Assembly: GCA_001464575.1 (NCBI GenBank)
Contig: LNFE01000209.1
Coordinates: 1-64,000, forward strand
Direction: 5' to 3'
From: Acidobacteria bacterium Ga0077553
Lineage (GTDB): Bacteria > Acidobacteriota > Terriglobia > Bryobacterales > Bryobacteraceae
Length of the DNA: 64,000 nt
Below the pieces are notes generated by a model. It worked only from the letters and a program-made list of their open reading frames with translations, did not search any database and had not been told where the DNA came from. Shown piece by piece: positions 1 to 64,000 of this stretch (positions are counted from its first letter, which is position 1; every line of letters begins with the position of its first letter). Position numbers and translations under genes: made by a program.

Positions 1-2
1 CG

Positions 3-155
3 ACTGCGGGAGCACTCGCACAATTGGTCCATCACGGATTTTCGCCGGCGCATTATTGGGTGCCCACACGGCCCACGCTGAGGCCGTCGAACGGAACTGG
101 GGTGCAGACGTACCTCGGAAATCAAGACAGACCACGGAGCTTTGCAACGCTATGA
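3..155 (+). CDS. C-terminal end of an upstream gene (partial)
   Basis: An open frame enters from the window edge and ends in TGA at 153-155, overlapping the fliA ATG at 152 in an ATGA arrangement. About 50 residues are visible (beginning TAGALAQLV, ending RSFATL). I do not recognise a domain in them. The overlap with fliA suggests translational coupling. In flagellar operons the gene before fliA is often flhF or the MinD-like flhG, so one of these is a guess from gene order only. The other two frames are less convincing: one is simply the upstream extension of fliA. Confidence 0.35.
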   Translation, partial: TAGALAQLVHHGFSPAHYWVPTRPTLRPSNGTGVQTYLGNQDRPRSFATL

Positions 156-901
156 ATGCGCATTTTGCCACTGCCGAGAAGCTAAGCAACGATCGAGAGC
201 AGCTGATTCTGGACCACCTGCCGCAAGTGCGCCTGATCGCCCGCCGCATCCATGAGCGGCTTCCCGGCAGCGTGAGCTTGGACGATTTAGTCTCCACGGG
301 CATTGTCGGGCTCATCTCCGCGATTGATCATTTCGATCCGAAGATGAACGTAAAGCTAAAAACGTATGCGGAATACAAGATCCGGGGCGCCATTCTAGAT
401 AGCCTTCGAGGAATGGATTGGGCGCCTCGTCAGCAAAGGAAGCGAGTAAAGCTAATTGAAGCAACGATCAACGTTCTAGAGCAACGGCTCAAGCGGGCAC
501 CAAGCGAAGAAGAGATCGCAAACGAACTAAAGCTGTCGATGCAGGAGTACCACGAGTGGCTGATCGACGTGCGGGGTATCAACTTAGGGAGCTTGGAAGG
601 TTCGGGGAACGAAGAGGAGGGCCGGGACCTGCTCCGCTTTGTTTCCGACAACGAGGAGAACTGGCCATCTCGCCTGCTCGAACGTTCTGAATTGGAACGA
701 TTGCTAGCGGAAGCCATCGAAAGAATGCCCTATGTAGAACGTACCGTATTGAGTCTGTATTACCACGAGGAACTCACCCTGCGGGAAATCGCCAAGGTCG
801 TTAAGTTGCACGAATCGAGGGTCTCCCAGCTCAAGTCGCAAGCAATTCTCCGGCTGCGGTCCAACCTCGAAAAGAAGTGGCCTATGCAAGGTGGCCTTTA
901 G
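152..901 (+). CDS. fliA: Flagellar/motility RNA polymerase sigma factor (sigma-28, FliA/WhiG family)
   Basis: Sigma-70 family protein of about 249 aa that should direct RNA polymerase to late flagellar or motility promoters. Region 2 is visible at about residues 20-90 (LDDLVSTGIVGLISAIDHF, then KTYAEYKIRGAILDSLR, which is typical of FliA/WhiG). Region 3 follows (RAPSEEEIANEL), and a region 4 helix-turn-helix closes the protein (LTLREIAKVVKLHESRVSQL). The frame is open up to 56, but the ATG at 152 gives the usual FliA length, lies in an ATGA overlap with the preceding frame, and has a GGAG about 12 nt upstream. The next gene is a FliN-type switch protein 28 nt away, so this is the end of a flagellar operon. 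No anti-sigma gene (flgM) is visible here. Confidence 0.93.
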   Translation: MNAHFATAEKLSNDREQLILDHLPQVRLIARRIHERLPGSVSLDDLVSTGIVGLISAIDHFDPKMNVKLKTYAEYKIRGAILDSLRGMDWAPRQQRKRVKLIEATINVLEQRLKRAPSEEEIANELKLSMQEYHEWLIDVRGINLGSLEGSGNEEEGRDLLRFVSDNEENWPSRLLERSELERLLAEAIERMPYVERTVLSLYYHEELTLREIAKVVKLHESRVSQLKSQAILRLRSNLEKKWPMQGGL

Positions 902-929
902 ATTGCAGTTCACCCAGTAGGAGTAAGAA

Positions 930-1775
930 ATGGCATCCCCGGACCAACTTCTCGTCGAAGAGTTCACAAAGCAGCTCGGGCTCACCCTTGAGGGTATGCT
1001 CGGGCAGTCCTGGACCATCGACGCTGCTGGCCCAGTCACTTCAGAAACGGTCGCCGCGGAAACGGACCTGCATATCTGGGGTCAACGGCTCACGATGCAC
1101 GCGGATCCATTGTTCCGGGTGATGATAGGTCCGGCTGGCTGGAAAGCCATCGGAGGCTCCGCATTACAGGCCGCTGGGATCGACGATGCCAGTGAATCCG
1201 ATGTACTCAGCACATACGTCGAGATCCTAAGCCAGGCCCTATCGGGAGTGGCCCGTGTCGTGGGAAGCCACATGGGCAAGGAAGTCGGGCTTGCCAAGGG
1301 CGCTGAGGAGACATCGGTACCCTCCCGGGGACGAATCATTCAACTTCGGGCGCAGGATCCCGAGGGGAAGGAAGTTGGACTTTACTTTGGAATCGCCGAT
1401 CAGCTGATTCGGCTCCTCGGTGAGGAAGAAGAGCAACCCAACGAAACGACGCCAACAAAAGAACGCAGTGCCGAATCGACGACGGAGGCTCCGAAATCGG
1501 CTCCTCCCGCTGAGAACAGCAAAATGGATCTATTGATGGATGTCGAGATGCCGGTCAGCGTCTCTTTTGGCAGAGCCCAACTTCCATTGAAAGACGTTAT
1601 CAAGCTCACAACCGGCTCCATCGTTGAACTAAACCGCAACGTGAGTGAGCCGGTAGAAGTAATTGTCAACAATTGCGTGATCGCCAGAGGCGAAGTGGTC
1701 GTTGTCGAAGGTAACTACGGCATTCGCATTCATCAGATTGTCAGCCGCGCGGAGAGGATCCGCTCGCTGGACTAA
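930..1775 (+). CDS. fliN: Flagellar motor switch protein, FliN/FliY-type
   Basis: 281 aa. The C-terminal 80 residues form a SpoA (surface presentation of antigens) domain: it opens with DVEMPVSVSFG and continues LKDVIKLTTGSIVELNR and NCVIARGEVVVVEGNYGIRI. This is the part of FliN that builds the C-ring of the flagellar switch. The N-terminal 165 residues resemble the CheC/FliY-like region of long FliN proteins, and a charged Ser/Thr/Pro linker (about residues 168-198) separates the two. It is longer than enteric FliN (about 137 aa), as in FliY. TAGGAG lies 6 nt upstream of the ATG. It sits between fliA and a small membrane protein and was probably cotranscribed with them. Confidence 0.9.
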   Translation: MASPDQLLVEEFTKQLGLTLEGMLGQSWTIDAAGPVTSETVAAETDLHIWGQRLTMHADPLFRVMIGPAGWKAIGGSALQAAGIDDASESDVLSTYVEILSQALSGVARVVGSHMGKEVGLAKGAEETSVPSRGRIIQLRAQDPEGKEVGLYFGIADQLIRLLGEEEEQPNETTPTKERSAESTTEAPKSAPPAENSKMDLLMDVEMPVSVSFGRAQLPLKDVIKLTTGSIVELNRNVSEPVEVIVNNCVIARGEVVVVEGNYGIRIHQIVSRAERIRSLD

Positions 1776-1786
1776 GGAGATAACCC

Positions 1787-2206
1787 ATGATTAGTGTTCC
1801 AGCTTCGGAGGTCTTGATCCTCTGCCTGTTTCTGAGCGCAGTACTTGGCGCCTGCCTTTACCTTTTTTTCTCGGCCAAGGTCGACTTGCGCCGCATCGAA
1901 GCACGGCTGGGCGAACACAAGCTTGTCACGGAGCGTAAGACCGCCGAATCCGAACTGCGGTTTAACCTCTTGGAAACGAAAATCCTCGAGACGGCTAACA
2001 AGGTTCAACTCATTGACCAAGCTTTCGAACAGTCCAAAGAACCAGTCCTACAGAACAGCCTCGGCCCGACGCGCGGCAAGAGAACGGCCATCATCCGCTT
2101 AGCCCAGAGGGGAGAAGCGGCCGAAAAGATCGCCGCCTCAGTGGGAATGCCCAAAAACGAGGTGGACCTCCTCTTGAAAGTCCACCGCGCCATCGCCACT
2201 CGGTGA
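1787..2206 (+). CDS. Small membrane protein with coiled coil and HTH-like tail (DUF2802/DUF6115-like)
   Basis: 139 aa. One hydrophobic segment at residues 8-28 is followed by a charged helical stretch likely to form a coiled coil (about 30-85). The C-terminal region, containing IIRLAQRGEAAEKIAASVGM and ending in PKNEVDLLL, resembles the HTH-like end of DUF2802/DUF6115 proteins that often follow flagellar or chemotaxis genes. AGGAGA precedes the ATG and the gap to fliN is 11 nt, so it is the last gene of the flagellar operon. Function is unknown. A link to motility is inferred from position and family, not shown by the sequence. Confidence 0.75.
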   Translation: MISVPASEVLILCLFLSAVLGACLYLFFSAKVDLRRIEARLGEHKLVTERKTAESELRFNLLETKILETANKVQLIDQAFEQSKEPVLQNSLGPTRGKRTAIIRLAQRGEAAEKIAASVGMPKNEVDLLLKVHRAIATR

Positions 2207-2216
2207 GCGGAGACCG

Positions 2217-3065
2217 CTATTCGAATTCCTGAGGCTGGCTGACGGGCCGGGCATTGGGCCGACGCGCGCCCTCTGTGTCACGGACTTCGACGTCGACGGA
2301 AACTTCGTTTCGGTTTCGAAGCAGTCGCATCGAGACAGTGCCCCGGTCTTTGGCCGCAACGATTGCGTTCGTGACCTCGCGAGGCGAGGTCACCTTGACG
2401 TCGTTAACACGCAAAAGGACATCACCGGCCTTCAGCCCGGCCTTCGACCCAGGGGAGTTCGGATGAACATGGCGGACCAAGACCCCCTCTTTCACCCCGA
2501 AAAACTCCGCCAACTGACTCCCCAGCCCCTCTGCCTCAATGCCCAACATGCCACTCCGCCACATAAGGAACGGTCGAGGAATATCCGTCGATTGCACCGA
2601 CGGGTTGGGGAATCGTTCCAATTGAGATAACTCTTCCAAACGCCGGATTGGCAGTCCCGTCTTGCGTTGCCCAATAGAAGCGCTGAGAGTTTGAGAGTTA
2701 CCTCCGCGGCTCACCTTCAATTTCGCCGTTCGTCCCACCGGAGTCTCACGCACCATGCGAACAAACTGCTCACTGCCCTCGACCCGCTGGCCGTTGTACT
2801 CCAGGACAACGTCACCCACTTTCAACCCAGCCTTGCTGGCGGGACTCTCCTCATCCACTTGAGTAACTTCAACGCCCGCCTCTTCGGCCAAGCGTAACTC
2901 CTTCGCCCGAGCCTGATCGACCTCCCGGACACCGACTCCCAAGTAAGGGCCTGGACTTACGGCCGCCAAAATCCGGCGTACCCCCTCCTCCCCGGAAGCT
3001 TGACCGTACATTGGTACGATCGCCAACATAGTAACTAGAAAGCCTCTTGAAAATCGTTGCATCAT
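2217..3065 (-). CDS. Secreted protein with two PDZ domains
   Basis: About 282 aa with an N-terminal signal peptide (FLVTMLAIVPMYGQASG). Two PDZ domains follow. The first, at about residues 40-130, has LGVGVREV and SPASKAGLKVGDVVLEYNGQ. The second, at about 170-255, has SPGSKAGLKAGDVLLRVND. There is no trypsin-like domain, so it is not a DegP/HtrA protease; it probably binds unfolded or C-terminal peptides in the periplasm. The ATG at 3065 is chosen because GGAG lies 8 nt upstream, whereas the GTG at 3074 overlaps that site. It lies 52 nt downstream of the HEAT anti-sigma gene and is probably the third gene of that operon, suggesting an envelope-quality role. Confidence 0.85.
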   Translation of the reverse strand: MMQRFSRGFLVTMLAIVPMYGQASGEEGVRRILAAVSPGPYLGVGVREVDQARAKELRLAEEAGVEVTQVDEESPASKAGLKVGDVVLEYNGQRVEGSEQFVRMVRETPVGRTAKLKVSRGGNSQTLSASIGQRKTGLPIRRLEELSQLERFPNPSVQSTDIPRPFLMWRSGMLGIEAEGLGSQLAEFFGVKEGVLVRHVHPNSPGSKAGLKAGDVLLRVNDVKVTSPREVTNAIVAAKDRGTVSMRLLRNRNEVSVDVEVRDTEGARRPNARPVSQPQEFE

Positions 3066-3117
3066 CAGAATCACTCCGTACTAATTTCGACGCGATTGCC
3101 GACGATTCGTACCGCTC

Positions 3118-4023
3118 TCAGAACGTTTCTAGCGAGGCATTCATGGACCGGAGCACGCGCTGACCCTGGCGGCGAACATCGAGGTTCTCTTCGCGCTGCA
3201 TCAACTCCTGTAAAGCACCCGCGAGCTCAGAGTTCTGTGCATTGCCCATGGTCAACACATCGACGGCGTTCGCTCGCACCATGGCATTGCGGTCCTCCCG
3301 CAACGCATCCAGAAGCACCGCACGAACCTGCGGCTCTCCCGCCAGCGGCCGGAGCGATTCCAACGCCTTCATCCGAACCCCGTCGTTGGGGTCTTTGCGC
3401 AAGGCTGCCAACAAAGTGTCTCGAACCTCCGGAGAGGAGATTCCACCGCGCAACAGATCCAAAGCATCGACCCGTATAGCCGGATCCACCGTATTCCGGG
3501 CCGCAGCAAGCAACAACGACTGGACCGCCTGATCATCCAACCGCCCGGAAAGCTCCCGGGCGACCGAGTCTTGCAACACGATCCTTACCAACCCATCCCC
3601 CATCTTCTCCACATGACTGACAGCGGAGACAACCGGCTGCTCGCCGCCAATGCCCTTCGCCGCCGAACCAGGCAATGCCCGCGCCGCCAGGAACCCGACC
3701 GCCACCAAGGCGGTACAACCGGCTAACCGCCACGACCATCCAGGAATGTCCAATGGCCGGAGCCACCGCCTCCATCCGGAATCCGACTGCTCCGTCACGG
3801 CCCGCAAGGAAACAGCAAGATCCTGGCGGCAGGCCGACAGCAATTCGAGCGAAGGCTCCAGTCGCTCCGCCTCGATGGCCCGATGCATATTGGCCAGCCG
3901 AGTCTCCTGCGCACGGCAGCCGGCACATCCGTCGAGATGCTGCTCCATCGACTCTTCGACTTCTGCAGGAAGCTCGCCGTACAGATAAAAAACGAGATTG
4001 TTCTCGCACTCCACGCAATTCAT
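3118..4023 (-). CDS. Transmembrane anti-sigma factor with zinc finger and HEAT repeats
   Basis: 301 aa. The N-terminus has the zf-HC2 anti-sigma zinc motif (CVEC near the start, then HLDGCAGC, i.e. H-x3-C-x2-C, at about residues 29-36). One transmembrane segment lies at about 95-117 (WRLAGCTALVAVGFLAARAL). The rest is a run of HEAT-like helical repeats: DPAIRVDALDLLRGG, DPNDGVRMKALESLR, DRNAMVRANAVDVL, NLDVRRQGQRVLRSM. By family knowledge the finger sequesters the sigma factor in the cytoplasm. The repeats would then be periplasmic, which is inference from one TM segment. The start overlaps the ECF sigma stop by 4 nt (ATGA). A second protein of the same architecture is at 62594-63295. Confidence 0.85.
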   Translation of the reverse strand: MNCVECENNLVFYLYGELPAEVEESMEQHLDGCAGCRAQETRLANMHRAIEAERLEPSLELLSACRQDLAVSLRAVTEQSDSGWRRWLRPLDIPGWSWRLAGCTALVAVGFLAARALPGSAAKGIGGEQPVVSAVSHVEKMGDGLVRIVLQDSVARELSGRLDDQAVQSLLLAAARNTVDPAIRVDALDLLRGGISSPEVRDTLLAALRKDPNDGVRMKALESLRPLAGEPQVRAVLLDALREDRNAMVRANAVDVLTMGNAQNSELAGALQELMQREENLDVRRQGQRVLRSMNASLETF

Positions 4024-4640
4024 ACAAACTCCCCAAGCGCGCTTCGCATTTTCTGGGTCGCTCGAAACAAGCAGTTCTTGGCCGCTTCTTCCGAAGTCCC
4101 CAGGGCTTCCCCAATCGCCCGCAGCCGCATTCCTTCAAAATGCCGCATTTCAAAGACCACCCGCTCGCGCGGCGATAGTTCCCGCAGGACAGCTTGGATT
4201 CTACCCCGCAGCTCCTCGGACAACACCCTGCGCTGCGGGTCGCTATCGGCCCGCGGCTCGGCCACCGTGTCGAGCGGGTCTATTTCCTGTCCGGAAGAAA
4301 CTGACGCCACCCGGGGAGACTCTCGCCTAACCTTGCGCCGCCGGAGGTGATCGAGACAGATGTTCGTCGCAATCCGATGCAGCCAAGTCGAAAAATTGCA
4401 GTCAAAGCGGAACTGCTGCAGACTGCGATGGACACGCAGGAACGTCTCTTGATAGACGTCGCGAGCGTCCTCCGGGGAACGCAACAAGTTTAGCGCGATC
4501 CGTAAAACGCTCTGGTCGTGAGCGCGGACGAGAACGGCAAACGCATCTTCATCCCCACGTTGAGCCGCCCGGATCAGTGAGGCTTCGTCCATATAGTCAT
4601 GCGCCCCTCCTGGAAGGGCTATGGCATCTGCTTTTACCAT
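4020..4640 (-). CDS. ECF (RpoE-like) RNA polymerase sigma factor
   Basis: About 206 aa. Region 2 (DEDAFAVLVRAHDQSVLRIA, then PEDARDVYQETFLRVHR and STWLHRIATNICLDHLRRRK) and region 4 (LSPRERVVFEMRHFEGMRL, then LGTSEEAAKNCLFRA) are both clear. There is no region 3, as expected for ECF factors. The frame opens with a GTG at 4646, but the ATG at 4640 is closer to a normal start. Another in-frame ATG at 4592 lies 13 nt after a strong AGGAGG, so the first 16 residues are uncertain. It is followed with a 4-nt overlap by its probable anti-sigma factor. A second ECF/anti-sigma pair sits at 62594-63824. Confidence 0.88.
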   Translation of the reverse strand: MVKADAIALPGGAHDYMDEASLIRAAQRGDEDAFAVLVRAHDQSVLRIALNLLRSPEDARDVYQETFLRVHRSLQQFRFDCNFSTWLHRIATNICLDHLRRRKVRRESPRVASVSSGQEIDPLDTVAEPRADSDPQRRVLSEELRGRIQAVLRELSPRERVVFEMRHFEGMRLRAIGEALGTSEEAAKNCLFRATQKMRSALGEFV

Positions 4641-4691
4641 AGACACCTATCTACAACGGACGGGCGCACAAACCGTTAGGAAAAAATCGAG

Positions 4692-6428
4692 CTAAGAGAC
4701 CAATTCGAGCGTAATTTTCTTTGCGGCCGGGTCGAGATGGGTAATCCGGAAGCTCCGGACCTGTCCGATCTTAATGGCGTTGGACGTCTTGGCGGCGGGC
4801 TCTCCGCCCTTACCCTCTTTCCATTTCGCGGTCAGCATCGCGGTAAGAGTACTGACGTCCACCGAACCACCCGAAGAGGAACCTTTCGAGGCACCAGCAC
4901 TAGCGGCCTCCTTCTTCTCCTCGGCCAACCGGCACTCTCCCAGCACGCCATCTGCTACTTCCACCTTCAGCAGGTTCGAGCGAACATCAGCAACCCGCGC
5001 GGTGAGCATTTCGCCAACTTGATGTTCCGCGATGAAGTCGTCGGTTTTGGTGGGCTGCAGCTGCTTCAAGCCAAGCCGGATCCTGCGACGGTCCTGATCG
5101 ACTTCGAGAACGATAGCCCGGACCACTTCGCCAACTTTAACGACATCTTTCGGATGATCAATGCGCTTCTCGTTGACCATGTCGCCGATGTGGATCATGC
5201 CATCCACCCCGTCGCCCAAGTCAACAAACGCGCCGAACGCTTGGATACTCGTCACCGGCGACTCCACAATTGAGCCCACCGGATACTTTTTCACCGCTTC
5301 GACGAACGGATCGCCCAGCGTCTGCTTCAAACTCAGCTGAATCTTCTTGTCCGCAGGCTTGAAGTCGAGGATAGCGACCTCTACCTGATCCCCTACTTTT
5401 AACAAGTCAGCGGGCTTACGAACCTTCTTCGCCCAGGACATTTCCGAAACATGCACCAAGCCGTCAACGCCGGGAGCCAGTTCCACAAACGCGCCGAAAT
5501 CCGTTAAGCGCGCCACGGTCCCAGGCACTCGGTCGCCCACCTTAAACTGGCTCGCGGCGGCAGCCCACGGATCGGGAATCAACTGCTTCAATCCCAGCGA
5601 AACTTTCTTCGAGTTCTTATTGACCTTAAGGATCTTCACCTCAAGTTCATCGCCGATCTTGACGACGTCGGAAGGTTTACCCACCCGATGCCAACTCATA
5701 TCGGTCACGTGCAACAGACCATCCACGCCACCCAGATCGAGAAACGCTCCAAAGTCGGTGACGCTGCGAACCCGGCCCTTCACCACCGCGCCTTCCTCCA
5801 ACAGCAGGAAAGCCGCTTCCTTGGCCTTGGCCGCCTCTTCCTCCAGAATCACCCGGCGGTCAACGACGACATCCTCTTTCACCGTGTCCAGGTTGATCAC
5901 CCGGCACTCAATCTCCTGGCCCACGAGCTTGGCGAGCTCAATCGCGTCCCGCGTCCCGCTGCGCGATGCCGGCATGAATGCCCGCGAACCGGCAACCTCA
6001 ACGCGCAGCCCGCCCTTTACCGCTTCGACCACACGCCCAGCAATATTGCGCTTGTCTTCGAAGGCGGCCTGCAGTTCGCTCCAATCCTTGGGGCGCTCTA
6101 CCTTAAGCGGAGACAGCTCCAGGGTGCCCTCGGCGTTGCGGCCAGTGACACTCACTTGAATCAAATCGCCAACCTGAATGTCGGGAGCGCCATCAGCAAA
6201 AGCCGACTTCAAAAGAACGCCTTCCGACTTGCCGCCCAGATCAACGAAGATCGAATCTTCGTTGACTGCGGCGACCGTCCCTTTCAGGACGCCGCCCTCA
6301 ACGGGTTGGGCCTCTACCGGCGCGGTCTGCTGGAGTTCGAATTGTTGAAGGATCTCACCGAAATTCGATTCTTCCGGATTGTTTACCGGTTCTTCCATCG
6401 GTTGATCAACAGGGTTGGCAGGATTCAT
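4692..6428 (-). CDS. rpsA: 30S ribosomal protein S1
   Basis: About 578 aa, the normal size for bacterial S1, which binds mRNA at the 30S platform. Six S1 (OB-fold) repeats can be followed. The best are at about residues 215-285 (GRVRSVTDFGAFLDLGGVDG, LLHVTDMSW), 300-370 (LTDFGAFVELAPGVDGLVHV) and 385-455 (IQAFGAFVDLGDGVDGMIHI). The N-terminal repeats start with GTVAAVNEDSIFVDLGGKSE, and the last, more diverged repeat carries a Ser/Gly-rich insertion. The frame is open to a TTG at 6449, but the ATG at 6428 gives the more usual acidic N-terminus. It is transcribed toward the ECF sigma gene across a 51-nt gap. Confidence 0.95.
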   Translation of the reverse strand: MNPANPVDQPMEEPVNNPEESNFGEILQQFELQQTAPVEAQPVEGGVLKGTVAAVNEDSIFVDLGGKSEGVLLKSAFADGAPDIQVGDLIQVSVTGRNAEGTLELSPLKVERPKDWSELQAAFEDKRNIAGRVVEAVKGGLRVEVAGSRAFMPASRSGTRDAIELAKLVGQEIECRVINLDTVKEDVVVDRRVILEEEAAKAKEAAFLLLEEGAVVKGRVRSVTDFGAFLDLGGVDGLLHVTDMSWHRVGKPSDVVKIGDELEVKILKVNKNSKKVSLGLKQLIPDPWAAAASQFKVGDRVPGTVARLTDFGAFVELAPGVDGLVHVSEMSWAKKVRKPADLLKVGDQVEVAILDFKPADKKIQLSLKQTLGDPFVEAVKKYPVGSIVESPVTSIQAFGAFVDLGDGVDGMIHIGDMVNEKRIDHPKDVVKVGEVVRAIVLEVDQDRRRIRLGLKQLQPTKTDDFIAEHQVGEMLTARVADVRSNLLKVEVADGVLGECRLAEEKKEAASAGASKGSSSGGSVDVSTLTAMLTAKWKEGKGGEPAAKTSNAIKIGQVRSFRITHLDPAAKKITLELVS

Positions 6429-6481
6429 GCGAGATACGGATACTTCCAATATTGTGTCATACCCGCCGCATCTTCCGCTGC

Positions 6482-7864
6482 TTACATCTCATCCGGGGAT
6501 GCGGATTCCGGATCGGCCTCCCCCATTTGCGTGAGCCGGTATCGCAAGGCGTTCCGCGTCAGACCCAACAGCCGCGCCGCCTGACTCTTGTTGCCGCCCG
6601 CGCGCCGCAGCGCTTCCCGAATCAGAGACCGCTCGAACTCATCGAGCGTCATCCCCGGCGGCAGGAACACGCTCTCCCCAGCCGCCAGCGTCCGGCGCGA
6701 CGGCGCCATGTCCAGCCGCACGTCCGCTTCCTCAAGCACCGGCCCGCTAGCCAGCACCAGGCTGCGCTCCATCACATTTTCGAGCTCCCGCACATTACCC
6801 GGCCAATGGTAGGCCGCCAACTTGTCAATTGCCGCCGGGGCCAGCGACCGCACGGGCGAGTCGAGCTCCTTGGCATGCTTCCGCACAAAAAACTCGGCCA
6901 GATAGGGGATGTCCTCTCGCCGGTCCCGGAGCGGCGGAATGTTGATCGGCAGCACGTTAAGCCGGTAGTACAGATCCTGCCGGAACGTACCTTGTTCGAG
7001 CGCCGCCCGCAGGTCCACGTTCGTCGCCGCAATCACGCGCACATCAATGTGGCGCGTCTTGTTGCTCCCCAGCCGTTCGAACTCGCGCTCCTGAAGCACC
7101 CGCAGCAGCTTCACTTGAATCGACGGGGGCACATCGCCGATCTCATCGAGAAACACCGTGCCCGAATCGGCCTGCTCGAACTTGCCCGGCTTCGCGGTCG
7201 AGGCTCCGGTAAAGGCGCCTTTCTCGTAGCCAAACAACTCACTCTCCATTAAATTTTCCGGAATGGCCGTACAGTTAATTTTGACGAAGGGCTTCTCCCG
7301 CCGCGGCGAATGCTGATGGATCGCCCGCGCGATCATGTCCTTGCCCACGCCGCTCTCCCCCGCCAGCAGCACCGTAGCCCGGCTCGGCGCCGCGCGCAGC
7401 ACAGTCGCGAACACCTCCTGCATCCCCGCGCTCCGGCCGATAATGTTGTCGATCTGATAGCGCCCGCCCAACTCCTCCCGCAGCCGCTGATTCTCCTCCC
7501 GCAGCGCCTTCACTTCGAACGCCTTTTCGATCACGGTCTGCAGATGGTCGAGCGAAAACGGCTTCTGCACGAAATCCGCGGCGCCGGCTTTCATGGCCGC
7601 CACCGCGGTCTCTACGCTTCCGAATGCCGTCATCACCACGACGGGCATTCCCGGCCGCATGGACTGAATCCGCGCCACTAGCGCCAGCCCGTCCTCGCCC
7701 GGCAATCGGAGATCCGTCAGCACAATCCCCGCCCAATCAAGGCGCGGCACAGCGGCCTCGGCCGATCCCACCGTCTCCACCTCAAAGCCCGCTGCCGCCA
7801 AGTGAACTTGCACCACGCGCCGCAGCCGCTCTTCATCCTCAATCACCAATACGCGCTTGTTCAT
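6482..7864 (-). CDS. Sigma54-dependent response regulator, NtrC family
   Basis: 460 aa with three domains. The receiver (1-120) has the phospho-acceptor Asp in VLTDLRLP and Lys in FVQKPF. The AAA+ central domain (about 140-375) has Walker A GESGVGKD, the sigma54-contacting loop GAFTGA intact, Walker B GTVFLDEIGD and the R-finger region. A Fis-type HTH closes the protein (GGNKSQAARLLGLTRNALRYRL). It should activate sigma54 promoters on phosphorylation. The start overlaps the stop of the upstream histidine kinase gene by 4 nt, so the two form a two-component operon. The target genes are not evident here. Confidence 0.93.
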   Translation of the reverse strand: MNKRVLVIEDEERLRRVVQVHLAAAGFEVETVGSAEAAVPRLDWAGIVLTDLRLPGEDGLALVARIQSMRPGMPVVVMTAFGSVETAVAAMKAGAADFVQKPFSLDHLQTVIEKAFEVKALREENQRLREELGGRYQIDNIIGRSAGMQEVFATVLRAAPSRATVLLAGESGVGKDMIARAIHQHSPRREKPFVKINCTAIPENLMESELFGYEKGAFTGASTAKPGKFEQADSGTVFLDEIGDVPPSIQVKLLRVLQEREFERLGSNKTRHIDVRVIAATNVDLRAALEQGTFRQDLYYRLNVLPINIPPLRDRREDIPYLAEFFVRKHAKELDSPVRSLAPAAIDKLAAYHWPGNVRELENVMERSLVLASGPVLEEADVRLDMAPSRRTLAAGESVFLPPGMTLDEFERSLIREALRRAGGNKSQAARLLGLTRNALRYRLTQMGEADPESASPDEM

Positions 7865-9129
7865 AGTCCTGCCGCCGCCGGCAGCAGGACGCGAAACACG
7901 CTCCCCCGCCCCGGCTCACTGTCAAACTCCAGTCGCCCACCATGCTCGCTTACGATCTTCGCGACGATCGCCAAACCCAATCCGACGCCGTCCTTCTTCG
8001 TCGTAAAAAACGGATTGAAGATCGACTCCCGATGCTCCGGCGCCACCCCACTACCCCGGTCGATGACGGCGATCTCAGTCTCCTGCCCACTCAGCAGCCG
8101 GGTCCGCAAAGTGACTACCGCCGCGGCGGGACTCGCCTGCGCCGCGTTCAGCAGCAGGTTGAAAACCACCCGTTCCATCCATTCGCCGTCGACCTCCACC
8201 GGTCGAACCGCCGGGTCGTAGTTCTTATAAACCGTCACGGCCGGCGCCGGGGTCATTCGGTCAAACTCCTGCACCACCCGGTCCAACAATCCGTGCAACT
8301 CCGTCGGCGCCCGGTGCAGCGCGAGCGGACGGGCGAACTCGAGGAACCGGCCGACCAGCGAGTTGGCCCGGTCCACGTCGGAGGCGATGTAGCCAGCCAT
8401 CTCTTGCGCCAACTCATTCCCGGCCGGCAACTGCTTCTGCAGCACCTCGGCCGAAGCGCGAATGGTGCCGAGCGGATTGCGCAATTCATGCGCCAGTCCC
8501 GCGGTCAACTGCCCTAAAGCCGCCAGCCGCTCGGAGCGGCGCACCGCATCCTCGGCCTCTCGCAGATGTTGGTTGGCCGCCGCCAACTCTTCGGCCACGG
8601 CCTGATAGCGTTGCGCTTCGGCGCGGTTGGCCTGGGCCAACTGATACGTCAGGTAGCCCACCACCGGCAGGAAGATGATGCGCAGCAACAGCTCCTCCCA
8701 AATCACCAGATAGTCGCCCAGTTCGTTCCAATCGAGGAAGGCTAGAAAGGAGACGTATGCCACGCACGCAAGCCCGGTAAAAATTGTCGTCGCCAGCGGC
8801 CCGGTCGTCGTCGCGGCGCTCACTACCGGCAGCATCAGAATCGGGTAGTAACTCGAATTGATCGCGGCGGTGTAGCCGATTACGAGCCAGCAGAGAATCA
8901 GCTTGATGGTGATGGGCAGCATCTTGCCTCGCTCCGTGCGGAACAGGGCGATGCGCGGCTCCGCCAGTTGGAACAGCGCCAGCGCTACGATGCACACCAC
9001 GGACGGAACGTCGTGGAATGGACTTGCCAGCGCGAGGGCCGAAAAGAACAGCAGCCACACCAGATCCTGCGCCGCCACAAACGGAATGCGAAACCGGGCG
9101 AATTGCCCGTTAGGATCGGCGGCAGGCAC
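7861..9129 (-). CDS. Membrane sensor histidine kinase
   Basis: 422 aa. The N-terminal part has about five or six hydrophobic segments (residues 15-165: LVWLLFFSALALASPF, LILCWLVIGYTAAINSSYY, IIFLPVVGYLTYQLA) and no obvious periplasmic sensor domain, so the signal may be membrane-borne. A short coiled linker leads to the HisKA H-box (AHELRNPLGTIRASAEVL). The ATPase domain has N-box NLLLNAAQAS, G1 DRGSGV, and FFTTKKDGVGLGLAIV. The start codon is GTG. It is the cognate partner of the NtrC-type regulator downstream (4-nt overlap), resembling the AtoS/ZraS class. Confidence 0.9.
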   Translation of the reverse strand: MPAADPNGQFARFRIPFVAAQDLVWLLFFSALALASPFHDVPSVVCIVALALFQLAEPRIALFRTERGKMLPITIKLILCWLVIGYTAAINSSYYPILMLPVVSAATTTGPLATTIFTGLACVAYVSFLAFLDWNELGDYLVIWEELLLRIIFLPVVGYLTYQLAQANRAEAQRYQAVAEELAAANQHLREAEDAVRRSERLAALGQLTAGLAHELRNPLGTIRASAEVLQKQLPAGNELAQEMAGYIASDVDRANSLVGRFLEFARPLALHRAPTELHGLLDRVVQEFDRMTPAPAVTVYKNYDPAVRPVEVDGEWMERVVFNLLLNAAQASPAAAVVTLRTRLLSGQETEIAVIDRGSGVAPEHRESIFNPFFTTKKDGVGLGLAIVAKIVSEHGGRLEFDSEPGRGSVFRVLLPAAAGL

Positions 9130-9152
9130 GAAGCCATCTTAGCGTGCTTGCC

Positions 9153-9869
9153 CTAAACTAAGGCAGGAAGAATATCTCCGCTCGGGCCCTGCAGCGCGAT
9201 CGCCGCGCGAGTCGAGTACGGCGTCGTTTCGATATTCACTTCAATCACGAAACGCGCCATTCCAATGAGACCCGCTGCCGGATAGACCTGCGCCGAAGTT
9301 CCGACAACCAGCAAAAGGTCCGCCTGGGAGACGGCCCGCTCCGCCTCGGCCCAAACAATTCGCGGGAGATTTTCGCCAAACCAAACGACGCCGGGGCGCA
9401 GAGGCTCGCCGCACTCGGGGCAAGGCGGAGGAAGCGTGGGATACTCGAGCGCCCGGTCCTTCCGCTGATACGGACAGGCGACGCAGCGCGACTGCCAGAT
9501 GTCGCCGTGCACCTTCAGAATGCGGCGAGAACCCGCGCGGTCATGCAGGCCGTCGACGTTCTGCGTGATCAGCGTGAAACGCGGATGCTGCTCTTCCATC
9601 TTTACGAGTGCGCGATGCCCGGCGTTCGGCCCGGTGGCGTCAATCAAGCCCCGCCGCCACAAGTACCATTCCCAAACCGTCTTAGGATCCCGATCAAAGG
9701 CCTCCGGCGTCGCCAAATCCTCCGGCCGAAAATCCCGCCATAGCCCGCCGGCTCCGCGAAAGGTTGGAATCCCGCTCTCGGCGGAGATACCCGCGCCCGT
9801 GAGCACCGCAATCGAACCGGCTTCCGCCAGCCGCTGCCGCGCGGCGCTTAGCTCACGCTCGCTGGCCAT
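9153..9869 (-). CDS. cobB: NAD-dependent protein deacylase (sirtuin, CobB-type)
   Basis: About 238 aa. The Sir2 motifs are in order: the NAD loop GAGISAESGIPTFRG, TQNVDGLHDRAG, the catalytic His in KVHGDIW, two zinc Cys pairs (CVAC and CPEC), GVVWFGENLP, and GTSAQVYPAAGL near the end. The motif WYLWRR contains the Y-x-x-R pair that in class III sirtuins (SIRT5, E. coli CobB) recognises succinyl- or malonyl-lysine. The ATG at 9869 is the real start. The same frame stays open to 10763 only because the upstream cox15 gene carries a one-base shift, so the apparent 536-aa fusion is not a designed protein. The C-terminal VNIE region may be a few residues short. Confidence 0.88.
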   Translation of the reverse strand: MASERELSAARQRLAEAGSIAVLTGAGISAESGIPTFRGAGGLWRDFRPEDLATPEAFDRDPKTVWEWYLWRRGLIDATGPNAGHRALVKMEEQHPRFTLITQNVDGLHDRAGSRRILKVHGDIWQSRCVACPYQRKDRALEYPTLPPPCPECGEPLRPGVVWFGENLPRIVWAEAERAVSQADLLLVVGTSAQVYPAAGLIGMARFVIEVNIETTPYSTRAAIALQGPSGDILPALV

Positions 9870-10763
9870 TCCGTTGCCACCTTGGCCGTGCTCGCCCCGC
9901 CCGCCGCCGCAGGCCAAGCGCTCAGCCATGCGATCACCGTCAAAATCCAAATCGCCTGTGACACCAACAAGTGCACAATCTGCATCCAGCCCGGCGCGGC
10001 CAGCGCAATGTTCAATACGCCGAGTCCCACCTGCAGGAACACAACTCCAACCCTGCCGCCGCAAAGCCGCAAACACCCCAAGCAGAAAGAGCGCCGTGCC
10101 TGACGCGACAAACGGATGGACAATCCGCAGTTGGACCAGAAAATGCTGACCCGCCGTCAGGTCCTCGCGGATGCGAGCAAACAAGCCCGCGCCCAGGGTT
10201 GGCGGCACCGGAAACAGCGTATCGCCCAGCGCCGTGATGGCGCCCGTGATGTTGGTCAAAATCAGCACCAGCAAACCCGCACCCAGCAGCCGGTAACCTA
10301 GCAGCGATGGCGACGGCGGACGGCGACCGCCAATCCACCATGCCGTCGCGGTGGCCGTGGCCGTGAGCAGCAACGTGTTGGCCAGGTGAATCGAAATCAC
10401 CAGCGCCCGGCTGACCGAGGCGTCATCCACCACCAACTGCTTTTTCACGAGCACCGCGCCGATGAACCCTTCCACCAACAGGAAGAAGAATGCCCCGAGC
10501 GCCGCGTAGAAACTGCGGCCGCGACCTTCCCGGCGCCAAACCCAGACGAGCAGCCCCAATCCCAGAAACCCGCACAAGCCGCTCGTCACGCGATGCGTGA
10601 ACTCAATAATAGTCTTCGCGCCGGGAGCCTGCGGCACCACCTCGCCGTTGCACATCGGCCAATGGTCGCCACATCCGGCGCCCGCACCCGTTATCCGTAC
10701 CCACGCGCCGAACAGGATCACCGCAACGAGGTAGGCAACATAAAACCAGGCGAATCGCTTCAT
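9848..10763 (-). pseudogene. ctaA: Heme A synthase (CtaA/Cox15), frameshifted
   Basis: This is a Cox15/CtaA heme A synthase, which oxidises heme O to heme A for cytochrome oxidase in the inner membrane. The first 235 residues are normal: HWPMCNG, EFTHR with heme-ligand His57, the His in SIHLANT (126) and the His in RIVHPF (216). After LRRQ the frame becomes nonsensical. One base over, the family sequence resumes (VGVVFLQVGLGVLNIALAAP, then the fourth ligand His in QIVHLLVSQ) and ends in TAA at 9848-9850. Removing one C from the CCC at 10051-10053 joins the two halves. It overlaps the sirtuin start by 22 nt. Either a true one-base insertion or a sequencing error. Confidence 0.85.
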
Positions 10764-10768
10764 TTCCC

Positions 10769-12226
10769 CTACGAAAGAATCTTCTTGTGCACCACTCCCG
10801 CCACGTCCGTCAGCCGGAAGTCTCGGCCACTATAGCGGTACGTGAGCTTCTCGTGGTCCATGCCGAGAATATGCAGCACGGTCGCGTGGAAGTCGTGGAT
10901 ATGCATCCGGTCTTCGGCCGCATGGTAGCCGATTTCGTCCGTCGCGCCGTAGACGAACCCGGGTTTCACGCCCGCTCCCGCCATCCAGACCGTATAGCCG
11001 TACGGGTTGTGGTCGCGCCCGTTGCCACCTTCCGAGATCGGCGTCCGGCCAAACTCGCCGGCCCAGATCACGAGCGTATCGTCCATCATGCCGCGGGCCT
11101 TTAAGTCCTTGAGGAGGCCGGCAATGGGCTTGTCCACCTCATAGGCGTTCGAGGTGTGCTTGTTGAACAGGTCGGAGTGTTGGTCCCACTTGTAGCTGTG
11201 CGTCGCCTGCACGAACCGAACGTTTTTCTCGCTTAAGCGGCGCGCCAGCAGACACTGCCAGCCGAAGTCCGCCGTCCGGGGATCGTCGAGACCGTACAGC
11301 TTCTTGGTGGCCTCGCTCTCCTTATCGACAGCGAAGATCTCCGGAGCCTGCGTCTGCATCCGGAAGGCGAGTTCGAAAGCCTGGATGCGGGCTTCCATGT
11401 TCGGGTCGTACTGCCGCATCTCCGCGTGACGGCGGTTGATGTTCTGGATCATGTCCAGTTCATAGCGCTGCTGTTCCGGAGTCAGGCCCTTGTTCACCAG
11501 GTACTGAATGGGCTCGGACTTGATCTCCTCCACCTTCATGCCGGAGTGGCCGATCGGCGTACCCTGAAACGCGCCCGGCAGAAACGCGGAGCCAAAGTTC
11601 TTCGCGCCGCCGTGGGACAGCGTGGGCTTGATGGTGATGTAACCCGGCAGATCCTGATTCTCCGTCCCCAGGCCGTACACCGTCCAAGCGCCCATGCTCG
11701 GGCGCACGAACGTCGAACTGCCCGTGAACGATTGCAGCAACGCCGCGCCGTGGTCCACGCCTTCGCCCACGAGCGAGCGAACCACGCAGAGCTGGTCGAC
11801 GCAGTCGCGAACATGGGGGAACAGGTCGCTCACCAGAATCCCGCTCTTGCCGCCCGGCCGGAACTCCCACGGCGACTTCATCAGCGGCCCCGGAGCCTCA
11901 TCGGCAAATGCCAGCGGCCGCTTAATCGGCAGCGGCTTGCCATGGTCGCGGACAAGACGCTCCTTGAAGTCGAACGTATCGATGCTCGACGGGCCACCGT
12001 GCATGAACAGGAAGATCACCTTCTTCGCCCGGGGAGCAAAGTGCGGCTTCTTCGGCGCGAGGGGGTTCGTCGACCCGCCTTCCGTCGTAGCGGCCTCCGC
12101 CATCATGCTCAGGAATCCCAGGTATCCCAACCCGCCGCCAGCCGCGCGGAACGCCGCCCGGCGGGACATCGGTTTCACGCGGCGGGAGAACACTTCCTGG
12201 ATCGGATCTTTCGCTTTCTTGTCCAT
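10769..12226 (-). CDS. DUF1501 family protein with Tat-type signal
   Basis: 485 aa. The N-terminus has a twin-arginine-like signal (SRRAAFRAAGGGLGYLGFL). The body is a DUF1501 alkaline-phosphatase/sulfatase-fold protein: FLFMHGGPSSIDTFDFK, then VVRSLVGEGVDHG, WAGEFGRTPISEGGNGRDHN and near the C-terminus YHAAEDRMHIHDFHATVLH. The family is very common in Planctomycetes and Solibacter-type Acidobacteria and nearly always pairs with a PSD1 cytochrome protein, as here (15 nt between them). The substrate is unknown. It is presumably exported and may process a sulfated or complex polysaccharide, an inference from family context. Confidence 0.87.
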   Translation of the reverse strand: MDKKAKDPIQEVFSRRVKPMSRRAAFRAAGGGLGYLGFLSMMAEAATTEGGSTNPLAPKKPHFAPRAKKVIFLFMHGGPSSIDTFDFKERLVRDHGKPLPIKRPLAFADEAPGPLMKSPWEFRPGGKSGILVSDLFPHVRDCVDQLCVVRSLVGEGVDHGAALLQSFTGSSTFVRPSMGAWTVYGLGTENQDLPGYITIKPTLSHGGAKNFGSAFLPGAFQGTPIGHSGMKVEEIKSEPIQYLVNKGLTPEQQRYELDMIQNINRRHAEMRQYDPNMEARIQAFELAFRMQTQAPEIFAVDKESEATKKLYGLDDPRTADFGWQCLLARRLSEKNVRFVQATHSYKWDQHSDLFNKHTSNAYEVDKPIAGLLKDLKARGMMDDTLVIWAGEFGRTPISEGGNGRDHNPYGYTVWMAGAGVKPGFVYGATDEIGYHAAEDRMHIHDFHATVLHILGMDHEKLTYRYSGRDFRLTDVAGVVHKKILS

Positions 12227-12241
12227 GGTGGCTCTGTCTCC

Positions 12242-15064
12242 CTAATCGACGTACATGAATTCGTTGGACGCAATCAGCACGCGGCAAGCGCTCTGCCACG
12301 CGTCGGCTTCCGTCTTCGTGCCGGCAAACTTCTTTTGAAAGCTGTCGACGTAGCTCAGCATGGCGTCGGCTTCCGCCGCCGAAGCCTCCCGGTTCAGAAT
12401 CCGGGCGATGGCCTTGTCCACGCGCGGCCGCCCCGCCGGAACCTCTTTCACTAGGCTCTCCGCCAGCGCCTGGGCCTGATCCGCCACAAACTTGCTGTTC
12501 ATCATAAAGAGAGCTTGCGGCGCCACATTGGTAATGATGCGCCGGCCCTGGGGAGTGGTGGCATCACCGAAGTCAAATAAATTAAACAGCGCCGGTAGAT
12601 TGGCCCGGCGCAGCGGGAGATAGACCGTCCGGCGCACCTGTTCTTCGGGGTTGATGCTCAGCCGGCCGTTCGAGTTCTCGCCATCCGTGCCAAAACCGCT
12701 CTGCAGCGAACCACCCATGGTCAGATCGAGCTTGCCGGCGATGCCGAGCAGCGCGTCCCGCATCTCTTCCACCTGCAGCCGCCGCCGCACCACCCGCGAG
12801 AACAGTTTGTTCTCGGGATCGGCCTGGAACTGCTCCGGCGACGTCGCGCTCGACATCTGGTAGGCGCTCGACAACATTAGCTTCCGATGCATCGCCTTGA
12901 TGCTCCAGCCGGACCGCACGAACTCGGCCGCCAGATAATCCAGCAACTCGGGATGCGTCGGGCGCTCGCCCATCCGCCCAAAATTGTCGGGCGTCCGGAC
13001 AATGCCTTCGCCGAAATGGCCCTGCCAGATCCGGTTCACCATCACGCGGGCCGATAGCGGGTTGTCGGCGCTCGCCAGCCATTCCGCCAACTCGAGCCGG
13101 CCGCTGCCCTGCACGTTCTGGGGCTGCTGCCCGTCGCCGGCCATCACGATCGGAAACCGCTTGGGCGCGTCTTCGCCCAGCGAACCATAATCGCCGCGCA
13201 CGAAAACCTTCTGCTGCACCGGCGTGCCTTCCTGCACCGCGCAGGCCATCTCGGGCTCGGGGGGCAAGCTCTCCTTCAGCTTTTTCTGTTCCGCCTTCAG
13301 CGCGTCGAATTCAGCCTTGGCCGCCACACTGGCATCGGCGTTCACCACCGCATCGGAGACGCCCATCGGACCGCTATTGTCGAACACCTGACCGAAGAAG
13401 CGATCCTTTTCGTTGATCATCTTCGGCTTCTCGCTAAGCATGTTCTTTTCTTCAATCTGCCGGCGTTGCGGCTTGCGGTAAGACTCCAGCTTTTTGTGCC
13501 AGCCCGCGAGACTTTCAAGACTTGACGAAACGAACCCATTGGCGATCCGCTGCGCCGTCGCGTCATCCGCCGCCTGATCCCATTCGGCCAACCACGGCCG
13601 CGGGACTTCCCGCGCCCCGAAGTACTTTACCCAGCGGCCCAGCATCTTCGCGTCCAACTGCCGCGCCGCGGCGATCGCCGCCACATCGGCCTTTTTCAAT
13701 TCCACTTCCCGCGCGGCCATCATGTAGGCCGGAATCTGCGGCACCAGCTTCTCCTGAAGACGCCGCCGTTCCTTCTCCATCGCGATCTCAAGGTCAATCT
13801 GCTTGTGCTGCACCAAGGCCTCGGCGGCCTCATACTTCTCATACTGTTCCTTCGGCACGAGCGGCGTGAACAGTAGCTTCGAAACGTGGCTTTGGTCGTC
13901 CTTGAAATTCTTCGTCGATGCGAAGATGCCGACCATGCCGTAGTAATCCTTGGCGTAGAGCGGGTCAAACTTATGGTCGTGGCAACGGGCGCAGGCCAAC
14001 GTCACGCCCAGGAACGTTTTCGACACCGTATCCACCTGCTCGTCGTAGATGTCGTAGAGCATTTTCTGCTTGTCCTGCTGCGCGATGGCCTTGGCGCCCA
14101 GCGCCAGAAACCCGGTTGCGATGATCCCTTCGCGATTCAGCCCCGGCTTGCCATTCCGGGCCGGCAGAAGGTCCCCGGCCACCTGTTCCTTGACGAACTG
14201 GTTGTAGGGCAGGTCCTCGTTAAAAGCGTTGATTACGTAGTCGCGATACTTGAAGGCGTAGGGATAGCGATGGTCTTCATCGTTGCCGGTGGAGTCCGCA
14301 TAGCGCGCAATATCCAACCAATGGCGTCCCCACTTCTCGCCGTAGCGGGGCGAGGCCAAGAGCCGCTCGACTACCTTCTTAAAGGCGTCCGGCGAACGGT
14401 CCGCTGCGAAGTCTTTCATCTCCTGCTCGGTGGGCGGCAAGCCCGTCAGGTCGTACGTGGCCCGCCGGAGCAGGGTCAGCCGGTCGGCCGGCGGCGCTGG
14501 CTTCACGCCCTTCTCTTCAAGCTTCGCCATCAGGAACGCATCCACCGGCGCCTGCACCCAGGCCTTGTTTTTCACTGCCGGAGGCTGCTGCGGCTTCACG
14601 GGCTGGAAGGCCCAGAACTGCTTATCTTCCTCGCTCAGCTTGTTGCCATGCTTGCGGGTCCCGCTGCCGCCGGCCGCCACGACTCCCGCCTTCGGATCGT
14701 AGCCGGGCCACGGCGCACCCATCGTAATCCACTCGCGCAGCGCCGCAATCTCTTGGTCTTTCAACTTGCCCATGGGCGGCATCTTCAGCTTGCCCTCGTA
14801 GCTCGTCACCTGCAGCAACAGGCTCTGCTCGGGGCTCTCCACATTCACGAGCGACCCGCTGCCGCCACCCGCCATGAAGGCCGCGGCGCTCGACATATCG
14901 AGGGCCGAGGTTTTCACCTTCTCGTTGTGGCACATTTGGCACTTCTGGGCCAACACCGGCCGCACGTTCTTCTCAAAGAACTCGGCCTGTTCCTGCTTGG
15001 GAACCTGAGCGATCACCACTCCGGCAAATATCGTGACCAGCCACGCTGAACGGGTAACCATCAT
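12242..15064 (-). CDS. PSD1/DUF1549/DUF1553 planctomycete-type cytochrome c domain protein
   Basis: About 940 aa with an N-terminal signal segment (SAWLVTIFAGVVIAQ). A PSD1 cytochrome C domain contains one heme-binding CxxCH (CQMCHNEK, near residue 45). A DUF1549 domain follows (APVDAFLMAKLEEKG, then LTGLPPTEQEM and WGRHWLDIARYADS, with a further CARCH motif in VTLACARCHDHKFDP). The C-terminal DUF1553 domain has SARVMVNRIWQGHFGEGIV and later GRLSINPEEQVRRTVYLPL. The ATG at 15064 is preferred over a TTG at 15082 because GAGGTG lies 12 nt upstream. It forms a two-gene unit with the DUF1501 gene and is probably a periplasmic redox protein of unknown substrate. Confidence 0.88.
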   Translation of the reverse strand: MMVTRSAWLVTIFAGVVIAQVPKQEQAEFFEKNVRPVLAQKCQMCHNEKVKTSALDMSSAAAFMAGGGSGSLVNVESPEQSLLLQVTSYEGKLKMPPMGKLKDQEIAALREWITMGAPWPGYDPKAGVVAAGGSGTRKHGNKLSEEDKQFWAFQPVKPQQPPAVKNKAWVQAPVDAFLMAKLEEKGVKPAPPADRLTLLRRATYDLTGLPPTEQEMKDFAADRSPDAFKKVVERLLASPRYGEKWGRHWLDIARYADSTGNDEDHRYPYAFKYRDYVINAFNEDLPYNQFVKEQVAGDLLPARNGKPGLNREGIIATGFLALGAKAIAQQDKQKMLYDIYDEQVDTVSKTFLGVTLACARCHDHKFDPLYAKDYYGMVGIFASTKNFKDDQSHVSKLLFTPLVPKEQYEKYEAAEALVQHKQIDLEIAMEKERRRLQEKLVPQIPAYMMAAREVELKKADVAAIAAARQLDAKMLGRWVKYFGAREVPRPWLAEWDQAADDATAQRIANGFVSSSLESLAGWHKKLESYRKPQRRQIEEKNMLSEKPKMINEKDRFFGQVFDNSGPMGVSDAVVNADASVAAKAEFDALKAEQKKLKESLPPEPEMACAVQEGTPVQQKVFVRGDYGSLGEDAPKRFPIVMAGDGQQPQNVQGSGRLELAEWLASADNPLSARVMVNRIWQGHFGEGIVRTPDNFGRMGERPTHPELLDYLAAEFVRSGWSIKAMHRKLMLSSAYQMSSATSPEQFQADPENKLFSRVVRRRLQVEEMRDALLGIAGKLDLTMGGSLQSGFGTDGENSNGRLSINPEEQVRRTVYLPLRRANLPALFNLFDFGDATTPQGRRIITNVAPQALFMMNSKFVADQAQALAESLVKEVPAGRPRVDKAIARILNREASAAEADAMLSYVDSFQKKFAGTKTEADAWQSACRVLIASNEFMYVD

Positions 15065-15082
15065 GGACAGAACACACCTCAA

Positions 15083-15185
15083 GTCGATACGAGCACGGAC
15101 ACTGCCCGCAGTATTAAACTATCCCAATTGACGATCCAAGTCAAAGGTGGGAGCAAGCGTCGGGACACGGTAAAATAAGGGTCCC
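15083..15185. other. Divergent intergenic region between the PSD1 gene and tadA
   Basis: 103 nt with both neighbours transcribed outward, so it should hold promoters for each. For tadA a TAAAAT lies at 15171-15176, only 9 nt before the GTG, with no good -35 at the right distance. A TTGACG at 15128-15133 is too far upstream to pair with it. No hairpin or repeat stands out. Confidence 0.3.
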
Positions 15186-15653
15186 GTGACGATTTCCGAC
15201 CACGAAAGATACATGCGTCTGGCGCTCGAACAAGCCCGGCTGGCCGAAGCGGCCGGCGAGGTTCCGGTCGGCGCTGTGCTGGTCGACCACGGCCGAATTC
15301 TGGCCGCGACGCACAATGCGCCGGTCGCGCTGCATGATCCCACGGCCCACGCCGAGATTCTGGCTCTCCGCGCCGGCGGTCTCCAGCTGTCAAACTACCG
15401 CCTGCCCGGCGCCACCCTCTACGTCACCCTCGAACCCTGCATTATGTGCGCCGGCGCCATCGTCCACGCCCGCATCGGCACGCTCGTTTTCGGCGCTCGC
15501 GATCTGCGCTTTGGCGGCGTTAGAAGCAAGTTCGCCCTCGCCGACAGTGACCTGTTGAATCATCAGGTCACGGTCGTCGAGGGCGTCTTGGGCGATATCT
15601 GCTCGGCAATGTTGCAGAGTTTTTTCGCGGGCAAACGAAACGCGGGGAGCTAA
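15186..15653 (+). CDS. tadA: tRNA-specific adenosine deaminase (A34 to inosine)
   Basis: 155 aa, normal length for TadA, which deaminates wobble adenosine 34 in tRNA-Arg(ACG). The zinc and proton-shuttle motif is PTAHAEI (His and catalytic Glu), and the second zinc motif is PCIMCAGA. MRLALEQARLAEAAGEVPVG is the usual N-terminus. The start is a GTG at 15186. The C-terminus (VLGDICSAMLQSFFAGKR) matches the family's closing helix. It stands alone: the gene that follows is on the other strand and overlaps its stop by 4 nt. Confidence 0.94.
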   Translation: MTISDHERYMRLALEQARLAEAAGEVPVGAVLVDHGRILAATHNAPVALHDPTAHAEILALRAGGLQLSNYRLPGATLYVTLEPCIMCAGAIVHARIGTLVFGARDLRFGGVRSKFALADSDLLNHQVTVVEGVLGDICSAMLQSFFAGKRNAGS

Positions 15654-16234
15654 GCCGCTTTCTTCAACGGCACCAGATTCGACAGGGGTTGATGCGTCCG
15701 CTCCATCTGCACCACCTTCCGAATCCGGTTCTCGACGGCGTCGTCCGGCTTCGAACCCTTGAAGTACTCATCGAGCGGAAACAAGGCAAACGGACGCAGT
15801 TCCCGGAAGACCCGCCCCAACAACTCTTCAATCCGGTAGACCTGGTGGAAGAACGTACCTTTATCGATCTTCAGCCGCGCGCAACACAGTACATTGTTAG
15901 CGCCCAGCAGGAAATGGAACTTGAAAATCTCGTACTGCTTGGGGGTCAGTGCCCGTTTCGACACCAACAAAAAGTCGGCCATGTACTCTTCATCTTTCCG
16001 GCCCCACATGTTTCTCCGGGCATTGCCGCCGGAGTATTCGAGACTCACCTGAGTCATGCTTTTTTCTTTAGTGGCACATTCGCGAAAACGCCGATAGCAG
16101 GCGCGAAATATCGTGCGCATCACACAAGAACAAGGTGATGATCCGCCCCGTTTGCCGAGGCGTAGGCCCAAACCGTGGCAGTGCGTGCACTGGGAGGCGG
16201 CGAGCGCGATTGTGTCTGTACGAGTCCATTCCAT
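15650..16234 (-). CDS. Lineage-specific zinc-finger / HTH-like protein of unknown function
   Basis: About 194 aa. The ATG at 16234 is chosen because GAGGAG lies 9 nt upstream; the 33 extra residues of the longer frame have no such signal. Residues 15-45 hold a Cys-rich motif (CTHCHGLGL, then PCSC and FRAC) that looks like half of a DnaJ-type CxxCxGxG zinc site. The central and C-terminal part (ALTPKQYEIFKFHFLLGANN, then KIDKGTFFHQVYRIEELLGR) resembles a sigma region 4 or LuxR-like helix-turn-helix. I do not recognise a named family. A DNA-binding role is inference. It faces away from an XRE-type regulator across 274 nt. Confidence 0.65.
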   Translation of the reverse strand: MEWTRTDTIALAASQCTHCHGLGLRLGKRGGSSPCSCVMRTIFRACYRRFRECATKEKSMTQVSLEYSGGNARRNMWGRKDEEYMADFLLVSKRALTPKQYEIFKFHFLLGANNVLCCARLKIDKGTFFHQVYRIEELLGRVFRELRPFALFPLDEYFKGSKPDDAVENRIRKVVQMERTHQPLSNLVPLKKAA

Positions 16235-16508
16235 TTGTACGATCTCCTCAAGGTATGCCTTCCGATGTATTCCCAGAAGTGCGCCTTGCTTCCAATTCCT
16301 ATCCCAGAGTACGTTCCGCCTAATTTCCGTCAACGAATTCCAAATCTTGCAGTGAGAATAAATTTCCTACCTCCACCACCCCCAAACACCTTAATCAATT
16401 CAGTACTTTGCGGGTATTCTTATAAGAAATACCCACACCAATTCCAAAAATTCCCTGCTACGATTCATAGGAAGGCCAGTACCTATTTCCCGGAGGAATA
16501 CCCCAACC
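16235..16508. other. AT-rich divergent intergenic region
   Basis: 274 nt between two outward-facing genes, markedly richer in A and T than the coding DNA around it, especially 16330-16480. It contains an inverted repeat (16412-16434, listed separately), a GGAGGA at 16492-16497 for the rightward gene, and the GAGGAG for the leftward gene. I see no tRNA-like fold or terminator. Confidence 0.5.
16412..16434. promoter_or_regulatory. Inverted repeat, candidate operator
   Basis: Arms GGGTATT (16412-16418) and AATACCC (16428-16434) flank CTTATAAG, itself a palindrome, plus one extra A. TATAAG within it could act as a -10 box. It lies about 75 nt before the XRE-type regulator start and about 180 nt before the opposite gene. 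An autoregulatory site for the HTH protein at 16509 is the simplest reading, but nothing in the sequence proves which protein binds. Confidence 0.45.
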
Positions 16509-17225
16509 GTGCGTCTTTTGCTGCTCGCCCATGTCCAGGAGAGTCTCGTTGAGGAGCTTCGCCGCCGCGTCCGCAACGGTGAATCCACCGAACGCGCGCT
16601 GGCTAAACTCACGGGCATCTCGCAGCCCCATATGCACAACGTGTTGAAAGGACAGAGGTTACTTTCCGCCGATCTCGCCGACACCATCCTCCAGCGGCTG
16701 CAGCTCTCCCTCTTTGACCTTATCGACCGCCAGGAGATGGTGACGTTTCTCAATCGCAACGTCAATCTTGAGGCCCGCGCCGTTGCCGTGCCGGTACTTG
16801 AAGGCCTGCTCGGCCCCGGATACCCCCTTCCGCGCCAAGTCCCCTCCCCCGAAATCTATACGGTCCCCCACGAGCAGGCCGTCACCGCCACCCAACCCGT
16901 TGTTGTCCGCCTCGCCGCCGACCCGGAGATGACCGATGTCTTCGCCGAAGGCGACCTCATCCTGCTCGACCAGTCCGAGACCCTGCGCACCTACCTACAG
17001 CCGCACGGCTACTATGTCGTCAACACCCCCGCCGGCGCTTTCGTCCGCGCGATTCGGCGCGATGGCAACGACCTGCTCCTGCTTACTGGCGCCAACCGGG
17101 ATCAACCGGTCTCCCACTCCGCCCGGTTCCCCCTCGAGAGCGTCGACCTGCTCCGCCTGGTTCTCGCCCGAGTCGTCTGGCTCAACCGGCGGCGGCGTTG
17201 GGACGACTTACCGGCGGGCGCCTAG
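16509..17225 (+). CDS. XRE-type HTH regulator with S24/LexA-like C-terminal domain
   Basis: 238 aa with a GTG start and GGAGGA 11 nt upstream. The N-terminal domain (about 10-75) is a lambda-repressor-like HTH: STERALAKLTGISQPHMHNV, then GQRLLSADLADTILQRL. Residues 120-225 resemble the S24 peptidase domain of LexA/CI-like repressors (DVFAEGDLILLDQSE, then PHGYYVVNTPAGAFVRAIRR, and a terminal VLARVVWLNR). The usual catalytic Ser (in G-D-S-M) is replaced by D-P-E-M, and the Lys position appears to be Arg. It therefore probably does not self-cleave and may use the fold for dimerisation or ligand sensing. The target is probably its own divergent region. Confidence 0.75.
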   Translation: MRLLLLAHVQESLVEELRRRVRNGESTERALAKLTGISQPHMHNVLKGQRLLSADLADTILQRLQLSLFDLIDRQEMVTFLNRNVNLEARAVAVPVLEGLLGPGYPLPRQVPSPEIYTVPHEQAVTATQPVVVRLAADPEMTDVFAEGDLILLDQSETLRTYLQPHGYYVVNTPAGAFVRAIRRDGNDLLLLTGANRDQPVSHSARFPLESVDLLRLVLARVVWLNRRRRWDDLPAGA

Positions 17226-18338
17226 CACTTCCCGATAGGTCTCCAGCACCTGCGCGGCGGTCTCGTACCAACTGAACCGCCGCACCTGGTCGAATCCCCG
17301 CTCGACCAAAGAGCAGCGCAGCGTCTCGTTCAGCAAAACTTCCTTGATGCCTCGAGCGATATCGAAAACGTTTTCGGGCTTCACGATCATCGCCGCATCG
17401 CCCACCACTTCCGGCAGCGAACTGACGCCACTGGTCACCACCGGGGTCCCCGAAGCCATCGCCTCGAGAGGCGGCAAACCGAACCCTTCATATAAGGAGG
17501 GGAAGACGAAAACCTCGGCGGAGCGGTAAAACGCGTGCAGTGCCTCGGACGGCACGAAGCCAAGGAACCGGACCTGTTTCTCCACTCGGCCTTGCAGCAC
17601 GGCCCGCCGGATATTCGGATACTTCGACATCTCATCCCCGATGATGACGAGGCGCAGATCCTTGTACCGGGGATGATGCTCCAGATCCTCGCGCAGCACG
17701 GCAAACGCCTCAATGATCCGAGCGACGTTCTTTTGCGGCCGTACCGAACCGGCGTAGAGCAGGAACGGATAATGAATCTGATAGCGGTCCAGGGTCCCCT
17801 GCACGTCCGCGTTGGCGGCCAAAGTCGGGAAGTCCCCGTCGATCGCGTTATAAATCCTTCGCACTCTGGCCGCGGGGATGTTCAGCAGATTGTGCACATC
17901 GCGCCGGGTGGACTCGCTGACGGCAATCACCCGATCGGCTCGCACCAATCCGCGGCGGAAGCGCATCCGGTGCATCCGGTCCCGCGCTTCGTTACCAAAG
18001 CCGAACACGAGCGTCGAAAGATCGTGGATGGTGACAACGTAGGGCCGGGGCAAGAACCACGGAACCGTATTCAAAGGAATATGAACCAGATCCGGCCGGA
18101 GCGTCCGCAGGAACCACGGGAAGGCGATGTTGTCGAGCCGTTCCTTGTCGGCCCGCTCATAAGCGATTGCCTGGAAGCGGCCGGGCAACCCGGCCAGTTC
18201 TGCCATGTGCTCCGGCTTGGCGATCAGCCGGAAGTCAAATTCGCTCTCGAACTTCGCCAACGTCCGGACGAGATTTCGGATGTACGTGCCATATCCGAAA
18301 TCTCGCCAATGGCGAACATCAATTGCGACAACGGCCAT
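17208..18338 (-). CDS. Glycosyltransferase family 4 (GT-B fold)
   Basis: About 376 aa. The N-terminal acceptor domain begins VVAIDVRHWRDFGYGTYIRN and has PRPYVVTIHDLSTL and RADRVIAVSESTRRDV. The C-terminal nucleotide-sugar domain has LLYAGSVRPQKNVARIIEAF, VRFLGFVPSEALHAFYRSAE and the EX7E signature region SLYEGFGLPPLEAMASGTPV. It should transfer a sugar from an NDP-sugar to a glycan; the exact donor is unknown. The ATG at 18338 starts right at the conserved first strand. An ATG at 18365 is possible but would overlap glyA by 22 nt. No other glycan genes are adjacent. Confidence 0.87.
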   Translation of the reverse strand: MAVVAIDVRHWRDFGYGTYIRNLVRTLAKFESEFDFRLIAKPEHMAELAGLPGRFQAIAYERADKERLDNIAFPWFLRTLRPDLVHIPLNTVPWFLPRPYVVTIHDLSTLVFGFGNEARDRMHRMRFRRGLVRADRVIAVSESTRRDVHNLLNIPAARVRRIYNAIDGDFPTLAANADVQGTLDRYQIHYPFLLYAGSVRPQKNVARIIEAFAVLREDLEHHPRYKDLRLVIIGDEMSKYPNIRRAVLQGRVEKQVRFLGFVPSEALHAFYRSAEVFVFPSLYEGFGLPPLEAMASGTPVVTSGVSSLPEVVGDAAMIVKPENVFDIARGIKEVLLNETLRCSLVERGFDQVRRFSWYETAAQVLETYREVLGARR

Positions 18339-18343
18339 CCGCG

Positions 18344-19630
18344 CTAGGCCCGCGCCAACTTCCATTCATACAGGGGATGCAGATCGGTCAGTTGGCCTAC
18401 CTTCGTTCTCACGGCGTGAATCGCCGGGGTCGCCCCCTCCATTCCATGCGCGGCCACGGCATCGAGCACCTCGGCGATGAGTGCGCCTACTGTCCGCATT
18501 TCCGGGGCGGTGAAGCCGCGGGTGGTGAGTGCGGGCGAACCGACGCGGATGCCGCTCGGGTTCATCGGAGGATTCACGTCGAACGGGATGCCGTTCTTAT
18601 TGACAGTGATGTAGGCTTCGTCGAGCGCCTTCTCGGCGTCCTTGCCCTTCACGCCCTTGGCAAAGACATCAATCAAAGCGAGGTGCGTATCGGTCCCGCC
18701 GCTCACTACCCGGTAGCCACCGGCAGCGACCGCGGCGGCCATCACCTGCGCGTTTTCAATCACCTGCCGCTGATAATCCACGAATGACGGCTTCAGCGCC
18801 TCGAGGAAGCAGGTCGCCTTGGCGGCAATCACATGCACCAATGGACCACCCTGCTGACCGGGGAACACGCACCGGTCGATGATCGCCGCGTGCTGGCTCC
18901 GGCAGAGGATCAAGCCGCTCCGTGGTCCGCGCAGCGTCTTGTGCGTGGTGGAGGTGACCACATCGGCATGCACCATCGGATTCGGATAGAGCCCCGCCGC
19001 CACCAAACCCGAGAAGTGCGCCATGTCGACGAGAAAGTAAGCGCCCACCGAATCGGCAATCTCGCGAAACCGGGCAAAGTCGATGATCCGCGGATATGCG
19101 CTAGCCCCGGCGATGATCATCTTCGGCTTGTGCTCTTCGGCCAGACGCGCCACCTGATCGTAGTCGATCCGCTCGTCTTCCTTCGTAACGCCGTAGCCGA
19201 CAACCTTATAGAGCTTCCCTGAAAAATTCAGCTTGTGACCATGGGTCAAGTGGCCGCCGTGCGCCAGGTCCATACCCAGGATCGTGTCGCCGGGTTCGAG
19301 CAGCGCCATGAAGGCCGCGGCATTCGCCTGCGAACCGGAGTGCGGCTGGACATTGGCATGTTCGGCCTGAAACAACTGCTTGGCCCGGTCGCGCGCCAGA
19401 TTTTCGACAACGTCAGCGTACTCACAGCCCCCGTAGTAGCGTTTCCCAGGGTAGCCTTCCGCGTATTTGTTGGTGAATACACTGGCGGTGGCTTCCAGAA
19501 TAGCCTCCGACGTGAAATTCTCGCTCGCAATCAGCTCCAAACGGCTGTTTTGCCGTTCGGCTTCGTGCTGGATCGCCTCGTAGATCTGCGGATCGACTTC
19601 GGCCAGGGGCCGATACATAGAGTTGCTCAT
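18344..19630 (-). CDS. glyA: Serine hydroxymethyltransferase
   Basis: 428 aa, normal for GlyA, a PLP enzyme that converts serine and tetrahydrofolate to glycine and methylene-THF. Motifs: [59 protein letters not shown], and the PLP-binding Lys in [12 protein letters not shown]. The C-terminus ([16 protein letters not shown]) is intact. rpiB is 5 nt upstream and the glycosyltransferase 5 nt downstream, so the three probably share a transcript. Confidence 0.96.
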
Positions 19631-19635
19631 TCCTT

Positions 19636-20079
19636 TTATTCCGTCTGCTCCAGGATCTTTATTTTGTCGAGGCGCCGCTGATGACGGCCGCCCTCGAATT
19701 CCGTCGTCAAGAATACGTCCAGCAGCGCTTCGGCCAACGCCGGTTCCGTATATTTCTGGCCGATCGCCAGGATGTTGGCGTCATTGTGACGCCGTACGTA
19801 GGAAACTTCGTCCGTGTTCGTGCCCAGGGCCGCGCGAACACCTTTAATTTTGTTGGCCGCAATCGACATGCCCACGCCGCTCGAACAAACCAGCACGCCC
19901 TTTTCGACCTCACCATCGCGCACCGCATGGCCCACGGCGGCGGCGTAATCCGGATAGTCGGTCGACTCGGTGGAAGTGGTTCCTACATCCACCACCTCGT
20001 GCCCTTCCGCGCGAAGCTTCTCGCGAAGCTGCTCTTTCAGTGCAAAACCCGCGTGGTCAGAGCCGATAGCAATCTTCAT
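19636..20079 (-). CDS. rpiB: Ribose 5-phosphate isomerase B
   Basis: 147 aa. It starts [18 protein letters not shown], the RpiB/LacAB signature, and has [17 protein letters not shown], the catalytic Cys in [17 protein letters not shown], and [14 protein letters not shown]. It interconverts ribose-5-phosphate and ribulose-5-phosphate in the pentose phosphate pathway. The length is normal. It is first in a three-gene unit with glyA and a glycosyltransferase and is divergent from proS. Confidence 0.95.
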
Positions 20080-20104
20080 AACCGCTTAAACCTTTAGTCT
20101 ACCA

Positions 20105-20113
20105 TGCTAAAAT
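20105..20113 (+). promoter_or_regulatory. Possible extended -10 promoter for proS
   Basis: TGCTAAAAT matches an extended -10 (TG-N-TAAAAT) 13 nt before the proS ATG. A GGGGA Shine-Dalgarno lies between them. No convincing -35 is visible, which is tolerated when the -10 is extended. The resulting leader would be very short. Confidence 0.35.
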
Positions 20114-20126
20114 CGGGGAATTCTCT

Positions 20127-21830
20127 ATGTATTGGAGCCAATTGTACGTCCCTACTCTGCGGGAAACCCCCGCCGAGGCCGAGGTGGTCAGCCATCAACT
20201 TCTGCTCCGCGCCGGCTATGTTCGCCAGCTTGCGGCCGGAATCTACAACTATCTGCCGCTAGCCCAGCGCAGCCTGTTGAAGATTCAGCAGATTATCCGT
20301 GAAGAGATGGATGCCATTGGCGCCCAGGAGATGCTCCTGCCCGCGCTGAACCCGGCCGAGGTCTGGAAGGAGTCCGGCCGCTGGGACGTCATGGGCGACA
20401 ACATGTTCCGCCTCAAGGACCGCTTCGGCCGCGATCTCTGCCTCGGCATGACGCACGAAGAGGTGATGACCGCGCTCGCCCGCGGAGAGGTGCGCAGCTA
20501 TAAGCAGCTGCCCCAAATCTGGTACCAGATCCAGACCAAGTTCCGCGATGAGCCCCGCCCCAAGTCCGGCCTGCTCCGCGTCCGGCAGTTCATCATGAAG
20601 GACAGCTACTCCTTCGACCTGCTGCCCGCCGGCCTCGACATCTCCTATGAGAAGCACCGCGCGGCTTACTACAAAATCTTCGAACGCTGCGGCCTGAAGT
20701 TCCTCGCCGTCGAAGCCCACTCCGGCGCCATGGGCGGCAGCCAGTCCCACGAGTTCATGGTGGAATCGGCCGCCGGCGAAGACTTCGTCGCGGTTTGCGA
20801 ATCGGCTGGCTACGCGGCCAACCTCGAGAAAGCGGTCTCGAACCCGATTCCTCCCGCCGCGCCCGACGTGGAGGGAGACCTCGCCCCCGAGGAGTTCCAC
20901 ACCCCCGGCCAGAAGACTATCGACCAACTCGTCGCGTTCACCGGCGTCCCTGCTACGAACCTGATGAAGTCCGTCGTCTACGTCTGCGACGGCAAGCCTT
21001 TCCTCTGCCTGCTCCGCGGCGATCATCAGCTCAACGAAGCCAAGCTCAGCTCCGCCACCGGTGCTTCGGACCTCCGCCCGGCGCACCCCGCCGAGATTCA
21101 GGACTGGTTCGGCGCCGCTCCCGGCTCGCTCGGCCCGGTGGGCGTGAAGTCGATGCCTATTCTCCTCGACTCCGCGCTCACCGGCCGCAAAAACCTAATC
21201 ACCGGCGCGAACAAAGACGATTATCATCTGCGGAACGTCACCCCCGGCGAGGACTTCACCGCCGTGACGCATGACCTGCGTCAGGTCGCCGAAGGCGATA
21301 CGCACGTCGAATCCGGCGCGCCGCTGAAGCTCGTCAAGACGGTCGAAATCGGCCATATCTTCAAGCTCGGCTACAAATATTCCGAGTCGATGGGCCTGAA
21401 GGTGCTGGACCAGGACGGCAAGGAAGTCACCGTCATCATGGGCAGCTACGGCATTGGCGTCGAACGGATTCTGTGCGCCGCCATTGAGCTGTACAACGAC
21501 GAGAGCGGCATGTCGATGCCCGCCTCCATCGCGCCGTTCCAAGTGGTCATCACCCCGGTGTACTACGCCGACGCCGCGCAGAAAGAGGCCGCCGAGCAGC
21601 TCTACAAAGAGTGCAAGGCGCTTGGCCTCGATGCCCTGCTCGACGACCGGAATGAGCGGCCGGGCGTGAAGTTCAAGGACGCCGAGCTCATCGGAATTCC
21701 CTATCGCATCACCATTGGCAAGAAGTTGCCGGATGGCATTGTGGAGGTCGTGACGCGCCGGACCAAGACGTCCGAAGAGGTCTCGGTCGCCTCCGCCGCC
21801 GCTCACGTCGCCCAGCTGATTCGAGGCTAA
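20127..21830 (+). CDS. proS: Prolyl-tRNA synthetase (bacterial type, ProS)
   Basis: 567 aa, the bacterial-type enzyme with the editing (INS) domain inserted between motifs 2 and 3. Motif 1: [20 protein letters not shown]. Motif 2: [20 protein letters not shown]. The editing domain runs over about residues 240-390 ([20 protein letters not shown]). Motif 3: [17 protein letters not shown]. The C-terminal anticodon domain ends [20 protein letters not shown]. It charges tRNA-Pro in the cytoplasm. The aminotransferase gene follows 4 nt after its stop. Confidence 0.97.
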
Positions 21831-21834
21831 CGGC

Positions 21835-22926
21835 GTGCTGCGCGATCAATACCCGGCCCTCGCGCGGTACACCTACCTGAACACGGCGACCTATGGCCTC
21901 GTGTCCCTCCGGGGGCGCGCGGCCATGGTCGGCCACCTCGATCGCCGGGACGAGTTCGCCTGTGGCGACTTCCTTTCCTGGTTCGATGATCTCGACCGGC
22001 TCCGCGCCAAACTGGGGCGCCTGGTGGGTGCGCAAGCCGCCGACATCGCCTTCGCCCCCAACGCCGCCACCCCGCTCTCGCTTCTGCTCAACGGACTTGC
22101 CTGGGAGCCCGGCGACGAGATCCTCACCCTCGAAAACGAGTTTCCCAACCAGCTCTACTTCCCCGCCCTGCTCGCCAACCGCGGCGTGAAATTTATCGAA
22201 GCGCCGTGGGACACGTTGCAGGATCAGGTCACCGCTCGGACCCGCCTGATCGTCGCGAGCCAGGTCAGCTATTCCACCGGCTTCCGGCCGCGCCTTGAAA
22301 CTCTAGACCGGCGGAACTCCCTGCTCTACGTCGACGCCACCCAATGCCTCGGCGCGCTGACGTTTGATTGGGCTGCCGTGCGGCCGGACCTTCTCGCCGT
22401 GAACGCCTACAAGTGGATGCTCGCCCCGAACGGCGCGGCCTTTTACGCGGTCGCCGCGACGCTACGCGCCCAACTCGCGCCGCAGGTGGTCGGCTGGCGC
22501 AGCCATTTCGATTGGCGCAACGTCAACAACCTCCACGCGGCCGCGCCCATCTTCGCCGAGTCGGCGGAGAAGTACGAAGGCGGCATGGTCGATTTCCCCA
22601 GCCTGTACGCCCTTGAAGCCGCCGTCGATACGTTCTTTGAACTCGGCCCGGAGAATGTCGAACGCTACGTCCTCAGCCTGAACGAGACCCTCCGCTCGGC
22701 GCTCCGCCAGATCGATGGAGTCACGCTCTACAGCGACGAGTTCCCCGCCACCGGCCCAACCCCGATCACCAGCGTCCATTTCGCCGGCCAGGACGCGGGC
22801 GAACTCTCCCGCCGCCTCAAGGCCGAGCACAACATTCTGACGTCGGCCCGCTGCGGCCGCCTGCGACTCTCGCCACACTTCTACAACGACGAGAACGACA
22901 TCGACCGCCTGCTCGCCGCCTTATAG
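21835..22926 (+). CDS. Class V aminotransferase / cysteine-desulfurase-like PLP enzyme
   Basis: 363 aa with a GTG start. It opens with YTYLNTATYGL and has LNGLAWEPGDEILTLENEFP, the PLP-contacting Asp in YVDATQCLGAL, and the PLP Lys in VNAYKWMLAPNG. The C-terminal domain is shorter than that of NifS/SufS, and I see no conserved catalytic Cys loop, so it may be an isopenicillin-epimerase-like or selenocysteine-lyase-like aminotransferase rather than a sulfur donor. It is 4 nt after proS, probably cotranscribed. Its stop overlaps the opposite-strand amidohydrolase by 6 nt. Confidence 0.85.
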   Translation: MLRDQYPALARYTYLNTATYGLVSLRGRAAMVGHLDRRDEFACGDFLSWFDDLDRLRAKLGRLVGAQAADIAFAPNAATPLSLLLNGLAWEPGDEILTLENEFPNQLYFPALLANRGVKFIEAPWDTLQDQVTARTRLIVASQVSYSTGFRPRLETLDRRNSLLYVDATQCLGALTFDWAAVRPDLLAVNAYKWMLAPNGAAFYAVAATLRAQLAPQVVGWRSHFDWRNVNNLHAAAPIFAESAEKYEGGMVDFPSLYALEAAVDTFFELGPENVERYVLSLNETLRSALRQIDGVTLYSDEFPATGPTPITSVHFAGQDAGELSRRLKAEHNILTSARCGRLRLSPHFYNDENDIDRLLAAL

Positions 22927-23751
22927 CCCGTAAGCTTCGATCGCGTTTTTCGCGAGAATCTGTTCCTGCTCCGCCGTCGAGTAGCGCTTGATGGTCTGTT
23001 TGATCAGCTCCACCCACGGCTTGTACTGCCCGGCCACCAGCATCACCGGCCAGTCGGAGCCAAACAGCAGCCGCTTCGGACCAAACGCCTGCAGCGCGGT
23101 ATCGAGATACGGGGCCAGGTCCGCCGAACTCCACTTCTTCCAGTCGGCTTCGGTGATCATGCCCGAGAGTTTGCAATAGACATTCGGCCGCTTTCCGAGC
23201 GCAATCATGTCTTCGCGCCACGGCGAAAGGATCCGTTCCTTGATCTTCGGCTTGGCGACATGGTCCAGGATGAACATCTGGTTCGGATGCTGATCGACGA
23301 AGCGGATGGACGGCTTCAGATGCCGCTCGAAAATCAGGATGTCGTAGCGTAGCTTGTACTTCAGGAGCTTCTTTACCCCGGCGTTAAAGTCGGGCCGCAG
23401 AATGTAGTTGTCGTCCGGCTCGCCCTGAATCACGTGGCGCACGCCCTTGAATTTCTTGTGCTGGGCTAGCCGCTCGAGGTGCTTCTCGACATCGCTCTCC
23501 GTCAGCGGCACCCAACCCACCACACCGCGCAGGAAGTCATGTTTCTCGGCCATTGAAAGCAGCCAGTCGCTCTCTTCGACCGTCGTCCGCGCTTGCACGG
23601 AGACGGCTCCGGAGACGCCCGCGTCGTCCAGCGTCTTCTTCAGATCCGCCGGCAGAAAGTCCCGGCGGATCGTCTTCATCTCGTCGTTGATCCAGCCGTA
23701 TTCGGCCGCGGAGTACTTCCAAAAATGGTGGTGTGTATCGATGATCGTCAT
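22921..23751 (-). CDS. Amidohydrolase-2 family protein, sugar-lactonase-like (COG3618)
   Basis: About 276 aa. It begins IIDTHHHFWKYSAAEYGWI, a metal motif typical of L-fucono- and L-rhamnono-lactonases. It continues VRHVIQGEPDDNYI, FILDHVAKPKI, YCKLSGMITEADW and the metal Asp in LLFGSDWPVM. It probably hydrolyses a sugar lactone or a related ester. The ATG at 23751 is used rather than 23817 because it starts the family motif and overlaps the DeoC-like stop by exactly 4 nt. With the DeoC-like and CBM9-like genes upstream it forms a sugar-related tail to the Tol operon. Confidence 0.85.
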   Translation of the reverse strand: MTIIDTHHHFWKYSAAEYGWINDEMKTIRRDFLPADLKKTLDDAGVSGAVSVQARTTVEESDWLLSMAEKHDFLRGVVGWVPLTESDVEKHLERLAQHKKFKGVRHVIQGEPDDNYILRPDFNAGVKKLLKYKLRYDILIFERHLKPSIRFVDQHPNQMFILDHVAKPKIKERILSPWREDMIALGKRPNVYCKLSGMITEADWKKWSSADLAPYLDTALQAFGPKRLLFGSDWPVMLVAGQYKPWVELIKQTIKRYSTAEQEQILAKNAIEAYGL

Positions 23752-24509
23752 GTGGCTTGTGCCTGGGCCGCCGCGCGCTTTTTCTCCGCTTCCCGCTCGG
23801 CCAGAACTCGTTTCCAATCTTCCAGGATTACGGCCGTGGCCGTGGAGCCAAACCGGTCGCAGCCTGCATTGTATACCTCGATGGCGCGTTCGAGGGTCCG
23901 GACGCCGCCGGAGGCCTTCATCTTCACCCGGTCTTTCAAGATCGACTTCATCAGCGCCAGATCCGGCAGGGTGTAGCCGGTCGGCCCAAAGCAGGTGGAC
24001 GTTTCGGCGAAATCCACCTCGCAGCGCTTGCAGATCCGGCAGAGAATCACTTTCAGATCATCGGCCAGGTAGCCGTTTTCAAAGAGCACCTTGCAGATCG
24101 CGCCTTCCTGCCGGCAGCTCTCGCTCATCTGCAGAATCTCGGTTTCGATGTGCTGAAACTGGCGCGAGATCATCTTGCCGAAGTTGACGACGATGCCGAT
24201 CTCCTTCGCCCCGCGGCGCAGCAGGTCCCGGCCCTCATACAGCTTGGTCGCCGTATTGGATGAACCGTGCGGGAACCCCGCCACGCTCGCCACGGCCACG
24301 CCGGAGCCGTCTAACGTGCGGACGGCCAAGTCGACGTCACAAGGCCGCACTACGGCCGAGGCGACCCGGTACTCGCGCGCCAGCCATAGGCCGGCGATGA
24401 CGTCCTCCTCGGACAGGTCCGGTCGCGTTAGCGAATGCTCCACCAGCCGGGCGAGATCCTCGTAGGTCTCTAGCGCGGGCCGGGCTTCTTGCTCGATGTT
24501 CGGATCCAT
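23748..24509 (-). CDS. DeoC/LacD-family aldolase-like protein with altered active site
   Basis: 253 aa with the TIM barrel of deoxyribose-phosphate aldolase: VEHSLTRPDLSEEDV, VASVAGFPHGSSNTATK, KVLFENGYL, VDFAETSTCFGPTG and VKMKASGGVRT. In characterised DERA the Schiff-base Lys is in D-F-x-K-T-S-T-G; here that residue is Glu169. The acid/base Asp (E-V-D-V-V in E. coli) is Gly105. The second active-site Lys is kept (Lys198). The pattern argues against ordinary deoxyribose-5-phosphate cleavage and for a different reaction or none. The codon for Glu169 reads GAA in the sequence. It sits between a CBM9-like gene and a lactonase-like gene with overlaps on both sides. Confidence 0.8.
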   Translation of the reverse strand: MDPNIEQEARPALETYEDLARLVEHSLTRPDLSEEDVIAGLWLAREYRVASAVVRPCDVDLAVRTLDGSGVAVASVAGFPHGSSNTATKLYEGRDLLRRGAKEIGIVVNFGKMISRQFQHIETEILQMSESCRQEGAICKVLFENGYLADDLKVILCRICKRCEVDFAETSTCFGPTGYTLPDLALMKSILKDRVKMKASGGVRTLERAIEVYNAGCDRFGSTATAVILEDWKRVLAEREAEKKRAAAQAQAT

Positions 24510-25296
24510 ATGTACCGGTCCACCAGTCTTCGTGATGAAAATTCCCGAAATTCCCCGCGCCGCGTTCCTTCTGGTCCAGGTCGCCGAGAGCGATGTTCAG
24601 CCCCATGGGACGGTCGCCGAGTTGGGTCGAATAGAATTTTCCCGGTGCGACTTCGAGACATGGGTCAAAGCTGATCGCCCATTCGAGAATGTACCCCTTG
24701 CCACCCGGCTTCGGCTTGGCCGCGCAGTCCATGGCGTGGGTTTGAATCCAGCGCTGGTACGTCGTCCAGGCCTCCAGTTTCGACCGCGGTTCGCCTTCCA
24801 TCAGGCCGGCCGTTGCTATCCCACCCAGCCGCGACTTCGTCAGATTACAAACCATCTGCCAACTCTGCCCGTTGCCGGCGGCGTTCTCCTCGGGCGAACT
24901 CCACTTGTTGGTGGCGTTCATCAGGATCTCCATCTCATCGCCGAACCACGGGAACCCCTCTCGCGTCAGTTCGTGGGCTTTGGGATTGTTGTCGGGCAGC
25001 CAACGCGGCGTATCGATTCCGTACAGCACGTCGTCCGTCACGTCGAAAGCGAAGTACAGCCGCTTGCCATCGTGCTTGACGTAGCCCTTCACGGCGAGAT
25101 CCTTCGGGTCCGTCACCGGGGAGAAGGTGGAAATCCAACCCTTCACCCCCTCGAACGATGCGGCGTCAGCCCATTCCCCTCGCGTCAGTACCCCGTCCAC
25201 TTGCGGGGTCTTCCCGGGGAACGCTTCCATCGTCTTGGGGTAATCCCCCGCCCAAGCCACGACCGTCACTGCGAGTAGGAGACTGAGCCGTATCAT
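24337..25296 (-). CDS. Secreted carbohydrate-binding (CBM9-like) protein, 3' end uncertain
   Basis: The first 245 residues or so form a secreted CBM9-like domain: signal peptide LLLAVTVVAWAG, then VDGVLTRGEWADAASF, LYFAFDVTDDVLYG, WFGDEMEILMNAT, YILEWAISFDP and GNFGNFHHEDWW. After WWTG the frame runs on 57 codons through the DeoC-like start as low-complexity Arg/Gly/Pro/Ala sequence. Family members I know of end soon after the HHEDWW block. In a second frame a short tail ends in TAG at 24470-24472, so a one-base shift near 24525 would give a normal end. The protein presumably binds sugars in the periplasm or outside the cell. Confidence 0.65.
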   Translation of the reverse strand: MIRLSLLLAVTVVAWAGDYPKTMEAFPGKTPQVDGVLTRGEWADAASFEGVKGWISTFSPVTDPKDLAVKGYVKHDGKRLYFAFDVTDDVLYGIDTPRWLPDNNPKAHELTREGFPWFGDEMEILMNATNKWSSPEENAAGNGQSWQMVCNLTKSRLGGIATAGLMEGEPRSKLEAWTTYQRWIQTHAMDCAAKPKPGGKGYILEWAISFDPCLEVAPGKFYSTQLGDRPMGLNIALGDLDQKERGAGNFGNFHHEDWWTGTYGSEHRARSPARARDLRGSRPAGGAFANATGPVRGGRHRRPMAGARVPGRLGRSAAL

Positions 25297-25311
25297 CGTT
25301 ACGCTTCTTGG

Positions 25312-26187
25312 TTACCGCTTCTTGCGCGCCGGGGCCACCGACGTGAGCGCCCGCAACTCCATCCTCGCCTTGGCGGCGTTCTCATGGGACGGGAACTTCT
25401 TGATCAGGGCATCGAATTCGGTCCGCGCCTCGGCTTTAAAGCCGCTCTTCACGAGAGCGCGGCCTTTGAGTAGTAAGGCATCGGAGGTCTTGATGTTGTC
25501 CGGGTACGCTTCGAGCAGCTTGTCGAAAGCCGCGAGCGCCGCCGTGTAGTCGCCCCGCAAATACTCAATCTCCCCGATGTAGTACTGCACGTTCGGAGCG
25601 AGATCGGAGTTCCCAAAATACTGCAAATAGTCTTTGAACTGCGCGATCGCCAAATCCGCGTTGCCGGAAGTCCGGTCCCGCATCGCTGCGTTGTATAGCC
25701 CTTCAGAGGTGACACCCGCCGGCGGCCCGCTCGCTGTGGGCGCGGCACCCGGCGGCGGAGGCGGGGGCGCACTCAGCGTACGAATCGCTTGGCTGAGATC
25801 GGAAACCTGATTTTGCAGCTTCCCCAAACGCGAGGTCAGATCAGCCACAGACTCCCGCACTCCCGAGAAATCACTCGACAACTGGTCGACCTTCGAACCC
25901 AGACCGGCCACCGGCACCACCAGGTTCTTCTCCTGGTCCTTCAACTTGTCCCGCAAGCTCGCTTCGAGCACCGCCGTCGCCGTGTTAGCCTTGTTGGCGG
26001 CATCGAGCGTCTGCTGCAGCAACACCTGAATTGCCGCCATCTTCTCATCCTGCGAGCGCTGCAGCGACCGAACCTGATCCTGCATCTGCAGAATGTCCCG
26101 CTGCATCTCCAGAATTTCCTTCTTTTGCCCAAAAATCATGGGCACAGCCAGCAGCCCGAGCAGGGCAAAACGAGAGATAAGTTTCAT
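25312..26187 (-). CDS. cpoB: Tol-Pal system protein CpoB/YbgF
   Basis: 291 aa. Signal peptide (FALLGLLAVPMIFG). A long coiled coil follows (about 22-135; heptad-like EMQRDILQMQDQVRSLQRS and later LTSRLGKLQNQVSDL), then a Pro-rich linker (APPPPPPG). TPR repeats close the protein: LYNAAMRDRTSGNADLAIAQ, VQYYIGEIEYLRGDYTAAL, LLLKGRALVKSGFKAEARTE. CpoB works in the periplasm, linking Tol to cell-wall synthesis during division. It lies 34 nt after pal, the usual order. Confidence 0.9.
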   Translation of the reverse strand: MKLISRFALLGLLAVPMIFGQKKEILEMQRDILQMQDQVRSLQRSQDEKMAAIQVLLQQTLDAANKANTATAVLEASLRDKLKDQEKNLVVPVAGLGSKVDQLSSDFSGVRESVADLTSRLGKLQNQVSDLSQAIRTLSAPPPPPPGAAPTASGPPAGVTSEGLYNAAMRDRTSGNADLAIAQFKDYLQYFGNSDLAPNVQYYIGEIEYLRGDYTAALAAFDKLLEAYPDNIKTSDALLLKGRALVKSGFKAEARTEFDALIKKFPSHENAAKARMELRALTSVAPARKKR

Positions 26188-26221
26188 AACTGGATCGTGA
26201 ATAGGAAAACGGGGAAAACAA

Positions 26222-26958
26222 CTACTGCGCTACGAAGTGCGACCGGCGATTCTTCGACCAGCAGCTTTCATCGCTTTCAGTACAAGTCGGCCGTTCCTTT
26301 CCGTAGGAGATCGTCCGGAGCCGGTCGGCGGAAACGCCCAGCTGCGTCAGGAAATCTTTCGTTGCGGTAGCGCGGCGATCGCCCAGGCCGAGGTTGTACT
26401 CAGCCGAGCCCCGCTCGTCGCAGTGGCCTTCAATCGTCAGGGTGTTGTTCGGGAACTTGCCGAAGATAGTCTTCAGCGCGTCCGCATTCTTGGTCAGGAT
26501 CGCGCGGGAATCTTCCCGGATTTCGCTCTTGTCGTAGTCGAAATAAACGTCCTGAATGAGCTTCGAAATCATGGTGCCGAAGTCATCGGAAGGAGCGGGA
26601 GTGGCCGGAGGCGCGACCTGGGCCGGAGCCGTCACGTTCACCGTTACCGATTCCGTGCTGCTGCCGCCGGGAATACGCTACGGTTCCCGGTGGCCGAAAC
26701 CGTACCGAGACCCTGGTTGATCGAGACGGAGTCAGCGCCCTTCACTTCCCACTTCAGAACGGAGGCCTGGCCCCGTTCAATGGCGGAAGGTTCTGCCGTG
26801 AAGAAAGCGATCATCGGCTTTTGCGCGACGGGCTTCGGTGCGACCGTCGGGGCAGCGGCTGCCGGAGGAGGTGGAACGCCCACCTTCTTTCGACAACCGG
26901 CCGCGAAAAACGAAAGAGTGAGTGCGAGTGCGAGTACACTGGCGCGTCTGGTGTTCAT
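26222..26958 (-). pseudogene. pal: Peptidoglycan-associated lipoprotein (Pal), frame-disrupted
   Basis: Two adjacent frames together make one Pal. The first (start ATG 26958, AGGAGG 11 nt upstream) has the lipoprotein signal (SFFAAGC) and a domain reading SAIERGQASVLKWEVKGADS and SVSINQGLG, then ends in TAA at 26644-26646. The second contains GSSTESVTVNVTAPA and then the OmpA-like peptidoglycan-binding domain: VYFDYDKSEIREDSRAILT, EGHCDERGSAEYNLGLGDRR, and a normal end at 26222. Family members carry roughly a dozen more residues (a TYTLTATGPGG-like strand) between the halves. A deletion that is not a multiple of three near 26661-26671 therefore fits. Without repair the OmpA domain would have no export signal. 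Confidence 0.85.
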
Positions 26959-27029
26959 CCTAAAATTTGCCTCCTCAGTTCTGCTGCAATGCGGTTCTGT
27001 GTTGAAACTACGAAATCTCGGGCGCCGGA

Positions 27030-28337
27030 TTATTTAGTCCAAACCGGCTTTTCATTCACCCCGGCAGAAGTTAACTGCCGAAGTTGTGTTCCGTCAGCGA
27101 GCATCGACCATATCTGCATCGACCCGCCGCGATTGGACGAAAAAACGAGATGCCGCCCGTCCGGCGCCCAAGTCGGATTTTCGTTCCGGCCGGCGCCCTG
27201 GGTGAGCTGCACGTATTCTCTCGTCGCTACATCCATTATGAAGATATTCCAATTGCCGGGTGAGTAGCCCCTGGTCCAAGCAAAGGCCATGTGAGAGCCC
27301 TGCGGATTCCATGAGGGATTGGAGGCCTCTCCCTCCCCGGTGGTCAAACGCGTAACGTCTGTACCATCAATATTCATTTTATATACTTGTTGGGGTCCGC
27401 CCGGCTCTACCTCAATAGACCGCGTGTTGGTCAACCGCTCCAGCTTGCTGCCGTCCGCGTTGGCCCGGTACAACTGAGCCCAGCCGCTCGCGGTGGACGA
27501 GTAGATAATCTGTTTCCCGTCCGGAGTAAACGCCGCGGTTGCGTTCATCGACGCCCGCTGGTTATAGAAGGGAATCTTCCGCCCGGTCTCCAGCGAATGC
27601 ACGACAATCTGCGGTCCGCCCCCGGCAAAACTAGTGAATGCCAATCGGGTCCCGTCCGGTGAAACGTTCGGCATTGTGATCAGATTCTTATAAAAAGTGA
27701 ACTGTTTCTGATTCGACCCGTCGTAGTCCATCACCCAGATCTCCTTCGATCCAGACCGGTTCGACACAAAATAGATCTTCGATCCCGCCAGACTCTCCAC
27801 GCCAAACTGCCGCAAGATGTCCGTAGCGAACTCGTGCGCTACTTTCCGCGCGCCCTCTTCATCCAACGGCCCGTGATAAATCTTACCAATCACCTGGGCT
27901 CCGGAAACTTCGGGCTGCCGGACATTGAACAACCACCCAAATAGTACCATTTGGTTGTCCTGCTCCGCCGTGTAGCCGAACGCCAGGAAGTCGCTGCTCA
28001 CCGGCGGCTCACTCCAATCAAGCAGCCACGGCGCCCGGGTCCGGTTGTTCGGATCGTACTGCAACGGCTTCCGGAAGTCTTCGGGCCGCTGCGGGACATT
28101 CAACGGGAACATGCTTTTCGGGGCCATTTTGAAGACGCCCGCCTGCTCGATATCGCGAAACAGCGTTTCGTTGAACGTGGCCGTAAAGTTGGCCGCTCGG
28201 CCCGCGCCCCGGAAATCCGGAATCGCAATTACCGCTTTTTGGCCGCCAACGATCCGGCCAAGGATATCGGCGCCCTGCTGCCCATATCCAGCCGACGCGG
28301 CCAAGGTCAAAAGACAAGGGAGAATAAAGTTCTTCAT
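27030..28337 (-). CDS. tolB: Tol-Pal system beta-propeller protein TolB
   Basis: 435 aa. Signal peptide (FILPCLLTLAASAGYG). The N-terminal TolB domain follows (VIAIPDFRGAGRAANFTATF, then ATDILRQFGVESLAGSKIYF), and then WD40-like propeller repeats (SKEIWVMDYDGSN, SPDGTRLAFTS, PDGKQIIYSS, NPTWAPDGRHLVFSSNRGG). TolB binds Pal in the periplasm. Around residue 312 the text runs IEVEPGGPQQVYKMN. Other TolB proteins have a whole strand pair (about 17-20 residues) between EVEP and the GGPQQ-like stretch, so one propeller blade looks shortened by an in-frame deletion near 27399-27405. The start overlaps the TonB/TolA stop by 4 nt. Confidence 0.9.
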   Translation of the reverse strand: MKNFILPCLLTLAASAGYGQQGADILGRIVGGQKAVIAIPDFRGAGRAANFTATFNETLFRDIEQAGVFKMAPKSMFPLNVPQRPEDFRKPLQYDPNNRTRAPWLLDWSEPPVSSDFLAFGYTAEQDNQMVLFGWLFNVRQPEVSGAQVIGKIYHGPLDEEGARKVAHEFATDILRQFGVESLAGSKIYFVSNRSGSKEIWVMDYDGSNQKQFTFYKNLITMPNVSPDGTRLAFTSFAGGGPQIVVHSLETGRKIPFYNQRASMNATAAFTPDGKQIIYSSTASGWAQLYRANADGSKLERLTNTRSIEVEPGGPQQVYKMNIDGTDVTRLTTGEGEASNPSWNPQGSHMAFAWTRGYSPGNWNIFIMDVATREYVQLTQGAGRNENPTWAPDGRHLVFSSNRGGSMQIWSMLADGTQLRQLTSAGVNEKPVWTK

Positions 28338-29104
28338 CGCTGTAGTTGAAATTGAAATTCTACGTTCGCTGATTCCCGCTCAAACTCCCGGGGCAACGGA
28401 GGAAAAGGGGAGGCTTCCTGTACCGCCCGTTGCGCCGAGTAGTCGAGTGGCATGATGCCGCTGCGTTGCGACACCTTGATGTTACGGACGCTGCCATCCC
28501 GCAAAATGTCGAAGGTCACCGAGACAAGATTTGCCGTCCGGATGTTGGGGTCAATATCATTCGTCCGCCATTTTTCGGCGATCCGCCGCTTGATCAGGTC
28601 CGCGTATGCCCCGAACCGCGACCCCAGCGGCGTTCCCGTTCCGATACCCACGCCGCCAGCGCCCGGCACGCCGAACATCGGGTTGGACATCGTCCGGCCC
28701 ACGGTGGTCTTCAGCTCATTCGTCCGGTCCGGCTCCTTCGGCCGGTACCGGCTCTGCTCGGCCGCGACATCGGCGATCCGCCGCTTCTCCCGATCCGTTT
28801 TCAATGCGATCGCCTTCGGGTCTTCCTTCGGCGCCGTCTTCACCGGCTCCGGTTCCTTCTGCTTCACTTCCGATTCCGTCTCCGCCGCCACCGGATTCGG
28901 ACGCGACTGCCGCACCATCAATGGAATCTTGCTGACGGGGGTAATCGCAAACCCGCCGCCCGGCAGCGCATTCGGATCGCCCCACGTCTCGCGCTGCAAG
29001 CTCGGCAGCAGCCCATAGCCGATCGCTACGCCGATCACTAAGGCGTGCAGCACAATGCTCTGCACGAGAGGAGCTGTCGTGTTCCGTTGCCGCGCCTCAA
29101 TCAT
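28334..29104 (-). CDS. TonB/TolA-like energy-transducing protein
   Basis: 256 aa. One transmembrane segment (about 15-33, VQSIVLHALVIGVAIGYGLL). A charged Pro/Lys/Glu linker follows (KQKEPEPVKTAPKEDPK), and then a TonB C-terminal domain (IKRRIAEKWRTNDID, VTFDILRDGSVRNIKVSQRS, LDYSAQRAVQEASPFPPLP). It takes the place of tolA between tolR and tolB, with 4-nt overlaps on both sides, and should connect the TolQ/R motor to TolB/Pal. The fold alone does not distinguish TolA from TonB; the operon favours TolA function. Confidence 0.88.
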   Translation of the reverse strand: MIEARQRNTTAPLVQSIVLHALVIGVAIGYGLLPSLQRETWGDPNALPGGGFAITPVSKIPLMVRQSRPNPVAAETESEVKQKEPEPVKTAPKEDPKAIALKTDREKRRIADVAAEQSRYRPKEPDRTNELKTTVGRTMSNPMFGVPGAGGVGIGTGTPLGSRFGAYADLIKRRIAEKWRTNDIDPNIRTANLVSVTFDILRDGSVRNIKVSQRSGIMPLDYSAQRAVQEASPFPPLPREFERESANVEFQFQLQR

Positions 29105-29547
29105 CGCTTCCTGCGTCCGGCTTCATCCACCGGCTGGGTCACCATCCGCACGTCCAGCTTGGCCTCGCCCAATTGCGAAACTACTTGCGCGATCGGGTCC
29201 CACGGCGTCGCTTTATCCGCGCGCACGTAGACCGCCTTCTGGCCGGGAAAGCGTTGCTTGATCACATCGCCCAGTTCATTGATATTCACGGCCTTCTCGT
29301 TCAGCTGCATCTCGCCTTCGCGGGTGATGGTCACCACCGGCAGATCCTCGGCCGACTGCCGCACCTGCTTCACCTTCGGCACGTCCACTTCGAGGCCGAA
29401 CTCCATCACATGCGCCGTCAACATGAAGATAATCAGCAGCACCAGCACCACGTCCACCAGCGGGATGATGTTGATCTCGGCTAACGCCGACGTCGAACCG
29501 CGAAATCGCGATCCGCGCCCGCCCCGGCTTCCCATTGAAAATGCCAT
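29101..29547 (-). CDS. tolR: ExbD/TolR proton-channel subunit
   Basis: 148 aa. A short Gly/Arg-rich cytoplasmic N-terminus precedes one transmembrane helix carrying the proton-path Asp (INIIPLVDVVLVLLIIFML). A periplasmic domain follows (DLPVVTITREGEMQLNE, then KAVYVRADKATPWDPIAQVV). It forms the proton-driven motor with TolQ. It lies 3 nt after tolQ and overlaps the TonB/TolA-like gene by 4 nt. Confidence 0.93.
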   Translation of the reverse strand: MAFSMGSRGGRGSRFRGSTSALAEINIIPLVDVVLVLLIIFMLTAHVMEFGLEVDVPKVKQVRQSAEDLPVVTITREGEMQLNEKAVNINELGDVIKQRFPGQKAVYVRADKATPWDPIAQVVSQLGEAKLDVRMVTQPVDEAGRRKR

Positions 29548-29550
29548 CGG

Positions 29551-30249
29551 TTAGCCCTCGTACGCGCGTTCCACCATATTGAGGAACTCAAGCGAAAAGT
29601 CCTCGAGCCGCGCGCCGATCTCGCGCACCGAAGCTCCAAAGTAGTTGTAGAAAATCGCCGCCGGAATTGCCGCCGCCAGCCCCGCCGCCGTCGCCACCAG
29701 GGCCGCCGCAATGCCCGGGCCCACGGCCCGCAGGCTCGCGCTGCCCGCCGAACTCAACGCCTGAAAGGCGTCAATGATACCCAGCACCGTGCCGAACAAC
29801 CCGATAAACGGCGTGATCGCCGCAATCGTCGCGAGCCAGTTCAGGCTCGTTTCAAGGTCACTGATCTCCTGGCTGATCCCAATCTGCAGGCACCGCTCAA
29901 TCGCCGTCCGGTTCGTCAGTTTTCCTTTGCCGCGCAGTTGCCGGTCCACTTCCGCCCATCCCGCGTCGAACACACCGACCACCGGCGCCGTCGGATACTG
30001 TTCGCAAGCCGCGGTAATCACGTTCACATCGGGAGCCTTGCGGAACGTCCGCAGAAACTTGCCGTTCTCATCGGTATCCTTGCGCAACCGGCCATACTTT
30101 TGGAAAACGATCGTCCAGGAGAACAAGGACGCGGCCACCAGCATCGCCAGCACGGCCAGCGAAATAGGATTGTCGGAGCTGATGATGCTCCACCAACTGG
30201 GCCCAGCCGGGGGCGCGACAGCGGTCAGGATTAAATTTACGATCAACAA
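29551..30249 (-). CDS. tolQ: ExbB/TolQ/MotA-family motor protein
   Basis: 232 aa with three transmembrane segments: about 31-48 (ISLAVLAMLVAASLFSW), 140-160 (NWLATIAAITPFIGLFGTVL) and 175-200 (GIAAALVATAAGLAAAIPA). The conserved TP-x-x-G-L-x-G-T-V and the G-I-x-x-A-L-V-A-T-A-A-G motif are both intact. It opens the Tol operon. The frame starts at TTG 30249 with GGAG only 3 nt away. The next codon is also TTG (30246), 6 nt from GGAG, and may be the true start. Confidence 0.92.
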   Translation of the reverse strand: MLIVNLILTAVAPPAGPSWWSIISSDNPISLAVLAMLVAASLFSWTIVFQKYGRLRKDTDENGKFLRTFRKAPDVNVITAACEQYPTAPVVGVFDAGWAEVDRQLRGKGKLTNRTAIERCLQIGISQEISDLETSLNWLATIAAITPFIGLFGTVLGIIDAFQALSSAGSASLRAVGPGIAAALVATAAGLAAAIPAAIFYNYFGASVREIGARLEDFSLEFLNMVERAYEG

Positions 30250-30264
30250 AGTCTCCAGTCTTCC

Positions 30265-30292
30265 ATTTTAGCGGGACGTTTCAGCCAAACAA
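30265..30292 (-). promoter_or_regulatory. Candidate sigma70-type promoter of the Tol operon
   Basis: On the minus strand TTGTTT (30292-30287) is followed after 16 nt by TAAAAT (30270-30265). The spacing and the -10 are good, and the -35 matches TTGACA at its first three bases. The transcript would start about 10 nt before tolQ. It is the only reasonable promoter in the 61 nt between tolQ and the neighbouring amidohydrolase gene. Confidence 0.4.
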
Positions 30293-30310
30293 AAAGTTTA
30301 TCTCTTGTTT

Positions 30311-31954
30311 TTAGTTGCGCGTGTAAATCACCCGCCCGTCGAACACCGTCACGTCTACCCGCGTCTTGTGAATCTCGCCCGGCGGAATCCGGAACAGGTC
30401 CTGAGAAAGGATCACGAGATCGGCCAGCATGCCCGGCTTGATTTGGCCTTTCACGCCTTCCTCGAAGCTCGCATACGCGCCATTGACGGTATAGGCTCGC
30501 AGTGCCGTCTCGACGCTCACCCGCTGCGCCGGCAGCCAGCCTCCCGCCGGCAAACCGGTGATCGTCTGCCGGTTCACGGCGTTGTGGATGCCGCGGATCG
30601 GGTCCAGGCTGATCGACGCCGGCCAGTCGCTCGAAAACACGAGCCGCGCCCCGGCTTTTTCGAGACTCCGCCACGCGAACGAATTCGGTAGCCGCTTCGG
30701 GCCGATCGCATGGGACCACACCTCCACCGTCCCCGGGTCCGCGTGGATCGGCTCCATCGACGGCAGCACCCCCAGCCGCGCAAACCGCGCGATGTCAACG
30801 TCCGCGATCGTCTCAATGTGCTCAATCCGGAAGCGCGAATCCTTCACGCCGTTTACCTTCCGGGCATGCTCGTAGCCGTCGAGGGCCATCCGCACCGCCC
30901 GGTCGCCAATCGCGTGCGTGAAGATCTGCAAGCCCAGCTTGTCCGCCAACGCCACCGTCGCGTTGAACCGCGCCTGCGTCCAGGCGGCCTTGCCCGTTTC
31001 GCCCGGCTTGTTCGAGTACGGCTCCAGCATCGCCGCCGTATGGGACTCAATCACCCCGTCCATCATCAGTTTGATCGCCGCCACCCGCAGCCCCGGCCCC
31101 GGGTATTGTGCCTTCTTCGCCGCCCACTCGCGCAGCGTCGCCTCGTCGGTCAGCGGCCCCACGCTGGGCGCAATCGCCGTCCGCACCGTCAGAGTCCCGG
31201 CCTTCGCAAACAGTTCGAACAGCGAAATCGTCTCCTCGTCGCCGCTCGCGTTCTGCATGCTGGTGATCCCCAGACGCGCCAGCAGCGGCATCCCATCGGC
31301 CATCGCCTGCAGATTTCGCGCCCGGTCCGGCTGCGGCACAAACTTCCGCACCAGCCCCTGCGCGCCCTCTTTCAACGCGCCCGACGGCTCGCCCGACGCG
31401 TTTTTCACCACTTCGCCGAAGCCCCTATACTCGGTCGCCGACGTCACCCCAGCCACCTCGAGCGCCTTCGAATTCACCCACGCCGTGTGCCCGTCGTAGG
31501 CGCTGATAAACACCGGCCGATCCTTTACGACGGCATCCAGCCACTCCTTTACGGGCAGCTTGCCGCCGGGAAAGCACAAATACTCCCAGCCCCGCCCCGT
31601 CACCCAGCCTGTCCCCGGGTTCTTCGCGACGAAGTCCCCCACGGCCTTCTGAATCGTCTCGAGCGTGCAGATCCCCGTCAGGTCAATCTCCCGCAGCCCC
31701 AGCGCGCCGCCCAAAAAGTGCAGATGGGCATCGTTGAAGCCCGGCGTGACCAGCCGCCCCTTGGCGTCGATCAACGTCGCCCCCTCCGGCGTCGCGACCT
31801 CCTCCCCGCCCACGGCGACAATGCGCCCGTCCCGCATCACCACGGTCGATGCGAATGGCTTCGTTTCGTCACCTGTCCACACGCGTCCGTTCCGAATCAC
31901 CAGATCCGCGCCAAAGGCCCCCAGCGCCGTGAGAAAGCAAACGAGGAATCGCAT
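30311..31954 (-). CDS. Secreted amidohydrolase, YtcJ family (amidohydrolase_3)
   Basis: About 547 aa. A signal-like start ([13 protein letters not shown]) leads into the composite fold: [15 protein letters not shown], the metal motif [76 protein letters not shown] and the C-terminal [15 protein letters not shown]. YtcJ-type enzymes hydrolyse amide or ester bonds of varied small molecules; the substrate is unknown here. The ATG at 31954 is chosen because the 98 extra residues of the open frame have no family similarity and run back into gatB. Divergent from gatB. Confidence 0.88.
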
Positions 31955-31994
31955 TTTCCCCAGTCTGCCAGATCCCGATGAATATACTAAGAAG

Positions 31995-33408
31995 ATGTCT
32001 CCGGATGTCATGGCGAAATACGAGGTGGTCATCGGCCTCGAAGTGCACGCGCAGCTCAGCACGCGCACCAAAATCTTCTGCTCCTGCCCCACCAGCTTCG
32101 GCGCGCAGCCCAATTCGAACGTCTGCCCCGTCTGCCTCGGTCTGCCCGGCGCCCTGCCGGTGCTCAGCCGCGGCGCTGTCGAACTCGGAGCCAAAGGCGC
32201 CCTCGCCCTGAACTGCGCCGTGCAGCCGGAGTCCGTTTTTGCCCGCAAGAACTACTTCTACCCGGACCTCCCCAAGGGCTACCAGATCTCGCAATTCGAT
32301 AAGCCCCTCGCCCTCGCCGGCCACCTCGACGTCCACGTCAACGGCGAGACCAAGCGCATCGGCATCACCCGCGTCCATATGGAAGACGACGCCGGCAAGT
32401 CCGTCCACGACGGGTTCAAGGACTCCGACCGCTTCACCTACGTCGACCTCAACCGCTCCGGCACCCCGCTTATCGAAATCGTCTCTGAACCCGATATCCG
32501 CAGCGCCGACGAGGCCGTCGAGTACTTCAACGAAGTACGCCAAGCCCTCGTCTTCGCCGAAGTCTCTGCCTGCGATATGGAGAAAGGCCACCTCCGCTGC
32601 GATGCCAACGTGTCGATGCGCCTCAAAGGCGCCGAGAAATTCGGCACCCGCGCCGAGGTCAAGAACCTCAACTCCTTCCGCTTCCTCAAACAGGCCATCG
32701 AATTCGAAATGGAGCGCCAGGTGGAGATCCTCGAGTCCGGCGGCCGCGTGATCCAAGAGACGCGCTTGTTCAGCCCCGACCTCGGCGAGACCATCTCCAT
32801 GCGCTCGAAGGAAGAGGCGCACGACTACCGCTACTTCCCTGAACCCGACCTGATCCCCGTCCGCGTGAGTCCGGAATTTCTCGCGCAGTTGCAGGCCTCC
32901 ATGCCGGAGCTGCCGCAAGCCCGACGCCCAAATCCTTACCTCGTCCCGCGAAACTGCCGACTACTTCGAGCGCGCTGCCCGCGCCTCCTCCGATCCCAAA
33001 CAGGCCGCGAATTGGGTAATGGGCGACCTCGCCGGCCTGCTCAAGGCCGACGGCAAGGAGATCCCCGAATCGCCCATTCCGGCTGAGCATATTGGCGAAC
33101 TCATCACGCTCATCACCAAGGGTGAACTCTCCGGCAAACTCGCCAAAGAGATCTTCCCGAAGATGTACGCCACCGGCGACTCGCCTTCGGTCATCGCCGA
33201 ACGCGAAGGCCTCAAACAGATCAGCGACACCGGCGCTTTGGAAAAGATCGTGGACGAAATCATCGCCGCCAATCCGAAACAGGTCGAGCAATATAAGGGC
33301 GGAAAGACCACCGTCATCGGCTTCCTGGTCGGCCAAGTGATGAAGCAATCCCGCGGCCAGGCGAACCCGGGCACCGTCAACGCGATTCTCGCGGAAAAGC
33401 TGAAATAA
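31995..33408 (+). pseudogene. gatB: Asp/Glu-tRNA(Asn/Gln) amidotransferase subunit B (GatB), frame-disrupted
   Basis: GatB amidates mischarged Glu-tRNA-Gln or Asp-tRNA-Asn. The 5' part is canonical: [78 protein letters not shown]. After MPELPQARR the frame becomes nonsense and stops at 33086. Another frame resumes the family sequence at [19 protein letters not shown] and continues through ANWVMGDL to the normal C-terminus (TTVIGFLVGQVMKQSRGQAN) at 33408. About 14 family residues (an R-Y-V-x-x-Y-G-L-P-like stretch) are missing at the junction near 32920-32928. A deletion of roughly 42 nt, off by one frame, explains this. GatB is normally needed in bacteria lacking GlnRS or AsnRS, so sequence error is a serious option. 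Confidence 0.88.
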
Positions 33409-33421
33409 TCCCGCTCTTGGC

Positions 33422-34138
33422 ATGAACATTTCCCGCCCGGATTGTCAGCCCTCTCCGCGTTACACTAACGAATTGTTGCTCACCGGAACTGATCGTCAGA
33501 GCGAAAACGCGGCCGCGATCGTTGGCCAAATAGCCCATGAACTCCGTCAGCCCCTCAGTGCGATGGAGGCCATCGTTTATTACCTCCAGCTGACCGTGAC
33601 GGATGACCCCCGCACCCGCGCCCAGATTGAGAAACTGCGCCAATTGATCGAGCAATCCGGCTCCATTCTCTCCGACGCCGTCCACTACCTTCAGGCCGCG
33701 CCCGCCCGCCCGGAACATCGCGATTTGCACGAAGCGCTCGCCGAGTGCCTAAGCCGCCTCGCCAACCCCGATCAAAACCTAATCGAGCTCGATCTCGCCG
33801 ATCCCTTCCCGCTCCTCAACTTCGACCTCACCCAGATGGACCACCTCCTGTCCACCGCGCTACGCTTCTGCCTCCGGGCCGGCCGCCGCGCGCAACCGGT
33901 TGAGGTCTCGACGCACGTCGAAGGCGCCTGCGCCGTGGTTAGCTTCTCGACGGCGGCTCCCCATTTCGACATCCCGACCCCCGAAGACCTCTTCACCCCG
34001 TTCGAAGACCATCCGGCGGCCGCCGCGGGGCTCGGCTTAGCCAGCATCCGCCGTATCGCCGAAGCGCACGGCGGCACGTGTCAGCTCACGGCGAATCCCG
34101 GCCACCGCGTCACGCTGCGCCTGGAGCTTCCGATCTAG
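33422..34138 (+). CDS. Small soluble histidine-kinase-like protein
   Basis: 238 aa, no transmembrane segment. The H-box is clear (AHELRQPLSAMEAIVYYLQL), followed by a HisKA-like helix pair. The ATPase domain is diverged: the N-box (normally N-x-x-x-N) reads LLSTALRFCLRAG without Asn, but the F-box (EDLFTPFE) and G2-like GLGLASIRRIAEAHGGTCQL are recognisable. It may bind ATP poorly and act as a phosphotransfer or scaffold protein. It starts 13 nt after gatB, and its stop overlaps the opposite FAD-oxidoreductase gene. No response regulator is adjacent. Confidence 0.7.
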   Translation: MNISRPDCQPSPRYTNELLLTGTDRQSENAAAIVGQIAHELRQPLSAMEAIVYYLQLTVTDDPRTRAQIEKLRQLIEQSGSILSDAVHYLQAAPARPEHRDLHEALAECLSRLANPDQNLIELDLADPFPLLNFDLTQMDHLLSTALRFCLRAGRRAQPVEVSTHVEGACAVVSFSTAAPHFDIPTPEDLFTPFEDHPAAAAGLGLASIRRIAEAHGGTCQLTANPGHRVTLRLELPI

Positions 34139-35796
34139 CGCTTCGGCTCCGGCCGCGCCCACGGCGCCTTACCCGGCGGCGTTGCGGGCTGGAACCGCGC
34201 CCGAATCCGCGCCAGCGCCTTTAGTTGAATCTCGACGCCCTGTTCAAAGATGCCGCCTTCTTCTAGCAGCGTCTTCTGCAGCGCGGCGATGGGTACCACC
34301 TGCACGCTGACGCCGTTCTTGACGGCCAGCGCCGCCGCCACTCCCGCCGCATGGCCCAGAATCATGTACTGCGGCTCCATTCGCAGGCTCGAATACGCCA
34401 CATGGCTCGCCGAAAAGCACACCGGCACCAGCAGGTTCTCCGCCTCTCCAGCTTTCGGCACCAGCACCCGGTAGGGAATCTGATAGGGCTGCACGGGTAC
34501 CTCAACGTTCCCTTCGTTCACTACGAAGCCTTCCGGCGAGATATGCCGCTGCACGTTGTGCGAGTCGGAGTTGTAGCTGCCCATGCCAATTACGTCGGGC
34601 TTGGTCCGCTCGGTCTGCAGATCCTTCTGCGTGGCGACGAAGCCGCCCGTCATTCGCCGGGCTTCTCGGACATAGAGCTGATTCGGCCAGTGGCCGGTAT
34701 CCACAAACTCATCCTTCGCCAGCCCCCACTCCCGCGCCTCAGCCTGCAGCGCCGCCGGCACGCGCGGATCATTCGCCAGGAAGTAGTAGAAGCCCTGCTG
34801 GTAGTCGACATGCTCCTGCCAGATTCGTGCCCGCACGGCGTAGCTCCCTTCCGGGTACGCATAGTTCTTCCCGATGTAGTCCGTCGAGAAGCCGCCACGA
34901 TTGTTCAGGTCCGCCTTGCCGTTGGGGATAATACGAATCAGCCCCACTTCATTCATCGTCAACGCCCGGCCCATGAATCCCGTCATGGCCGTCAAGTATC
35001 GCGCCAGCAATTCGTACCGCGCCGGATCGTAGTTCGCCGGCTTCGGCCACGGCACCCGATTCGCCGCCACCTTCGTCGCGATCACCCGGAAGTTATAAGC
35101 CTGAATCTTCTTGTCGCCGCTCCCCGGTTCGCCCCGTGGCTCGGCCGACACTTCCGGCAGCAGCTTCCCATTCGCGTCCCGCGCCGGAATGTCCACGGCG
35201 AAATTGTGGTTCCGCGTATGCGCCAACACCCCGGCCAACGACTCGCCATAGTCCTTCTGCCCTTCGCGCCCGTAGGTATACGAAACGCCCGCCTGCGCCA
35301 TCAAGTCGCCCTCGTAGCTGCAATCGGCAAACACCTTGCCGCGGAACCGGGCGCCGTTCTCCATCGTCACTTCGGCCACCCGCGTCCCCTGCTTCCGAAC
35401 GCCCGTCTTCTCCATAAGCCGATGCTGAAAGAGCACGGTCACCTTGGCATCCGCCAGCATCTCCCGCATCACCTTCTCCGCGGCGCCCGGCTCCGGCATC
35501 CAGGCCACCTGCTGCAGATGGCGATCCATCTCGTAGTGCTTCCCCATGCGCCAATAGAACTCGAGCGCCATCCCGCCAATCACTTCGCCCTTGCCCATGT
35601 CGGTGCCGGACAAGCCGCCCGTCACGATGCCGCCCACATGGTTCCCGGGCTCGAGTAGCACAGTCTTCAAGCCATGCCGCGCCCCCGATACAGCTGTCAT
35701 CACGCCGCCGGCCGTCCCCCCGTAAACCACCAGGTCGAACTCCTGCGCCGCCAAGCCCAGCGCCAGCGCCAATCCCAACAAGCCTACTTTCCGCAT
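34135..35796 (-). CDS. Secreted FAD-dependent oxidoreductase
   Basis: About 553 aa. Signal peptide (VGLLGLALALGLAAQ). An FAD-binding Rossmann start follows (FDLVVYGGTAGGVMTAVSGA, then TVLLEPGNHVGGIVTGGLSG). Other motifs are FADCSYEGDLMAQAG, GGFVATQKDLQTER and, near the end, SSLRMEPQYMILGHAAGVAA. This FAD_oxidored family is abundant in Solibacter-type Acidobacteria and Planctomycetes, and its substrate is usually unknown. The ATG at 35796 is chosen because it begins the signal peptide; the 53 upstream residues lie inside lpxD. It overlaps lpxD by 13 nt. Confidence 0.87.
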   Translation of the reverse strand: MRKVGLLGLALALGLAAQEFDLVVYGGTAGGVMTAVSGARHGLKTVLLEPGNHVGGIVTGGLSGTDMGKGEVIGGMALEFYWRMGKHYEMDRHLQQVAWMPEPGAAEKVMREMLADAKVTVLFQHRLMEKTGVRKQGTRVAEVTMENGARFRGKVFADCSYEGDLMAQAGVSYTYGREGQKDYGESLAGVLAHTRNHNFAVDIPARDANGKLLPEVSAEPRGEPGSGDKKIQAYNFRVIATKVAANRVPWPKPANYDPARYELLARYLTAMTGFMGRALTMNEVGLIRIIPNGKADLNNRGGFSTDYIGKNYAYPEGSYAVRARIWQEHVDYQQGFYYFLANDPRVPAALQAEAREWGLAKDEFVDTGHWPNQLYVREARRMTGGFVATQKDLQTERTKPDVIGMGSYNSDSHNVQRHISPEGFVVNEGNVEVPVQPYQIPYRVLVPKAGEAENLLVPVCFSASHVAYSSLRMEPQYMILGHAAGVAAALAVKNGVSVQVVPIAALQKTLLEEGGIFEQGVEIQLKALARIRARFQPATPPGKAPWARPEPKR

Positions 35797-36777
35797 AGTT
35801 CCTCCACACGCATCCGTAACTCTTTCACTTCGGCCTTCAACTCGCCAATCCGCGCCACGTTCGCCAACTGCGTCAGATACTCCTTCAACGGCCGTGCCGG
35901 CGTCCCCCACACGACTTGATTCCCGTGCACAATCTTCGACGTCAACACCCCGCACCCACTCCCCCGCACGGCCTTCGATTCAATCCGCGCCTTATCGCCA
36001 ATGCCCGCCTGCCCGCCGATCACGGCATAGTCCTCCACCACCACGCCGCCCGATAAGCCCGTCTGCCTGGCAGTTATGCGCAATATGCACCATGTTGTCG
36101 AGCTTCACGCCATTCCCAATCCGCGTCACCCCCAGCGCCGCGCGATCAATGCAAGCGTTCGCGCCCAACTCAAAGTCATCGCCAATCTCCACGCGCCCCA
36201 CCTGCGGGAACTTCTGATAGCGCCCTTCGTGCATCACAAAGCCGAACCCATCGGCCCCAATCACGCACCCCGAATGCAGCACGGCCCGCGCCCCAATCGT
36301 CACCCCGTCATAGATTGTCACCCGCGCATGCAACAGCGCGTTCGGCCCAATCGTCACCCCCGCGCCCACCGCGCACCCGGCCCCAATCTCGCTCCCCGCG
36401 CCAATCTTCGTCCCCGCGCCGATGCTCGCCTGCGGTCCCACGCTCACCCCGTCGCCCAGCTCGACGCCCTCGCCCAGCACCGCCGTCGGATGCACCCCGG
36501 CCGCCGCCCGCCGTCGCGGATACAGCGCCATTAGGCACCGGGCAAACGCCCCCCGCGGCTGCGGCACATAGATCCGCGTGTCGCCCAACTCCATCCCCGG
36601 CGCTACCAGCAGGCAGCCGGCCTTCGTCGTCTCGGCAGCCTTCGCCCCCTTGGCGTTGCCCACGAAGCTCAGCTCCGCCGCCCCGGCCTCTTCCAGCGGC
36701 GCCGCCCCCGTAATGTCGCGTTCGCCCTCTCCCGCCCACTCGGCGCCCAGCATTGCTGCAATTTCCCGTACTTTCAT
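35784..36777 (-). pseudogene. lpxD: UDP-3-O-acylglucosamine N-acyltransferase (LpxD), frame-disrupted
   Basis: LpxD adds the N-linked acyl chain in lipid A synthesis. The N-terminal uridine-binding domain ([20 protein letters not shown]) and the left-handed beta-helix hexapeptides ([20 protein letters not shown]) are normal up to [10 protein letters not shown]. The frame then reads QADGLIGRR and soon stops at 35992. One frame over, the family sequence resumes: [19 protein letters not shown], then LTSKIVHGNQVVWGTPARPL and a coiled-coil C-terminus ending at 35784. About 10 residues between HNC and QTG (an I-G-x-H-V-V-I-A-A-like stretch in relatives) are missing near 36064-36074. LpxD is essential in most bacteria with lipid A. 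Confidence 0.87.
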
Positions 36778-36783
36778 AGCTCG

Positions 36784-36800
36784 AACGTTATGATAACGTT
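36784..36800. promoter_or_regulatory. Perfect inverted repeat between divergent lpxD and lpxA
   Basis: AACGTTATGATAACGTT: 8-nt arms AACGTTAT and ATAACGTT around a single G. It fills 17 of the 25 nt between the lpxD ATG (36777, minus strand) and the lpxA ATG (36803, plus strand). It is ideally placed as a shared operator or a transcription/translation barrier for both genes. AACGTT itself is palindromic, so the site can also be read as two half-sites. No known regulator is implied. Confidence 0.55.
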
Positions 36801-36802
36801 CA

Positions 36803-37615
36803 ATGGCCATCGATCCCTCGGCGCGCGTCGCCCCCACCGCCCGCGTCCATCCCGAAGCCCACATCGGGCCCCACACCGTCATCGGCGATTTCTGCCTCAT
36901 CGAGTCCGATGTCTCGATCGGCGCCCACTGCCTCATCGAGCCCTACGTCTTCATCAAACGCTGGACCACCCTCGGCGACCACAACGAAATCTCGGCCCAC
37001 ACCGTTCTCGGCACCGACCCGCTCGACCGCGCCTTCACCGGCGAACGCTCCTACCTCACCATCGGCCATCACAATAAGATCCGCGAACACTACACCATCT
37101 CCCGCGGCACCAAACCCGAATCCATCACCACCATCGGCGACCACAACTACGTCATGACCTCCGGCCACATCGCCCACAACGCGACCATCGGCTCCCACTG
37201 CACCATCGCCAGTTGCGCCCTCATCGCCGGCTATGTCACCGTCGAAGACCGCGCCTTCATCTCCGGCGGCGTCGGCATCCATCAGTATTCCAAGATCGGC
37301 CGCCTCGCCATGATCGGCGGCAACATCCGCGTCAACCTCGACGCCCCGCCCTACTTCCTCTACTCGGAATTCAACATCGCCCCCCGCGGCCTGAACCTCG
37401 TCGGCCTCCGCCGCGCCGGCTTTACGGTGGCCGATATCGCCCCGCTCAAACAGGCCTATCGCCTCCTCTACCGCTCCGGCCTCAAGCTCGCCGACGCCCT
37501 CGCCCGCATCGAAACCGAACTGCCCGGAGAACACACCCAGCACCTCGTCGACTTCATCCGCTCCTCCAAGCGCGGCATCGCTCGCGAGGGCCGCCCCGGT
37601 GATACAGTGAGCTAG
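36803..37615 (+). CDS. lpxA: UDP-N-acetylglucosamine acyltransferase (LpxA)
   Basis: 270 aa, normal for LpxA, which starts lipid A synthesis by 3-O-acylation of UDP-GlcNAc. Left-handed beta-helix repeats occupy residues 5-190 ([20 protein letters not shown]). The catalytic-His region reads [14 protein letters not shown], and [19 protein letters not shown] is typical. The C-terminal helices follow ([20 protein letters not shown], then [20 protein letters not shown]). It is divergent from lpxD with only 25 nt between, and the TolC-like gene begins at the base after its stop. Confidence 0.95.
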
Positions 37616-38953
37616 TTGCGCAGCATTCTCCTCCTTCTCACCCTCTGCTCCTGGGCCCTAGCGCAGGAGATCAGCCTGCCCGAAGCCGTCAAGCAAGCCA
37701 CCGCCAAGTACCCCTCGGTGCAGGTCTCGCTCGACCAGGTTTCGGAAGCCGCGGCCGGCATCAACCTCGCCCGTCTCGCCTATCTCCCCCGCGCCGAAAT
37801 GCTCGGGCAAATCAACCGCGCCACCGCCAATAACGTCTTCGGCCTCCTGCTCCCGCAAACCGTCGTCTCGCCCATCTCCGGCCCGCTGCTCCCCACCGGC
37901 GCCGCCTTCGCGAACGTCTGGGGCACCGCCGTCGGCGTGATGATCAACTGGGAGCCCTTCGACTTCGGCCGCCGTCAATCGGAAGTCGCCTCCGCCGCCG
38001 CCAGCAAGACCCGCGCCGAAGCCGCCGTCGCCCGCACCGAACTCGAAGTGGCCACGGCCACCGCCGACGCTTACCTCACGGTCCTCGCCGCCCAGCAGAC
38101 CGTCCTCTCCGCCCAAGCCGCCGTCACCCGCTCGCAGGAACTCGTCCGCCTCACCGAAGCCCTCGTCAAGGCCGACCTCCGTCCCGGCGCCGACCTCTCC
38201 CGCATCCAGTCCGAAGTGCTCCTCGCCCAGGCCCAGGTCGTCCGCGCGGAGCAAACCGCCGCCACCGCCCGCGCCACGCTCGTGCAATTCACCGGCCCGG
38301 CCACGCCCATCCACTCCTTCCGCGCCCTACCCCCGGCCACCCCGCCAACCGGCATCGCGACGGCCCATCCCATCCTCCGCGAACAGCAAGCCACCATTGA
38401 CGAAATCAAGTCCCGCCAAACGGTGATCGATAAAAGCTGGTACCCCCGCCTGAACACCCAGGCCAACGTCTTCGGCCGCGGCTCCGGCACCAATCTCGAA
38501 GGCCCCTTCCCCGGCGGCGCCGCCGGCCTCGGCCCCAACACCGGCAACTGGGCCATCGGGGCCACCGTCACCTTCCCGCTGCTCGAATACAAAACCCTCC
38601 GCGCCCGCCGACAAATCGAACAGCAGCGCATCGCCCGCGAGTCTTCCCGCAATGCGCTGCTCGAACGCGAACTCGCTGCCGCCCTCGACCGCGCCCAAAT
38701 CGCCGTCGCCACCGCCCGCAACCTCGCCACCATCACCCCGCAGCAGGTCACGCTCCTCCGCCAAACCCTCGACCAGACCACCGCCCGCTACCGTGCCGGC
38801 CTCGCCAACCTCACCGAAGTCACCGACACCCAACGCCTGCTCACGCAGTCCGAAATCGACCACGCCCTCGCCGTGCTCAACGTCTGGCGAGCCGAACTCG
38901 CTCTCGCCGCCACCCAAGGCGATCTCGCCCCCTTCCTGAGCAAGGTGCCCTAA
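37616..38953 (+). CDS. TolC-family outer-membrane efflux protein
   Basis: 445 aa starting with TTG immediately after the lpxA stop. Signal peptide (ILLLLTLCSWALA). Two OEP repeats of long helices follow: EISLPEAVKQATAKYPSVQV opens the first, ELEVATATADAYLTVLAAQQ continues it, and the second has WAIGATVTFPLLEYKTLRAR and RAGLANLTEVTDTQRLLTQS. It should form the trimeric outer-membrane channel for the RND pump encoded next (4-nt gap). The lpxA linkage suggests shared expression with lipid A synthesis. Confidence 0.9.
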   Translation: MRSILLLLTLCSWALAQEISLPEAVKQATAKYPSVQVSLDQVSEAAAGINLARLAYLPRAEMLGQINRATANNVFGLLLPQTVVSPISGPLLPTGAAFANVWGTAVGVMINWEPFDFGRRQSEVASAAASKTRAEAAVARTELEVATATADAYLTVLAAQQTVLSAQAAVTRSQELVRLTEALVKADLRPGADLSRIQSEVLLAQAQVVRAEQTAATARATLVQFTGPATPIHSFRALPPATPPTGIATAHPILREQQATIDEIKSRQTVIDKSWYPRLNTQANVFGRGSGTNLEGPFPGGAAGLGPNTGNWAIGATVTFPLLEYKTLRARRQIEQQRIARESSRNALLERELAAALDRAQIAVATARNLATITPQQVTLLRQTLDQTTARYRAGLANLTEVTDTQRLLTQSEIDHALAVLNVWRAELALAATQGDLAPFLSKVP

Positions 38954-38957
38954 ACCG

Positions 38958-41900
38958 ATGCGCCTCGTCCTCTTCGCCCTCCGTCGCCCGGTCACCATCC
39001 TCGTCGCCGTCCTGGCCATCGTCCTCTCTTCGTGGCTCGCCAGCCGGCGCATCGCCGTCGATATCTTTCCCGAAATCGGCCAGCCTGCCATCTTCGTCGC
39101 GCAGCCCTATGGCGGCATGGATCCCTCCCAAATGGAGGGCTACCTCACTTACTACTACGAGTATCACTTCCTCTACATCGCGGGCATTGAACACGTCGAG
39201 TCGAAAAACATTCAGGGCGCGTCCCTGATGAAGCTCTACTTCCACCCCGGCACCGACATGGCCCAAGCCATGGCCCAGGTCATCGGCTACGTCACCCGCT
39301 CCCGCGCCTTCATGCCCCCTGGCGTAGTCGGACCGTTCATTACGCGCTTCGATGGCGGCTCGGTCCCCGTAGGCCAGCTGATTTTCTCAAGCCCCACCCG
39401 GCCCCCCAGCGAGATGCAGGACATCGCGCTTAATCGCGTCCGCCCGCTCTTCGCCACGCTCCCCGGCGTCTCCGCCCCGCCCCCGTTCGGCGGCAACCAG
39501 CGCACCATCGTTGTCCGGCTAGATCCCGACAAACTCCGCAGCTATCGCATCTCCCCGGAAGAAGCCATCGCCGCCGTCAATAAAGCCTCCAGCGTCCAAC
39601 CCGCCGGCAACATCCGCATCGGCGACCTCAACAATTTCGCCACGTCCAATGCCGCCCTCGGCGCCAACCTGCCCGAGCTGATGGATGCCCCCGTGCGCCC
39701 CGGCGAAAGCCCGCCGGTCTTTCTTCGCGATATCGGCGTCGTCGAGAACGGCACCGACATCCTTACCGCCTACGCCCACGTCAACGGCAAGCGCACGGTC
39801 TACATGCAGATCACCAAGCGCTCCGACGCCTCCACGCTCGATGTCGTCAAAGCGGTCCGTGCCAATCTGCCCGCCTTCAAAGCCGTCTGCCCGGAAGATG
39901 TCGATGTCCGCGTCGAGTTCGATCAGTCCACCGTCGTCACGCAGTCCTTACGCAGTCTCGCCAACGAAGCCGTCCTGGGCGCCGTGCTCACCGGCCTCAT
40001 GGTCCTGCTCTTCCTCCGCGACTGGCGCAGCAGCCTAATCGTCATCACGACAATTCCCGTCGCCCTGCTCACTGCCCTCGTCGGCCTCTGGGCGCTCGGC
40101 CAGACGATCAACATCATGACCCTCGGTGGCCTCGCCCTCGCCGTCGGCGTGCTCGTCGACGAGGCGACCGTCGAAGTCGAAAACATCCACGCGCACATGG
40201 CCGGCGGCCTCGCCCGCGTGCAGAGCGTGCTGGAGGCTTGCCAGAAGACGGCCATGGCCCGCCTGCTCTCCATGCTCACCATCCTCGCCGTCTTCGCCCC
40301 GGCGCTCTTCATGACCGGCGTGGGCCGTCAACTCTTCGTCCCGCTCTCGCTCGCGGTGGCCCTCGCCATGGCCGCCAGCTATCTCCTGTCGAGCACCTTG
40401 GTGCCCGTGTTGGCTGCCAAGTTCGTCCGGCCCGCTGCCCACCGCCCTCGCCAAGCGCTCTATAGCAATTTGCTCAGCGCCCTCCTGCCCCTCCGCTGGG
40501 TCGTCGCCCCGCTCTATCTCCTCATCACCTTCGGCCTGCTCTTCGCTCTCGTGCCCCGCCTCGGCACCGAACTCTTCCCCACCGCTGACGCCGGTCAATT
40601 CAAGCTCCGCCTCCGGGCCGCCACCGGCACCCGTATCGAACGCACCGAAGAGTACGCCCTGCAGGCGCTAAAGCTGATTCAGCGTGAAGTCCCCGTCGAA
40701 ATCAGCTCCGCCTTCATCGGCGTCCAACCCGCCAGCTACCCTATCAACACCATCTTCCTCTGGACCTCCGGCCCGCACGAAGCCGTCTTCCAGGTCGCCC
40801 TCAAGCCGGAAGCCACGCTCCGCGGCGAACCCCTCCGCGAGCGCCTCCGCGCGGTCTTCGCGAAAGAACTTCCCCAGGTCCAGATGTCCTTCGAAGCCGG
40901 CGACATCGTCAGCGACGTCATGTCCTTCGGCTCGCCCACCCCTGTCGAAGTAGCTATCCAGGGCCCTGCCCTGCCCGCCAACCGCGCCCACGCCGAAAAG
41001 GTCATGGCCGAACTGCGCAAGCTCCCCGCCCTGCGCGATCTCCAGTTCGCTCAACCCCTCGACTACCCCACCGTCGACGTCCAGATCGATCGCGAACGCG
41101 CTGGCCAGTACGGCCTCACCATGGCCAACGTCGCGCGATCGCTCGTCGCCGCCACCTCCAGCTCCCGCTTCGTCGACCCCAACTACTGGCGCGATCCCAA
41201 CTCCGGCAACGCCTTCCAGATCCAAGTCGAAATCCCGCAGCATCGCATGGCATCCATCAGCGATCTCGCCGACCTCCCCGTGATGCAAAACCGCGAGGCC
41301 CGCCCCACCCTCGGCGACGTCGCCACCATCAAGCCCGGCAAGACCTACGGCCTCGTCGAGCGCTACAACATGCAGCGCGTCGTCTCCATCACCGCCAACC
41401 TGCACAACGTCCCCCTCGGCGTCGCCGAAAAGCAGATTCGCGAAGCCATCAAGAAAGCGGGCGACCCCGCCCGCGGCGTCACCGTCAATGTCCGTGGCCA
41501 GGTCCCGGCGCTGACCTCCACGCTCGACGGTCTCCGCCTCGGCCTCGCCATCGCCATCGCAGCCATCTTCCTGCTGCTCACGGCCAATTTCCAAAGCGTC
41601 CGCCTCGCCCTTGTCGTGCTCTCCACGGTGCCCGCCGTCCTCTCCGGCGTCGTGCTCGCCCTGCTGTTCACCGGCACCACGCTGAACATCCAAAGCTTCA
41701 TGGGCGCCATCATGGCCACGGGCATCGCCGTCGCCAACTCCATCTTGCTCGTCACCTTCGCCGAGCTCGCCCGCAAATCCGGCGGCTCCATCACGGAAGC
41801 CGCCGCCGCCCGGCTCCGCGCCGTGCTGATGACGGCCTTCGCCATGATGGCCGGCATGGCGCCCATCGCGCTCGGCGCGGAGCAGACCGCCCCGCTCGGC

Positions 41901-42029
41901 CGCGCTGTCCTCGGCGGGCTCGCGCTCGCCACGGTTGCCACGCTGACTGTCGTGCCGCTCTTCTATCAAATCCTCCAACCTAAAAACGCCAGCGACGCGT
42001 CGCTGTTACCCCATGAAGACAATCTTTAG
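38958..42029 (+). CDS. RND-family efflux pump inner-membrane protein (AcrB/HAE1-like)
   Basis: 1023 aa with 12 predicted transmembrane segments in the RND pattern, two large periplasmic loops and an internal repeat. TM1 is VTILVAVLAIVLSSWLASR. TM4 (LAVGVLVDEATVEVENI) has Asp-Glu in place of the usual Asp-Asp proton pair, still acidic. Further landmarks are NEAVLGAVLTGLMVLLFLRD, NFQSVRLALVVLSTVPAVLS and IQSFMGAIMATGIAVANSIL. The substrate is unknown. Gene order is channel, pump, adaptor, the reverse of the commoner adaptor-first order. Confidence 0.92.
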   Translation: MRLVLFALRRPVTILVAVLAIVLSSWLASRRIAVDIFPEIGQPAIFVAQPYGGMDPSQMEGYLTYYYEYHFLYIAGIEHVESKNIQGASLMKLYFHPGTDMAQAMAQVIGYVTRSRAFMPPGVVGPFITRFDGGSVPVGQLIFSSPTRPPSEMQDIALNRVRPLFATLPGVSAPPPFGGNQRTIVVRLDPDKLRSYRISPEEAIAAVNKASSVQPAGNIRIGDLNNFATSNAALGANLPELMDAPVRPGESPPVFLRDIGVVENGTDILTAYAHVNGKRTVYMQITKRSDASTLDVVKAVRANLPAFKAVCPEDVDVRVEFDQSTVVTQSLRSLANEAVLGAVLTGLMVLLFLRDWRSSLIVITTIPVALLTALVGLWALGQTINIMTLGGLALAVGVLVDEATVEVENIHAHMAGGLARVQSVLEACQKTAMARLLSMLTILAVFAPALFMTGVGRQLFVPLSLAVALAMAASYLLSSTLVPVLAAKFVRPAAHRPRQALYSNLLSALLPLRWVVAPLYLLITFGLLFALVPRLGTELFPTADAGQFKLRLRAATGTRIERTEEYALQALKLIQREVPVEISSAFIGVQPASYPINTIFLWTSGPHEAVFQVALKPEATLRGEPLRERLRAVFAKELPQVQMSFEAGDIVSDVMSFGSPTPVEVAIQGPALPANRAHAEKVMAELRKLPALRDLQFAQPLDYPTVDVQIDRERAGQYGLTMANVARSLVAATSSSRFVDPNYWRDPNSGNAFQIQVEIPQHRMASISDLADLPVMQNREARPTLGDVATIKPGKTYGLVERYNMQRVVSITANLHNVPLGVAEKQIREAIKKAGDPARGVTVNVRGQVPALTSTLDGLRLGLAIAIAAIFLLLTANFQSVRLALVVLSTVPAVLSGVVLALLFTGTTLNIQSFMGAIMATGIAVANSILLVTFAELARKSGGSITEAAAARLRAVLMTAFAMMAGMAPIALGAEQTAPLGRAVLGGLALATVATLTVVPLFYQILQPKNASDASLLPHEDNL

Positions 42030-43056
42030 CCTCGCCCTCCTCTGCGCCGCAGGCCTGCTCGCCCAGGAGACCGTCGCCGTCGTCGTTCAGCCGCTCGACC
42101 GCAAGCTCCGCCTGCCTGCCGAGATCCTGCCCTATCAAGCCGTCGATCTCCACGCCCGCGTCCCCGGCTTCGTCGAGAAGGTCGAGGTCGACCGCGGCAG
42201 CGTAGTCCGCAAAGGGCAGTTGCTCATCGAACTCGTCGCCCCCGAACTCTGGGCCCAACTCGCCGAAGTGGAAGCCAAGGCCGTCGCCGTCGAAAGCCAA
42301 CGCGCCGAAGCCGAAGCCCGCCTCGCCAGTCAAGAAGCGGTGCTCGAACGCCTAAAGCAAGCCTCCACCACGGCCGGCGCCGTCGCTGGCATTGAAGTCA
42401 TCCAGACGCAGAAAGCGGCCGACGCCTTGAAGTCGCAAATCACGAGCATCCAAAGCCAAGCCCGCGCCACCCGCGCCTCCGCCGATGCCATCTCCCAACT
42501 GATCGGCTACCTCAAGATCACTGCCCCGTTCGACGGCGTCATTACGGCCCGCCTCGTCCACCCCGGTGCCTTAGCCAACGGCCCGCTGCTCCGCCTCGAA
42601 CAGGTCAACCGCCTCCGTGTCGTCGTCGCGCTGCCGGAGTCCGAAGTGGCCACCATGGTCCCCGGCGCCAACGTGCCGTTCACCATTGCTGGCGGCCTCA
42701 CCGGCAGCGGCGTCATCACCCGCATCGCCCGTTCGCTTGATCCGAAAACCCGCACCATGCCCGTGGAACTCGAAGTGGCCAACCCCACCGGCAAGCTCAG
42801 CCCCGGCATGTACGCTGAAGCCACGTGGCCTGCCCGTCGCGCCAAGCCGTCCATTCTTGTGCCGCCCACCGCCGTCGTCACCACCACGGAGAAGGTCTTC
42901 GTCATCCGCAACAACAACGGCCAGGCCGAGCACGTCCCCGTGGCCAAAGGCGCTCCCGCCGGCGACCTGCTCGAAGTCTTCGGCGCCCTCAGCGCCGGCG
43001 ACAAAATCCTGCGCCGCGCCACGGACGAGATTCGCCCCGGCACCGTCATCAAATAA
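42013..43056 (+). CDS. RND pump periplasmic adaptor (membrane fusion protein)
   Basis: 347 aa. Signal peptide (IFSLALLCAAGLLA). Lipoyl half-domains flank a helical hairpin: YQAVDLHARVPGFVEKVEV at the first half, an Ala/Glu-rich coiled coil at about 75-150, then YLKITAPFDGVITARLVHPG. Beta-barrel and membrane-proximal domains follow (LPESEVATMVPGANVPFTIA, then LSPGMYAEATWP and ILVPPTAVVTT). It starts inside the RND gene (17-nt overlap), consistent with coupled translation. Confidence 0.9.
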   Translation: MKTIFSLALLCAAGLLAQETVAVVVQPLDRKLRLPAEILPYQAVDLHARVPGFVEKVEVDRGSVVRKGQLLIELVAPELWAQLAEVEAKAVAVESQRAEAEARLASQEAVLERLKQASTTAGAVAGIEVIQTQKAADALKSQITSIQSQARATRASADAISQLIGYLKITAPFDGVITARLVHPGALANGPLLRLEQVNRLRVVVALPESEVATMVPGANVPFTIAGGLTGSGVITRIARSLDPKTRTMPVELEVANPTGKLSPGMYAEATWPARRAKPSILVPPTAVVTTTEKVFVIRNNNGQAEHVPVAKGAPAGDLLEVFGALSAGDKILRRATDEIRPGTVIK

Positions 43057-43109
43057 AAACCATGAGCCGTTTCCCTTCTGGCTGACGAGTAATTCGGCAG
43101 GAGACTCAC

Positions 43110-43439
43110 ATGGCTGAAACCACAAAACTCTTTCTACGCGGCCCCGCAATCCCGCCACTTTCGATGGTCTATCAGAAGATAGAAGGCATCGTCGGGAACC
43201 CCTCAATGCCCTTTCTGAAACAGGCCGCCGGAGCCACCGCCGTCTTCATCATTCCGCTCACCGGTGGTGCCTTGGCCGGCATGCAGCAGCTCGTCTCCCT
43301 GCAGGGAACCGAAACCGTCTGCTTCACTTCCATGGGACGCGAAGATTCCATCGACTGGCTTTCTTACACGCGGTCTACCAAGGTGCTGGATGTCTCGCAG
43401 ATCGGCGGGAAAGCACTGTTGAAACTCCAACTGGTTTAG
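43110..43439 (+). CDS. Orphan small protein of unknown function
   Basis: 109 aa, preceded by CAGGAG with 7 nt to the ATG, so translation is likely. Composition is neither membrane-like nor low-complexity. A hydrophobic stretch (KQAAGATAVFIIPLTGGALA) sits mid-protein, and the C-terminus reads SIDWLSYTRSTKVLDVSQIG. No domain recognised. It is 53 nt downstream of the adaptor gene on the same strand, and its stop is 1 nt from the convergent kup stop. Confidence 0.6.
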   Translation: MAETTKLFLRGPAIPPLSMVYQKIEGIVGNPSMPFLKQAAGATAVFIIPLTGGALAGMQQLVSLQGTETVCFTSMGREDSIDWLSYTRSTKVLDVSQIGGKALLKLQLV

Positions 43440-43440
43440 C

Positions 43441-45330
43441 CTACAAATCCATCTGCGTCCCAATCTCCACCACATGCCGGTGCGGCAGGCCGAAGAAGCG
43501 GTCCGCCGCCACCGCGTTCTTCTGCAACAGCATGAAGATGGTTTCGGCCACCGCGCCCATATGTCCTTTGCGGGAAGCCACAAAGTTCTCCCGCCCGAGA
43601 TAGTACGTCACGTCCGGATAGGCAAAGGGAATGCTGGCGCTCTTCACCGCAGCCTCAAGCACTGGAACCACGTTGGGCTCTTCCATAAACCCAAAGCGAA
43701 CGACGACGCGGTAAAACCCATCTTCAAGCGCCATCACGGAGTACCGCTGCTCCTCGGCCACCACCGGGTCATCCGCCACTTGGACGGTTAACAGGACCAC
43801 CGTCTCCTGTAGCGCCCGGCTCCGCTCCACATGGTGCACCAACACCGGCGGCAGCATATCCGCGCTCGACGCCATGAACACCGCCGTCCCCGGCACCCGC
43901 GCCGCTAACCGCGCCCGGTAGCGGCTCTCGGCCGATTCCTTCGTCGGGAAGCGCCTCCGGTAGCGATACGCCATCAGCGTCCGGCCCCGGTTCCAGATGA
44001 CCATCACTACGAGCACCGCCGCGCCAATCAGCACCGGCACCCAGCCGCCATCGAGAAACTTGCCCAGGTTGGCGCCCAGGAACGGGAGATCGACCACCAG
44101 GAACAGCGCCAGCAAACCTGCGGCCTGCGCGAGCGGCCATTTCCAGCGATGGCGGATCACCAGGAAGTACATCACCGACGTGATCACCATCGTCCCGGTC
44201 ACCGCAATTCCATACGCCGCGGCCAACCGTGACGACGCTCCGAAGCTGACCACCAACGCCAGGCATCCAATGGCCAGCAGATAGTTCACCTGCGGAATGT
44301 AGATCTGGCCCTCCATCTGATGCGCCGTATGGCACACCTGCACCCGCGGGAAGAAACCCAACTGCATCGCCTGCCGCGTCAACGAAAACGCTCCGGAAAT
44401 CAAAGCCTGCGAGGCGATAATCGCCGCCATGCTCGAAAGCACGACTAGGGCATACGTCGCCCATCCGGCCGGCACCATATCGAAGAACGGATTGTCCATC
44501 GACCGGGGTTCGCGCAACGCATGGGCGCCCTGGCCGAAGTAGGCCAGCAGCAGCGCGGGCATCACGAAACCCAGCCAGACGGCCCGGATGGGCTTGATCC
44601 CGAAGTGACCCATATCGGCGTAAAGCGCCTCGCCACCGGTCACGGCCAGTACTACGGACGCCAGAATATGAAGTCCGGAAAAACCGTGATGCGCAAAATA
44701 GTTGATCGCGTGGTGCGGCAACATCGCCCCCAGAATCTCGGGGTTGTACGAGATATGGTACGCCCCCAGTCCACCGAGCGTCAGAAACCAAACAATCATC
44801 ACCGGCCCGAACAGCTTGCCGACCGTGCCCGTGCCCCGGCTTTGGATCGCGAAGAGGCCCACCAGAATCACGCAACTGATGGGCACCACCGCCGCACCAA
44901 AGCGCGCATCGGCCACAGCCAACCCCTCGACGGCGCCCAACACCGAAATCGCCGGAGTAATAATCCCGTCCCCATACAGCAACGCCGCCCCCACCACCGC
45001 GAACAGCGCCACGGCCGAAATCCGTCCGGGCTTGGCCCCGCGCATCGCCTCCGGCACTAAAGCCAGCAGCGCGAAGATCCCTCCCTCGCCCTTGTTCTCA
45101 GCCTTCATGATGAAGGTCAGATACTTCATCGTCACCACGAGCGCGAGCGCCCAAAAAATCAAAGACAGAATTCCGTAAAGGTCCGCCTGTGTGGCATTGT
45201 GGTGACCCGCCGCATGCAGGCACTCCTTCAGCGTATACAGGGGGCTGGTTCCAATGTCGCCAAAGACGACGCCGAGGGCGCCCAAGGCCAGTCCCTTGAA
45301 ACTTGCCTTGTGACTGTGTGATTCGGACAT
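43441..45330 (-). CDS. kup: Low-affinity potassium uptake protein Kup
   Basis: 629 aa, normal Kup/HAK length. About 12 transmembrane segments in the first 440 residues, starting LALGALGVVFGDIGTSPLYT, the family's conserved opening. GDGIITPAISVLGAVEGLAV and GGEALYADMGHFGIKPIRAV are diagnostic. The C-terminal soluble region (from ARVPGTAVFMASSADMLPPV) ends FFGLPHRHVVEIGTQMDL. It imports K+ with protons at the inner membrane. Divergent from the beta-helix gene; a TATGAT at 45369-45374 may be that gene's -10. Confidence 0.95.
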   Translation of the reverse strand: MSESHSHKASFKGLALGALGVVFGDIGTSPLYTLKECLHAAGHHNATQADLYGILSLIFWALALVVTMKYLTFIMKAENKGEGGIFALLALVPEAMRGAKPGRISAVALFAVVGAALLYGDGIITPAISVLGAVEGLAVADARFGAAVVPISCVILVGLFAIQSRGTGTVGKLFGPVMIVWFLTLGGLGAYHISYNPEILGAMLPHHAINYFAHHGFSGLHILASVVLAVTGGEALYADMGHFGIKPIRAVWLGFVMPALLLAYFGQGAHALREPRSMDNPFFDMVPAGWATYALVVLSSMAAIIASQALISGAFSLTRQAMQLGFFPRVQVCHTAHQMEGQIYIPQVNYLLAIGCLALVVSFGASSRLAAAYGIAVTGTMVITSVMYFLVIRHRWKWPLAQAAGLLALFLVVDLPFLGANLGKFLDGGWVPVLIGAAVLVVMVIWNRGRTLMAYRYRRRFPTKESAESRYRARLAARVPGTAVFMASSADMLPPVLVHHVERSRALQETVVLLTVQVADDPVVAEEQRYSVMALEDGFYRVVVRFGFMEEPNVVPVLEAAVKSASIPFAYPDVTYYLGRENFVASRKGHMGAVAETIFMLLQKNAVAADRFFGLPHRHVVEIGTQMDL

Positions 45331-45389
45331 TCACTCAGGGTACCCCGATCCAGCCGCAATCAATGGGATATGATCGAAATCCTTTCCCC

Positions 45390-47297
45390 ATGCGCACCGC
45401 TCTCCTCCTCCTCGCCGCCTGCGCTCTGCATGCCCAGAACGCTACAAAAACCGGCCGGTTCCACGTCGAACACCCCACCCTTCTCAACCTGGGTTTTGAG
45501 TGGGCGATCGAAGGCGACGAGAACCGCAATGCCGTTGTCGATGTCCGTTTCCGCAAGGCCGGAACCACTGCATGGCGCCCCGCCCTGCCCCTGCTCCGCA
45601 TCGGCGGCGAACGCCCCCACCGTGACCGCGAAAGCATGACGTACACCGTCCCCCATGGATTCGCCGGCAGCATTCTCAACCTCGAACCCGCCACCAGCTA
45701 CGAGTGCGAATTCACCCTCCGCGACCCCGACGGCGTCACCGGCCAAGCCCTTCAGAAGGTCACCGTCTCCACCCGCTCCGAGCCCCAACCCTACGCCGGC
45801 GGCCGCGTCCTCCACGTCTATCCCGCCGACCACGAAGGCCCGAAGATTGAGCCCAGCTACATCGGCTTCAAAGCCGCCTACTACGGCGAAGGCCGCGGCG
45901 ACTGGACCTCTGTCCGCATGACCAAGGCCCAGCCCGGCGACACCATCCTCATCCACGCCGGCCTCTATCGCCCCGACCGCCTCAACTACGTCGACCCGCT
46001 CAGCGCCCCGTTCGCCGGCTACTGGCCGCTCTCGCTCAAAGGCACCGCCGAAAAGCCCATCACCATCAAGGGCGCCGGCGACGGCGAAGCCATCTTCGAC
46101 GGCGCCGGCAACCATAAACTCTTCGACGTCCAAGCCACCCACCATCACATCTTCGAAGGCCTCACCTTCCGCAACACCGAAGTCGCCCTCTTCGCCGGCG
46201 ATAAGGAAGTGATGGGCGCCGTCGCCCTCACCGTCCGCAACTGCCGGTTTGAAGATATCGGCGCCGGGGTATGGACCGAGAACGCCGGCTCCCGCGACTT
46301 CTTCATCTCCGACAACCTCTTCCTCGGCCGCGAGGATCAGATGCGCCTCATCGGCTGGAACCAGGCCGGCTCTCGCGCCGCCGGCATCTATCCCTCACAC
46401 CAACTCCGCAGCTTCTTCGCCGTCAAGGTCTATGGCCCCGGCCATGTCATCGCGCACAACTCCATCGCCTATTTCCACGACGCCATCTGCATCTCCACCT
46501 ACGGCCCGCCCGAAGACGACCTCGACCGCCAGCCCTCCTCCATCGACATCTACAACAACGACATCCACCTATCGAACGACGACTTTGTCGAGTCCGACGG
46601 CGGCGTCCACAACATTCGCATCTACCAGAATCGCGGCGTGAACGCGGCACACAATGGCTACAGCGCGCAGCCCATGTTCGGCGGCCCGGTCTACTTCTTC
46701 CGCAACATCGCCTACAACATCCCCAACGGCGGCGCCTTCAAGCTCAGCGCCTCCCCTGCCGGCATCATCGCTTATCACAACACGATGATTGCCGAACAGG
46801 CCGCCCGCGATCCCTATACCAACGCCCACTTCCGCAACAATCTCTTTCTCGGCCGCGACATGCCCAACAAGGGCATCATGAACTGGGCCTTCGGCTCGGC
46901 CCAGTACAGCTCCGACTACAACGGCTACCGTCCCAATCGCAATGTCGCCAAGCAGTACAGTTGGCTGGCGCCCCCCGCCACCACCTGGAAGGACTTCGCG
47001 ACGCTAGCCGAAATGAAGCAAGCGACTGGTCAGGAGGCGCACGGCATCGAAGTCGACTACGACAGCTTCGAAGGCCTCGCCGCGCCGGACTTCAATCGCC
47101 GCTATCACGTCTATCACGCTATGGATCTCAACTTCCGCCTCAAGACCGGCGCCAAGGCCATCGACGCGGGGCAGGTCCTCCCCACCATCAACGACGGCTA
47201 CAGCGGAAAGGCCCCCGACCTCGGCGCCCTCGAAGCCGGTCAACCTGAACCCCACTACGGCCCCCGTTGGCTCAACTGGAAACCTTTCTATCGATGA
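45390..47297 (+). CDS. Secreted right-handed parallel beta-helix protein
   Basis: About 635 aa. Signal peptide (TALLLLAACALHAQ). An N-terminal fibronectin-III-like region follows (LEPATSYECEFTLRDPDGVT). Pectate-lyase-type beta-helix coils come next: PITIKGAGDGEAIFDGAG, HHHIFEGLTFRNTEVALFAG, HVIAHNSIAYFHDAICIS, SIDIYNNDIHLSNDDFVESD, AFKLSASPAGIIAYHNTMIA. It closes AKAIDAGQVLPTINDGYSGK. It is probably an extracellular polysaccharide lyase or hydrolase, but no clear catalytic triad can be assigned. The ATG at 45390 begins the signal peptide. Confidence 0.85.
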   Translation: MRTALLLLAACALHAQNATKTGRFHVEHPTLLNLGFEWAIEGDENRNAVVDVRFRKAGTTAWRPALPLLRIGGERPHRDRESMTYTVPHGFAGSILNLEPATSYECEFTLRDPDGVTGQALQKVTVSTRSEPQPYAGGRVLHVYPADHEGPKIEPSYIGFKAAYYGEGRGDWTSVRMTKAQPGDTILIHAGLYRPDRLNYVDPLSAPFAGYWPLSLKGTAEKPITIKGAGDGEAIFDGAGNHKLFDVQATHHHIFEGLTFRNTEVALFAGDKEVMGAVALTVRNCRFEDIGAGVWTENAGSRDFFISDNLFLGREDQMRLIGWNQAGSRAAGIYPSHQLRSFFAVKVYGPGHVIAHNSIAYFHDAICISTYGPPEDDLDRQPSSIDIYNNDIHLSNDDFVESDGGVHNIRIYQNRGVNAAHNGYSAQPMFGGPVYFFRNIAYNIPNGGAFKLSASPAGIIAYHNTMIAEQAARDPYTNAHFRNNLFLGRDMPNKGIMNWAFGSAQYSSDYNGYRPNRNVAKQYSWLAPPATTWKDFATLAEMKQATGQEAHGIEVDYDSFEGLAAPDFNRRYHVYHAMDLNFRLKTGAKAIDAGQVLPTINDGYSGKAPDLGALEAGQPEPHYGPRWLNWKPFYR

Positions 47298-47995
47298 GCG
47301 CGAAATCGAAATTCCGCACCGCTGCCAAGTGGTTTGCCGGCGCCGCCGCCATCGGCGCCGCGGTCTACGGCGCGCAGGCCGGTACGGCGTGGCTTCGCTA
47401 CGGCAAACCCAACCGGCAGGACGAGGACCTGATCCTCAATGCTCTGCTACCCGGCTACGAGATCGTCGAGCGCCACAGCATCGGCGTCGGCGCCCCGTCC
47501 CCCATCACCTTCGCGGCGGCCTGCGAAATTGACCTCGAGGACTCCCGCCTCACCCGCGCCATCTTTCGCACCCGGGAGCGGCTCCTCGGCACCGCTCCGG
47601 CAGCCCAACCGCTCCCACGCGGCATCCTCGCGCAAACCAAGGCTCTCGGCTGGTCCGTGCTCGCCGAAGTCCCCGGCCACGAAATCGTCATGGGCGCCGT
47701 CACCCAACCCTGGCTGGCCGATGTCGTCTTCCGCGGCCTTCCCCTCGACGACTTTCTCGCCTTCGACGATCCTGATTTCGTCAAGATCGCCTGGACCCTC
47801 CGCGCCGACCGCGTCACGGCCTCGACGTCCATCTTCCGCACCGAAACCCGCGCGCTCGCCTGCGGCCCCGCGGCCCGGGCGAAGTTCCGCCGCTACTGGT
47901 CACTCGTCTCCCCAGGCATCGCGCTCATCCGCTTGGCCTTGCTGCATCCCGTCAAGCGCGAAGCCGAACGCCGGTACTGGGAACCGGTAAAATAG
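47294..47995 (+). CDS. Conserved-looking protein of unknown function
   Basis: About 233 aa. The ATG at 47294 overlaps the beta-helix stop by 4 nt, so it is translationally coupled. One hydrophobic segment near the N-terminus (AAKWFAGAAAIGAAVYGAQA) could anchor it in the membrane. The rest (LILNALLPGYEIVERHSIGV, then SPITFAAACEIDLEDSR and DFVKIAWTLRADRVTASTS) is compatible with a helix-grip/SRPBCC-like fold, but that is only an impression. The C-terminus has LVSPGIALIRLALLHPVKRE. No named family. Confidence 0.65.
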   Translation: MSAKSKFRTAAKWFAGAAAIGAAVYGAQAGTAWLRYGKPNRQDEDLILNALLPGYEIVERHSIGVGAPSPITFAAACEIDLEDSRLTRAIFRTRERLLGTAPAAQPLPRGILAQTKALGWSVLAEVPGHEIVMGAVTQPWLADVVFRGLPLDDFLAFDDPDFVKIAWTLRADRVTASTSIFRTETRALACGPAARAKFRRYWSLVSPGIALIRLALLHPVKREAERRYWEPVK

Positions 47996-48002
47996 AGCGC
48001 CC

Positions 48003-48944
48003 ATGGTGCTCACCCTTCTGTTTTGGCTCGTCGTCCTGCTCAATCTCGCGGTCATCGGTTTCTGGTTCGTTCTCGCCCTTGCCGCCGCCGCCAGCTCCCA
48101 CACCGACCCGCTGCAGGTAGTTGGCATCGCCCTTCTCCCGGTGCTTCTCCTCGCGGTGCTGGCCTTCGTCTTCCACCGCTCCACCGCCCCCCTCTGGCGC
48201 ATCGCCGCCACGCTGCTCGCCGCCGCCCCCGCCCTCTGGTTCACCGTTACCCTGGTTGTCGACAAAGCGCAGATCGCCGCCGTCTCCGACTCCTCCGGCC
48301 AACTCACCTTCTTCCCCGCCGGCCCGGCCCGTGACCTCGCTCTCGCCATTCAGAAAAACGACGCCGCCGCCGTCGCCGCCCAGCTACCCCAAGTAAAGGT
48401 GAACGAGCCCGGCTACGGAGGGATGACTCTTCTGACCCTCGCCATGCGCCAGCTCCGCACTCGGCCAAAGGAACACGAAATCCTCCGCCTCCTCCTCAAG
48501 GCTGGCGCCAACCCGAACGCGGCCCCGGGCAATCTTGATAGCCTTCCGTTGGCCACGGCCCTGCAGCTCAGCGCCAAAACGGGCCTGGAGCCGGTGACGC
48601 TCCTCCTTGCCGCCGGCGCAAATCCAAATGCCCTCGGCGCCTTTGGCACCCCGGCATACTTCAACGCCATCGGACCAGCAGACGAGTCTCCCGATCTTCT
48701 GCTGGCGCTCCTCGAGCGCGGCGCCGATATCAACGCCAAGGACAAGCAGGGCCACTCCGCGCTCCATCGCGCCGCCACCCTCCCCAACTGGAAAGCCACC
48801 CTGCTCCTGCTGCAGCGTGGTGCAGATAGGACGCAAGTCCGCTCCTTTCAAGGCCAAAGCTTGCAGGAGATGGTCACCGCCCGCCAGGCTTCCCATCCGG
48901 GCGAACCCGGGCTCGCCGAGGTCGCGGCGTTCCTGCTAAAGTAG
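48003..48944 (+). CDS. Membrane protein with ankyrin repeats
   Basis: 313 aa. Three hydrophobic segments in the first 95 residues (LTLLFWLVVLLNLAVIGFWF, VVGIALLPVLLLAVLAFVF, IAATLLAAAPALWFTVTLVV). The C-terminal 190 residues contain ankyrin repeats: GMTLLTLAMRQLR with LRLLLKAGANPNAA, VTLLLAAGANPNALGAFGTP, LLALLERGADINAKDKQGHS, and LLLLQRGADRTQVRSFQGQS. It probably anchors a protein-protein interaction module at the membrane. It is 7 nt after the unknown gene and 4 nt before the VOC gene, so cotranscribed. Confidence 0.78.
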   Translation: MVLTLLFWLVVLLNLAVIGFWFVLALAAAASSHTDPLQVVGIALLPVLLLAVLAFVFHRSTAPLWRIAATLLAAAPALWFTVTLVVDKAQIAAVSDSSGQLTFFPAGPARDLALAIQKNDAAAVAAQLPQVKVNEPGYGGMTLLTLAMRQLRTRPKEHEILRLLLKAGANPNAAPGNLDSLPLATALQLSAKTGLEPVTLLLAAGANPNALGAFGTPAYFNAIGPADESPDLLLALLERGADINAKDKQGHSALHRAATLPNWKATLLLLQRGADRTQVRSFQGQSLQEMVTARQASHPGEPGLAEVAAFLLK

Positions 48945-48948
48945 CGCC

Positions 48949-49323
48949 ATGCTCGGCTCATGCCCCGCCATCGCCTTCACCCTCACTACGGACCCGGCTC
49001 GCGCCAAAAACTTCTACGCCAACACCCTCGGACTGCAGTTCGTTAGTCAAGACGATTTCGCTCTCGTCTTCAACGCCCACGGAACCACCCTGCGTGTCTC
49101 CATGGCACCAACTCATACCCCCGCCGAACATCCGGTACTCGGCTGGCAGGTCGCTGACATCGCCGCCACCGTCACCCAGCTGGGCGAGGCTGGAGTAACC
49201 TTCGAACGCTACGCCTTTCTCCCTCAGGACGAGCTCGGCATCTGGACCTCGCCAGACGGCGCCGCTAAAGTCGCCTTCTTCAAGGATCCCGACGGCAACG
49301 TTCTCAGCCTCACCCAAAGCTAA
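48949..49323 (+). CDS. VOC (glyoxalase/bleomycin-resistance) superfamily protein
   Basis: 124 aa, one VOC domain of two beta-alpha-beta-beta-beta units: TTDPARAKNFYANTLGLQFV in the first, HPVLGWQVADIAATVTQLGE and AAKVAFFKDPDGNVLSLTQS in the second. The metal ligands usual for glyoxalase I are not all present, so the substrate is open. It lies between the ankyrin and acetyltransferase genes with 4-nt spacing on each side. Confidence 0.85.
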   Translation: MLGSCPAIAFTLTTDPARAKNFYANTLGLQFVSQDDFALVFNAHGTTLRVSMAPTHTPAEHPVLGWQVADIAATVTQLGEAGVTFERYAFLPQDELGIWTSPDGAAKVAFFKDPDGNVLSLTQS

Positions 49324-49327
49324 GCCG

Positions 49328-50128
49328 ATGCCCCTCGTTCGTTCCTCCTTGCGGGCGGACCTCGAACAACTCGGCGTTTCGCCCGGCAGCCTGGTTATGG
49401 TCCATGCCAGCCTTCGCTCGATTGGTCCGGTCATCGGAGGCGCCAACGTTGTGGTGCAGTCTCTCCTCGACGCCCTGGGCCCCACCGGCACCCTCGCCGC
49501 CTATCTCGACTTCGAGCCCTTCTTCGAGGAAGAGGACGAAATCGAGATCCCCGTGTTTGATAAACGCATCGCCCACGCGGCCCGCGACCATGGCGTCCTG
49601 CATGAGACCATTCGCAACTGGCCCGGCGCTCTTCGCAGTGACCACCCCGACGCCGGGGTCGGCGCCATCGGCCCCCTCGCCAACTGGATCACCGCAGACC
49701 ATCCCTTCCAGTACGGGTATGGCCCCGGCACGCCGTTCGAACGGATCCTTGAAGCCAACGGCAGCATTCTCCTGCTCGGCGCTCCCCTCGACACGATTAC
49801 GCTGCTGCACTACGCCGAGCATCAAGCCCGTATTCCCAACAAGCGCATCGTGCGCTATCGGCGGCTCATGCCGGCCCCGGCCGGACCGCAGTGGATCGAC
49901 TTTGAAGAGTTCGATACCTCTGAGCCCGTGAACAGCGAACTGCCGGAGAACGTCTTCGAACAGATCGCGTCGGCGTTCCTTGCGACTGGTGAGGGCAGCA
50001 CCGGCCTCGTTGGCGCCGCCCCTTCCTACTTGATCCCTGGCCCGGCTCTCGTCCAGTTCGGGATCGACTGGTTGGAACGATACTTTGCGGAACCCTCAGG
50101 GCGCGACGCAGAGCGGAACTCCCTCTGA
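49328..50128 (+). CDS. AAC(3)-family (antibiotic_NAT) acetyltransferase
   Basis: 266 aa. It begins DLEQLGVSPGSLVMVHASLR and has SIGPVIGGANVVVQSLLDAL, RSDHPDAGVGAIGPLANWI, GYGPGTPFERILEANGSILL and TLLHYAEHQARIP, all typical of aminoglycoside 3-N-acetyltransferases and their relatives such as YokD. It should use acetyl-CoA. Whether it modifies an aminoglycoside cannot be told; many chromosomal members do not give resistance, and the neighbours are not resistance genes. The stop overlaps the opposite TIGR03437 gene by 33 nt. Confidence 0.85.
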   Translation: MPLVRSSLRADLEQLGVSPGSLVMVHASLRSIGPVIGGANVVVQSLLDALGPTGTLAAYLDFEPFFEEEDEIEIPVFDKRIAHAARDHGVLHETIRNWPGALRSDHPDAGVGAIGPLANWITADHPFQYGYGPGTPFERILEANGSILLLGAPLDTITLLHYAEHQARIPNKRIVRYRRLMPAPAGPQWIDFEEFDTSEPVNSELPENVFEQIASAFLATGEGSTGLVGAAPSYLIPGPALVQFGIDWLERYFAEPSGRDAERNSL

Positions 50129-51082
50129 GCCCAATCCTGTCGTCACCATCAGCAGCGCATTCGACCGAATCTCCCCGCCACACGGCAGCACCGGCCGGAT
50201 CGTCGGCGGCACCACAATGTTCAATTGGTAGGTCCCGATGTAGCCCGGCGCCAGCCCGGCATAGCGGATCTCATCGCCCCGGTGCCGGCTGGCTTCGGCG
50301 TCCAGAAAGCGCGGCGCCGCGCCGGCCGCGTTCAAAGGCTCGGTACGGAACACCGCCCAAACACGAGGAAAGTCGCTCGGCTCCAGTGGTGCCGCCGAAG
50401 CAGCGGGTTTGCCCGTCTCGCCCGCCGGAACGGTCCGGCCCAAGCCCAGCGCATACACGGTGATCACCTCCCCGCTCCGCGCCGGCAGGTCCGCGCTCAC
50501 CGGACGCCCGTTGGCATGGAACGCCAAACGCACACAGCCGCCCCGTGGGGTCATCTGCAGCTGCTCGTCGCAGGAGGTGACCACGTGCGCATTCGACGGT
50601 ACCACCTGCAGCGCAAATGGAAAGCTAGCCTGCCCGTCCTCTTCGAGGATCAGTTGCCCCGGCGGCGGCAAAATCGGCCGGCCATCCGGCCCCGCCACGC
50701 TCGCCGGTAGTTCAAACGGAATCTGCACCCGCATCGCGGTCAGAATGCACGCCGGCTCTAATCGCGCGCCACCACACTGACTCTCCTGCCGCACCTCCAA
50801 CACGGGCACCCGCGGCTCTCCCTCGAGTTGAGCCTGCACAACTCGTGCGGACAGTCCCGCCAATTGAGTCGGCAATGGCGCCGACCCCGCCCGGGCCTCC
50901 CGTAGCCGGCCGTCCGCACCGGCATTCACTCCCTTGAAGTACAGCGTTACCAGCTGCCCCGGAGCCACCTCCATCGGCCCCGGTGGCGTTTGGCTAGCCA
51001 CCAACAGCGTTGCCTTCGATTGCGCAAAAACACCTGGAACAGCAATAAGCGCCAACAGAATCGTACAGAACGAGGTATTCAT
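50096..51082 (-). CDS. Secreted protein with Solibacter-type TIGR03437 C-terminal domain
   Basis: About 328 aa. Signal peptide (FCTILLALIAVPGVFAQ), then a beta-rich region with a Cys-containing stretch (SQCGGARLEPACILTAMRVQ). The C-terminal 100 residues match the TIGR03437 domain first described from Solibacter: GEVITVYALGLGRTVPAGET, DEIRYAGLAPGYIGTYQLNI, VVPPTIRPVLPCGGEIRSNA. Function is unknown; members are secreted. Three ATGs in a row (51088, 51085, 51082) follow GGGAG; the last has the best spacing. This domain is the strongest lineage marker in the window. Confidence 0.85.
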   Translation of the reverse strand: MNTSFCTILLALIAVPGVFAQSKATLLVASQTPPGPMEVAPGQLVTLYFKGVNAGADGRLREARAGSAPLPTQLAGLSARVVQAQLEGEPRVPVLEVRQESQCGGARLEPACILTAMRVQIPFELPASVAGPDGRPILPPPGQLILEEDGQASFPFALQVVPSNAHVVTSCDEQLQMTPRGGCVRLAFHANGRPVSADLPARSGEVITVYALGLGRTVPAGETGKPAASAAPLEPSDFPRVWAVFRTEPLNAAGAAPRFLDAEASRHRGDEIRYAGLAPGYIGTYQLNIVVPPTIRPVLPCGGEIRSNALLMVTTGLGSEGVPLCVAP

Positions 51083-51164
51083 CATCATCTCCCAAACAGG
51101 CAATAGCCCTCTTTGATAAAACGCGGCATCACCGCCAGAAAGATCGTGATCCACGTAAATTCGC

Positions 51165-51200
51165 TTGACTCGGGCCCGGCCTTATATAACTATGTAGTTA
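51165..51200 (+). promoter_or_regulatory. Promoter and operator-like palindrome at the arsR-type gene
   Basis: TTGACT (51165-51170) is a good -35. AT-rich TATAAC (51185-51190) or an overlapping hexamer can be the -10, at a shortish spacing. The inverted repeat TAACTA-TG-TAGTTA (51187-51200) overlaps the -10 and ends on the A of the ATG at 51200. There is no Shine-Dalgarno sequence. The layout suggests a leaderless transcript repressed by its own ArsR-type product. Confidence 0.5.
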
Positions 51201-51595
51201 TGCAACTGAGTGGTTATCGGCAACCTCCGCCTTCCAGCCTCGACGCCACCTTCGCTGCCCTCGCCGACCCCACCCGCCGCGCCATCCTTGCCCGCCTCGC
51301 CCAAGGCGAAGCGTCGGTAAATCAACTCGCCGAGCCCTTCGACATCTCGCAACCCGCCATCTCCAAACACCTCAAAGTGCTCGAACGCGCCGGGCTCATC
51401 TCCCGCGGCCGCGATGCCCAGCGCCGCCTGAGCCGCCTCGAACCCCAACCCTTGGCCGAAGCCAACCAATTTCTGGAGCAGTACCGCGAGTTCTGGCAGA
51501 CCTCGTTTGCCCGGCTCGACACCCTACTTGAGGAGATCCAATGTTCTACCCCGAATCCTTCGCCGTCACGACGCCGTCGGAGTGCGAAATCCTGA
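51200..51595 (+). CDS. ArsR-family HTH transcriptional regulator
   Basis: About 131 aa. Winged helix: TFAALADPTRRAILARLAQG, then SVNQLAEPFDISQPAISKHL and KVLERAGLISRGRDAQRRL. No metal-binding Cys motif, so it belongs to the SdpR-like ArsR proteins usually paired with an SRPBCC gene, as here. The ATG at 51200 is preferred to the frame opening at 51113 because it sits at the promoter/operator and starts the family sequence. It overlaps the next gene by 55 nt. Confidence 0.88.
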   Translation: MQLSGYRQPPPSSLDATFAALADPTRRAILARLAQGEASVNQLAEPFDISQPAISKHLKVLERAGLISRGRDAQRRLSRLEPQPLAEANQFLEQYREFWQTSFARLDTLLEEIQCSTPNPSPSRRRRSAKS

Positions 51596-52044
51596 TCACC
51601 CGGAACTTCGCCGCTCCCCGGCCCCTTGTTTTCGACGCGTTCACCAAGCCCGAACTCGTCCGCCGATGGCTTCTCGGCCCCGACGGCTGGACGATGCCCG
51701 TCTGCGAAATTGATCTGCGAGTTGGCGGGTCCTACCGCTATCTCTGGCGCAAAGAGAGCACCGGCACGGAGATGGGCATGGGCGGCGTGTTTCAGGAGAT
51801 TGACGCTCCGCGCCGCCTCGTCGCCACGGAGAAGTTCGATGAATCCTGGTACGCCGGCGAGGCCATCGACTCGACGGTCTTCCTCGAAATTGCAGAAGGA
51901 ACCCGGGTCGAGCTAACGGTTCGCTATGAGTCGCAGGAAGCGCGCGACATGGCTAAGCGCTCCGGTATGGAGCACGGGATGGCGGCCGGCTACAGCCGTC
52001 TCGAAGAGGTCCTGTCCCACCTGCAAACCGCGGAGTCCCGCTAA
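51541..52044 (+). CDS. SRPBCC / AHSA1-like protein
   Basis: 167 aa, a START-like helix-grip fold: ILITRNFAAPRPLVFDAFTK, ELVRRWLLGPDGWTMPVCEI, DLRVGGSYRYLWR, GGVFQEIDAPRRLVATEKFD, and a C-terminal helix (GMEHGMAAGYSRLEEVLSHL). It probably binds a hydrophobic ligand. It is the usual partner of SdpR-like ArsR proteins and starts within the regulator gene; DUF1801 follows at once. Confidence 0.88.
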   Translation: MFYPESFAVTTPSECEILITRNFAAPRPLVFDAFTKPELVRRWLLGPDGWTMPVCEIDLRVGGSYRYLWRKESTGTEMGMGGVFQEIDAPRRLVATEKFDESWYAGEAIDSTVFLEIAEGTRVELTVRYESQEARDMAKRSGMEHGMAAGYSRLEEVLSHLQTAESR

Positions 52045-52425
52045 ATGGACCCCGCCGTCGCCGAGTTCTTCCGCCAGCTCGACCATCCCCTCAAGGCGGA
52101 GTTCGCAGCCGTCGCCGGTCTCATCCGCACCGCCGGCCCGGCAATTGAAGAGGGCATCAAATGGAAGGTGCCAAGTTTCAAGTCCGGCGAGTACTTCGCT
52201 ACCCTGAACCTCCGGGACCCTAAATCCGTGCAAGTGATCCTCCACCTCGGCGCGAAGGTCCGCCCCGACGTCACCGCCCGCCTTCCCATCGAGGACCCCG
52301 CGCATCTGCTCAAATGGCTGAGCCACGACCGGGCGATGGTCAAGTTTCGCGACCAGACCGAGATCGATCGCCTCGGCCCGGCCTTCCAAGCGATCATCCG
52401 CCATTGGGTCACGTTCCTCCGCTGA
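52045..52425 (+). CDS. DUF1801 (YdhG-like) domain protein
   Basis: 126 aa beginning on the base after the SRPBCC stop. It has ADP-type DUF1801 features: PLKAEFAAVAGLIRTAGPAI, EEGIKWKVPSFKSGEYFATL, VQVILHLGAKVRPDV and TEIDRLGPAFQAIIRHWVTF. The family is linked with ArsR/SRPBCC operons, but its biochemical role is unknown. Third gene of the ArsR unit. Confidence 0.85.
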   Translation: MDPAVAEFFRQLDHPLKAEFAAVAGLIRTAGPAIEEGIKWKVPSFKSGEYFATLNLRDPKSVQVILHLGAKVRPDVTARLPIEDPAHLLKWLSHDRAMVKFRDQTEIDRLGPAFQAIIRHWVTFLR

Positions 52426-52480
52426 GCGAAGTCCACTCTTTTGCCATCGCGCTCTCCAATCGTCTACACTCACGGTTCGG

Positions 52481-53848
52481 ATGTCCAACAGCTACGACCA
52501 GGTCCTCTACCCTAGCAAGGCGTTTCAGGATACTCACCCCGATCGGCTCGCCTCCGTCGCGATCCTCCACGGTCTGCAGCCGCCCACCGGCCCCTGCCGC
52601 GTCCTGGAGGTCGGTTGTGGCGATGGGAGCAACCTCATTCCCCTGGCTGTCGCTCTGCCCGGCTCCCACTTCGTGGGCATCGACTTGGCGGCCCGGCCCA
52701 TCGAACTGGGCCAAGCCACCATAAACCGCCTCGGGCTCACCCACGTCGAGCTCCACTCTCTCAACATTCTCGACTTCCCCGCCCACCTAGGCCCCTTCGA
52801 CTACATCCTGGCGCATGGCTTCTGCTCCTGGGTCCCGCTCTTCGTCCTCGACGCCTTCTTCTCCCTCTGCCAACAGCAGCTCACCCCGAACGGGGTCGTC
52901 TACGCCAGCTACAACACCTACCCGGAAGGCCACATCCGCGCGGCCACCCGCCGGATTCTCCGCCTCGGCGACGGCTCGGTCGCCAGCGGAAAAGACTACC
53001 TGGCCGCCATCCGGCGTCGCGCCACCAATCCGCTGTGGCAGTCCGTTCTCGACGTCGAACTCAAGCGCCTGAACGGGCGCGACGAAAACGTCACCTTCCA
53101 TGACGAACTCGGCGACGCGTATCACACGTTCTACTTCGCTGACTTCATGGAACGCGCCGGCGCCTTCGGTCTTCAGTTCCTCAGCGAATCGAAACTCCGG
53201 CCCGTGCTCAAGCCCGCGTTCTCGCGGGAGGAGCTCGGCGAAGCGGACGAGATCGCCTACCAACAGGCGCTCGACCTCATCACGTTTGAAGGGTTCCGCC
53301 GCACGCTCCTCTGCCGGTCCGGCCTGCCCGTCGACCGCGGCAACTTCGCCCAGCACCTGCCGAAGCTGAGTCTGGCCTCTCCGCTCCGTTTCGTCAGTCG
53401 ATCGGCCAGCGGCGCCGAGACGTTCCGCAATGATCGAGGCGCCGGTCAGGTCGAGTTGAACCATCCTCAACTGCTGTCAATCCTGCACCAGTTGGAGATG
53501 GTCTGGCCCCAGGCCCGCCCACTCGCAGAACTCTTGCCGGCCGAGCCGGACCCCGCCGTCCTCAACCAGATCCTCGCGTTATCCGCAGCCTCGCTCGTCC
53601 ACTTGCGGAGCTTTGAGCTTCCTGTCGCCCATACGGCAAGCCGGCGCCCGCTGGCCAGCCCCCTCGCACGCCTGCAGGCGTCCTCCGGCCCGGTACTGAC
53701 CACCCTTCTGCACAGCCTTGTGCAGTTCGAAGAGCCGTCCGCGCGCGAATACCTGCAACTGCTCGACGGCACTCGCCACACGGAGAGCTTGGCAGCCGGC
53801 GAGGAGGTGCTGAAAGCCTTCTACCGGATGGGACTCATGCTCGCTTAA
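52481..53848 (+). CDS. Class I SAM methyltransferase with methyltransferase regulatory domain
   Basis: 455 aa. Motif I for SAM is VLEVGCGDGSNLIPLAVALP, followed by FVGIDLAARPIELGQATINR and FDYILAHGFCSWVPLFVLDA. From about residue 210 a regulatory domain (PF10119-like) begins: FHDELGDAYHTFYFADFMER, then FGLQFLSESKLRPVLKPAFS. The C-terminal 120 residues are Leu/Ala-rich and helical. Its target is unknown; no obvious partner gene is adjacent. Its stop overlaps the opposite-strand dehydrogenase stop by 4 nt. Confidence 0.87.
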   Translation: MSNSYDQVLYPSKAFQDTHPDRLASVAILHGLQPPTGPCRVLEVGCGDGSNLIPLAVALPGSHFVGIDLAARPIELGQATINRLGLTHVELHSLNILDFPAHLGPFDYILAHGFCSWVPLFVLDAFFSLCQQQLTPNGVVYASYNTYPEGHIRAATRRILRLGDGSVASGKDYLAAIRRRATNPLWQSVLDVELKRLNGRDENVTFHDELGDAYHTFYFADFMERAGAFGLQFLSESKLRPVLKPAFSREELGEADEIAYQQALDLITFEGFRRTLLCRSGLPVDRGNFAQHLPKLSLASPLRFVSRSASGAETFRNDRGAGQVELNHPQLLSILHQLEMVWPQARPLAELLPAEPDPAVLNQILALSAASLVHLRSFELPVAHTASRRPLASPLARLQASSGPVLTTLLHSLVQFEEPSAREYLQLLDGTRHTESLAAGEEVLKAFYRMGLMLA

Positions 53849-55155
53849 AGCCGGAAAAGTTTCTCGGAGGCCATTCCCTTGAAGGCGTTTCGCGTGTCGA
53901 CGACAATCGGCGAGGCCGCCAGGATCGCCTCCCGGTCAAACGCCGTATGATCGGTGATCAGAACCACGCAGTCCGCTGCCTCGCACGACGGCAACACTTC
54001 CTGCGAGTCCATCTCCAAGCCATCGATCCGCAGATGCGGGACAAACGGATCGCTGTAGCTCAGTACGGCACCCCGCTGCTTCAACACATGAATAATGTCG
54101 AGGGCCGGCGACTCCCGTACGTCCTCAATATTCTTCTTGTACGCAACGCCCAGCACATGAATTTTCGAGTCGCGCAAGGGCTTCCGGCTCTCGTTCAGCG
54201 CGTGCTGCACCTTGTCCACTACGAAGTGCGGCATCTGCCCATTGATGTATCCCGCCAGATCAATGAAGCGCGCCTCAATGCCCTGCTGCCGTGTCTTCCA
54301 GGCAAGGTAGAAGGGATCCACCGGAATGCAGTGCCCGCCTAATCCCGGCCCCGGATAGAACGGCATGAAGCCAAACGGCTTCGTCGCGGCAGCATCGATC
54401 ACTTCCCAAACGTTTATCCCCATGCGGTCGCACATCATGGCCATTTCGTTCACCAGGCCAATGTTGATCATGCGGAAGGTGTTTTCGAGCAGCTTCACCA
54501 TCTCCGCCACGCTCGTCGAGGTCACGGGGATCACCGTGTCGAGCGACTGCGCATAGAACAACGCGCCCAGTTCCGTACAGGCGGGAGTGATCCCGCCCAC
54601 CACCTTCGGAATGTTCCGCGTCTGATACTTCGCATTGCCCGGGTCCACCCGTTCGGGCGAGAAGCAGACGAAAAAGTCCTCCCCCACTTTCAGCCCGGAT
54701 TTTTCAAGAATCGGCAGCACCAGTTCATCCGTGGTACCGGGATACGTCGTCGATTCGAGAATCACCAGCGTCCCCGGCCGCAGATACTTCGCGATCTGCT
54801 CGGTCGAGTTCACGATGAAGCTCATGTCGGGATCTTTCGTTTTGCGCAACGGAGTCGGGACGCAGATGTTGATCGTGTCCATCTCCGCCAGCTTCGAAAA
54901 ATCATTGGTAGCGCTGAACTGACCGTGCTTCACGAGCGGCGCCAACAAGTCGCTCGAAACATCCTGAATATAGGAGGTGCCCTGATTCAACAGGTCAATT
55001 TTCTCTTGCTGGACATCAAAGCCAAGGACATGAAATCCTGCTCTGCCGAACTCCATGGCCAGCGGAAGGCCAACGTAGCCCAAACCGACAATACCCGCAA
55101 CCGCCTTCCGGCTGCTAATTTTCTCCGCGAGAACTTCTTTATGCGTCATGTCCAT
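53845..55155 (-). CDS. Nucleotide-sugar dehydrogenase (WecC/WbpA-type UDP-HexNAc 6-dehydrogenase)
   Basis: 436 aa. NAD Rossmann start GIVGLGYVGLPLAMEFGRAG, then TINICVPTPLRKTKDPDMSF and ILESTTYPGTTDELVLPILE. The central helix is AEMVKLLENTFRMINIGLVN. The catalytic Cys is in GPGLGGHCIPVDPFYLAWK, and the C-terminal domain has GVAYKKNIEDVRESPALDII. It oxidises a UDP-N-acetylhexosamine to the uronic acid for surface glycan. The exact sugar cannot be fixed from sequence. It overlaps dapF by 17 nt. Confidence 0.9.
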   Translation of the reverse strand: MDMTHKEVLAEKISSRKAVAGIVGLGYVGLPLAMEFGRAGFHVLGFDVQQEKIDLLNQGTSYIQDVSSDLLAPLVKHGQFSATNDFSKLAEMDTINICVPTPLRKTKDPDMSFIVNSTEQIAKYLRPGTLVILESTTYPGTTDELVLPILEKSGLKVGEDFFVCFSPERVDPGNAKYQTRNIPKVVGGITPACTELGALFYAQSLDTVIPVTSTSVAEMVKLLENTFRMINIGLVNEMAMMCDRMGINVWEVIDAAATKPFGFMPFYPGPGLGGHCIPVDPFYLAWKTRQQGIEARFIDLAGYINGQMPHFVVDKVQHALNESRKPLRDSKIHVLGVAYKKNIEDVRESPALDIIHVLKQRGAVLSYSDPFVPHLRIDGLEMDSQEVLPSCEAADCVVLITDHTAFDREAILAASPIVVDTRNAFKGMASEKLFRL

Positions 55156-55951
55156 CCAGAAAGTAAAAAGTTCCCGTCCCGATTAGCTCAGCCGGGCCCA
55201 CCATCACTACATCCTCATCGGCTGATGGCCAATGAAACTCCAGCGGACCCGCCGGAGTTTCCACGGTCACCGAGCGCCCCACAATCCCGCGGGCGATAGC
55301 GGCCACCGCCGCCCCGGTCGAACCGGTCCCCGAACTGTTCGTCACCCCCACGCCCCGCTCAAAAAAGCGAACGTCCAGGGTCAGCCCGTCCACATGCTTC
55401 ACGAACGAGACATTGGTCCGGTTCGGAAACCGCGGATCCCGCTCAATCGCGGCCCCCATGGCCGCCCAGTCAAAATCGAAATTCTCCACAAAGACAGCGC
55501 ACTGCGGGTTGCCCACGTTCAGAATCGTGCAGTTGACGATCTCGGACCCCACCACCAGCGCCTCCCGCTCCGCCTCGATCACGGGCCGGCCCATGTTCAT
55601 CTCAAAGACGAACTGCGTCCCCTGCCGCTGCAGCCGCCGCAACTGCTTCTCGCCGCCGCCGGTCCGGATCTTGATCGCCTCTGGCTCGTAGCCATTCGCC
55701 ATCGCCCATGCCGCCGCGCAGCGTGTGCCGTTGCCGGACATCTCCACTTCCCCGCCGTCCGGATTGAACAGCCGGATCCGCATGCCGTCGGCCGGCCGCT
55801 CGCACACCAGCCATCCGTCCGCCCCGATGCCGGTGTTCCGCTCACAGATCGCGACCGCCACCGCGGATAGGTCAACCCCCGGAGCCTCGTCGGCCCAAGT
55901 CAGCAGAAAGTCATTCTTGGCGCCGTGCGCCTTCGCAAATGGAATCAACAT
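55139..55951 (-). CDS. dapF: Diaminopimelate epimerase, second catalytic Cys replaced by Ser
   Basis: About 270 aa, normal length. DapF interconverts LL- and meso-diaminopimelate for lysine and peptidoglycan. The fold is clear: IPFAKAHGAKNDFLLTW, GIGADGWLVCE, RLFNPDGGEVEMSGNGTRCA with Cys78, NVGNPQCAVFV and NRTNVSFVKHVDG. The second half-site, normally A-C-G-T-G, reads NSSGTGSTGAAVA, so the partner Cys is Ser207. The ATG at 55951 begins the family sequence; 48 upstream residues of the open frame do not. Whether the Ser form is still an epimerase or only a clade-specific variant is open. Confidence 0.87.
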   Translation of the reverse strand: MLIPFAKAHGAKNDFLLTWADEAPGVDLSAVAVAICERNTGIGADGWLVCERPADGMRIRLFNPDGGEVEMSGNGTRCAAAWAMANGYEPEAIKIRTGGGEKQLRRLQRQGTQFVFEMNMGRPVIEAEREALVVGSEIVNCTILNVGNPQCAVFVENFDFDWAAMGAAIERDPRFPNRTNVSFVKHVDGLTLDVRFFERGVGVTNSSGTGSTGAAVAAIARGIVGRSVTVETPAGPLEFHWPSADEDVVMVGPAELIGTGTFYFLDGHDA

Positions 55952-55956
55952 AGCGT

Positions 55957-57453
55957 TTACCGGCGCACCCGGCGGTAAATCTCTAACGGAGCCGAATTCT
56001 TCACCTCTATTATCTTCACACGGGCATACCGGGGAAACTTGCTCAGCGCCTCGCTCACCGGGTCGTCCCGCCGCGCCACCACCCATTCCTGCCACAAAAA
56101 CAGATCCGGGCGCTGCAGAACCGCCTGGAAGTACAATCCGTTCCCCTCGTGCACCGTTTCGCGCAAAGGGATGCCTGCCTCGCGGAAGATCCCGGTCAGA
56201 TCGCCGAAAGGCGCCACCACCCCCGTGCCCCGTTCATAGTTCGCCGCCAAATACTTCGCGGCCTCCCCCGTCCACGCCCGCCGCGTTTCCGAGTTCACCT
56301 GCGACTCCTTCCACGTCACCCAACCGTCGGCCTTCGGATAAAACACCCACGGCAGCACGGCCACGGAAACCACCGCCGCCGCCAGCCACGGCCGTGGCCA
56401 GACGGCCACTAGAGCGGCTCCGCCGAACGCGAGCAGCGGGATCACCGCCATTCCATAGCGCGTGTTGTAGTAGCTGTGCGGCCACAAGTGCGGCACATGG
56501 ATCGGGGTGCCGGAACCGTGCAGGCTCATCACGTAGAACGCCGGCGCCAAGGCCAAAAACAGCACCAGCCACCACTGCCGCCGCACCAGCGCCACCACCG
56601 CGCCCAAAGCGCCCACCGCCACCAAACCCCAACCGCTCACCAACTGCCCGGCCGCGCCGAAATACTGGGCCGACTTCAGCCAATCGCCGCGCCCCGGGTA
56701 ATCGGCGCCGCCTTGAATCGCCATCGCCGAACCCGGTCCGCGATAAAAGTCCAGCCAGTCGCCATGGAACACCGCGTTATGCCCGAACCAGTAGAGGGGG
56801 CCCATCGACGCCAGCGCCCCCACGGCCACCGCCGCCCGCCAACCCTCCCGGACCAGAAAGAACAAAACCACCCCGGGAATCAAAAACCAGCCTTCGTACC
56901 GCGTCATCGTCGCGCCCAGCAGCCCCAACCCCGCCAGCCACCAAGTCGGCCGCACCAAGGCGTAGAGCACCGTCATCGTGCAGGCAAAGAACAGCGCCTC
57001 CGTCATGGCGATTGCCTGCAGGTAGAGCACATTCGGATTCAGGGCAAACAGCAGCACCGCGGCCCAGGCCGCCGACCGCGAGTCCCACAGCCGCCAGACC
57101 GCGCTGAAAAACAAGCAGCCCGCCCAGACAAAACAGAGGCCCATCACGGCCGAGGCCGCGAGGCCACTGCGCCACCACGCATCCACACTCACGAGCGGCA
57201 GCATCAACACATGCGGCAACGGCAGCCACACCGTCCCAATCTGCTCATAGCCCGGCGTCCGCGAATCGACGATCCTACGGGCAATATTCAAATGGGCGCT
57301 CGCGTCACCCCAATAGAGCAAATACCCGTGCTGCCAGAACCAGGCGATCGCCGCCACGCTCAGGACCACCAGGACCGGCACTACCGCCCAAATTTTCTTC
57401 GGCTTCCGCTTAGAAGTCCGTGAACTGGCGGAATTCTTGGAACCTGGCATCAA
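55957..57453 (-). CDS. Membrane glycosyltransferase, GT39/ArnT-like
   Basis: 498 aa with about 10 hydrophobic segments (KIWAVVPVLVVLSVAAIAWF first; later LGLLGATMTRYEGWFLIPGV and WPRPWLAAAVVSVAVLPWVF). After TM1 comes YWGDASAHLNIARRIVDSRT, an acidic loop in the position used by PMT/ArnT enzymes for catalysis. HLWPHSYYNTRYGMAVIPLL is typical of lipid-linked-sugar transferases. The C-terminal 130 residues are soluble and probably periplasmic. The sugar and acceptor are unknown. It starts 44 nt inside the end of the PfkB gene and lies 5 nt before dapF. Confidence 0.8.
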   Translation of the reverse strand: MMPGSKNSASSRTSKRKPKKIWAVVPVLVVLSVAAIAWFWQHGYLLYWGDASAHLNIARRIVDSRTPGYEQIGTVWLPLPHVLMLPLVSVDAWWRSGLAASAVMGLCFVWAGCLFFSAVWRLWDSRSAAWAAVLLFALNPNVLYLQAIAMTEALFFACTMTVLYALVRPTWWLAGLGLLGATMTRYEGWFLIPGVVLFFLVREGWRAAVAVGALASMGPLYWFGHNAVFHGDWLDFYRGPGSAMAIQGGADYPGRGDWLKSAQYFGAAGQLVSGWGLVAVGALGAVVALVRRQWWLVLFLALAPAFYVMSLHGSGTPIHVPHLWPHSYYNTRYGMAVIPLLAFGGAALVAVWPRPWLAAAVVSVAVLPWVFYPKADGWVTWKESQVNSETRRAWTGEAAKYLAANYERGTGVVAPFGDLTGIFREAGIPLRETVHEGNGLYFQAVLQRPDLFLWQEWVVARRDDPVSEALSKFPRYARVKIIEVKNSAPLEIYRRVRR

Positions 57454-58327
57454 TCTCCGAGCGCTGTAACGTGCGGAACCGGTCTACGCCAAACTTCTCA
57501 CAGCAGTAACTTCCCATCACGGACCCGTAAATCACCGCCCGGCTCAGTTCGCGCCGGTCAATGTGCCCCTTCTGCAGGTCAATCCCTTCTTGCGCGAGAT
57601 AGCCCATAAACCCGCCGGCGAAGCAATCGCCCGCGCCCGTCGGGTCAAAAACGTTTTCAAGAAGGTAACCGGGCATGATGAAATAGTCATCGCCCCGGAA
57701 AGCCATCGCGCCGTACTCGCCGCGTTTGATCACCACCGTGTTCGGCCCCATGGCCTGAATCACTTTGGCCGCCTTCCGCAGGTTTGTCTAGCCGGAAAGC
57801 TGCCGTGCCTCGTGGTCGTTCAGCAGGACAAAATTCCAGCCCTTCAGCGTCTCGAGGAGTTCATCGCGGAAGTCCGAAATCCAGTAGTTCATCGTGTCGC
57901 CGCCCGTTACCCACGGAGCCTTCATCTGCGCCCGCACGTTCCGCTGCAGCGCTGGTTGAATGTTGCCGAGAAACAGGTAAGTCGCATCCTTGTAGCTCTC
58001 CGGCAGTTTCGGCTCAAAGTCGGCGAACACGTTCAAGTCGGTCACCAGCGTGGTCCGGTCGTTCATGTCCGGCGTGTAGACGCCCTGCCAGAAAAAGGTC
58101 TTGCCCGGAACGCGCTCGAGCCCCTCGATATCCACGCCATGATTCTTCAGCAGCGCGACATCCTCGTCGGCAAAATCGTCGCCGACCACGCCCACAATCT
58201 TCGCCTTCGAAAAGTAACTCGCCGCCAGCGAGATGTAAGTGCAGGATCCGCCGAGCATCCGCTCCACTTTTCCGTGCGGCGTTTCCACCCCGTCATAGGC
58301 GACGGAGCCAACCACGACAATTGACAT
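57410..58327 (-). pseudogene. PfkB-family sugar kinase interrupted by an in-frame TAG
   Basis: A single frame of 306 codons encodes a ribokinase/PfkB protein: VVVGSVAYDGVETPHGKVER, MLGGSCTYISLAASYFSKAK, GVVGDDFADEDV, NWISDF-like middle, and in the C-terminal half NTVVIKRGEYGAMAFRGDDY and the ATP/anion-hole motif NVFDPTGAGDCFAGGFMGYL. Codon 180 is TAG (57788-57790, minus strand) in ARQLSG-stop-TNLRKAAK. No bases appear missing; a GAG (Glu) changed to TAG would restore a normal kinase. The catalytic half lies beyond the stop. Nonsense mutation, sequencing error or read-through are all possible. Confidence 0.85.
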
Positions 58328-58333
58328 ATCCTC

Positions 58334-59650
58334 TTATTGTAACGGCAACCGCAGCAGCGCTACACAGCCGCGTTCCGGCCGGTTCTCAAGCGCCAAGGAC
58401 CCGCCGTGCCCTTCCGCAATCTGCCGGCACAGCACCAGGCCAATCCCGCTTCCCGAAGGCTTCGTCGTAAAGAACGGCACGAACAAGTTCGTCGTCGCCG
58501 CCAGCCCCGGCCCCTCGTCCTCCACCCGCAACTCCACCTGCCACGGCAACACCTCCCAACACACCCGCACGCCGCCCCGGGTCTCCATCGCGGCCTCCAC
58601 TCCGTTCTTCACGAGGTTAATCAGCAACTGCTCCAACTGGTCCGCATCCGCCTGCACCGTTACCTCCGGCCCGCCAGCCACCTCTACCGGCATCCGCACC
58701 TCCATCCGCACCACCCGCAGCACCAGTTCCCGCAGCCGCACCGGCGCCAAGGCCGGCCGCGGCAGCTTGGCAAACTTCGCGTACGCCCCCATGAACCGCG
58801 CCAGCGACTCGCTTCGCGCCGCAATAACGCTCAGCCCACCCTGCATATCCTCCCGCCAGTCCTCGGGCAGCGGGTCTCGTTTCGCAATCGCTTCGAGCGA
58901 TCCCGCAATCGACTTGATGGGCGCCAGTGAGTTGTTCAACTCGTGGCCCAACACGCGGACCAGCCGCTGCCAGGCCTGCAACTCTTCTTCCCGCAACGGG
59001 CGCGTGAGGTCCGTGAAAACCAGCAGCTTGTGCGGCAAGCCACCCTCGCGGAACGAACTCCGCGTAATCCCCCATCGCCCCGACCCGCCCGGAAACACCC
59101 GCTGCACGGTCTTCACACTCTCATCGTCCAGATACTCCGCCAAGCCCAACTCCCCGGCCTCCCGCTCGAGCATCCGTTCGGCCGGCTGCCCCAGCAGCCT
59201 CTCGCCCGCCCGGTTCACCAGCCGCAACTGCCGCTTCTCGTCGAAAGCGAAAATAGCGACGTCGATCTCCTCCATCACCTTCCGCAGCAGCGTCGTCGCC
59301 TCGAGAGCCCCCAGGCGCTGGAGCCGCATCGTCGCGCCCATCGCATTCACCTGCTGCATCACCTCGGCCAGCGCGTCCGTACCCGACGCCCCCGTCGCCC
59401 GGATCGAGTAGTCCCCTTCCCGGATCGCCTCGAGCAAGTTCGACACCGTCCGCAGCGGCGACGCGATCCGCTCCCGCACCGCCAACCCAAATCCCAGCCA
59501 CGCTCCGCCGATCACCAGCCCAAGCGTCCACACCACCTTCGGCGAGTAGTCGCTCGTCCCGATCACCCAGCCCGCAAACACCACCGCCGGCAGCCCCGCC
59601 GCCAGCGCCAGCGCCTGTACCGTGCCCTCATGGGACAGCTTAAAGCCCAT
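58334..59650 (-). CDS. NtrY-like membrane sensor histidine kinase
   Basis: About 438 aa. Two transmembrane segments (LALAAGLPAVVFAGWVIG; VVWTLGLVIGGAWLGFGLAV) with little between them. A HAMP-like region follows (ERIASPLRTVSNLLEAIREG), then a PAS domain (EEIDVAIFAFDEKRQLRLVN). The H-box is VLGHELNNSLAPIKSIAGSL. The ATPase has N-box LLINLVKNGVEAAM, G1 VEDEGPGL and GSGIGLVLCRQIAEGHGGSL. It starts 11 nt inside the response-regulator gene. Almost certainly the partner of that NtrC-like protein; it probably senses an envelope or metabolic signal. Confidence 0.88.
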   Translation of the reverse strand: MGFKLSHEGTVQALALAAGLPAVVFAGWVIGTSDYSPKVVWTLGLVIGGAWLGFGLAVRERIASPLRTVSNLLEAIREGDYSIRATGASGTDALAEVMQQVNAMGATMRLQRLGALEATTLLRKVMEEIDVAIFAFDEKRQLRLVNRAGERLLGQPAERMLEREAGELGLAEYLDDESVKTVQRVFPGGSGRWGITRSSFREGGLPHKLLVFTDLTRPLREEELQAWQRLVRVLGHELNNSLAPIKSIAGSLEAIAKRDPLPEDWREDMQGGLSVIAARSESLARFMGAYAKFAKLPRPALAPVRLRELVLRVVRMEVRMPVEVAGGPEVTVQADADQLEQLLINLVKNGVEAAMETRGGVRVCWEVLPWQVELRVEDEGPGLAATTNLFVPFFTTKPSGSGIGLVLCRQIAEGHGGSLALENRPERGCVALLRLPLQ

Positions 59651-61004
59651 AGCGCTCAAGCCGCCGGTAGAGCGCACTCCGCGATAGTCCCAGCGCCCGA
59701 GCCGCGTGGCTTACGTTGCCGTCGTGCTTGGCCAGGGCCTTCTTGATCAGGAAACCTTCCACCTCTTCGAGGCTCATCTCTTCGAGACGGCCCGTACCCT
59801 CTCGCACCGGGCGCACCGCCAGGTCCGCCACCCGGATCATATGATCCTGCGCCATCAGCACCGCCCGCTCCACGACATGGTTCAACTCCCGCACGTTACC
59901 CTGCCACGGGTTCTCCGTCATCAGCTTCATCGCCGCTGGTTCAAAGCCAGCCAAATGCTTCCGGTACCGCCGCGAATGCGTCGCCAGGAAGTATGCCGCC
60001 AAATGCGGAATGTCTTCCTTGCGCTCCCGCAGCGGAGGCAGATGGATCTCGATCGTGTTCAGCCGGAAGAGCAGATCCTGCCGGAACCGGTTCTGCGTCA
60101 CCTCGTCTTCGAGATTGGCGTTGGTCGCCGAAATCACCCGGACGTCCACCCGCTTCGTCTTCGACGAACCGACCCGCTCCATTTCGCCGATCTCGAGCAC
60201 CCGCAGCAGCTTCGCCTGCAGGTTAAAGGGCACGTTCGCGATCTCGTCGAGAAACAGCGTCCCGGTGTCAGCCAGTTCGAACCGTCCCACGCGGTCCACC
60301 TTCGCATCCGTAAAGGCGCCCTTCACGTGGCCAAACAATTCGCTCTCAAAAATCCCTTCGGCCAGCCCGCCGGCGTTCACGGTGATCATCGGCCGGTCCC
60401 GTCGCAGGGACATCGCGTGCAGCGTCCTCGCCACCACCTCTTTGCCGGTCCCCGGTTCGCCCGTAATCAAGACGTTCGCGTCCGACGGACCCACCCGAGC
60501 AATCAACTGCAGCACCGGCTGCATCGCCGCGCTCTCGGCGATCATCGCCGGGCGCCCTTCGCTCTGCAGCAGCCGGTTCTCCGCCTCCAGCCGCTGGCTC
60601 TTTCGCAGCGCCTCGCTGAGTTCAATCTGCGTCCGGACAATCGCCAGCAGCCGGGCGTTGTCCCACGGTTTCTGCACAAAGTCCCGCGCCCCGTGCCGCA
60701 TCGCCTCCACGGCGAGTTCCACCGAGCCCCAGGCAGTCATCACCACCACCGGCAGCGACGGATCCTTCGCTGCCAACTGCCGCAGCACGTCCAGACCTTC
60801 CTGCCCCGATGTTGTATCGCGCGCGTAATTCAAATCCATCAGCAGGATGTCGTACTCCCGAATCTCCAGCGCCGCCAGAATCGCCGCCGGGGAAGCCGCC
60901 GTGTCAATCTGGTAGCCTTCCGCCTTCAGCAGCAGCCGCAGGGCGGCGAGGACGTCAGGCTGGTCATCAGCAATCAGGATGCGGGGGTTGGTAGGCTTGC
61001 TCAC
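59640..61004 (-). CDS. NtrC-family response regulator with GAFTDA loop
   Basis: About 454 aa with a GTG start at 61004 right after GGAGG; the longer frame's 37 extra residues look non-coding. Receiver: RILIADDQPDVLAALRLLLK, phospho-Asp in LLMDLNYARD. AAA+: Walker A GEPGTGKEV, loop GAFTDA in place of GAFTGA, Walker B TLFLDEIAN, and LRERKEDIPHLAAYFLATHS. Fis HTH: HDGNVSHAARALGLSRSALY. The loop change is at the sigma54-contact position but is known in some family members, so sigma54 dependence is probable but not certain. Confidence 0.88.
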   Translation of the reverse strand: MSKPTNPRILIADDQPDVLAALRLLLKAEGYQIDTAASPAAILAALEIREYDILLMDLNYARDTTSGQEGLDVLRQLAAKDPSLPVVVMTAWGSVELAVEAMRHGARDFVQKPWDNARLLAIVRTQIELSEALRKSQRLEAENRLLQSEGRPAMIAESAAMQPVLQLIARVGPSDANVLITGEPGTGKEVVARTLHAMSLRRDRPMITVNAGGLAEGIFESELFGHVKGAFTDAKVDRVGRFELADTGTLFLDEIANVPFNLQAKLLRVLEIGEMERVGSSKTKRVDVRVISATNANLEDEVTQNRFRQDLLFRLNTIEIHLPPLRERKEDIPHLAAYFLATHSRRYRKHLAGFEPAAMKLMTENPWQGNVRELNHVVERAVLMAQDHMIRVADLAVRPVREGTGRLEEMSLEEVEGFLIKKALAKHDGNVSHAARALGLSRSALYRRLERYGL

Positions 61005-61104
61005 TAGCCTCCAGAATCTGCAATCTGGGGACCAGGATGCAAATGCTTGAAAACAGGTTCTGGCCCGAACACTGGCTGTCCGCTTTTGGGACGCCCCTGT
61101 TCCG
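61005..61104. other. Gap between NtrC-like gene and first DUF4097-like gene
   Basis: About 100 nt on the minus-strand side, upstream of the response regulator. GGAGG lies just before the GTG at 61004. I see no strong sigma70 hexamers and no clear -24/-12 element. The gap separates the regulator pair from the ECF module upstream, so either a weak promoter or read-through serves the two-component genes. Confidence 0.3.
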
Positions 61105-61899
61105 CTACCGCGCACCCGCTTTGCGAATATAGATCGTTCCGTTCATCGACCGGAACGAAATCTCCGGCCCGCCGCCGTTGATCTTCCCGATGAGCGTCTT
61201 GTCCACCTGCACCCGGTACCGCGGCTTGCCCTCCCCGCTCTGCGACTGCTTCACTTCCGATTCGCTCGTCAGGGCCATGTCAAAGTCGGTGTACACCTTG
61301 CCCCATTCGTTCCGCACCTTCACGTTGGCCGCCAAGCTCGCCGGCAACGTCACATCCACGGTACCGTTTAAGGTCGAGAACGACATCGGCTTGTCCCGGC
61401 TGACCTGCTTGAGCGAGACGGTCAACTTGCCGTTCAAGGCATGGGCCACCACCGTCCCACTCACATCCTGCAAGTTCACCGACCCGTTCACGCTGTCCAC
61501 GTCAATGTCGCCTTCAACATTCTCGACGCTAATCCCTCGTCCGTTCACGGAGCGTAGATTCAGCGAGGTCTTCGCCGGCACCCAGATCTGCAGGTCGCTA
61601 TTCTTGCTCTGCGCCCGGGTACTGATCTTGATGACGTTGCCCTCCTCTTCAACGCTCATCCCGCTCGACCCGCCCATGATCTGCCGCATCCCGTTGGGAC
61701 CCGGCTTTTCCGCCACGGCGCTCGACCCGCCCACTTCGACGATGACGTCCTTTCCAGGGTGCGTCTGCACCGTCAGCGAGCCGTTGAGCGTGCTCGCCTT
61801 GACGAGCGCCGGCCGCGAAGGATCGCTCAGCGGAACATTGATCCGTTCGGCCGACAGCGCCCCGCAGAATAGCCCCAAAATCCACAATTGCCTGTTCAT
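61105..61899 (-). CDS. Secreted DUF4097-like beta-helix (adhesin-type) protein
   Basis: About 264 aa. Signal peptide (LWILGLFCGALS). The rest is a run of short beta strands each with a V-x-G or L-N-G turn: VKASTLNGSLTVQTHPGKDV, LNLRSVNGRGISVENVEGDI, DVDSVNGSVNLQDVSGTVV, FSTLNGTVDVTLPASL, ending SFRSMNGTIYIRKAG. This matches DUF4097/putative-adhesin solenoids, which include many anti-sigma-linked envelope proteins. The ATG at 61899 has AGGA 8 nt upstream; a GTG at 61905 is possible. Paralogue of the gene just before it. Confidence 0.8.
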   Translation of the reverse strand: MNRQLWILGLFCGALSAERINVPLSDPSRPALVKASTLNGSLTVQTHPGKDVIVEVGGSSAVAEKPGPNGMRQIMGGSSGMSVEEEGNVIKISTRAQSKNSDLQIWVPAKTSLNLRSVNGRGISVENVEGDIDVDSVNGSVNLQDVSGTVVAHALNGKLTVSLKQVSRDKPMSFSTLNGTVDVTLPASLAANVKVRNEWGKVYTDFDMALTSESEVKQSQSGEGKPRYRVQVDKTLIGKINGGGPEISFRSMNGTIYIRKAGAR

Positions 61900-61901
61900 C
61901 T

Positions 61902-62597
61902 TCACTTTCCTGTCGAATGAATCAAAATCTCGCTATTCAATCCGCTGATCGCCAGCAGCGGCCCACCCTGACCAACCCGGGTCGCGGCCTTGCGGTCAGA
62001 TCGATAAACCCACTTGGTCCCCGACTGCTTCCCCGCCTCGGCCGCAATCGGCCGGGAGGCCATCTCAAAGTCCGAATAGATCTTGCCGTTGAGCGTCTTC
62101 ATCTCGAAGTCTGCGTTCAGATTCGGACGGAGCCACAGTTCAATCTTGCCGTTGATCGTCTCGAACTTCGCCCCGGTCCGCGGGTTCTCGGCATACTTGG
62201 CCCGGATCGGGCCATTGACGGTTTTGAGTTCGCATTCGCCGCTCACCCCGTCCACCGTGATCTCCCCGTTCACGTTCCGAACCAGCAGACGCACGCCCCG
62301 CGGCACCCGGACAGTGAAATCATGTTCCACTCTGCGGCTCCCCTTCCAGTTGCCGTCGAACTTCTCGACCACAGCCCGCACCGTTCCCGCGGATTCGGTG
62401 AAGACGAGCTTCACGTCCTCATCGTCGGTGCGTTGGTCGACATGAAAGTCCGCCCGGTCCCCGTCGACGCCGGTCACCTTGATGAAGCCCGAAATCCCCC
62501 GGATCTCCACCGTCTTCACCCCGGTAAAGCTGCGGTCAATGGTCTCGGGCGCCGCCCAAAGCACACATGACGAAACGAACCCAATCCATACCCTCAT
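61902..62597 (-). CDS. Secreted DUF4097-like beta-helix (adhesin-type) protein
   Basis: 231 aa. Signal peptide (VWIGFVSSCVLWAAPE). Repeated short strands: FTGVKTVEIRGISGFIKVTG, VRLLVRNVNGEITVDGVSGE, CELKTVNGPIRAKYAENPRT, KFETINGKIELWLRPNLNAD and FEMKTLNGKIYSDFEM. Same family and repeat rhythm as the gene downstream, to which it is almost contiguous (2-nt gap or 4-nt overlap depending on the start used). The ATG overlaps the HEAT anti-sigma stop by 4 nt. Probably an ECF-controlled envelope product. Confidence 0.82.
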   Translation of the reverse strand: MRVWIGFVSSCVLWAAPETIDRSFTGVKTVEIRGISGFIKVTGVDGDRADFHVDQRTDDEDVKLVFTESAGTVRAVVEKFDGNWKGSRRVEHDFTVRVPRGVRLLVRNVNGEITVDGVSGECELKTVNGPIRAKYAENPRTGAKFETINGKIELWLRPNLNADFEMKTLNGKIYSDFEMASRPIAAEAGKQSGTKWVYRSDRKAATRVGQGGPLLAISGLNSEILIHSTGK

Positions 62598-63295
62598 TGC
62601 CAGTTCTCCTGTTTCAAAGCCCGCTCCACATATTGCCGGACATTCGGGTCCAGATTTGGATCAAGCCGTAGCCTTTCGACACCGCTCCGCTCCCGCGCCG
62701 CCAGCAGCAGGTCAATCCCCGCCACCTGCACGAGCGGCGAATCGTCGCGCGTCAGCAGTTCCCGGGCGGCCTGTTTGACGGTCTCGTGCCGGGCATAGCG
62801 CCGGAGGGCGTCGGCCGCCGCCAGCCGCACATCCACGCTCGAATCCGTCCGCAATGTCCGCGTCAAGGCCCCGATCACCTCTTCGTCCGGCATTTCGAGC
62901 GCCGCCGAATACCGGATGCCCCGCAGCCGTTCGCTGGCCGACTGCTGTTCGAGCAGCGAAAGCGCCACCACCTCGCGGAGTCCTCGCACTTCCTGCCGTA
63001 GGTCCGTCACGTCGGTCGTCGTCCTTCCCGCAAAGAAGCTCACCACAATCGCCGCCGCCACCCCGGCCCACTTCAGCAACTCGAGGCGGTTTGGCTTCGT
63101 TTCGTAATGTAGCCGCTGCCGGAACCGCATCGGCAAACCAGGGTCGGGAGTTTCGTCGGCCCAGGCGCCCATCCGCTGCCACATGGCCATCGTCGCCTGG
63201 CAATCCGCACATCGCGCCAGATGCGCCTCAAAATCCGGATTCCGTACCCCTTCGAGATGTTCGGCCAGTTCAATTTCCCGTTCGCGACAAGACAT
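62594..63295 (-). CDS. Transmembrane anti-sigma factor with zinc finger and HEAT repeats
   Basis: 233 aa, the same plan as the protein at 3118-4023. zf-HC2 motif with HLARCADC at about residues 24-31. One transmembrane segment at about 73-92 (LLKWAGVAAAIVVSFFAGRT). Then helical repeats: LLEQQSASERLRGIRYSAAL, TDSSVDVRLAAADALRRYAR, DSPLVQVAGIDLLLAARERS, DPNLDPNVRQYVERALKQEN. It overlaps the ECF gene by 26 nt upstream and the DUF4097 gene by 4 nt downstream. Probably holds the ECF factor inactive until a periplasmic signal reaches the repeats. Confidence 0.85.
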   Translation of the reverse strand: MSCREREIELAEHLEGVRNPDFEAHLARCADCQATMAMWQRMGAWADETPDPGLPMRFRQRLHYETKPNRLELLKWAGVAAAIVVSFFAGRTTTDVTDLRQEVRGLREVVALSLLEQQSASERLRGIRYSAALEMPDEEVIGALTRTLRTDSSVDVRLAAADALRRYARHETVKQAARELLTRDDSPLVQVAGIDLLLAARERSGVERLRLDPNLDPNVRQYVERALKQENWQ

Positions 63296-63824
63296 GGTGC
63301 CCTCCTGAAAGCCGTTCGTAGATTCCCCGCAACTGCTGCAACGCCCGGAAGACGCGGACCTTCACCGTACCGGTCTCGACGCCCAGCAACTCGCCGATCT
63401 GTTCGTACTTCATACCCTGATAGCGGCTCAGCACGAGGAGCTCCCGTTTGTCGGGCGGAAGCTGGTCGAGCGCATGACGCACCAGCTCCAGTTCCTGCTC
63501 TTGTTCATAGCCGTTGGTTTTCGGCGCGGGCACATCGAATTCAGGCGCCATTCCAGTCTCCCATCGCTGCTTCCGGTTGTGATCGATGTAGGCGTTGCGA
63601 GCAATGCGGTACATCCAGTTGACGAAGCGAGCGTCCGCCCGCCAGGTCTCCCCCGCGCGCAACATGCGGAAGAACACGTCTTGCGTCAGATCTTCACTCA
63701 GGCTCCGGCTGCCGCCCAGCCGCAGAAAGTAGCGGAATAGCGCAGCGTGATGCCGGTCGAACAACACCCCGAGCTTGCGGGTATCCCCGTGTTGCACGGC
63801 GGTCATTAACTCTTCATCTGTCAC
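63270..63824 (-). CDS. ECF RNA polymerase sigma factor
   Basis: 184 aa with a GTG start. Region 2: DTRKLGVLFDRHHAALFRYF, SEDLTQDVFFRMLRAGETW, FVNWMYRIARNAYIDHNRKQ. A linker of about 25 residues follows (ETGMAPEFDVPAPKTNGYE), then region 4: QLPPDKRELLVLSRYQGMKY, GVETGTVKVRVFRALQQLRG. First gene of the second ECF/HEAT module, divergent from the secreted protein at 63872. Probably autoregulated, but no consensus ECF promoter can be named. Confidence 0.9.
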   Translation of the reverse strand: MTDEELMTAVQHGDTRKLGVLFDRHHAALFRYFLRLGGSRSLSEDLTQDVFFRMLRAGETWRADARFVNWMYRIARNAYIDHNRKQRWETGMAPEFDVPAPKTNGYEQEQELELVRHALDQLPPDKRELLVLSRYQGMKYEQIGELLGVETGTVKVRVFRALQQLRGIYERLSGGHHVLSRTGN

Positions 63825-63871
63825 GTTCTGCCTATCCTACGGACCAACAACGAAAGGGTTACACTGCGGAA

Positions 63872-64000
63872 ATGCGGATCGCGGGTGCATTTCTCATGGC
63901 TGCAGCCCTGACTCTGGCACAGCCTCAGAGTTTTGACAAATACACCTATCAACCGCCGTCCGGCTACACCGGCAAAGCGGCCACTGGCCGCGTGGACTGG
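63872..64000 (+). CDS. Secreted protein, N-terminal part only
   Basis: 43 codons from an ATG at 63872 run off the window. The first 17 residues are a signal peptide (AGAFLMAAALTLAQ). The mature part starts SFDKYTYQPPSGYTGKAATG, which is like many small secreted Acidobacterial proteins of unknown function. The 47-nt gap to the ECF gene on the other strand suggests it may be a target of that sigma factor. Confidence 0.55.
   Translation, partial: MRIAGAFLMAAALTLAQPQSFDKYTYQPPSGYTGKAATGRVDW

Follow-up and report, generated by a model that had tools for sequence, protein, structure and literature searches.

Gene content of the locus

In the window, that is, the whole stretch of 64,000 nt that was analyzed, an lpxD gene starting at 36777 on the minus strand and an lpxA gene starting at 36803 on the plus strand diverge from a gap of 25 nt (36778-36802). 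Both products match their enzyme families (Table 1); LpxD narrowly misses TIGR01853 (233.7 vs 242.5), passes the subfamily cut-off and can be aligned to LpxD families as far as about residue 237, the point at which the reading frame breaks. In relatives the gene spans 336-342 codons (10 checked) and 339-342 codons in all seven close relatives checked, so intact copies of this lpxD exist. A short out-of-frame deletion relative to the close relative G008 lies at 36066-36067, and the frame break may reflect either decay of a second gene copy or an assembly fault. The gatB gene (32010-33408) is likewise split into two overlapping frames, for the catalytic and the GatB_Yqey domain, near a second short deletion relative to G008; two breaks within 4 kb, both in conserved genes, may be assembly faults in the present genome. 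A sensor-like protein with a HATPase_c domain is encoded at 33422-34138.

The present genome encodes another lpxA in a fabZ-lpxA-lpxI run on another contig and another lpxD on a third contig, and the divergent genes therefore constitute a second set. In the canonical lpxD-fabZ-lpxA operon the same enzyme families are encoded, whereas here they form a second, divergent pair in which lpxA heads a run of genes for a TolC-like protein, an RND permease and an adaptor. The spare lipid A acyltransferase gene lpxA travels with these RND pump genes (36803-43056). Among loci with over 1,200 nt available from the start of lpxA onwards, tolC follows lpxA in 20 of 29, the present one included, and in all 18 of its own genus.

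Table 1 Positions of genes and sequence elements around the divergent lpxD-lpxA gap.
Feature	Position	Strand	Remarks
lpxD, second copy, 261 codons with frame break	35992..36777	-	PRK00892.1, 263.3 bits vs 207
Perfect 19-nt dyad GAACGTTAT-G-ATAACGTTC	36783..36801		17-mer plus one pair
Alternative, weaker lpxD -10 box TAACGT (predicted)	36785..36790	-	at -13
Core TATGATA, two overlapping -10 boxes	36789..36795		-7/-11 shared reciprocally
lpxA -10 box TATGAT (predicted)	36789..36794	+	first T at -14 from ATG
lpxD -10 box TATCAT (predicted)	36790..36795	-	first T at -18 from ATG
lpxA, second copy, 270 aa	36803..37615	+	TIGR01852, 276.6 bits vs cut-off 231.05
tolC-like outer membrane efflux protein	37616..38953	+	PF02321; next after lpxA
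RND efflux permease	38958..42029	+	PF00873; same run
Periplasmic adaptor (RND_mfp)	42013..43056	+	TIGR01730, 174 bits vs 94.9; next in run

A conserved palindrome fills the intergenic gap

A preliminary description of this DNA had placed a perfect palindrome of 17 nt between the two genes. The palindrome is present and its inner 17-mer AACGTTATGATAACGTT (36784-36800) was reported correctly, but the perfect dyad is two bases longer. It is an odd-centred inverted repeat with 9-nt arms around one unpaired G, and it fills 19 of the 25 gap bases. The genome search for other copies that had been proposed was run: the 19-mer occurs once in the 6.45-Mb assembly (completeness 92.92), with no second copy at up to two mismatches, and the next-best place, the only other one within three mismatches, differs at exactly three positions (two matches in the reversed control). 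Counting perfect dyads with arms of 9 nt or more around a 1-nt centre gives one in the window and 13 in 1.19 Mb of G008; about 0.7 are expected per 64 kb, so that the length alone is not rare. What needs explaining is the place of the dyad in a 25-nt divergent gap, together with its conservation.

Across eight close genomes, four of the 25 gap columns vary. In lpxA, the variable columns out of 260 for each codon position are 200 at the third, 50 at the first and 28 at the second. The gap is thus as constrained as first and second codon positions and far more constrained than third positions. The site is confirmed, conserved and functional-looking.

Beyond its core, the palindrome was found in eight of the 19 genus genomes searched, and these are the closest eight. 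The preliminary description had made conservation in relatives with the same divergent gene order the test of the site, and this holds in part: five of the eight carry a perfect dyad and three have broken pairs (one in G005 and G011, two in G017), but the arms are absent elsewhere in the genus. One arm pair reads T-A in two of the eight genomes, C-G in three and unpaired C/A in three. Since the C-G form has lost the direct repeat, inverted symmetry is what is kept; this is modest evidence for selection on symmetry, as the tree does not settle which pair form came first. A direct repeat (AACGTT twice) was ruled out, because the C-G form in three genomes breaks it while keeping the inverted repeat. 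The left arm has one variable column and the right arm two. When a degenerate dyad with up to one mismatch was searched in the 19 genus genomes, one site per genome was found in all eight carriers.

Half of the dyad also occurs on its own. The half-module TATCATAGCGTT lies before one other gene in all eight close genomes, without the other dyad half. This gene has a Shine-Dalgarno (SD) motif and encodes a protein of 80 aa, and the distance from the first T of the half-module to its start is 27 nt. At these places (L188, L189, L191 and L193-L197, near base 2000) it resembles a well-conserved, ordinary-looking promoter. Half-module places in the 19 genus genomes number 32: 15 at the lpxD/lpxA site, eight before the gene for the 80-aa protein and nine others. 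General enrichment of the half-module TATNATARCGTT was not observed in these genomes, with the nine places beyond the two loci comparing with eight in the reversed control. In G020, from another genus, TATCATAACGTT is kept before lpxA and the full left arm is absent, the upstream DNA reading TATCATAACGTTAC. The half-module alone before the 80-aa gene, and the right side without a full left arm in G020, are the grounds on which the palindrome is read as two putative modules, each a -10 box plus discriminator, with a common core.

Overlapping candidate -10 boxes and predicted transcription starts

The centre of the dyad, TATGATA, holds a candidate -10 box on either strand (Table 1), and the two pair reciprocally, -7 of each with -11 of the other. 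The predicted start site for lpxA is 36801-36803, which would give a leaderless mRNA, and that for lpxD is 36781-36783, which would leave a leader of about 5 nt; taken at 36801 and 36783, the predicted starts are 18 bp apart. If the alternative box TAACGT were used, lpxD would be fully leaderless and the predicted starts would be 23 bp apart.

Bidirectional sigma70 promoters are described as having a symmetrical -10 element with overlapping boxes on opposite strands (Middlemiss et al. 2023, PMC10268837; Warman et al. 2021, as cited in PMC12825309). Their commonest geometry is given as reciprocal -7/-11 positions with starts 18 bp apart (PMC10268837, PMC12825309), and a 23-bp start spacing is also listed as common (PMC12825309). 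A spacing of 10 bp belongs to this promoter class as well. The lpxD-lpxA gap resembles these promoters in its overlapping -10 boxes, in the reciprocal -7/-11 positions of TATGATA, in the 18 bp between predicted starts and in having no clear -35 element: a scan of 36600-37000 in both directions found no classical -35/-10 pair. It differs in a symmetry that extends over 19 nt, in its predicted products, both of which would be mRNAs of conserved protein-coding genes beginning almost at the predicted start sites, and in the absence of a thymine at -18, a frequent but not obligatory base that is here G with starts at 36801/36783 and A with starts at 36802/36782.

Leaderless genes provide the second point of comparison. 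The leaderless (TA-led) class is marked by TANNNT some 12 bp before the start codon and is given as averaging 13.3 percent of genes in three Acidobacteria genomes (Zheng et al. 2011, PMC3160421). As in such genes, TANNNT is present at about this distance in the gap, and no SD motif precedes lpxA or lpxD in the window; unlike them, two genes here would share one box, with a leader of about 5 nt on lpxD unless TAACGT is used. The box of lpxA, at -14, falls within the 10-15 nt or so before the start codon that characterize leaderless genes. For lpxD the better box, at -18, is off this optimum, and the box at -13 is the weak one.

The core is conserved beyond the palindrome

Of 61 genomes searched, 54 gave a match at E <= 1e-60; upstream DNA was read for 50 of these, leaving out G038, G040, G043 and G057. 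The lpxA start was present in 49 of the 50 (in G035 it is cut by a contig end), and 34 of the 49 belong to the same family. Genomes of one genus are related, and the per-genome counts given here are therefore not independent. In 31 of the 34 family genomes lpxD is divergent within 135 nt of lpxA, with a gap of 16-25 nt in 23. The divergence that had been singled out as unusual is thus real, and normal for the family.

All 23 short-gap genomes, the present one included, 18 from one genus and five from five other genera, carry TANNNTA in the gap (6/6 genera), and 21 carry the stricter TATNATA. The middle base varies between G and C among genomes, which fits a free centre of the core; counted from lpxD, this core lies at -11 to -18 in all 23. 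TATNATA lies within 21 nt before lpxA in 25 of the 34 family genomes (mean 0.04 and maximum 2 in 1000 shuffles) and, with one genome per genus, in 8 of 17 (shuffle mean 0.02, maximum 1); the looser TANNNT is found in 15 of 17 (shuffle mean 2.5), these shuffles keeping base composition only. In a control stretch further upstream of lpxA, TATNATA was found in none of the 34. The core is rarer outside the family (4/15 genomes), and its reciprocal form is absent in three of the 31 divergent family genomes (G023, G025 and G028). As a putative unit shared by the two genes, the 7-nt TATNATA core is conserved family-wide, whereas the 17-nt palindrome that had been proposed for this role is confined to eight of the 19 genus genomes. 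The proposal of one short site for both genes nevertheless appears plausible, given the core in 23 of 23 short-gap genomes.

Gap length goes together with the presence of an SD motif before lpxD. In counts given without a shuffle control, an SD-like motif precedes lpxD in none of the 23 genomes (0/6 genera) with gaps of 16-25 nt and in seven of eight (eight genera) with gaps of 41-135 nt; before lpxA, such a motif was seen in one of the 23 short-gap genomes. The core is kept at -14 to -16 of lpxA in five of the eight wide-gap genomes. On the simplest reading, short gaps leave no room for an lpxD leader, and in wide gaps a leader has grown from the same core.

A set of 24 named loci with an lpxA relative comprised 21 metagenome-assembled genomes (MAGs) labelled as Bryobacteraceae, Bryobacterales or other acidobacteria and three loci labelled as Planctomycetes, whose best identity was 44 percent; the nearest relative was an acidobacterial MAG at 99 percent, and the window belongs to this acidobacterial group. 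In 15 of the 24 the upstream sequence differs from all 50 genomes. Among these 15, TATNATA stands at -14 or -15 in five (L170, L174, L176, L177 and L183), TATGAT without the final A occurs in five (L171, L178, L179, L181 and L182), L180 has TAATCTA at -10, and neither core form was seen in four, L169 and the Planctomycetes L184-L186, the starts of which are extrapolated.

Promoter-like patterns at other divergent gene pairs

Genome-wide counts relied on gene starts from a simple, purpose-made caller. Among 230 genes of G008 with a divergent neighbor, 46 TANNNT motifs begin at -15 to -12, compared with about 3.3 per offset elsewhere. A gap this tight is no exception: 18 divergent pairs with gaps of 10-45 nt were called in 1.19 Mb of G008. 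TANNNT is present on both strands in 11 of these 18 gaps (mean 3.9 and maximum 8 in dinucleotide-preserving shuffles, which were used for all divergent gaps of G008) and TANNNTA in six (shuffle mean 1.9, maximum 5). TANNNTA also occurs in nine of 29 gaps of 46-90 nt (mean 2.9) and nine of 25 gaps of 91-150 nt (mean 4.5); the excess holds up to 150 nt and does not single out short gaps. The strict TATNATA is not significant in the short gaps of G008, where 17 of 200 shuffles equalled its one occurrence in 18. The lpxD-lpxA pair is missing from the G008 pairs listed at 8-45 nt. In the present genome the caller set the lpxD start at 36753, giving a gap of 49 nt, and probably did the same in G008, where the pair may fall in the 46-90 nt class as its one TATNATA case.

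An earlier gene-start profile over 300 kb of the present genome was too weak to use alone. TATGATA followed by ATG after 4-24 nt occurs 27 times in this genome, compared with 12 in a reversed control. Eighteen of the 27 places have spacings of 5-12 nt; a frame of at least 97 codons begins at the ATG in 14 of the 18 and does not in the other four.

A probable shared bidirectional promoter and its alternatives

Judged from the DNA and its conservation, the palindrome is quite probably a compact bidirectional housekeeping promoter from which both lpxA and lpxD would be transcribed with no leader or almost none. The preliminary description had offered two options, promoters inside the opposite genes or promoters that are overlapping and compact, and the second is the better one. 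The dyad would consist of two back-to-back copies of one module, TATNATAACGTTC, with the -10 boxes overlapping on the two strands as TATGATA. RNA polymerase would bind in either orientation, never in both at once. In one orientation it would transcribe lpxA and the tolC-RND-adaptor genes from a start at, or one to two bases before, the ATG, yielding a leaderless mRNA, and in the other it would transcribe lpxD from about 5 bases before its ATG. Transcripts would thus start in both directions as predicted and be translated without a leader, and the arms would owe their symmetry to a single discriminator sequence that is read on either strand.

The reading as a two-way promoter is supported by the TANNNTA core in all 23 short-gap genomes, by TATNATA close to lpxA in 25 of the 34 family genomes, by the half-module before the gene for the 80-aa protein and the partial site of G020, by the contrast in SD motifs between short and wide gaps, by the TANNNT peak at -15 to -12 and the TANNNT on both strands of short gaps in G008, and by the agreement with the published geometry. 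Weighing against it are the missing -35/-10 pair, the missing -18 thymine and the position of the better lpxD box. The arms, with 21 of 25 gap columns invariant, are also constrained beyond the needs of a -10 box. In addition, strict TATNATA is not significant in G008 and the TANNNTA excess extends to wider gaps, the half-module is not generally enriched, and three divergent family genomes do not have the reciprocal core.

An alternative that we regard as unlikely is an operator function, in which the dyad would bind a dimeric transcription factor that represses or activates both genes and would overlie an ordinary bidirectional promoter. A perfect dyad of 19 nt with almost invariant arms would suit such a protein, as would the series of T-A, C-G and mismatched forms at one arm pair, which keeps inverted symmetry rather than a direct repeat. 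However, each of the eight carriers has a single site at up to one mismatch, the present assembly has no second copy at up to two, and no further dyad copies of the kind expected of a regulon were found before other genes; with no second copy in the search of the present assembly at up to three mismatches, apart from the one place at exactly three, or in the 19 genus genomes, a global regulator is disfavored. A Pfam scan of 18 proteins between 28334 and 48944, a subset of the genes there that includes the lpx and efflux genes, detected no DNA-binding or helix-turn-helix domain (three of the 18 matched no family). The arms are moreover missing in relatives with the same divergent order, pairs are broken in three of eight genomes, and the half-module stands alone before another gene.

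We consider it distinctly improbable that the core is a one-way leaderless promoter of lpxA, with the lpxD promoter inside lpxA and the lpxD side of the dyad incidental. The core does stand at -14 to -16 of lpxA in eight genomes in which the gap to lpxD is 65-955 nt (G020, G024, G033, G034, G036, G048, G049 and G050) and at -14 in G054, where a divergent lpxD was undetected; -10 boxes are also partly symmetrical by nature. A one-way promoter would, however, sit poorly with the core lying at -11 to -18 of lpxD in every short-gap genome and with a left arm that is no less conserved than the right (one variable column vs two), and the SD motif of wide-gap lpxD genes (7/8) would be expected of a leader that lengthened from an unchanged start. 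Chance symmetry in a functionless A+T-rich gap, for which the expected frequency of such dyads might speak, can hardly be credited when the core is conserved across genera and the variability of the gap is as low as that of first and second codon positions and well below that of third ones.

As a bidirectional promoter, the site is best read as a neat instance of a switch type already described and not as a new kind of DNA element. Its parts are known, and they are combined here in a core shared by a conserved gene pair, with a gap-filling dyad in one branch. Such a combination was not found in the literature searched, most subscription papers being outside its reach, and among the papers listed by a search covering few subscription papers none appeared to concern lpxA/lpxD divergence in Acidobacteria or leaderless bidirectional promoters. 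As a more far-reaching and rather doubtful proposal, the intergenic region in this branch of the Bryobacteraceae may have shrunk to a symmetrical promoter without direction preference, at which lpxD and the lpxA-tolC-RND genes compete, near-leaderless and free of a regulator. If this were true, each binding of polymerase would yield one message or the other, and N-acylation of lipid A would be coupled to envelope efflux genes by direct competition for one site.

On the two-way promoter reading, the locus offers a natural, conserved case of a single -10 element apparently shared by two protein-coding genes with almost no leader, and it shows that a palindrome in a very short divergent gap can be read as a promoter and need not be an operator. 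Its relatives, which vary in gap length and in the SD motif on one side, provide a natural series in which the constraints of a bidirectional promoter can be set against those of leaderless translation.

Other divergent pairs of G008 with gaps of 13-45 nt also have -10-like boxes on both strands, for example at 1119-1152 of contig C9 and 253773-253799 of contig C16, which suggests that compact two-way promoters recur in this lineage. Among the named loci, L179, L181 and L182 are tighter still upstream of lpxA, at base 2500, with about 13 nt, as judged by eye, between the apparent lpxD start and lpxA. They have TATGAT near -14 of lpxA and, at about -14 of lpxD, the start of which is putative, a TAGACT that overlaps the lpxA start codon.
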